A stretch of DNA of 25,774 nucleotides from the IMG/VR virus record IMGVR_UViG_3300031539_000280, positions 1 to 25,774 of that record. One strand, given 5' to 3'. A program made the translations under genes and the position numbers. The notes below the pieces were generated by a model. That model was not told where the DNA came from, ran no database searches, and worked only from the letters and a program-made list of their open reading frames with translations. The first letter of the stretch is position 1. Each line of letters begins with the position of its first letter. Source of the stretch: a virus. Positions 1 through 25,774 of this stretch are shown here, piece after piece.

Positions 1-2
1 CA

Positions 3-236
3 CAAGAAAAAATAGCAAAAGTTATAAATAACAACAGCCCTGAATTAGCAGCAGAAGAAATATTGCGTTTATTTGGGGTTAGTGAGAGTTATTCAATTTT
101 GATAACTGATATACCAAACTTTCGCAAGGAGTTGATAACAATGATAGAACAAGTTAGATACCAAACAGGTAGATACAATGAAGGAAGTAGCACAGAAATA
201 GCAGAACGATTCGAACATACTGTTAATTCTCACTAA
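3..236 (+). CDS. 3' end of an unknown protein (5' cut by window edge)
   Basis: An open frame enters from the left edge and gives the last 77 residues before a TAA at 234-236. The other two plus-strand frames stop within the first 30 bases. The tail reads as a soluble, mostly helical, charged protein, with stretches such as SPELAAEEILRLFG and RYQTGRYNEGSSTEIAERF. I do not recognise a family. Its stop codon overlaps the AACATCTGTATA junction motif, and the zincin-like gene follows on the same strand, so the two may be co-transcribed. Open reading over 77 codons and protein-like composition support it, but the missing N-terminus limits the call. Confidence 0.6.
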   Translation, partial: QEKIAKVINNNSPELAAEEILRLFGVSESYSILITDIPNFRKELITMIEQVRYQTGRYNEGSSTEIAERFEHTVNSH

Positions 237-267
237 CATCTGTATATACCCAAATCATTAAATAATT
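235..267 (+). repeat. Gene-junction motif, copy C
   Basis: The 12-mer AACATCTGTATA begins inside the stop codon of the upstream gene and is followed by a CCCA/ATTA/AATT-rich stretch leading to the zincin start. The same 12-mer with a similar tail occurs twice on the minus strand at gene junctions, at 23536-23567 and 24147-24178. An exact 12-base match at three stop-to-start junctions is unlikely by chance in a window of this size. Function unknown: a promoter, leader or recombination junction are all possible. Confidence 0.55.
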
Positions 268-308
268 TTAGCATGTATAAATTTCGTGCTACATACAAAT
301 TTTTAAAT

Positions 309-644
309 ATGAAAATAAAATACGATTGTAAAAAGATCCCGCTTGGCTTCTCTGGCCTTGCATTTATAAACACCATCTATTTCAGAGGGGCCAAGGAGCG
401 GGTAACAACGGAGCAATTAAACCATGAGATGATCCATATAGCGCAGCAAAAAAAGCTATTGGTGATATTTTTCTTCTTGCTTTACTTCGGAATGTGGGGC
501 CTAAACTTGTTGTGGTGTCCTCTGAGCGCGTATAAAAATATACCATTCGAATTAGAGGCGAAAGCAAACGAAGACCGAATGCTGTATAAGCCCACTGCTT
601 TTAGTTGGACTAACTACTTATTTAGGTCGTATAAACATCTATAA
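309..644 (+). CDS. Small membrane-associated HExxH zincin-like protein
   Basis: From the ATG at 309 this gives 111 residues. An in-frame ATG at 273 would add 12, but MKIKY looks like the natural start and has an A/T-rich leader. Visible features are an HEMIH metal-binding motif (His39, Glu40, His43), then a hydrophobic membrane-spanning stretch at about residues 50-70, then FELEA at 80-84, whose Glu could be the third zinc ligand as in gluzincins. Small proteins with this layout (HExxH, membrane segment, FExEAxANE) are, from memory, common and uncharacterised in Bacteroidetes genomes. The substrate is unknown and peptidase activity is inferred only. It converges with the baseplate operon: its stop abuts and slightly overlaps the end of the gp45-like gene. 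It could be a phage accessory gene or flanking host DNA. Confidence 0.7.
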   Translation: MKIKYDCKKIPLGFSGLAFINTIYFRGAKERVTTEQLNHEMIHIAQQKKLLVIFFFLLYFGMWGLNLLWCPLSAYKNIPFELEAKANEDRMLYKPTAFSWTNYLFRSYKHL

Positions 645-1109
645 CGTTTTTATTTCTTCGATCTTAGCGCCGGATATGTCCAGAGATGTACCCGGCCAAC
701 TGCTCCCAGCCGTACCTAATGCCGTCACAAGCTTACTGTTTAGATCAATTATAAACTGTTGTAGCGCGGTGTCTAACGCCGTAAATCTGGTCATAAAATC
801 CGCAGTCCCCCCTATCTCACAAGTGCCGTCGTTTAGTTGTTTGATGTAAAATTTTACAGCCCCATCTGCGTCAGTGGAATAAGTTCGTATCTCCCCCTCC
901 TCCGTTTCGGCACTCTGCAGTAGATACCCGAACACGATCGTGTCTTCGGCGTTTGATGTTTTCCCTTGCGCCGCCAACAAACCTTGTATGGGTTTAGAAT
1001 CGATCCCAAAAGGCAAGTATTGTGGGGAGGTCTGGACATCATTTTCCCCAAATCTTAGAATTTTTATAAACTCTGCCGTCGCTTGTTTAACTCTGCTTAG
1101 TGTTATCAT
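639..1109 (-). CDS. Baseplate spike/assembly protein, Mu gp45-like
   Basis: 156 residues. The middle carries the gp45-like pattern EGEIRTYSTDADGAVKFYIK followed by a second beta strand and a Gly-rich turn. The C-terminus is a helix-like stretch around residues 106-130. In Mu, gp45 is the trimeric tip of the baseplate that pierces the outer membrane. This copy is shorter than Mu gp45 (about 197 residues) and I see no HxH iron-binding apex, so it may be a spike base or need a separate tip. It directly follows the hub gene, overlapping it by 4 bases, which is the Mu 44-45 arrangement. It is the last gene of the structural operon. Confidence 0.65.
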   Translation of the reverse strand: MITLSRVKQATAEFIKILRFGENDVQTSPQYLPFGIDSKPIQGLLAAQGKTSNAEDTIVFGYLLQSAETEEGEIRTYSTDADGAVKFYIKQLNDGTCEIGGTADFMTRFTALDTALQQFIIDLNSKLVTALGTAGSSWPGTSLDISGAKIEEIKTL

Positions 1110-2110
1110 AGGAATATGTTATTAACTTCGTCCGTCGTATATGCTTCTTTTAAAACACAGGTAAGAGTGTATTTCTCCCCGTTCACATCGCCGCTTATCT
1201 GACAGGATTGTACAAAGAATTCCGTGTATTCTGAGATCCTTAAGGTTTGACTTTTTACTCTTATCAAATTACCAGGCATGACAAACGCAGTTGTTTTAAT
1301 TGTCAAAGATATGGCTCCCGCCAGTTCTGCGCCTAGTTCGTTTCTTGCCGCTTTATCCACGTCTAATAAATCCCCGCTATCAGAGTTTAATATCTTTACT
1401 TTTGATCTGGTTATAGGACAATAAGGGTTCGCTATTGTTGACTGCAATGCCCTCGTAGACTTCGCACCCGCTTGTCGCATAACTGTTATTTCGCTGTGCA
1501 TCGCCTGCCCATTGGTTTGTAAACTGATTTCGAAAATGCCAGGATTTCCTTCAGCAAAAGATAAAACCGGAGATAGCGCCTCCGCTTGCAATTTTGTGAA
1601 AACGAGCGCCCCGTTACTATTGTGCGTCAGTATTATGCCTTTTTGGCTTACTAACCTGTTAATATATCCTTTCACGCTTTCCCCCGGATCGGCGTTGCTC
1701 TTTTCGTACGTGAGATCAAACTCGGCAGATACGATGCTGTCCACCACATAAGATATACCAAAAGGGGCGGTTACCTTGTCTATTATCTGTCTAAGCGTCA
1801 GTTTATCACTTTGGAGTGGGTAAATAGAGGGGGGGATCTGGCAGTCCTCCAGAATGCCTGGCAAGGAATACCCGTTTATTGTAATTAATTGCTCCTTACG
1901 GGTCGCAACAAAATTGCTACTAAGCACAGTGCCTGTGATTAACAAATTACCCGCGTCGTCTTCAATAGTACAGGTTTGAAAGCCAAAAGGGGCGGGCGCG
2001 AAATCTCGCAGCGCTGAAAAGCTAAACGTGCTTGCCACACTGTCATATAGTAAATTAATAGCGTAATTCGAAAACCCCGTAAACCTTGTGCCGTCTAATG
2101 TTAGTATCAT
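1106..2110 (-). CDS. Baseplate hub protein, Mu gp44/gpP-like
   Basis: 334 residues. The N-terminus has the hub signature: a beta-rich domain (SVASTFSFSAL near residues 29-39), a short loop domain ending GNLLITGTVLSSNF, and then TINGYSLPGILEDC. A LysM/gpD-like region follows with LRQIIDKVTAPFGI. In this family (Mu gp44, P2 gpD, T4 gp27) the hub trimer links the tube to the spike. The start overlaps the stop of the gpN-like gene as ATGA, suggesting translational coupling, and the gp45-like spike follows, as in Mu. Confidence 0.8.
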   Translation of the reverse strand: MILTLDGTRFTGFSNYAINLLYDSVASTFSFSALRDFAPAPFGFQTCTIEDDAGNLLITGTVLSSNFVATRKEQLITINGYSLPGILEDCQIPPSIYPLQSDKLTLRQIIDKVTAPFGISYVVDSIVSAEFDLTYEKSNADPGESVKGYINRLVSQKGIILTHNSNGALVFTKLQAEALSPVLSFAEGNPGIFEISLQTNGQAMHSEITVMRQAGAKSTRALQSTIANPYCPITRSKVKILNSDSGDLLDVDKAARNELGAELAGAISLTIKTTAFVMPGNLIRVKSQTLRISEYTEFFVQSCQISGDVNGEKYTLTCVLKEAYTTDEVNNIFL

Positions 2111-3303
2111 ACGAAGTAAATTATTTCTCGTCCTTTTTTTATTTCGAAATATTCCGCCAAAGTTAAATCGTTAACCCTTATAAACTGATCTAGCGCATCG
2201 TCGCCTCTGCCAAAGTAGGTATGTGCAAGATTAACCGGGTCGCTGTCTTTTCCTAGTATAACCGATCTTTCCTGTTTTGATTTAAAGGCGATGTCGTAAA
2301 GGTTGGCGAGTGTCTCATTTATAATAACGTCTAGCGATAACGCTATACTTGCGTCTTGCGCATAGCTATTGCTGTCATAATAAGAGGTAAGATCGGCATA
2401 CAACTCGGTGAGTGCCTCCGCCGCAGCTGCAACCTCCGCCCGTGTTTGGTAGTCCTCTGCTGTAGGGCTTACCAATAATGAAGACATAGACGATAATAAG
2501 GTAGTCAAACCAACCTCCGCCACTGCCTGCTGTTGCTCGTCGTTTGTGTCAAAAATACCTATTAGATCCTCGAAAGCTGTTTTAAAGCCTTCTATAGAAT
2601 CCTCTATGTTTCCGATAATAGTAAATGGGAAGTTTATAAGGTCAACCAGGCTATTAGTGAAGCTTGTAAGATCATCAAAAACGTTCTGAATTGCTCCGCT
2701 GGCGGTGCGGACCAGGTCCTTTAAAACCTTGGCTTTCGCCGCCGTTTTGGTTATCACGTCGAAGGCTTTGCCTATGGACGTGATCGCTGAACCCAAAGGG
2801 CTAACCAACGCGATCCCAGGCGAAGGTATAGCCTCATCTAAATAGGCCACCGCTGCCGCATCGCTGCTAAGCTTTCTGTTTATTACCGCGTCACTGGGAT
2901 CCACCACGTCCGTCGGAAATTTGGCCGCTATCGTCCGCCACACCGTCCCCGTAATATTAACTACGTTGTATTCGCTATAATCGAACTGTAGGGACAGCGG
3001 TTGCGCCTCGAAACTGTTAAAAAACGGGTGCTTTATTTTCCACGGCCGTGGGTCTCTACTGGATACTTCGAACGCTTCAGCTTCGTCTATGCAATCCTCA
3101 CCTTGAAAGTAAAGAGATAGGGGGAACTGATCGCCGCTCTTTTCTGATCTAGAAACATAAGTGCCTTGCACGCCAACGAAGTCGTAGCCTTCCGTGTTAT
3201 AATTAACATTTTTAACTGCCTTTATCCATAGGGGTTTGTAGATCTCTCCGTCGCCTGTCTCTATCTCTAGCTCAGTGTTCTCAATCCTGTCTATCCATGT
3301 CAT
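2107..3303 (-). CDS. Tail/DNA-circulation family protein, Mu gpN (gp43)-like
   Basis: 398 residues. The N-terminal 120 residues match the DNA-circulation N-terminal pattern: FVGVQGTYVSRSEKSGDQFP, then FQGEDCIDEAEAFEV, then IKHPFFNSFEAQPLSLQF, equivalent to the GxD...HPxxG core of Mu gpN. The middle and C-terminus are long predicted helices rich in Ala, Ser and Thr. In Mu-like phages gpN sits between the tape measure end and the hub. It is coupled by ATGA overlaps to both neighbours. The family call rests on the N-terminal motif and on position before the hub gene. Confidence 0.7.
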   Translation of the reverse strand: MTWIDRIENTELEIETGDGEIYKPLWIKAVKNVNYNTEGYDFVGVQGTYVSRSEKSGDQFPLSLYFQGEDCIDEAEAFEVSSRDPRPWKIKHPFFNSFEAQPLSLQFDYSEYNVVNITGTVWRTIAAKFPTDVVDPSDAVINRKLSSDAAAVAYLDEAIPSPGIALVSPLGSAITSIGKAFDVITKTAAKAKVLKDLVRTASGAIQNVFDDLTSFTNSLVDLINFPFTIIGNIEDSIEGFKTAFEDLIGIFDTNDEQQQAVAEVGLTTLLSSMSSLLVSPTAEDYQTRAEVAAAAEALTELYADLTSYYDSNSYAQDASIALSLDVIINETLANLYDIAFKSKQERSVILGKDSDPVNLAHTYFGRGDDALDQFIRVNDLTLAEYFEIKKGREIIYFV

Positions 3304-4001
3304 TTATTTAACCTCCGCTCTGCTTGTTTTATATAGTATTCGGGTATCATAGCCGCCGCCTTTTCACCGGATGGGCCTATAAAAGGCGCTTTATTAACAG
3401 CCACCGATCGCCCCCTCTTATAGGAATAAACGGGATCAGCTTTTATGAACATTTTGTCCCTACTCGGCTTTCTGATAGTTTTAATTAAAAAAATATAATC
3501 GTCATATCGGACAAAACCCCCTTTTCCCGCCTTAAACGCAGCCCTTATAAATTGCTGATTTTGCGTTCTTTTGGCCCCTTCTTTAGGCTTTATGTTTTTT
3601 AAATAAAACCTCTTAGATACTGTTTTAGCTTTATTTCTGCCCGTTCTGGCTGGAGTCATTGGTATGAAATCTCTGCCGCTGATAGTTCCCCCGAATTCTT
3701 GTTTCTCCAAATTGTCCCCCGCCTCACTTTTGCCCTTAATAACCCCCGCTTCACTGACCATTTTATTTATATCGAAAGTATTAGGTGATTTATTAAAAGA
3801 CGTATGGCTCCTTATAAATCCGCTTCTACGCTGCTCGAAATTTTCCCCGAACCTCTCGCCTATGAACTTGGTTTTGTCGATAAACGCCGCGTCGTTTAAA
3901 GCCCCCCTAATGGAAACGGGGAGGACTGATTTGTGCATCCTTTCCAGTCTGTTTGTGAAAGAAACGATCTCTTTTGCATTTATGTCGAAAAGTTTTGCCA
4001 T
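3300..4001 (-). CDS. Putative minor tail/tail-completion protein, gpZ-like
   Basis: 233 residues, very basic. The N-terminus (NRLERMHKSVLPVSIRGALN, with ALNDAA and Lys/Arg-rich helices) and the central EFGGTISGRDFIPMTPARTG resemble prophage minor tail protein Z and related tail-completion proteins, which usually have a QE.GG segment followed by a Pro/Ala/Arg motif. Such proteins normally act at the head-proximal end of the tail, whereas this gene lies among baseplate genes. Either the gene has moved or the likeness is superficial. It overlaps the gpN-like start by four bases. Confidence 0.45.
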   Translation of the reverse strand: MAKLFDINAKEIVSFTNRLERMHKSVLPVSIRGALNDAAFIDKTKFIGERFGENFEQRRSGFIRSHTSFNKSPNTFDINKMVSEAGVIKGKSEAGDNLEKQEFGGTISGRDFIPMTPARTGRNKAKTVSKRFYLKNIKPKEGAKRTQNQQFIRAAFKAGKGGFVRYDDYIFLIKTIRKPSRDKMFIKADPVYSYKRGRSVAVNKAPFIGPSGEKAAAMIPEYYIKQAERRLNK

Positions 4002-4004
4002 GTG

Positions 4005-4514
4005 TTAAGGTTCGTATCTTATTATCGCCGTGAATGGTTTGCCTAAAATGTTCACACTTGTTCCGTCGGTGTACGCTCTTATGTAGATAAACCCATTTGA
4101 TACGCCCGCCTGAAATGCGGTATTTGCGAAATTCCCGCTGCCCACGCCATAGTGCGGCGGCGCGGCAAAAGTGGCGCTTACGTCACACAATACTTCTACC
4201 GATTTTATTTTAGCGTGTTCGATCTCGGTGTCTACAGTGGTGGCAAACGTGTCCCCCGCTGCGATCGTGCCTGTTATGACCTTGGTAAGCAGCCCCCCAG
4301 ACAGTGACAATAGCGCTGTGATAGTTTGGTAGCCGTTTGTCTCGTTATCGAAATTGTCATTCGCAGTTAACCCCGCCATCGCCATAAGTTTCTGAAAGAA
4401 CTGTACTATGTCCTGATTAACCGTAATAGATATGTTTGTGGCGTTAGTCACCAAATTACCGTTCAGATAGTTGGCGTCGTTACCTATTCCCTGTGCGCTG
4501 CTTAATTCTTTCAT
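4005..4514 (-). CDS. Small tail-fibre/tip-type protein, unrecognised
   Basis: 169 residues, low in charge and rich in Thr, Asn, Ala and Gly, typical of beta-rich receptor-contact domains. The N-terminal part (about 1-70) is Asn/Thr-rich with a short helix. The C-terminal part (about 75-169) alternates hydrophobic and polar residues and ends FTAIIRYEP. There is no family I can name. The position after the gp48-like gene is where Mu-like phages keep tail fibre genes, so a fibre or adhesin role is inferred from place and composition only. Confidence 0.6.
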   Translation of the reverse strand: MKELSSAQGIGNDANYLNGNLVTNATNISITVNQDIVQFFQKLMAMAGLTANDNFDNETNGYQTITALLSLSGGLLTKVITGTIAAGDTFATTVDTEIEHAKIKSVEVLCDVSATFAAPPHYGVGSGNFANTAFQAGVSNGFIYIRAYTDGTSVNILGKPFTAIIRYEP

Positions 4515-4523
4515 ATATATTTT

Positions 4524-4928
4524 TTAGGTTGAAATGTCCGTAATTAATCCATTCTTAAAAACCATTGTAATGTCGACGCCCAGATTATCTTGGAAATTCA
4601 ACGACCCCGAATACCCCGTTGTGCCGTCTACGCTTTTGTAATTGGTTAAAGGTTGGACATGCTCTGCGTTTACGTCGTCTGCAAGTACCAATTTACCCGC
4701 ATCTGATATACTGGCAACTTCCGCCCCTGTGGAATCCAAAATAATAAATGCTTCTGATCCGTCGTTGGTCGCCGCCTTGATCGTTTGCTTCTTTAGAAAC
4801 GTATTTTCTTCAGTGATATTAGCCGTTTTTGCGGTGTTGCTGTTAGCTTTAGTAAATGCCGTTCTTGCTGGATCCCCAGTCATGTCGTCCGGGTTCGTCC
4901 CTATGTCTACTTGATCGAATGCGCTCAT
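4524..4928 (-). CDS. Short tail-fibre-like protein
   Basis: 134 residues from the ATG at 4928. An in-frame ATG 30 bases further upstream would run into the gp48-like gene and adds a poor N-terminus (DSRSNLIII). The sequence MSAFDQVDIGTNPDDMTGD, with TAFTKANSNT, is the fibre-like N-terminus often found in phage appendage proteins, which place a double set of DxxxD and A.TKANxN motifs before the shaft. The rest is beta-rich with Gly and Asn turns. The following 169-residue gene is probably its partner. The role in adsorption is inferred from position after gp48 and from composition. Confidence 0.6.
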   Translation of the reverse strand: MSAFDQVDIGTNPDDMTGDPARTAFTKANSNTAKTANITEENTFLKKQTIKAATNDGSEAFIILDSTGAEVASISDAGKLVLADDVNAEHVQPLTNYKSVDGTTGYSGSLNFQDNLGVDITMVFKNGLITDIST

Positions 4929-4936
4929 AATTATAA

Positions 4937-6529
4937 TTAAATTTGATCGGCTGTCCACACGGTGCTGTCCGCAGTTAACACGGTGCTATCGGCGGAATTA
5001 CCGGATAAGTTTCTAAATTTTACAAATAAATACCCTGCCGTTTGTGCAGGTTTGAGCCGTAACATAAGCTCTCTAAATTCGTTTTTCCTTTTTTCGTCTA
5101 CAGCAACGATAGTAGGGAAGGGGTCGCCACTTATAAACCATGTAGCCCTTAAATTCGTGGTGCTGCCAAAATCAAAACCAGCATCTTTGACTGGATCAAT
5201 GTAATTGGCTAACTTCTCAGCGTCACCACTGTCCACTTCTTGCTGCCCGTATGCCGCGCCTCCGTAACTAATATCGTTATAAATGGCACCTATAAACGCC
5301 ACAGGGACAAGAGGATCGCCGAATCGGTTTTCAGTAACAATCACATTTGTAAACCCCGCTTTGTGCAGTTCCGCTTGCAAGAAGGTATAATGTTGACGGG
5401 TTACGGCTTCCCCAGGGTATCGCATTTTCCTGGTTATGGCTATTTTACGAGTATCTAGATCTAAAGCAGATTGATTGTACAAACCGAGGGCTCTCTCCCA
5501 ATTTGTCGCATCCTCCGCGGTAAAATAATCATTATCTGGTAAAATGCTGTTTAAAAGTTCTTCGAAAATTGACCGCATCCTACTTTCCGAATATGCGAGC
5601 CCTGCGTGTACCCTCTCGAAAATGCTATTTCTTTTCAACCACCACGCGCGCCCTGTCGGGTAAAGTCTTTTAGTCAGTCGGACAAAAAGATCCGTGTAAA
5701 TAGGTATGTTTTCTTCTATCGTAATGTCGTAATTTTGTACATGGTGGTTACCGCTGTCAACCACGTATATGATGCCTTCGTTATAAACTACGTCGGTAGG
5801 GAATAAAAATCTATTTTGCCCGCCGCCAACGCCGCCGAAATATTCTACTAATACCCCCTCCGCTGTTAGAAATACAAGCCTTGAAGCCTGTTTATCTAAT
5901 ACCGTCAGAATGCCATTAGTCTCTTTTACCTGGGTAGGGTATTCCAGATCCGCAACAGATCGGCGAAGAAACGACCCCGCGGTCGTATAAAAATCTATAT
6001 GCTTGTTTGCGCTGTCAGCGATAACGATCTCGCCGTTTATCGTTGCAATTCCTTCAGGAAAACTGAAACCAGTTATTTGCGAAGTGTAAGTCCCTGCCGT
6101 CGTGTGCTGTTTAACCCTGTTGTTTTGTTTGTCGGCAATCCAGAGATACCCGTTTAAAACAGTTATGCCGATCGGATAACTAAAATTGTCATCCCCAGAT
6201 CCGGCACTACCAAACTGTGAGACATAAACGCCGTCTAAATCGTGAGTTTTAACTCTGTGGTTAGCGCTGTCTGTGATGTATAGATATGTGCCATCGCTCA
6301 CTATGTTTTCGGGAAAAAAGAAATTATCATTCCCCGCCCCGATTGCGCCAAAACTAGATACAAAAGTTCCGCCCAATTCATGTTTTTTAATGCGGTGGTT
6401 TTGCTTGTCCACTACATACATGTTATCGCCTACGATGCACGCCCCTGTAGGGTACTCGAATTGATCATCTCCAGATCCACGTGTCCCGAACTCAGAATTA
6501 TATAATAAAATTACGTCTATTCCCGCCAT
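4937..6529 (-). CDS. NHL beta-propeller fused to gp48/DUF2313-like baseplate protein
   Basis: 530 residues in two parts. Residues about 10-275 are six NHL repeats; each has a (F/L)xYP or (F/L)xFP entry and a core beginning with Asp at 41, 87, 133, 172, 212 and 258 (DKQNHR, DSANHR, DKQNNR, DSANKH, DKQASR, DSGNHH). Residues about 278-530 match the DUF2313/gp48 wedge family: VRLTKRLYPTGRAWWL, a helical SRMRSIFEELLNSILPDN, then LGLYNQSALDLDTRK and RYPGEAVTRQHY. In Mu, gp48 completes the baseplate after gp47. The propeller is an extra N-terminal domain not found in Mu. It may be surface-exposed and bind glycans or a host receptor, but this is inference. The start overlaps the gp47-like stop by one base. 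Confidence 0.85.
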   Translation of the reverse strand: MAGIDVILLYNSEFGTRGSGDDQFEYPTGACIVGDNMYVVDKQNHRIKKHELGGTFVSSFGAIGAGNDNFFFPENIVSDGTYLYITDSANHRVKTHDLDGVYVSQFGSAGSGDDNFSYPIGITVLNGYLWIADKQNNRVKQHTTAGTYTSQITGFSFPEGIATINGEIVIADSANKHIDFYTTAGSFLRRSVADLEYPTQVKETNGILTVLDKQASRLVFLTAEGVLVEYFGGVGGGQNRFLFPTDVVYNEGIIYVVDSGNHHVQNYDITIEENIPIYTDLFVRLTKRLYPTGRAWWLKRNSIFERVHAGLAYSESRMRSIFEELLNSILPDNDYFTAEDATNWERALGLYNQSALDLDTRKIAITRKMRYPGEAVTRQHYTFLQAELHKAGFTNVIVTENRFGDPLVPVAFIGAIYNDISYGGAAYGQQEVDSGDAEKLANYIDPVKDAGFDFGSTTNLRATWFISGDPFPTIVAVDEKRKNEFRELMLRLKPAQTAGYLFVKFRNLSGNSADSTVLTADSTVWTADQI

Positions 6530-7707
6530 TATACGATCGTGTTTGTGACTGTTCCAATTTTGGGAATATTACCAGTATCAAATTCATACTGTTGCACTTC
6601 TACACTGTCAACGCTCACCGCCACGCTATCGAATGTCTCTGTAGATCCGATCACTGTTCTAATTATGTTAATTATATCAGACGTGAACAGTTTGCCTTTT
6701 TGCGATAAATTCGGATTGTCCGCCCCATCTATAAATGGCCTAATATCGAATAAATAGGAAACTATCGCCGTTTCTATTGCGGTTAAATAGCTCGTATCTG
6801 ATAAGTTAGTGATAACGACATCAACGTCTAGCAAAACGATAGCCACAAAATAGATCTCAAAAGTCCCCATCGGTCGCCTACCTCTTTCATTGTCCGGTTT
6901 CGTTGTGTCGGGGTCGTACTCGACGACCTCCTCGACATCGTCAAGTATCGCTTGTGTGGGTGTGCCGAAGCCGTCGGAACTGTCCGCGACGTTGGCCTCT
7001 ACAAATAGACGTATTTTGCCAGGCTCTCCACTAGGTACATACGGATAAACCTCACGAACCCCCGCTGCGTCTTGCGCCCAAATTCTGTAATCCGTTTTAG
7101 CCCCGCCCTGCGGCTCTAGCTGATAAGCTTGTATTACTGTAGTTCGGTAATCTTCTATGTCTTCCGCATCTGTTGGCGTCACCTCTACACTTGCCACATC
7201 TACGTAACTGTCTACGTTAGCGATCGGCGCGGTCACTTGCAACTCGTCCGCTACTTCCAGACGTGCAGATGCCCCGGGGTTTAACGCTCGAACCTGTATT
7301 AGCCCCGTGGTCGCGGTGAATGTAAAAGTGTCGTCGAAAATGAATAACTCCCCCGGGTTTGTCGAGTTGTCCAGTGATTTAAATGTCGTATTCGCCGAAA
7401 TTGTAGCCCCGATCGTCCCCTCCACGTTCAATTTGTACTCCCCCGCTTCCGCAGGGAATGGATCGCGCCCCAATTTAACACGCCCGAAGCGCTCTAACGA
7501 TCCCCCCGCGCTTTCCGAGTTGGCGGTGTCCACGAAAGTATTTTTAAAAATGAAAGCCGCTAAAAGATACAGCAACTTCAATTTAGCCGCTTGCACCGCC
7601 GCGAAGGCATTCAGTACTATTTTGCCGACAATAAACCGAATTTCTAAGCGGTTGCGTAAATCAGTTAAAATGCTAGTGTATAGCTCGTTATAAGTTGGTA
7701 TCGTCAT
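6529..7707 (-). CDS. Baseplate J-like wedge protein, Mu gp47-like
   Basis: 392 residues, a usual length for gp47/gpJ. Family patterns visible: an N-terminal helical region, then FGRVKLGRDPFPAEAGEYKL, a beta-rich arm with SANTTFKSLDNSTNPGELF, and ASVEVTPTDAEDIEDYRTTV, which is the (G)TDxE....YR segment that marks baseplate J proteins. QLEPQGGAKTDYRIWAQDA and GVREVYPY then follow, matching the GGxxxDYxxWAxxxxGV motif. It forms the baseplate wedge together with gp46 and gp48. The start overlaps the gp46-like stop as ATGA. Confidence 0.9.
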   Translation of the reverse strand: MTIPTYNELYTSILTDLRNRLEIRFIVGKIVLNAFAAVQAAKLKLLYLLAAFIFKNTFVDTANSESAGGSLERFGRVKLGRDPFPAEAGEYKLNVEGTIGATISANTTFKSLDNSTNPGELFIFDDTFTFTATTGLIQVRALNPGASARLEVADELQVTAPIANVDSYVDVASVEVTPTDAEDIEDYRTTVIQAYQLEPQGGAKTDYRIWAQDAAGVREVYPYVPSGEPGKIRLFVEANVADSSDGFGTPTQAILDDVEEVVEYDPDTTKPDNERGRRPMGTFEIYFVAIVLLDVDVVITNLSDTSYLTAIETAIVSYLFDIRPFIDGADNPNLSQKGKLFTSDIINIIRTVIGSTETFDSVAVSVDSVEVQQYEFDTGNIPKIGTVTNTIV

Positions 7708-8168
7708 AATAACACATTGATTATAGCTTCATTTCGGGTGCCATCCCATAACAATTTTATTTTTATCGACTCTTTGCCCGGCTCTTGCAAAGTTACGTAT
7801 AATTCTAATTTATTCACGCCGGCGACCTCGGAATTTAACGAAATATCTGCATATTCTTTTAAATAATCTAGATCCTGTGCTGCCGCTGCTTCCAGTTTAG
7901 CCCGTCCGGCGCTGTTAATCGTAACCTCTGAAAGTGCCCTCTCAAAGGAACTATTAAACTGCGTTTCTTCTGATAATAAAACGTTGCCCCACCAGTCGGA
8001 TCTGGTATCCAATTCGTCAAGCGCCAGAGAGGTACTTTGCTCTAAATTACCCCCGAAAAGGGCTAAATACACTTGATTTGCGAGCCCGTTAGTGAGCGAA
8101 AGATCATCATTCACAAGCGTAAACTCTCCCCCTGATCCTTCTTCGTAAATTAATACGTCTATTGCCAT
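7704..8168 (-). CDS. Baseplate wedge protein, Mu gp46/gp25-like
   Basis: 154 residues. It contains the gp46 marker DELDTRSDWWGNVLL (DxRxxWWG), preceded by a DLSLTNGLANQVYLALFGG segment and followed by a helical ERALSEVTINSAGRAKLEAA stretch. Homologues (Mu gp46, T4 gp25) join the sheath ring to the baseplate wedge. It sits between the tape measure gene, overlapping its stop by 10 bases, and the gp47-like gene. In Mu, genes 43-45 lie between these, so the module order has changed here. Confidence 0.85.
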   Translation of the reverse strand: MAIDVLIYEEGSGGEFTLVNDDLSLTNGLANQVYLALFGGNLEQSTSLALDELDTRSDWWGNVLLSEETQFNSSFERALSEVTINSAGRAKLEAAAAQDLDYLKEYADISLNSEVAGVNKLELYVTLQEPGKESIKIKLLWDGTRNEAIINVLL

Positions 8169-9961
8169 CCTATTGTTTTAGATAAATTAACGTTAGCCCC
8201 TTGTACCTTAGTTACCTCTGTAAGCCCTTTACTATCGTTTACATTTATGTCTACCTTGCTGTTATTGGTAGTTGTTTTATTTATCTGGTTGCTGATCGCT
8301 TTGTTGCTCTCTGCTTCCGGGGCCCCTGTGGTGATCCCCGCCGCTTCAAGTTTTGCTTTGATTCCCGCCTCTATGTCCGTCACGGCGCTATCTCCGAAAA
8401 TAGAGTCCATTAGGACCCCTAAATATTCGAAAGCCTCGGTAATTGCGGTAACTGATCCGCGTATGAAGTTCGCAAGGCCGCTGTCAGAAGTGGCGATCCA
8501 TTCGACTAGCTGCCCCCATTTTTCGCTCAACCAGTCGAAAACCATGCCGAGTGTCTGGAATAGTTCTATAAATGGCCCCAAAGAAAAACGTATAAATTTA
8601 GCGAATCCACTGTCCGAGGTTTTAACCCAATTAACTATGTCCTCCCAATAAATGATCAATAGTGCAATAACACCGATTAATATAAGTATGGCCGCCACGA
8701 TCCACGTGATAGGGGAGGCGTACATTACTGCGTTAACCACTAACATGACCACTTTAAACGCCGCAAAGGCCGCAGTCAACCCCATAACGACGGGTATAAT
8801 CGTACCCATATTGTCTGCGAGAAAACCAAGCACAGATTTAAGGATCTTAAGTCCTTCATTATTAGAGTTCGTACTCGTTACCGAGTTTTTAAAACTAGCG
8901 GTCAGTTCGTCCCACTTTCCCGAGAGGGTGTTTGTGTTTATCGCTGCTTGATCTACCGCGGTATTTGTCCCGGTAACCGCTTTCGTGTAGTCTTCTACTT
9001 TGGCGGTATTGTTTAAAAGTACTTGCCCAGCGATAACGTTTTCACTCCCAAATACTTGAGATACTGCCGTCGCATCACCCGCGATCTTCGACAGTTCTGC
9101 CAATCTTTTAGAAACCGGGACCGTTTTATCTGAAACAAGGTCGAGATCTACCCCGAATCTATTTAACTGGTTTAATGCGTTCTTAGGTAATACTTTTATA
9201 GTTGCCATTTTAAGCAAGACATTACGTAAGCTTGTGCCTGCTTCCGCCCCTTTTATTGTTTTCTCCGCGAGGGTTTCGATTAGCCCGACCGACTCCTCTA
9301 AAGATACACCTGTCGAGTTCGCCACCGCTCCAAATTTCTTCATCGACTCTGTAATGTCCGAAACTGGTGCAGATCCCGCTTGTGATCCTGCCGCTAAGGT
9401 GTTCATTACCCTGGCCGACTCGTCCGCTGTCAGATTGAACTGATTAAGCGTGCCTGTTAAATTTTCAGCGGATACGGCGAGATCCGCCCCTGTGGCTTTT
9501 GAAAGTATAATACTCGCTTCCGTAACTTTTGCCAGCGCTTCGGCGTCGGCTAAAAGTTCAGGTTTTGCGGACCCGACGATCTCGAAAGCTTTTGCGACGT
9601 CCCCGGCGAATTTCTTTTGACTCTTAGAAACCGCGTCGATCTGAGTTTGGAAGGCTTCGAAGTCCTTACCTGTCACCCCTGTGATCGCGGACAAACTCGC
9701 TAAATTCTTTTCGAGGTCTACATTTGCAGACAGTAACATCATACCAACCGCAGCCGCGCCCATCGCGATCCCGAGTTGCCCGAGCATTCCCGTAGCTTTT
9801 TTAAATGATTGCCCGAGACGCCTTGCCGCTCTGTCAACACGTGCAAAAGTGGTAACCGCTGATCTGCCGAAGTTCTTGACTCCCGCCGTCATGCCCCGGA
9901 CTACTTTTGTAAGCCCGTCGACCGCTTTAAACTCTGTCTTTACTATTAAACTCTTTGCCAT
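8159..9961 (-). CDS. Tail tape measure protein
   Basis: 600 residues. It starts with a short basic region, then helical repeats. Around residues 85-290 is the TP901-type tape measure core with NLASLSAITGVTGKDF, VSAENLTGTLNQFNLTADES and GVSLEESVGLIETLAEKTI. Roughly residues 370-440 are strongly hydrophobic (several possible membrane segments such as VMGLTAAFAAFKVVMLVVNA), as expected for a protein that enters the membrane during injection. A tandem motif (TSDSGFAKFIRFSLGPF, then TSDSGLANFIRGSVTAI) is repeated afterwards. The rule of about 0.15 nm per residue implies a tail of about 90 nm. It directly follows the chaperone and its -1 extension. Confidence 0.88.
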   Translation of the reverse strand: MAKSLIVKTEFKAVDGLTKVVRGMTAGVKNFGRSAVTTFARVDRAARRLGQSFKKATGMLGQLGIAMGAAAVGMMLLSANVDLEKNLASLSAITGVTGKDFEAFQTQIDAVSKSQKKFAGDVAKAFEIVGSAKPELLADAEALAKVTEASIILSKATGADLAVSAENLTGTLNQFNLTADESARVMNTLAAGSQAGSAPVSDITESMKKFGAVANSTGVSLEESVGLIETLAEKTIKGAEAGTSLRNVLLKMATIKVLPKNALNQLNRFGVDLDLVSDKTVPVSKRLAELSKIAGDATAVSQVFGSENVIAGQVLLNNTAKVEDYTKAVTGTNTAVDQAAINTNTLSGKWDELTASFKNSVTSTNSNNEGLKILKSVLGFLADNMGTIIPVVMGLTAAFAAFKVVMLVVNAVMYASPITWIVAAILILIGVIALLIIYWEDIVNWVKTSDSGFAKFIRFSLGPFIELFQTLGMVFDWLSEKWGQLVEWIATSDSGLANFIRGSVTAITEAFEYLGVLMDSIFGDSAVTDIEAGIKAKLEAAGITTGAPEAESNKAISNQINKTTTNNSKVDINVNDSKGLTEVTKVQGANVNLSKTIGWQ

Positions 9962-9962
9962 T

Positions 9963-10537
9963 TTATAAATTAGTTAGACCGCTTTTTTTTATGCCTTCCA
10001 AATAAGATTTTGCCCGTTTTTCCCAGAAAAATAGCCCATAAATTGTGTTGTCTTCTAAGTACAATTTCTCAACGTCCCAAATCGTCCACTTATAAACGTC
10101 GACTATCAAAGCTATTGCGGGGTATATGCCCTCTATGTTTAACGTGGTAAAAAAAAAGCGCTGATCTTGCCTATCTTTGTGAAATCCTCCGCGTCTAATC
10201 CCGCCAAAAGCCCGCTATTAACCCCCGTTAATGCTGCGAGCATACGCCTTGCGAGCTCCACATCATTTTTGGCGCCGCCTGTATACTTTTCGATATCTTT
10301 TACCGTGAACCTTCTATTTTTAAAAACTATTTTCTCAAGCAGTTCGGCACCCTTCTCCAGAGGTGTTTCTAAATTGTAAGTTATTTCGTCCCCGATCTGT
10401 AAATACCCGAACTCGATAAGCTGGACGATGTCCTCCTTTTCATCCTTCAGTTTTTCTTGTTTTAATTCACTTAATTTTAAGATCTCCGTGAATTTCACGT
10501 AGTCATTTTCTGCCGTTTCAATATCTACTTTTGCCAT
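9963..10537 (-). CDS. Predicted -1 frameshift fusion (G-T type chaperone)
   Basis: If the ribosome slips back one base on T TTT TTA (bases 10154-10148 on the minus strand), reading continues with ACC at 10148-10146 and stays open for 61 codons to a TAA at 9965-9963. The product would be about 191 residues (130 plus 61). The -1 part has no ATG of its own and ends two bases before the tape measure ATG. It begins TTLNIEGIYPAIALIVDV and contains two tryptophan-rich helices (YKWTIWDVEKLY and FFWEKRAKSYLE). T TTT TTA is the HIV-1 gag-pol heptamer, and P2 E/E' uses T TTT TTG at the same gene position. Confidence 0.75.
10112..10157 (-). promoter_or_regulatory. Slippery heptamer with possible downstream stem
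   Basis: The minus strand has nine T followed by A, which includes T TTT TTA. Immediately downstream, CCAC (10147-10144) can pair with GTGG further along, and TAAAC with GTTTA, giving 4 and 5 base pairs with a small internal loop. A smaller GGG/CCC hairpin (GGGCATATACCC) lies inside. The larger stem extends beyond this interval to about 10085. The pairing was found by eye and its spacing from the heptamer is shorter than usual, so the stimulator role is uncertain; the heptamer is clear. Confidence 0.5.
10139..10537 (-). CDS. Tail assembly chaperone, Mu gp41 / P2 E-like (zero-frame product)
   Basis: 132 residues between the tube gene and the tape measure gene, the conserved place for tail assembly chaperones. 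Residues about 55-125 match the Mu gp41/P2 E family: ETPLEKGAELLEKIVFKNRR, then DIEKYTGGAKNDVELARRML, then GLLAGLDAEDFTKIGKIS. The 3' end carries a run of nine T (10149-10157) that reads GCT TTT TTT TTA and then stops after CCA CGT. Chaperones of this group bind the tape measure protein while the tube assembles, and a longer form is made by -1 frameshifting. Confidence 0.8.
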   Translation of the reverse strand: MAKVDIETAENDYVKFTEILKLSELKQEKLKDEKEDIVQLIEFGYLQIGDEITYNLETPLEKGAELLEKIVFKNRRFTVKDIEKYTGGAKNDVELARRMLAALTGVNSGLLAGLDAEDFTKIGKISAFFLPR

Positions 10538-10594
10538 TGTTTACCCTTTTTAATTGTGTTGTATGCCTTAATGTTGTTGTTAGGAATTTATAAG

Positions 10595-10624
10595 CAAATC
10601 TAAAGGAGTTAAAAACCCCTTTAG
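10595..10624 (-). terminator. Hairpin with overlapping -7 box in the tube-chaperone gap
   Basis: In the 100-base gap after the tube gene, 10600-10608 (CTAAAGGAG) pairs with 10616-10624 (CCCCTTTAG) with one A/C mismatch and a 7-base loop. On the minus strand it is followed by a mixed T-rich stretch, so it is at best a weak terminator. It could reduce read-through from the highly expressed capsid, sheath and tube genes into the chaperone and tape measure genes. The -7-like box TAGATTTG (10602-10595) overlaps the stem edge, with no convincing -33 box. Confidence 0.4.
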
Positions 10625-10638
10625 TTCACCTATTTATT

Positions 10639-11049
10639 TTAATCTAAACGCTCCAATTTATTGAACGCTATCTTAACCGTGATCAACGCAGTGTTAACGT
10701 TGCCTTGTATGTCGCCGACTGGTTTGCCTTTTCCGCCCCAAATAGCCCCTGAGATATTGGTGATCGTCCAGTCCGCAAGGTTCGGATTTCCAGCTAAGTC
10801 TTTCAATTTGGTAAGTTCGTCCTGATCGATCATGTCCCACGCCATTGGCGGGGTCTCGAAAGACCCTCTCGTATAGTTCATTTGATCGAGCATTATACCG
10901 TTACCTGTGACGCTGTTTGCGTCATCGTTAGATCTTCTTCCCCCTGGATCTACGGTTCCGTCCTCCCCTGCTTTGAAGAAAAAAGATCCGCTCCCTAAAG
11001 TGGGGTGATTGTACGTCATCTCGATAGTATCTCCGCCTGTGTAGCTCAT
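10639..11049 (-). CDS. Tail tube protein
   Basis: 136 residues, between the sheath and chaperone genes as in Mu L-M-G order. The sequence is beta-rich with a conserved-looking SYTGGDTIEMTYNHPTLG start, SFFFKAGEDG, and SFETPPMAWDMIDQDELTKL near the middle, ending VKIAFNKLERLD. Tube proteins of this type (Mu gpM) polymerise inside the sheath. No sheath-specific features are seen. The call combines size, composition and position; a direct motif match is weaker than for the sheath. Confidence 0.7.
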   Translation of the reverse strand: MSYTGGDTIEMTYNHPTLGSGSFFFKAGEDGTVDPGGRRSNDDANSVTGNGIMLDQMNYTRGSFETPPMAWDMIDQDELTKLKDLAGNPNLADWTITNISGAIWGGKGKPVGDIQGNVNTALITVKIAFNKLERLD

Positions 11050-11061
11050 ATTATTTATATT

Positions 11062-12597
11062 TTATGATGAATAATTAAAATCGAACTCCACATCTGAGCT
11101 AACTATGTCGGCGGTACTAGTTATTTTCACCCTAAAGAAAATATTAAGCCGCGCAGGGTTAGATCCCTCGATCTCGACCGATCTGTTAGCTTTAGTAAAC
11201 GCCGCATCCACATATAACGCCTTGCTTACCATGTCGTCTACGTGTGACCCGATCAACTGAAGTACTTGCTTCGGCGAAATAGTGTCGCCCACTGTTACAG
11301 GTTCGTCATCTTTTACGATGGCCTTGTCCTGTATGTCGCGATCCATTATGATCAGCCACTGGAATCCTCCATTCCAAAGAATGTTAAGATCTCTTACTTT
11401 CCTAAACTTAGGCGGCGTTTCGCCGTCTGGGTGGTACGTGGTGAACATGTCTTGCACAGTGTAAGCGTCATTCTTTAAAAGAACCGTCGACGCTCCGCGT
11501 TTAGCCATATAATCCCTCGCGTCATAGTCGCTGAAATCTCCTACATTATTGTCTGCCGGGATCGGCATGTCTGGGTAAGCTTTTCCGCCGTTACCCAAAT
11601 GGGGGGAACTTACAAACCTTGCCGCTGTTGTGGCGCATAAATTAACCGCTGCCTCAAATGCGAACCCCTCAGAATTAGGCGCTGGCGCTAATACATTGGT
11701 CATTTGCACCTTTCTAGCTGCGGCATCTGTGATCGCCACTACGTCGTCCTTATCTGACAGTAAACTGCCAAAGTAAGCGACGAACGGTTTGTATACGTTC
11801 GCTAAATATCTGCCCGTCGGAGCGTCTGGATCCGCTATGCCGTTAAAGGCTTCCAGGGCCGCGAATGCCGTAGCTCCATAGGGGTTAATTACGTCGGTGT
11901 TCCATTCTTCGCCAAAAAGTGCTAAACTTGCTGCGATGTCAGGATCTCCAGCCCCGGTAGTTTTAGAAACTTCACTATAAACAACACCTGCAGCTCCGGC
12001 CTCGGTGTCGAATCGTATTTGAAGCCCTGCGCTGGTGGTTCCGGCCCACTTAGTGGTCACATCAATGTCTGCCACATTTTCGACAGCTGCCACAGGAGAA
12101 GAATACACCCCGCTGATCGCGTCAATTATTTTCTGACGAACTGCCGCGGCGTCGTCCCCGATAGCCAGGCTATATTTATAAGAAGTCCCGTCTAAATTGT
12201 CCCTCCCGGAGATAATTACCTTATGCGTGACGTTCGCAGTCACCGTCGTGGCCACCGCAACACCCACTTTAATAGCGGTCGCAGAGGCTCCCGCCGGTTC
12301 CATCTGCGGGTAAATTACAGTTTCGACCCCGCCCAAAATGTTACCTGTTAACGGCCTTAAAATCCTAGCCATTAAATGCAAAGGTGATCCATACCCGTAC
12401 CGATCGCCCACTTCCTGCGCGGAAATAAACGAAAATGCGGAGGTGTCAAAGCTCGCCTGGTTGGCCGTGTTTCCTTCCCCCAACAGAGCGATCCGGTGTG
12501 GCAAATTAGACGTGTTCGTGCCAAAATTTGCTTTTTTTTGCTTGTACCCGATAACACGTGAAACGCGGTCGAGTGCTATAGCTGTGCTAATGCTCAT
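11062..12597 (-). CDS. Contractile tail sheath protein, Mu gpL-like
   Basis: 511 residues. Visible family features include LPHRIALLGEGNTANQ near the N-terminus, a YGYGSPLHLMARIL segment, an inserted beta domain (about residues 90-210), the AFAALEAFNGIADPDAPTGR central stretch, and the C-terminal NAYTVQDMFTTYHPDG, then LNILWNGGFQWLIIMDRDIQ and the conserved VEFDFNYSS end. The sheath contracts to drive the tube into the host. This identifies the phage as a myovirus with a Mu-type tail. It lies next to the tube gene. Confidence 0.88.
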   Translation of the reverse strand: MSISTAIALDRVSRVIGYKQKKANFGTNTSNLPHRIALLGEGNTANQASFDTSAFSFISAQEVGDRYGYGSPLHLMARILRPLTGNILGGVETVIYPQMEPAGASATAIKVGVAVATTVTANVTHKVIISGRDNLDGTSYKYSLAIGDDAAAVRQKIIDAISGVYSSPVAAVENVADIDVTTKWAGTTSAGLQIRFDTEAGAAGVVYSEVSKTTGAGDPDIAASLALFGEEWNTDVINPYGATAFAALEAFNGIADPDAPTGRYLANVYKPFVAYFGSLLSDKDDVVAITDAAARKVQMTNVLAPAPNSEGFAFEAAVNLCATTAARFVSSPHLGNGGKAYPDMPIPADNNVGDFSDYDARDYMAKRGASTVLLKNDAYTVQDMFTTYHPDGETPPKFRKVRDLNILWNGGFQWLIIMDRDIQDKAIVKDDEPVTVGDTISPKQVLQLIGSHVDDMVSKALYVDAAFTKANRSVEIEGSNPARLNIFFRVKITSTADIVSSDVEFDFNYSS

Positions 12598-12598
12598 A

Positions 12599-13204
12599 TT
12601 ATATAATTTTAGAAATTTTTATTCCTTTGTCCGTTTCATCAAGCTTAATGCTTGTGTAAGTGCCCTCCTGTGTGTCAGAATTTAACCCGCCGTTCTGCTC
12701 CTCGTATCTTACCAGCAACACCAATTGCCCCGCTATTATGCGGAAGGCATCCGCCTGCTCTGTGGGTTCCGCTATCCTTATGTCGGTCACGTTGATCCCC
12801 CCTATATAAGGCCTTCCCGAAAGGGCTAGCCTGTTATAAGTGGGGTGCTTTAAGATGTACCTGATCGCACCTAGTAGCTTTTGGCAGGTTTTAGCCGCCA
12901 GTTTGTCCCCGTAATCGGTGTCGTTGCTTACTCCTTTTGCAGTGACCTCTACATTTATCTGACATGTACCCTTGCTAGTTATACGATTCTCATCGCTGTA
13001 ATTAGCACTTGCGAAGTATACCTTCACTGCGGGGAGTTCTTCCCTATCGTAGGGTATCCCCCTCTCTATCCAAACATCTGCCCCGAATTCTGTCTCCGTG
13101 GGCCTTAAAACTAATTGCGCCTCAAATTCTGCGGAAATAATAGCCGCAACTTGGTCGCGTATCGTTTCAAAACGTTGTGCAGGTATGCTAAAATCAAACG
13201 CCAT
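12599..13204 (-). CDS. Probable tail terminator/neck protein
   Basis: 201 residues just before the sheath gene. It has a mixed alpha/beta layout with an N-terminal helix (RFETIRDQVAAIISAEF), an extended strand region (ELPAVKVYFASANY), CQINVEVTAKG, DYGDKLAAKTCQKLLGAIRY, and a final beta hairpin before a Gly-rich tail. This arrangement, with a conserved helix after the first strands, is that of tail terminators and connector proteins that cap the tail. The start overlaps the preceding gene by 11 bases. The exact family is not certain. Confidence 0.55.
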   Translation of the reverse strand: MAFDFSIPAQRFETIRDQVAAIISAEFEAQLVLRPTETEFGADVWIERGIPYDREELPAVKVYFASANYSDENRITSKGTCQINVEVTAKGVSNDTDYGDKLAAKTCQKLLGAIRYILKHPTYNRLALSGRPYIGGINVTDIRIAEPTEQADAFRIIAGQLVLLVRYEEQNGGLNSDTQEGTYTSIKLDETDKGIKISKII

Positions 13205-13550
13205 ACTCGTCTAAAATAAAAACAATTAATCCTAAAGTTTCGTCTGGGTAATTTTCGGAAATTCTATATGTTTTCCCATCATACAAAACTTTGTGCCCTT
13301 TCATATACACCTCACCATTTGCGGTTCTTGTCGGGTAGCTCTGCGCAATTAGCAAGCTTTCCACTACAGAAGCGTGAATGTTCGGCGAATTTATCGGCAG
13401 TCCGTCGTCAGGGTTAATAGACATGCGATGCTTAGAGGCAATGCCTTTTATTGCTGCGATTTCAGCGGTCGGCGCCGTGAACACAAGATCCACGGCAAAG
13501 CCCGCCTGGGTAAACCTAACAACATCTAATCTTGCCTGCCCTAAACTCAT
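13194..13550 (-). CDS. Head-tail connector-type protein, FII-like by position
   Basis: 118 residues, beta-rich, with VDLVFTAPTAEIAAIKGIAS near the start and a C-terminal hairpin (HKVLYDGKTYRI followed by LIVFILDEYGV) that resembles the strand-turn-strand end of head-tail joining proteins. In lambda, FI and FII follow the capsid gene E, and this gene holds the FII position. The name rests mainly on order. It is followed by the terminator-like gene, overlapping by 11 bases. Confidence 0.45.
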   Translation of the reverse strand: MSLGQARLDVVRFTQAGFAVDLVFTAPTAEIAAIKGIASKHRMSINPDDGLPINSPNIHASVVESLLIAQSYPTRTANGEVYMKGHKVLYDGKTYRISENYPDETLGLIVFILDEYGV

Positions 13551-13553
13551 CTT

Positions 13554-13829
13554 TTACCCTTTTTTAACTTCTTTTATTTCGGGATCTTGCTTATAGCTGT
13601 CCTTTTTAGCCGTTTCCGCTTCCGCTTTTATAGCCGCTTTCGCTCTGCGTTCGTCGTTGTTTCCTTTCGAAACGTCCTCTAAATAGCCCGCTTTTGCTGC
13701 CGCTTCGATCTCCCCTTTCACTTTCGCAAATTTGGGATCATCCGTGTCAAACACGACTTTGTCGCTTTTTTTGTACACTTTGCCCGCTATTTGGCACGAT
13801 GTACATTTGAATAATATGTACTTCCCCAT
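13554..13829 (-). CDS. Small protein in the FI position after the capsid gene
   Basis: 91 residues. The N-terminal half (KYILFKCTSCQIAGKVYKKS) carries a single CxxC pair, not enough for a classic zinc finger, then a helix-forming, Lys/Glu/Ala-rich C-terminal half ending EIKEVKKG. Lambda has FI at this place, a helper of packaging with a similarly acidic/basic tail. I see no motif that proves homology. The start ATG overlaps the capsid stop by one base, which suggests coupled translation. Confidence 0.5.
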   Translation of the reverse strand: MGKYILFKCTSCQIAGKVYKKSDKVVFDTDDPKFAKVKGEIEAAAKAGYLEDVSKGNNDERRAKAAIKAEAETAKKDSYKQDPEIKEVKKG

Positions 13830-14902
13830 TATGCCAGAGTTTGAAGTGTGTAAATTCTATCAACAGTTACTGGAACCGCTACAGGTGCGGACATAACGCC
13901 GAAATAATGTGCGAATCGTTTCTTGTCGATGTTCGAATAAACACCAAACTCCGAAGCCACGTTAGTAATGTATTCGTTGAATTCCGCACGGGTGGGATCA
14001 TTTATGATCTTCGGTAGCCCTGCGTGAGCCATTACAAACCTAGTTCCTGTAACAGGTAAAAATATAGTTTGGCTCTCGTCTAAATAACGAGTGTCAACGC
14101 CTGCATCTGTTTCGTATGTTTCGTCGTACGTCCAAACATTAACAATAAAAGAACCCGCTGAAATTTGGCCGTTGTATGCGGCTCCAGAAGTGTCGGCGAT
14201 CGGCATATTAACATCTATTAATTTCACCTGATTATGGTTAGCTTTCACAGTAAAATAGTTACTCGCTTTTAATGCTGTCCACGTAGCCCCGGAGCAAATC
14301 ATGTTCATCTCTTTGGTATTGCTTTTACCCGTTTGACGCAAGAAGTTACCCGCTTTTATAATGTCTCCCTCAATGTCGGCGGCTGCTACTGTCCAATAGT
14401 CTCCTAAAGTGTCCGCATCTACTTTAGACGTTGCTTTTCGTTTAAAGTCGATATTGTCGCCGCTGTTAAGCGTCACGATTCCCGTTTCGAAAACCTGCGC
14501 AGCTTGTAACTCTTTGGCCCTTAATATCTTAGCTCTTAAAGCCTGTAATTTCTCGCCAATATCGCGAACAGTTGACCCCACTAACTCTGCCGGTGCCCCC
14601 ATGTTAACCATATTATCGTAAGTGTCTAATCCCGTGGCATCGAAATACTCATCGTAAAATGGTGCCAAAAAAGTTTTTTGACTCTCTTTCGCAAACTGGT
14701 TTCGCTTGCCGTCCCCGCCTCTGTTTACATCTACGGCGATCTTTTCCGTCCCCCGCATTACCCAAATATCGACAAATTTACTATTTGTAGTTTTTGGTGT
14801 GAAAAAACTCCTCAAAAAGGAGGCGCTTGGCATTTCTTCTTTATACACGTCAATCACGGCTTGCGTGAACTCTGCGGCGTGTTGCTCTAATGCTATACTC
14901 AT
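13829..14902 (-). CDS. Major capsid protein, lambda gpE family
   Basis: 357 residues, close to lambda gpE (341). It has the E-family N-terminal pattern (SFLRSFFTPKTTNSKFVDIW and GGDGKRNQFAKESQKTFLA), APFYDEYFDATGLDTYDNM, and helix RAKILRAKELQAAQVFETG. The second half contains AAYNGQISAGSFIVNVWTYD and FLPVTGTRFVMAHAG. It builds the HK97-fold head shell. It follows the decoration gene D, as in lambda D-E. Confidence 0.88.
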   Translation of the reverse strand: MSIALEQHAAEFTQAVIDVYKEEMPSASFLRSFFTPKTTNSKFVDIWVMRGTEKIAVDVNRGGDGKRNQFAKESQKTFLAPFYDEYFDATGLDTYDNMVNMGAPAELVGSTVRDIGEKLQALRAKILRAKELQAAQVFETGIVTLNSGDNIDFKRKATSKVDADTLGDYWTVAAADIEGDIIKAGNFLRQTGKSNTKEMNMICSGATWTALKASNYFTVKANHNQVKLIDVNMPIADTSGAAYNGQISAGSFIVNVWTYDETYETDAGVDTRYLDESQTIFLPVTGTRFVMAHAGLPKIINDPTRAEFNEYITNVASEFGVYSNIDKKRFAHYFGVMSAPVAVPVTVDRIYTLQTLA

Positions 14903-14919
14903 TTTTTTACTCTCCTTTT

Positions 14920-15366
14920 TTACGAGTTATCGAACTCGGTTAAATTTAACGTGTCTTCTAAAATAAGGCCTAACCCCTCCAACCAGTCATCAAGACGGCC
15001 ATTGCCTAAAACTACCGAGGCCAAAGTCTCCGCGTTCGGGAAGGCGATCAAATCTTTTGCGATCCTGCCTTTGTTTACATACTCCAAACTCTTGGTTGCT
15101 GAAGCTGCGACATCTATGTCCTCGCTGCCCCCTAACCACAACAGCCCCACCGGAAACTGTGATCCGTCCGCGCCGGCTATGACCCACGGCACAAGTTTAC
15201 CCGTTGCCGATATTTTACTGACCACCAGATAAGCGTCTAGCGTAGTGCCTGATCCGCTGTCGGTGTAGTCCGCTCTCGAAAACTCATTACCCCCTAACAA
15301 AAATTTGCTTCGGTCGTAATTTGCGAAAGACTGATTTCTTGTGTTACTAGCTATCGTTACACTCAT
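14920..15366 (-). CDS. Head decoration protein, lambda gpD-like
   Basis: 148 residues, a little longer than lambda gpD (110). Family features: SKFLLGGNEFSRADYTDSGS at the start (FxLGxNxFxxxDYTDS), YLVVSKISATGKLVPWVI, and GADGSQFPVGLLWLG in the middle, followed by LEYVNKGRIAKDLI. Trimers bind the three-fold axes of the expanded head. Its start overlaps the stop of the protease gene by four bases and the capsid gene follows. Confidence 0.85.
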   Translation of the reverse strand: MSVTIASNTRNQSFANYDRSKFLLGGNEFSRADYTDSGSGTTLDAYLVVSKISATGKLVPWVIAGADGSQFPVGLLWLGGSEDIDVAASATKSLEYVNKGRIAKDLIAFPNAETLASVVLGNGRLDDWLEGLGLILEDTLNLTEFDNS

Positions 15367-15728
15367 TGTTTATCCTCCTTTTTTAGGCCCGCACTTGCAC
15401 GCATGGCGGCAACGAAAGCACTTTGTTTTAATACTTTTTCGTCTTCAACAATCGCCGTCGCTTCCAACGCTGGATCGGTAACTATCTCCTCCGGAGATTC
15501 AAGATCCATATCCTGTAATTGCGCTTTTGAAATCGCCTTCAGTTGCATGTCGGCGAAGAATTCGCTATCCGGTTCGCTGCCTTCTGCAACCATAGTCGCG
15601 CAGGCTTTCGCATCTATATGCGAAAACTTTAGAATAGTTCGAACGCGCTTGCGTTCCTGTTCAACCCCCTGAGTGATCAATGTGCTGCATAACTCAGGAT
15701 GTTGAGACAATAATTCACTTTGTGTCAT
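15363..15728 (-). CDS. Probable nested scaffold protein (Nu3-like), internal start
   Basis: The in-frame ATG at 15728, residue 298 of the protease, is followed by a 121-residue helical, acidic tail (MTQSELLSQHPEL, then GVEQERKRVRTIL and the DLESPEEIVTDPALEATAIV region). The bases before it read TTTAAAAGAAAAAGGAATG, an unusually good A-rich start with an AAAGGA, better than those of most genes here. Lambda makes its scaffold Nu3 from an internal start in C in the same way. Separate production is inferred from sequence context. Confidence 0.5.
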   Translation of the reverse strand: MTQSELLSQHPELCSTLITQGVEQERKRVRTILKFSHIDAKACATMVAEGSEPDSEFFADMQLKAISKAQLQDMDLESPEEIVTDPALEATAIVEDEKVLKQSAFVAAMRASAGLKKEDKQ

Positions 15729-16619
15729 TCCTTTTTCTTTTAAATTAATATTTGGTGTTCCTGAGTTAGCACTCAGATCTTTAACCTTATTCACAGCATC
15801 TTCGAAGCCCCCTATCGCATCGATCAAAGATCCGACTACGTCTTTTGCTTCAAAAATACCCCCCTTTAATTGATCAGCGGTAGCCTTCGGCCTGGTGGCC
15901 AAAACGTCCGCTATGAATCTATCATTTAGAGGATTCAATCTATTCTCCTGTATAGGTTTGAAGTTCAAATTGTTTATGGCTTCTTCAAAATCCCCATTTT
16001 TCTCAGTACTCTGCGACGCATAAATTCTCACACTCCTCTCTCCAGTTTCTTTATTTTCCGAAACTTTCGGCACTGCTTGAAACTCGATCATTGTGCCGAT
16101 AGAACCCACCAATGTCTCCGGGGTGCTCGCGTAAATGTAATCCGCCCCCGTAGCTATGTAATAAGCCGCACTGGCCCCTAGATCTTCAAATAGCGCTACC
16201 ACTGGCTTACTGCTCTCTAGCATCGCATTACGCAAGTATTTAACTGCCACGGCTGATCCGCCGCCGCTGTCGATTTGCACTATATGGCCGATCACATTCG
16301 GCATTTTATCAAAATCTTTTAACTCTCTCGCCAGGTCGACTGTCCCATATGATGAGTCTCCCCCTCCTTTAGTTATCGCTCCGTCCAACTTAATGACCGA
16401 GATCAATTGCTCCCCCGCTGACCTATCCGCCGCACGCGCGTCCCCTGTTAAGAGCGCCCCACTTTTCAGATCATATGATCCGAAGGCGTTCGATTTCGTT
16501 TGCGACAATACCGCCCCCCCTCGCTTGTAATGGTTTAACGCGGCCGTAAGCCCCTGCAATGACGCAGAATCCACAAACCAAGGCTGTCCATATATCTCTC
16601 TAGCTAGTTGTATGTTCAT
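15363..16619 (-). CDS. Head maturation protease, S49/SppA family (lambda gpC-like)
   Basis: 418 residues, close to lambda gpC (439). The protease half (about 1-290) has an oxyanion-type HIVQIDSGGGSAVAVKYLR, the nucleophile region LFEDLGASAAYYIATGADYI with Ser150 as the candidate, ETLVGSIGTM, and a candidate Lys near 207 (STEKNGDF). The C-terminal part (from about 298) is helical and acidic and resembles a scaffold, as with lambda Nu3. It processes portal and scaffold during prohead assembly. It is preceded by small membrane-protein genes that are not in lambda at this place. Confidence 0.88.
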   Translation of the reverse strand: MNIQLAREIYGQPWFVDSASLQGLTAALNHYKRGGAVLSQTKSNAFGSYDLKSGALLTGDARAADRSAGEQLISVIKLDGAITKGGGDSSYGTVDLARELKDFDKMPNVIGHIVQIDSGGGSAVAVKYLRNAMLESSKPVVALFEDLGASAAYYIATGADYIYASTPETLVGSIGTMIEFQAVPKVSENKETGERSVRIYASQSTEKNGDFEEAINNLNFKPIQENRLNPLNDRFIADVLATRPKATADQLKGGIFEAKDVVGSLIDAIGGFEDAVNKVKDLSANSGTPNINLKEKGMTQSELLSQHPELCSTLITQGVEQERKRVRTILKFSHIDAKACATMVAEGSEPDSEFFADMQLKAISKAQLQDMDLESPEEIVTDPALEATAIVEDEKVLKQSAFVAAMRASAGLKKEDKQ

Positions 16620-16843
16620 TTCTTTGCAATTAATTCGGTTTTATCTTTACTGCCTTTCGAACTCCCGAAGAAAAACCCGACAACTGAAGTAAACGATCCT
16701 ATTAGCGCCCCTATGACCAAGTGCAAAATATTTTCGTTTGCCTTTGGTATCTCGAATTTTATAAGGAACGCCATTAAAAAGAAAAACCCGATCACTACTA
16801 TGGCGCCCAGCGCGTACATGAAAATATTACCTATATCTTTCAT
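16616..16843 (-). CDS. Small two-span membrane protein, holin-like
   Basis: 75 residues with two hydrophobic stretches (about 7-29 and 40-62) and a short charged tail FGSSKGSKDKTELIAKK. A GSSxGSKxKT tail after the second span is typical of small holin-like membrane proteins in phage genomes. A class II holin role is inferred from topology. It is the last of a group of membrane-protein genes between the portal and protease genes, and its start is 3 bases from the end of the previous gene. Confidence 0.55.
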   Translation of the reverse strand: MKDIGNIFMYALGAIVVIGFFFLMAFLIKFEIPKANENILHLVIGALIGSFTSVVGFFFGSSKGSKDKTELIAKK

Positions 16844-16846
16844 ACG

Positions 16847-17206
16847 TTATACTTTAAATACAAATTTATTAACTATTGCGAAAATCAAAGCCCCCGCAAA
16901 ACTGAAACCCCCCGAAATATAGGCGATCTTTACTTTCATTGTTGCGAGAGATACCTCTATCTTCGTGATCTTCCCTTCAATGGTATCTATTTTGCCCCAA
17001 ATTCTATTTTCTGTTTTCTCGTCCATGTCCGTAAATTCTTTTATAAGCGCCTTTATTATTTTTATTCTTTTTTTTATCTTCAATTGCTCCTCGTAAAATG
17101 CAACGAAAACTAAAACGCCAGGTATCGCCCCGATCAGCGCTTCCAGCGGTAATACCCAAATGCAGACAAGCTGACAAGCGTTACTATAAAGATCAATTGT
17201 CCCCAA
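16847..17206 (-). CDS. Two-span membrane protein with basic/coiled middle (start uncertain)
   Basis: 119 residues from a TTG at 17206. No in-frame ATG exists before residue 57 and a stop lies just upstream of the TTG. The coding region overlaps the previous gene by 73 bases in another frame. It has a first membrane span at about 18-38 (ALIGAIPGVLVFVAF), a basic helix with IKKRIKIIKALIKEF, a region of heptad-like residues about 55-90, and a second span at about 92-112. The layout with both spans and a central coil is found among holin- or antiholin-type proteins, but the role is not known. Confidence 0.5.
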   Translation of the reverse strand: MGTIDLYSNACQLVCIWVLPLEALIGAIPGVLVFVAFYEEQLKIKKRIKIIKALIKEFTDMDEKTENRIWGKIDTIEGKITKIEVSLATMKVKIAYISGGFSFAGALIFAIVNKFVFKV

Positions 17207-17526
17207 AAACTACCATTTATTTCAAAAACATTAGTATTCGCACCTCCCAAATAAGCAACCTCATCAACTAACTCTTTAACATTCCACATAATTAAGCCGA
17301 ACGCTATCGCTTTAGACTCTTTATTCCGGGCATCAATGTACAAAAAAATAATTAAAGCGGGCCAAAAATTAAGCATCGCAAACTGATTGATCAAAAAATA
17401 AACGGGTGAATCTAAATTTAAATCGTCTCTAAAATGTACATCTGCGAAAGGCAAATGGCCTGTTTCTCCCAGTATTACAAAGAAAACAAAACTCAACACC
17501 GCCCAATTATTTTTAAGAAATTTCAT
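17134..17526 (-). CDS. Multi-span membrane protein, unrecognised
   Basis: 130 residues with about four hydrophobic segments (residues 5-25, 43-64, 70-88 and 106-126) and the charged ends that suit an inner membrane protein (MKFLKNNWAV; GYYRWKR at the end). I recognise no family. It lies in the small membrane-protein cluster between portal and protease and is likely part of a lysis or host-membrane function. It starts 14 bases inside the preceding gene. Confidence 0.55.
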   Translation of the reverse strand: MKFLKNNWAVLSFVFFVILGETGHLPFADVHFRDDLNLDSPVYFLINQFAMLNFWPALIIFLYIDARNKESKAIAFGLIMWNVKELVDEVAYLGGANTNVFEINGSFWGQLIFIVTLVSLSAFGYYRWKR

Positions 17527-17710
17527 CTAATTTATTTTTTAAAATTTCATTTTCATTTGCCAGTTGCGCAATTTTTTTAACTAAAAAAGAGTACACTCGT
17601 CCGAGCTTGTTATCGCTTGGGGTTAACGCGTTATAACTTGCAACAAATTCTTTATTTATTTCTATTATTCTGGCCTCCTCTGTTGGCGGCTTCTCTTTTG
17701 GTCGTGGCAT
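17513..17710 (-). CDS. Small coiled-coil protein, unrecognised
   Basis: 65 residues. A basic, Pro-rich start (MPRPKEKPPTEEAR) is followed by two helices, the second a coiled-coil (KKIAQLANENEILKNKLDEI) with regular Leu/Ile spacing. No membrane span. Similar small coiled proteins are common in phage late operons, where they may act as assembly helpers or regulators. It overlaps the following membrane-protein gene by 14 bases. Confidence 0.55.
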   Translation of the reverse strand: MPRPKEKPPTEEARIIEINKEFVASYNALTPSDNKLGRVYSFLVKKIAQLANENEILKNKLDEIS

Positions 17711-17722
17711 AATTGTAGTTTT

Positions 17723-19285
17723 TTAAGGTTTCCAAAAATAACCGTAGGCCCTTATTGATAAGACCGCTACGTCCCCCACGTAAGTGTCGTTTAGGTTTCC
17801 CGGCGTCGCGTCTCTTTTAAAAGTGTAGGCAGCGAACTCTCCGGGGAGTAACTCCTCCACGTCTATACTGAAACTTACCCGTTTAATTATATTGTTGTTA
17901 TTAATGGGGATTGTTACAAAATTGTTGATCGTCTGTGTCACTGGGTGCGTCCCGTCTACTAGATCCCCGACTTGCATCTGCGCGCTCTGTACCTCCAGAT
18001 CTAACTGTCCCGCCCCCGCGCCTAAAACCACGTAACTAACTTCGAACACTAGATCCTTCGATGTGTCCATCCCCTCCGGTATCGTTATGAGCCCGCCAAA
18101 GCCGTCTATAACACTATTCTCCATTTTATTATTTGTTTGGACTAGCGAAAATTCGGACGTGTAGTCTATGGCTTCGTCCTTCGGGGCGAAGCCTTCGATC
18201 TGTGAAGCGGTTCGGAGGTGGACCACTAGCTCTTTCGGGTAAATGCCCGCCCCGAAATACTCGGTAAATCCGTCGGCGTTTATTTCTAGTCGGTTAGTAT
18301 GCAATTTGACTTGCTCGATAAGTCCGTCCGACGATAGCGCCGAAGTTACTCGAAAACGTACCCAGTATTTTAATTGCCCGTTTACAGTTGTTTGTACTTG
18401 TCCATAAGTGTTCCCGAACCTAACTTGTTCGCTTCCGATCTGCGTCCCTATATTGTCCGCTCTCGACTCATACGGGGCGTCGGCGTTGGTAGCCATGATC
18501 ATAAACGGCGACCATGTGGCCCCGTTGTAATATTCCCGCGCCACCGTTCCCGTGCCGGGGACCACTAAAAAAGATTGTTTTATTTTTAATCCGATGATCG
18601 AATCGTCAGATCCAACGTAGAACGCCGCCCCTATGCCTGGACTACCTCCCCCGAAAGGGGCGAAGGTGCTCCCGGTGCTGGTTTTGGCTGCGGTTGTCAC
18701 ATCCGTGAAAGTGGTGCCATTCGAAGTAGTTAGCACGATCATGCCCTCCGTGTGGCTGTCGCCCTCTCCGAATACCGACTCGAAACCTTTAAGATATGAT
18801 CCGACGGCGAATTGTCCGCCTACGATGCTGATCCCCTTGTCGTCTCCTGTCTCCAAAAAAGCAAGCGCGATCGAATCGTTCGGGCTCGTTATCGTGTCAA
18901 CGTTTATACTATAATTTAGTTTTATAGAATCGTTACTTATTTCGATACTGTTACCCTCATAAAAAACCACTATTTGCGACCAGTTTAGATCGTCGGTCCA
19001 TTCTGTATTTGTCACATTTGCACCTTGGAAGCGTTTAGTAGTGTACGCCCCAGACTCGATCCAAGTTACTAACATGCCGATCTCGCGTTTATTTTCGGGT
19101 ATGGCGTTGCGTGCGGTCTTATCGATCACGCTCCAGTGGTGCCCTCTTACTTGCTCCTGATCTACGAGCGCCTTAGTGTCGTCGTAGTGTTCTAAATATT
19201 CCGGGAATTTTACCTGCCCGCTACTGGCCGAAGTTATTAGTAGGAACACTAAAACTATCAAAGTATTCGCCGCTTTCTTTCTCAT
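17723..19285 (-). CDS. Exported beta-rich protein between portal and lysis-like genes
   Basis: 520 residues with a clear signal peptide: MRKK, hydrophobic core NTLIVLVFLLITSA, and a likely cleavage after residues near 22-24 (SASSGQ). There is no lipobox cysteine. The mature part is beta-rich, Asn/Gly/Thr-rich, and resembles appendage proteins of Bacteroidetes phages (IGMLVTWIESGAYTTKRFQG, then TEWTDDLNW). The start lies 64 bases inside the portal gene, so the signal peptide is coded in another frame over the portal C-terminus. Exported proteins within a head operon are unusual. Possible roles are a host-surface modifier, a superinfection-exclusion factor, or a virion surface protein. No enzyme motif was seen. 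Confidence 0.7.
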   Translation of the reverse strand: MRKKAANTLIVLVFLLITSASSGQVKFPEYLEHYDDTKALVDQEQVRGHHWSVIDKTARNAIPENKREIGMLVTWIESGAYTTKRFQGANVTNTEWTDDLNWSQIVVFYEGNSIEISNDSIKLNYSINVDTITSPNDSIALAFLETGDDKGISIVGGQFAVGSYLKGFESVFGEGDSHTEGMIVLTTSNGTTFTDVTTAAKTSTGSTFAPFGGGSPGIGAAFYVGSDDSIIGLKIKQSFLVVPGTGTVAREYYNGATWSPFMIMATNADAPYESRADNIGTQIGSEQVRFGNTYGQVQTTVNGQLKYWVRFRVTSALSSDGLIEQVKLHTNRLEINADGFTEYFGAGIYPKELVVHLRTASQIEGFAPKDEAIDYTSEFSLVQTNNKMENSVIDGFGGLITIPEGMDTSKDLVFEVSYVVLGAGAGQLDLEVQSAQMQVGDLVDGTHPVTQTINNFVTIPINNNNIIKRVSFSIDVEELLPGEFAAYTFKRDATPGNLNDTYVGDVAVLSIRAYGYFWKP

Positions 19286-20816
19286 ATTGTGCTTTTTTTA
19301 TTATTTGATCAGCGTCGCCCGTGTTAAGATTCTCGGCCGCTTGCTCCATTGTTGTTAGTGGTTGATTATCAAACTGTATGCCTAACTTTCTGCGCTCTGC
19401 GTTCACCTCTTTTAAAGGGTCTATGTGCGGAACTGAAACACCTATAAATCTGGCGTTCCTGTATGCTGCTAAGGTCATTAGATCGTTCTTGCTCAATGCC
19501 TCTAAGTAGCCCGGCACTTGTATAGTTGTGTTTAAAACCATCACATCCAGCCAAAAATTATAAAACGGTTTGTAATACTGATTCTTCAAAAGCTTAACCC
19601 TGTCTACCATCATTTTATATTCCCAGCTTTTCAAAGCCGCCCGGCTTCCAGAGTAGGCTCCGCCGAATTTATCGAGGGCGATCTCTGGGGGTATGCCTAT
19701 TGTGGCGTAAACTAGATCTAAATTCACTCCGAAGAACTCCCCGAAATGTATATCTGTGCCGCCTGTACTTCGTTTAAGAGTACTCCCGATCGGCATATTA
19801 TACGTGGTTTTGCTTGTGGTTTGTGCCACTTTTGTGGCTACGCCCCTAGCTTCGCAAGCTAAATAGCTGTCAGTTTCCGGAGCAATGCCTTTGCCTTTCC
19901 CAAATGATTGAGCTATTTGTGTCGCTGTTATGTCCTCGCCGGTTGAATCTTTAGAGTGCTCTATCGTGTACGGGATCTTCGCATTCTCTTCGGCGCTGCC
20001 TAGTGTCGCATCTTTGTACCGATCCATTTTGGCCGCTGTTTCCAAAACCGCAGTTAATAATGACATGCCCCTAACATCGCCGATCTTGTGACGCAGGCCA
20101 TAGAATATCCATGCCTGCACTCGGCCTGTTCGGCTTCCCCTCGCTAAAATTCTCTGTGAAGTCCCGTCTAAATTTCGGATATAAAAAGCTATGTGCGTTC
20201 CTTTTTTGTCGACCTCTACCCCGCTTTTGATCGTGTTTCCCCTATTGCTCGCTTCTCTTATATATTTGTCGTCCATCGGTTGGCGAACGTGCCCCCCGTC
20301 TATTATCTCAAGTGAAGGTTTCCCCGCTTCCATGCGGCTTACACAAAGAACGTCCCCGGCATTTAGCGCATTTTGTAAAGCGTCAGCCGCTTGGCTGTTC
20401 ACGCTCTGCATTCCGTTGTATGTTGAAAAATTCTCGTTAGCGAAAAGTCGGAAACGACTCTCGACATCTTCTATAAACCTACTAAGATCGATATTCTTTA
20501 GGATTTGTTCCTGCGGCTGCGCCTGTAATTTTAAACCCGTCCCTACAATCCAGAGGCAGTATTTTTTAACAGCATTCTGGACGACATCACTCTCTAAATA
20601 AGCTTGCCACGCTCTCGCCCGTAGCGTATAATAATCGAGGGTGTACTCGATCGCTGGACCTAATTCGTAAGGCGTCTTCTCGCCGTCAAAATAAAGGTTT
20701 TGGATCCCGTCGTAGCTAGATCCAAAAAAACCCGAAGCTTTAGGATCGGGCGCTATTAAGGTATCATTTACCTTAAATAAATTAGATATGTATGTGATTA
20801 TCTTAGCCCTTGCCAT
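19221..20816 (-). CDS. Portal protein, lambda gpB family
   Basis: 531 residues, matching lambda gpB (533). Family features: YTLRARAWQAYLESDVVQNA, KYCLWIVGTGLKLQAQP, VLCVSRMEAGKPSLEIIDGG (Gly-rich DGxxHxR), RVQAWIFYGLRHKIGDVRGM and the C-terminal FGGAYSGSRAALKSWEYKMM. The portal dodecamer is the channel for DNA packaging and release. The gpW gene immediately precedes it, overlapping its start by 19 bases. Its C-terminal coding region doubles as the signal peptide of the next gene. Confidence 0.9.
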   Translation of the reverse strand: MARAKIITYISNLFKVNDTLIAPDPKASGFFGSSYDGIQNLYFDGEKTPYELGPAIEYTLDYYTLRARAWQAYLESDVVQNAVKKYCLWIVGTGLKLQAQPQEQILKNIDLSRFIEDVESRFRLFANENFSTYNGMQSVNSQAADALQNALNAGDVLCVSRMEAGKPSLEIIDGGHVRQPMDDKYIREASNRGNTIKSGVEVDKKGTHIAFYIRNLDGTSQRILARGSRTGRVQAWIFYGLRHKIGDVRGMSLLTAVLETAAKMDRYKDATLGSAEENAKIPYTIEHSKDSTGEDITATQIAQSFGKGKGIAPETDSYLACEARGVATKVAQTTSKTTYNMPIGSTLKRSTGGTDIHFGEFFGVNLDLVYATIGIPPEIALDKFGGAYSGSRAALKSWEYKMMVDRVKLLKNQYYKPFYNFWLDVMVLNTTIQVPGYLEALSKNDLMTLAAYRNARFIGVSVPHIDPLKEVNAERRKLGIQFDNQPLTTMEQAAENLNTGDADQIIKKAQYEKESGEYFDSFSVPTNNFGQ

Positions 20817-21088
20817 GGTCGTAGAACTGTTTGTCTTCCGTTTAACTGATTGATCAATCGTTGTTTAAGAGTGTCTAGTGCGTGCAGCCCCTCAGTTATG
20901 GAGGATATACTTCTGTACTGTGTTTGGATCTTTGTTTGGCCGTCGTCTAAACTGTACGAAGCAATGTCGCCCGTGGTGGCCCCCGTTAATAACTGCGTTT
21001 CTAGCGCTGCTATTATCGCCTCTATCCTGGCGATCCTATCTACTGTGCTCGTAGCGCTCTCAATGTACAATTTCTCGGTAACCGCCAT
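20798..21088 (-). CDS. Head-tail joining protein gpW-like
   Basis: 96 residues from the ATG at 21088; a TTG two codons upstream is also possible. The sequence (KLYIESATSTVDRIARIEAI, then YSLDDGQTKIQTQYRSISSI, then LKQRLINQLNGR) is an alpha/beta/alpha protein with an SLDDGQTKI hairpin typical of the gpW type. In lambda W joins head and tail and lies between A and B. A promoter-like element ends 17 bases upstream of the ATG, so it is probably the first gene of a separate transcript. Confidence 0.75.
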   Translation of the reverse strand: MAVTEKLYIESATSTVDRIARIEAIIAALETQLLTGATTGDIASYSLDDGQTKIQTQYRSISSITEGLHALDTLKQRLINQLNGRQTVLRPWQGLR

Positions 21089-21104
21089 AAACAATTATTT
21101 TTTA

Positions 21105-21136
21105 CAAAGGTCATTTAAAATATTGACAAATCAAAA
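21105..21136 (-). promoter_or_regulatory. Bacteroidetes-type promoter for the gpW operon
   Basis: On the minus strand, TTTG (21135-21132) is followed after exactly 19 bases by GACCTTTG (21112-21105), seven of eight positions of TAnnTTTG. The implied start is about 10 bases upstream of the gpW ATG, giving a very short leader. The element follows immediately after the terminator hairpin, as expected if the head/tail genes have their own promoter. Confidence 0.6.
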
Positions 21137-21146
21137 TAAGTTAATA

Positions 21147-21180
21147 AAAAAAAGGTAGATCCTAAAACCTACCTTTTTTT
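21147..21180 (-). terminator. Bidirectional-type intrinsic terminator after terL
   Basis: Bases 21147-21158 (seven A then GGTAG) pair perfectly with 21169-21180 (CTACC then seven T), leaving a 10-base loop. The A and T runs flank the stem so that it has a U tail on both strands. It sits between the terL stop (21268) and the gpW gene, and would end transcription coming from the packaging promoter. Confidence 0.85.
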
Positions 21181-21267
21181 GCCTAAAATCAAAACTAACC
21201 ATGAAAATGAAAAAAACCTATTGCTTGCTCTGGATACAAATGTAATAATTTATTTCATTGATGCAAA

Positions 21268-23259
21268 TTATTCACCTAAAATATTTTTAACAATATTACA
21301 AAACATCTGCCACGACCATTCTTTTAGCTTCGAAGCCTTACAAGTATTCTTCGCAACTATGTCCCTTAGTACTAAATTATAAACTCTGTCATCAAAGAAG
21401 TGGTTTTGCACGTGGGCGCTTTTTTTAACCCACTTCCAGCCTACCACTTCGCCGTCTTCGTTTTCCTTGAGCTTTTTTTCTTCGGCTTCAAATTGACTGA
21501 AAAATCCGGGGGTGGTATATTTACCGTCGTTCGGCTGCGGGAAGTTCATCGTCCCTGGGATCTGTGGATCCTTCATCGGTAAATTTATGCAGTCTGCGAG
21601 CCTGTCTTTTATTTTATCTGTTTCAACTATGTATAAGTTTGATCGCTCTTTACTGTTCATAAACTCGTTAACGTCTGCGTTAACGCGCTGGAACCTGTCC
21701 GCGACTTTGCCCTTTATGCCGACTGTGTTACTTACATTTTCGTCTATGAATTTATAAGAATAGTTAGTGAAGTACCCGGTATCAACTCCGGTTAATAATA
21801 TACGCATGGTATCCCCGTCGTCTGTCAGATAATCTAGATTTATGATCTCATTAAACGGATCCCAAACGTTCCCCGGCTGGTTGTTCCTATATGTAAATTT
21901 GATCCGCCCTTCGTCGGACTGTTTACCCCTTTGAAACGATCCGATACTGCCGTGATCAACTGAATATGTGGAACCGTTCTCACTGTGCGCAACTACTTCG
22001 TAATCTAGGCGGCCGTCATCTTCTAACCCGTTAAGGTCACAAGCACAGGTTAAGAGCCGGATCGGGCCGTTACCGTCTCTAATACTTAGAGCGTTCGGTA
22101 CCACCCCAATCGCGTATCCCCTTGTGTTTTTAGATAACATGTTTTGTTTGATCCGTTCTGTTGCTTCTTGCCACGGCTCCCCTAAAACCACATTGTAAAA
22201 AACTTTTAGTCGGGCTCTGTTTGTAGTTCCTTCTTCAAATATCTTAAGCCACTGATAAGCATAGTGCGTCCAGTCGTACATTCCCGGGGCCGCGATCATG
22301 CAGGGTATGTGGTACGAATAATACCCTGGCCGCTCTGGCTCCGCTGTCGGTATCCACTGCCCAAGTAGATTAATTTTATATTTTTCTTTCTCTTTGAAAC
22401 TCTCTTTGCACTCCTGACAAACATAACAAACCGAGCTTTCGATCAGTTTTCCCGCGTCGGTTTTGTCGAACACTACCCCGACTCGTTCGCCGTCGATCTT
22501 TTTATTCCAGAGCAATTGTATATATGCGCCACACTTTGGGCAGGGTACATGCCATTTTCTTTGATCACCCATTAAGTAGACCCTCTCGATATTTGAGGGC
22601 CTGGTCTCTGGCGTGCTTATATAAAATTGTTTCATTGTGTTGGCGGCTGTAGAAAAACGCTGTTGCAAAAGATCAAATGTACTTCCCTGATCTTTGTCTG
22701 CTACGGGTGCCGCTTCCCAGTCGTCGAAAAGTCCGTATTTGATAGATCTCTGTTTACCCATTTTATTGACAGATTGCAAGCCTCCAGCGAATAGGCGGCC
22801 CCCCGCGAACTCTTTATAGTTCGAAGTGTCCCCCGTTCGTTGGTTTCGCTTTCTTATAGTGTTCGGCCTTATTAAATCCTGAATGCCACAACTGACGATC
22901 GCAGGGTCGAGACGGCTCTCGATCATTTCCTTAGATAGCTGATCATTCGCAGACAACGCCATAATATTGCCGGGGTTGTTTGCGATGATCCATAACACGC
23001 CGTTAACGATCACGCCCTGAGTGAAGCCGATTTGTGCGCCTTTCATCACTGCGATCAACTTCGCCGGGTGATAAGGATCGAGCGTGTCCACTACTTCGCG
23101 GAGGTATGGCGTGAGTTTGTATTTGAATTTACCCGTCGCCAGGTTCGACACGTCACTCGTTAGGGTGAGGTGTTTCTCCGCGTAATCCGAGGGCTTTAGC
23201 TCTAAGCGGTTAATCGGTACCGCTTCGATCATTTCGGCGAATTGTTCTTTTAGATCCAT
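21268..23259 (-). CDS. Large terminase subunit, GpA family
   Basis: 663 residues, close to lambda gpA (641). Visible features: the ATPase region with Walker A-like VMKGAQIGFTQG (residues 71-82), a Walker B-like region GLFDDWEA (about 176-183), and a paired CxxC zinc module (HVPCPKCGAY near 237 and VCYVCQECKE near 278). The nuclease half begins near TCACDLNGLEDDGRLDYEVV with candidate acidic residues. It packages DNA at the portal. Its start overlaps the stop of the small ORF before it by one base. Confidence 0.92.
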   Translation of the reverse strand: MDLKEQFAEMIEAVPINRLELKPSDYAEKHLTLTSDVSNLATGKFKYKLTPYLREVVDTLDPYHPAKLIAVMKGAQIGFTQGVIVNGVLWIIANNPGNIMALSANDQLSKEMIESRLDPAIVSCGIQDLIRPNTIRKRNQRTGDTSNYKEFAGGRLFAGGLQSVNKMGKQRSIKYGLFDDWEAAPVADKDQGSTFDLLQQRFSTAANTMKQFYISTPETRPSNIERVYLMGDQRKWHVPCPKCGAYIQLLWNKKIDGERVGVVFDKTDAGKLIESSVCYVCQECKESFKEKEKYKINLLGQWIPTAEPERPGYYSYHIPCMIAAPGMYDWTHYAYQWLKIFEEGTTNRARLKVFYNVVLGEPWQEATERIKQNMLSKNTRGYAIGVVPNALSIRDGNGPIRLLTCACDLNGLEDDGRLDYEVVAHSENGSTYSVDHGSIGSFQRGKQSDEGRIKFTYRNNQPGNVWDPFNEIINLDYLTDDGDTMRILLTGVDTGYFTNYSYKFIDENVSNTVGIKGKVADRFQRVNADVNEFMNSKERSNLYIVETDKIKDRLADCINLPMKDPQIPGTMNFPQPNDGKYTTPGFFSQFEAEEKKLKENEDGEVVGWKWVKKSAHVQNHFFDDRVYNLVLRDIVAKNTCKASKLKEWSWQMFCNIVKNILGE

Positions 23260-23525
23260 TAAACCAATTTATAATAAACAAATTCACTATTATTTTGATC
23301 CCATGCGTGAAAGCATAGATGTTTAAATTTGCCCCCTAAAGTTCTGGCTGTTCCGGTGTACCCTTTTGCCGCGTTCTGGTTTGTCGGCTTCCTTGGTTCC
23401 CAGCAACAAACAATCTCCTCCTCCATTGTTTCGGGGCCAGATAAAATTATGATCTTGCAAATGATTGATGGCATGCCGTCGCTATGCCTGTTCAGATAGC
23501 CGTCTTTCGTAGTTCTGTTTTTCAT
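23259..23525 (-). CDS. Unrecognised small protein, insert region
   Basis: 88 residues. Contains a Cys pair (EEEIVCCWEPRKPTN), a Gly-rich TGTARTLGGKFKHL and an aromatic C-terminus. No family known to me. It is the ORF closest to terL and its TAA overlaps the terL ATG by one base, so it may be translationally coupled. It is preceded by the AACATCTGTATA motif and an AAAAAAAACT leader. Confidence 0.55.
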   Translation of the reverse strand: MKNRTTKDGYLNRHSDGMPSIICKIIILSGPETMEEEIVCCWEPRKPTNQNAAKGYTGTARTLGGKFKHLCFHAWDQNNSEFVYYKLV

Positions 23526-23535
23526 AGTTTTTTTT

Positions 23536-23567
23536 TTAATTATTAGTTGTGGGTATACAGATGTTGT
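23536..23567 (-). repeat. Gene-junction motif, copy A
   Basis: A 32-base block, given here on the plus strand, that begins ttaattattagttgtggg and ends cagatgttgt; it matches copy B (24147-24178) at 31 of 32 positions. On the minus strand it starts just after the stop of the 75-residue ORF with AACATCTGTATA and leads into the A-rich leader of the 88-residue ORF. It shares the 12-mer with copy C at the other end of the window. Confidence 0.6.
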
Positions 23568-23579
23568 AGCGCATTAGCC
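23563..23579. repeat. GTTRTAGYGC element 1, flanking the 75-residue ORF
   Basis: GTTGTAGCGCATTAGCC on the plus strand, at the 3' end of the small ORF above. A related element, GTTGTAGTGC on the minus strand at 23829-23820, precedes the same ORF, so the ORF is flanked by imperfect inverted repeats. A third relative is at 23944. The pattern is cassette-like but no attC core was proven. Confidence 0.4.
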
Positions 23580-23580
23580 A

Positions 23581-23808
23581 TCACACAAAATCCGTATATG
23601 GTTGCTCCGTTTCTAAATCTACATTCTGCTCAAACCAGTGTTCGCACACACACTCAATTTGCAATTTGTTTTCTCTACAGTATTCTAAAAATCTACCAAG
23701 TGTTTCAATTTCTTCTATTCTTGTTAAGATTTTGCCGCCACCACTAATTTTATGCGATTCGCAGCATATTCTTTTTTCTTTATTAATTAAGTAAGCAAAT
23801 TGTCCCAT
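23581..23808 (-). CDS. Unrecognised small protein (75 residues), insert region
   Basis: From the ATG at 23808; a GTG five codons upstream (23823) is also open, but lies within the inverted repeat. The product MGQFAYLINKEKRICCESHK begins a mixed sequence with a CC pair, a TRIEEIETLGRFLEYCRENK helix, and an acidic aromatic end. No recognised family. It is enclosed by related inverted elements (23563 and 23820), a feature that suggests movement as a unit. The composition is AT-richer than the structural genes. Confidence 0.5.
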   Translation of the reverse strand: MGQFAYLINKEKRICCESHKISGGGKILTRIEEIETLGRFLEYCRENKLQIECVCEHWFEQNVDLETEQPYTDFV

Positions 23809-23819
23809 CGCTAAATAAC

Positions 23820-23859
23820 GCACTACAACAATAAATATAAAACAGTGGGGTTGCAGTGC
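23820..23859. repeat. Imperfect inverted repeat with 20-base loop upstream of the 75-residue ORF
   Basis: GCACTACAAC (23820-23829) and GTTGCAGTGC (23850-23859) pair at nine of ten positions. The repeat lies in the 130-base gap between two small ORFs; the rest of the gap (to 23955) has no gene that I can see. It may be a transcript hairpin or part of a cassette junction; on the minus strand it does not have a U tail. Confidence 0.45.
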
Positions 23860-23943
23860 TTTTATTAGCCCAATCTGTTTAAGTTAAATTTGTAATTATT
23901 TTCAAAGTCGGTGCGTAAAATCCCACCGTTTCATATTATCAAC

Positions 23944-23958
23944 GTTATAGCGCCATTA
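23944..23958. repeat. GTTRTAGYGC element 2, at the end of the 61-residue ORF
   Basis: GTTATAGCGCCATTA on the plus strand overlaps the stop codon of the ORF at 23956. It differs from the element at 23563 by one substitution and one inserted base over 14 positions. Both occur at the 3' end of a small ORF. Confidence 0.4.
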
Positions 23959-24141
23959 ATAGACACCGAATCCTACATAATCATCTTCTTCAACGATATG
24001 GACATTCATTTTTAAATTACACTCTTGATTTTCTTCATCGTATTTAAGTGATAAAATACTATCCTCTTGATGATAGCCACGTAACATTTCGTGTAACATA
24101 TCCTTCAATCGTTTTTCAATTTCTTCTTTACTATATTTCAT
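23956..24141 (-). CDS. Unrecognised acidic small protein (61 residues), insert region
   Basis: MKYSKEEIEKRLKDMLHEML gives a strongly helical N-terminus, followed by an acidic, beta-forming part (EDSILSLKYDEENQECNLKM). No membrane span. No family that I recognise. The start follows directly after junction-motif copy B and an eight-base A run. The size and acidity fit a protein-inhibitor or regulatory peptide, but nothing proves that. Confidence 0.5.
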   Translation of the reverse strand: MKYSKEEIEKRLKDMLHEMLRGYHQEDSILSLKYDEENQECNLKMNVHIVEEDDYVGFGVY

Positions 24142-24146
24142 TTTTT

Positions 24147-24178
24147 TTAATTATTAGTTGTGGATATACAGATGTTGT
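24147..24178 (-). repeat. Gene-junction motif, copy B
   Basis: 32 bases, 31 identical to copy A. On the minus strand it starts just after the TAG of the 67-residue ORF, has AACATCTGTATA, and runs into an A-rich leader ending at the ATG of the 61-residue ORF. It contains two GTTGTG direct repeats on the plus strand, 17 bases apart. Confidence 0.6.
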
Positions 24179-24181
24179 GCA

Positions 24182-24385
24182 CTATTTGAGATAATCTTCA
24201 AGTGCATTTAAAATAGCTACTGCTAAGTTACCATCTTGTTTCTTGGCTTCTGTAAGTCTGTGCCGTAATGTTGCGGTGTACCAATTTTTATGTTCGCTAT
24301 TTACGTCAAGTTTTTCTATTTCTTGTAATAAACAGCGCATAACATCGTTTATAGCACATTGCTTTTCGTTCTTCGTATTTCCCAT
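24182..24385 (-). CDS. Unrecognised small protein (67 residues), insert region
   Basis: Helical throughout (CAINDVMRCLLQEIEKLDVN, then ATLRHRLTEAKKQDGNLAVA), with no signal or membrane segment. I know no family. It starts 11 bases after the small ORF at 24397 and is followed by junction-motif copy B. The gene has no repeated leader of its own but a weak A-rich one. Confidence 0.5.
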   Translation of the reverse strand: MGNTKNEKQCAINDVMRCLLQEIEKLDVNSEHKNWYTATLRHRLTEAKKQDGNLAVAILNALEDYLK

Positions 24386-24396
24386 TTTATCTAATT

Positions 24397-24450
24397 TTAT
24401 TTGTTAATAATACGTACTAATACTTTCATTTCGTAAATTATATATACCAT
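24397..24450 (-). CDS. Tiny ORF of 17 residues with repeated leader
   Basis: MVYIIYEMKVLVRIINK, hydrophobic with basic residues. Its ATG is preceded by CTTTAAAAAATAAAAAA-ACT, the same type of leader as the 78-residue ORF. Whether it is translated is unknown; the leader likeness is the only support. Confidence 0.3.
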   Translation of the reverse strand: MVYIIYEMKVLVRIINK

Positions 24451-24473
24451 AGTTTTTTTTATTTTTTAAAGTT
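24451..24473 (-). repeat. A-rich leader repeat, copy 3
   Basis: On the minus strand TAACTTTAAAAAATAAAA followed by an A run and CT before ATG. Copies lie at 24496-24515 (shortened by deletion of the central block) and 24788-24813. All three begin at or just after a stop codon and end at an ATG, so they look like repeated translation-initiation leaders. A-rich leaders replace Shine-Dalgarno sites in Bacteroidetes. Confidence 0.5.
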
Positions 24474-24495
24474 AAAATGGCTCAAAATTATCCAT
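24472..24495 (-). CDS. Tiny ORF of 7 residues with repeated leader
   Basis: MDNFEPF and a TAA, preceded by AACAACTTTAAAAAAAACT. The TAA runs directly into the next copy of the leader. It could be a leader peptide or a chance reading frame. Confidence 0.2.
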   Translation of the reverse strand: MDNFEPF

Positions 24496-24515
24496 AGTTT
24501 TTTTTAAAGTTGTTA
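24496..24515 (-). repeat. A-rich leader repeat, copy 2 (shortened)
   Basis: AACAACTTTAAAAAAAACT before the ATG of the 7-residue ORF, like copies 1 and 3 but lacking the AATAA block. Confidence 0.45.
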
Positions 24516-24550
24516 TTTATTCGTTAAAAATCAGTACATCTGCGCTAGTA

Positions 24551-24787
24551 TTAATTTGCCCTTGCACCCTCAAAAGTTGCATAGAACGTATCAATGTTTG
24601 TACTTATGTCGTCCATTTTACCAAGTTCTTGTATAAGTTTTTCTTCAGCCATTTTCACAGCATCCGCTTTACCTTCTTTTCTATTATCAGCTTCAATTAT
24701 AAAACTATAAGTTTCACTACTTTTCCAAGGTTCATCTTCGGAGTTGTCGGTAAAGCTAACCGTACATTCGGCATAATAAGTTCTCAT
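24551..24787 (-). CDS. Unrecognised small protein (78 residues), insert region
   Basis: MRTYYAECTVSFTDNSEDEP, then a WKSSETYSFIIEADN hairpin and a KADAVKMAEEKLIQELGKMD helix. The compact alpha/beta layout (two long strands followed by a helix) recurs in many small phage proteins; I recognise no named family. It is the first ORF after terS. The 163-base stretch after it (to 24386) holds only the two tiny ORFs and leader repeats. Confidence 0.55.
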   Translation of the reverse strand: MRTYYAECTVSFTDNSEDEPWKSSETYSFIIEADNRKEGKADAVKMAEEKLIQELGKMDDISTNIDTFYATFEGARAN

Positions 24788-24815
24788 TAAGTTTTTTTTA
24801 TTTTTTAAAGTTGTT
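24788..24815 (-). repeat. A-rich leader repeat, copy 1
   Basis: AACAACTTTAAAAAATAA, then an A run and CTTA before the ATG at 24787. It begins inside the TAA of terS, so the first insert gene may be translated from the terS transcript. Confidence 0.5.
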
Positions 24816-25500
24816 ATTTACTTTCCCCTCTAGATCTAGTTTCCTGATATTCTTCAACGATTTGATCCAGCCCTTTTAAAAGTTGTTCGATCACATCGCT
24901 TTTAATATCCGAAATTTTCTTGCTTAAATCTTTCCTGGTTTCTATAAAATCCTCTTGATCAGCGCCGAACCTGCTTAGGACTAAATCCGCAATTGTCTTG
25001 CTTTCCTGATCATAAGACTTTGAAAAGGTTTCGACCACATAAAGGAAGAAGCTCTTCACCGCATCAAATGGTATTAATAGGCCCAGTTGTTTAGCGATCT
25101 TGATCTCGTCTAGTTCGATAGCTTTTTGCGTCCGCTTTAGCGTCGCTTTTTTTATAGCTAGCTGAATATCACGAAGCTCTGCAAACTCTGGATCTTCGGG
25201 CTCCTTGTCTTTTTGTGGTTGCTTGGTTTTTAGTTCTTTGTTTTTAGGGGGTTGCGTCTTTCTCGGTTGGTTGGTTGCTTGCTTTTTAAAAGCTGCATTG
25301 AGATCAAACTCTTTGCCCTCGTCCTCCTGTTTTTTCAACCACAGGATGTTTGTTGGGTCCGTTATGTCGATCATTTTCTTACCCTCCACAGTGCAGGCGA
25401 TCAGGTGCCCCCTGCCTACCCCTACGTTTATTGTGGCCTGTTGCACACCTAAACCATTGGCGAGCTGTGCATACTTTAGGTATTTAATTCCTTCTACCAT
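24814..25500 (-). CDS. Small terminase subunit, Nu1-like
   Basis: 228 residues from the ATG at 25500; a TTG nine codons earlier is possible. The N-terminus (YLKYAQLANGLGVQQATINV) fits a DNA-binding helix-turn-helix as in lambda Nu1. A Lys/Pro/Gln-rich linker (about residues 75-110) follows, then a helical region with IQLAIKKATLKRTQKAIELD and KIAKQLGLLIPFDAVKSFFL, the Nu1-type GxLIPxxxV pattern, and a coiled-coil end. It recognises the packaging site and holds terL. The ATG overlaps the stop of the upstream membrane peptide (ATGGTAG), which supports this start. Confidence 0.8.
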   Translation of the reverse strand: MVEGIKYLKYAQLANGLGVQQATINVGVGRGHLIACTVEGKKMIDITDPTNILWLKKQEDEGKEFDLNAAFKKQATNQPRKTQPPKNKELKTKQPQKDKEPEDPEFAELRDIQLAIKKATLKRTQKAIELDEIKIAKQLGLLIPFDAVKSFFLYVVETFSKSYDQESKTIADLVLSRFGADQEDFIETRKDLSKKISDIKSDVIEQLLKGLDQIVEEYQETRSRGESK

Positions 25501-25598
25501 TCGATCAAGCCCCTGGTAAGTAAGCAAATTATCATAACCCCCAGAGTGGTGATCGCTAGATAAAAGAGAAAAAATAAAATTATAAATTTTTTGTCCAT
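25494..25598 (-). CDS. 34-residue single-span membrane peptide coupled to terS
   Basis: MDKKFIILFFLFYLAITTLG, then VMIICLLTRGLIEW. Lys-rich start, one long hydrophobic span and a short charged end. An in-frame ATG at 25625 would give 43 residues. Its TAG overlaps the terS ATG, which is the arrangement for coupled translation. Too short for similarity. It could be a leader peptide for terS or a small membrane effector. Confidence 0.45.
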   Translation of the reverse strand: MDKKFIILFFLFYLAITTLGVMIICLLTRGLIEW

Positions 25599-25694
25599 TT
25601 TGATTTTGTTAAATTCCACGAGCATAATTTTTTTAACAGCGTAATGCCTTAAAACCTAGCTTTTTATAAAATCTGTTAAATTTTTAAGTTTTAA

Positions 25695-25702
25695 CAAAGA
25701 TA
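25695..25702 (-). promoter_or_regulatory. Bacteroidetes -7 box (TATCTTTG) of the packaging operon
   Basis: Perfect TAnnTTTG on the minus strand. A -33 element is weak: the nearest TTG (22 bases upstream, 25727-25725) is about three bases further than usual. The implied transcript would begin near 25688 and include the 34-residue peptide, terS, the insert and terL up to the terminator. Confidence 0.55.
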
Positions 25703-25714
25703 CAAAATTTTAAC

Positions 25715-25726
25715 TGTTAATTAACA
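25715..25726. promoter_or_regulatory. Perfect palindrome TGTTAATTAACA, candidate operator
   Basis: A 12-base perfect palindrome lying 12 bases upstream of the -7 box, between it and the TTG -33-like element. Its place is right for a dimeric repressor or activator. It is AT-rich, so chance is possible. Confidence 0.4.
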
Positions 25727-25742
25727 AGGCTCGAAATCTGTG

Positions 25743-25761
25743 CCGATCTAAAAATGATCGG
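25743..25761. repeat. Inverted repeat CCGATC/GATCGG with 7-base loop
   Basis: CCGATC (25743-25748) and GATCGG (25756-25761) are perfect reverse complements. There is no T tail on either side, so it is not an obvious terminator. It is upstream of the packaging promoter and could be a second regulatory site, or the end of an upstream gene's transcript outside the window. Confidence 0.4.
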
Positions 25762-25774
25762 AGTACAATCTTAT

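Follow-up and report, generated by a model that had tools for sequence, protein, structure and literature searches.

The tail assembly chaperone gene of this virus very probably yields two proteins from a single start, the longer one by a -1 ribosomal slip on the heptamer T_TTT_TTA close to the end of the gene. As far as sequence can tell, this programmed frame change is real, well conserved and of a well known kind. The window, by which is meant the whole 25,774-base stretch of the virus record, carries the chaperone, its extension, the tape measure and the tail tube genes on the minus strand. The 0-frame product (10139-10537, minus strand), the equivalent of gpG or gpE, has 132 amino acid residues; it matches the Pfam family Phage_TAC_7 at better than the family cut-off (E 7.9e-7) and phrog_4648 over its full length (E 1.2e-7). 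The gene is flanked by those for the tail tube protein (10639-11049, minus strand; phrog_4699, E 1.8e-32), which precedes it and specifies the expected partner of the extension, and the 600-residue tape measure protein (8159-9961, minus strand; phrog_28, E 5.7e-61; PhageMin_Tail, E 1.2e-28), which follows it. This is the position occupied by P2 E/E' and lambda G/GT, as the first-pass annotation had stated.

The tail genes run in the order sheath (phrog_165), tube, chaperone, tape measure (phrog_28) and baseplate proteins. The earlier description of the virus as Mu-like holds for these genes only, the head genes being lambda-type (GpA terminase, lambda-family portal, capsid protein E and S49 protease). 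The host is likely a member of the Bacteroidota, since the closest sheaths among named phages (44-45% identity) belong to Flavobacterium and Cellulophaga phages and prophage relatives were found in Allomuricauda, Christiangramia and one Bacteroidetes MAG. A further tail gene (4937-6529, minus strand) weakly matches a Mu gp48-like tail protein and has an NHL-type beta-propeller fused to its N-terminus, possibly a surface-binding domain.

Between the chaperone and the tape measure lies a gap of 177 bases, as originally claimed, and the hidden -1 frame described there is present in every particular: 61 codons plus TAA (9963-10148, minus strand), no ATG, and a stop codon (9965-9963) separated by one A from the tape measure ATG (9961). 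The frame, the putative gpT or E' equivalent, starts with ACC at 10148 and its product is TTLNIEGIYPAIALIVDVYKWTIWDVEKLYLEDNTIYGLFFWEKRAKSYLEGIKKSGLTNL. It has no start of its own and overlaps the end of the chaperone; its TTG codons lie solely within the conserved domain. When the 186-base stretch was shuffled with its dinucleotides preserved, 252 of 20,000 sequences (1.3%) were open for 60 codons in this frame. The single-sequence signal is thus modest, and the proof has to be comparative. The extension of the window matches phrog_5697 (E 0.003), and its structure model (pLDDT 79) predicts four short helices. A fold search against the PDB returned no significant match, and among viral structures the best match was an unnamed 61-residue protein (E 0.34).

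Single-protein searches of viral contigs with the chaperone, tape measure or terminase found no relatives, and a tblastn search of named phages with the chaperone as query yielded insignificant matches only; relatives were found via the sheath, followed by sheath alignment. Profiles of the chaperone and of the extension were then used for a systematic scan, which recovered 76 loci (67 distinct sites) possessing both. At every one of these 76, where both parts are readable, the extension domain lies in a different frame from the chaperone. Counted by distinct site, the frame is -1 at 62/67 and +1/-2 at 5/67, with not a single in-frame fusion. As regards the second frame, the conservation check proposed with the first-pass annotation is thereby answered in its favor. 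Loci lacking a detected pair were truncated contigs, the P2 stretch, in which the profile missed the E chaperone, and gammaproteobacterial phages; in eight relatives of the last kind the -1 frame is open at the equivalent place, their extensions being too divergent for the profile. Eleven of 19 extensions match phrog_5697, with a best E-value of 2.2e-39.

The nearest relative, L003, shares 57% identity over the fused protein. Its chaperone ends in AGC GCT TTT TTT TTA CCG AGA TAA, and its -1 frame runs directly to the tape measure ATG. Differences between the two extension frames are concentrated at the third codon position (0.39, 0.27 and 0.59 for the three positions), leaving the protein conserved, and extension dN/dS is well below 1 in all pairs for which dS could be estimated. 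The frequency of open shuffles gives some room to the view that the frame is open by chance, or is the remnant of a decayed or indel-split chaperone gene; conservation in all relatives examined and purifying selection in both frames make that view hardly credible.

A second possibility is that a small gene of its own encodes the extension, with translation beginning inside the overlap or by re-initiation, and a separate CDS is indeed annotated in Cellulophaga phage phiSM, Flavobacterium phage V156 and an Oceanospirillum phage. Against this, at most loci, including the window, no start codon whatever is found upstream of the conserved extension domain, the slip site is strongly phased, and the P2 counterpart is a proven fusion (PMC3091744); we regard a separate gene as very improbable. 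Conservation, together with the likeness of the extension profile to P2 E', strongly supports the proposal that the hidden frame is fused to the chaperone by a -1 shift.

The 3'-end of the chaperone gene reads GCT TTT TTT TTA CCA CGT TAA. It contains a T9 run (10157-10149) followed by an A at 10148, and the heptamer T_TTT_TTA (10148-10154, minus strand) lies in the X_XXY_YYZ phase of the 0 frame. The heptamer ends 9 bases ahead of the end of the 0-frame stop codon TAA (10139-10141, minus strand), which is three codons past the slip site. A T_TTT in this phase within the last seven codons occurs in 62 of 67 related chaperones and in 72 of 547 control ORFs (13%), the controls being the other long ORFs from the same loci; the p-value (5e-41) overstates independence because the sequences are related by descent and the sites share ancestry, although the contrast is large all the same. 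A full TTTTTTN near the stop is found in 23/67 chaperones and 0/547 control ORFs. With TTTTTT(A/G/T/C) in about a third of the relatives, the site is less novel than the first-pass annotation proposed. Six relatives (L005, L006 and L009-L012) have the arrangement of the window with T_TTT_TT followed by G, A, T, C, C and G, respectively. In Flavobacterium-type phages the commonest site is GTT TTT, with the stop within one or two codons after it. Five relatives (L042, L047, L075, L093 and L096) keep both frames without T_TTT, their sites being CTT TTG, GTT TTC or TTC CTG; since T_TTT is absent there, the mechanism may differ.

The length of the T run raises the question of whether the frame is changed during transcription, RNA polymerase adding one U on T9 so that normal translation then gives the fusion. 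Slippage on nine A/T is efficient in vivo (PMC5009743), and a run of about nine is what the window has. L003, L006 and L041 also have T9 and L005 has T8, these forming one clade with the window (support 100/99). In four of its five members the hairpin signal that other relatives show downstream is missing. With runs this unusually long and the hairpin mostly absent, polymerase slippage could contribute in this clade. Long runs are not a feature of the family at large, however: 49/67 sites have T5-T6, too short for ordinary slippage, yet both frames are kept, and within the clade itself L005 has T8 only. Moreover, the T run has a conserved codon phase, for which slippage by RNA polymerase has no need. 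We consider transcriptional slippage unlikely as the explanation, and given the conserved phase and the T5-T6 runs of most relatives, a -1 slip by the ribosome is preferred.

The two routes predict different junctions. A ribosomal two-tRNA slip should give mostly Leu, ISAFFLTTLNIEGIYPAIALIVDVYK (ISAFFLTT...), and at the HIV site the junction residue arising from ribosomal slip is reported to be 70-80% Leu (PMC5009743). An extra U would give Phe only, ISAFFFTTLNIEGIYPAIALIVDVYK (ISAFFFTT...), although Phe is also expected as a minor ribosomal product.

The first-pass annotation drew a weak stem directly after the slip site (10086-10147, minus strand), pairing CCAC (10147-10144) with GTGG (10089-10086) and TAAAC (10141-10137) with GTTTA (10097-10093). 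This stem can form, and it is the minimum free energy (MFE) structure when 62-70 nt are folded. In the form drawn, its energy is -4.5 kcal/mol compared with an MFE of -10.2 for the same stretch, the 75-nt window downstream is no more stable than shuffled sequence (z about 0.1), and the 5' arm is absent in L003. We consequently rejected it as a stimulator, and the suggested folding of the downstream bases revealed no stable structure in the window beyond that of its shuffles.

The family as a whole behaves differently: over the 75 nt downstream the mean z is -2.86, against -0.38 in control windows, and 67% versus 10% fall below -2. The window, L005 and L006 have no hairpin signal and L003 has little (z -1.0), whereas L041, of the same clade, has one (z -3.7). 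A consensus stem computed over 21 hairpin-bearing relatives retained four pairs only and no compensatory change, so the relatives' hairpin rests on folding energy and not on covariation; the invariant bases of the hairpin region also encode conserved residues. In L053, L079, L014, L090, L056, L092 and others a strong predicted hairpin, often GGTGG/CCACC, follows weak T5 slip sites. A trade-off between a strong heptamer and a hairpin is weakly suggested (p 0.025, relatedness uncorrected), and T-run length against hairpin z gave p 0.08.

We surmise that most ribosomes would stop at the TAA and release the 132-residue chaperone. A minority, holding tRNA-Phe in the P site and tRNA-Leu in the A site, would slip back by one base on T_TTT_TTA and lengthen the chain by 61 residues, to a fusion of about 191. 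If the two forms act as lambda gpG/gpGT and P2 gpE/gpE+E' do, the short one would coat the tape measure protein and the long one, which would be rare, would recruit tube subunits through its extension, so that the slip rate would set the ratio of the two for tail assembly. Against such a slip, U_UUU_UUA proved far less liable to shifting in E. coli than A_AAA_AAG (PMC5009743), and folding of the window predicts no stable element after the site that would raise the rate.

The five relatives with the extension in the +1/-2 frame are Flavobacterium phage FL-1 (L015, 6340-6548) and the contigs L076, L078, L094 and L106. Their site is (G/A)TT TTT TC(A/G) TA(A/G); the close neighbors L077 and L088 share this site but are -1. 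Two changes on the tree are required to account for this distribution, and a single sequencing error is unlikely to lie behind it, since the +1/-2 relatives come from several samples. A Mu-type -2 shift was rejected for the window, the extension of which is -1, the +1/-2 geometry being that of these five relatives only.

In the named records the extension is either annotated as a hypothetical protein of its own that begins at a TTG (V156 and phiSM) or left out (FCL-2 and FL-1); the annotations and loci checked were L014 6867-7088, L013 6930-7115, L112 (FCL-2) 4918-5166 and L015. None of the named relatives checked carries a fusion annotation, and no paper on the frameshift in Flavobacterium phages was found in a literature search that omits most subscription journals. 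Because these records miss the extension or call it a separate hypothetical protein, they can be corrected. The TTTTTTG used by P2 is one base away from the site of the window (PMC3091744), which also makes the latter less novel than first proposed. A textbook case of recoding is extended to many contractile-tail phages of Bacteroidota type, including Ficleduovirus and prophages of Flavobacteriaceae, and the family offers a natural comparison, on one homologous gene, of slip-site strength, downstream hairpin and shift direction. It is conceivable, if rather improbable, that one family reaches the fusion by different routes: mostly a hairpin-aided -1 slip, +1/-2 in one lineage and transcriptional slippage in the clade of the window. 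If so, tail assembly would be what stays constant while the means of decoding varies, as is the case for dnaX.

The closest parallel is phage P2, in which TTTTTTG serves as the -1 slip site for making E and E+E', with no RNA structure detected (PMC3091744); the fusion is annotated in the P2 record, and reading its sequence confirmed the slip site and frame. An hhalign comparison of the extension profile with P2 E' gave a probability of 90% (P 1.5e-6), against P 0.41 for an unrelated control, and the Pfam family Phage_P2_GpE matched extensions weakly (best E 0.031, in 3 members). Both systems have the same chaperone Pfam family, gene position, -1 direction and T_TTT_TT(G/A) codon phase; in both, the slip site lies within a ...(G/A)F(F)L peptide, the extension has the pattern hydrophobic - W - L - W, and clear RNA structure is lacking. 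They differ in the last base of the heptamer (A in the window, G in P2), in run length (T9 and T6), in their low sequence identity, in the probable Bacteroidota host and in the fusion being unannotated in the named relatives examined. The proteins of phrog_5697 and phrog_4648, from Cellulophaga and Flavobacterium phages, correspond to the two frames of the window but are individual entries with function unknown and not one frameshift product. Among phages -1, -2 and +1 shifts are each known, and the Mu chaperone shifts by -2 (PMC5009743); Mu gp41 and the window share Phage_TAC_7, which covers E, 41 and 14, and a similar tail gene order, but differ in the size of the shift. Phage lambda makes a short and a -1 extended chaperone, G and GT, from one start, with the genes between those for tube and tape measure (PMC5009743). 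The window has this two-form layout, with a different chaperone family and a contractile rather than flexible tail. Its assignment to the classical G/GT and E/E+E' kind of chaperone frameshift is well supported by the similarity to P2 E', the two conserved frames, the phased site and the gene order.
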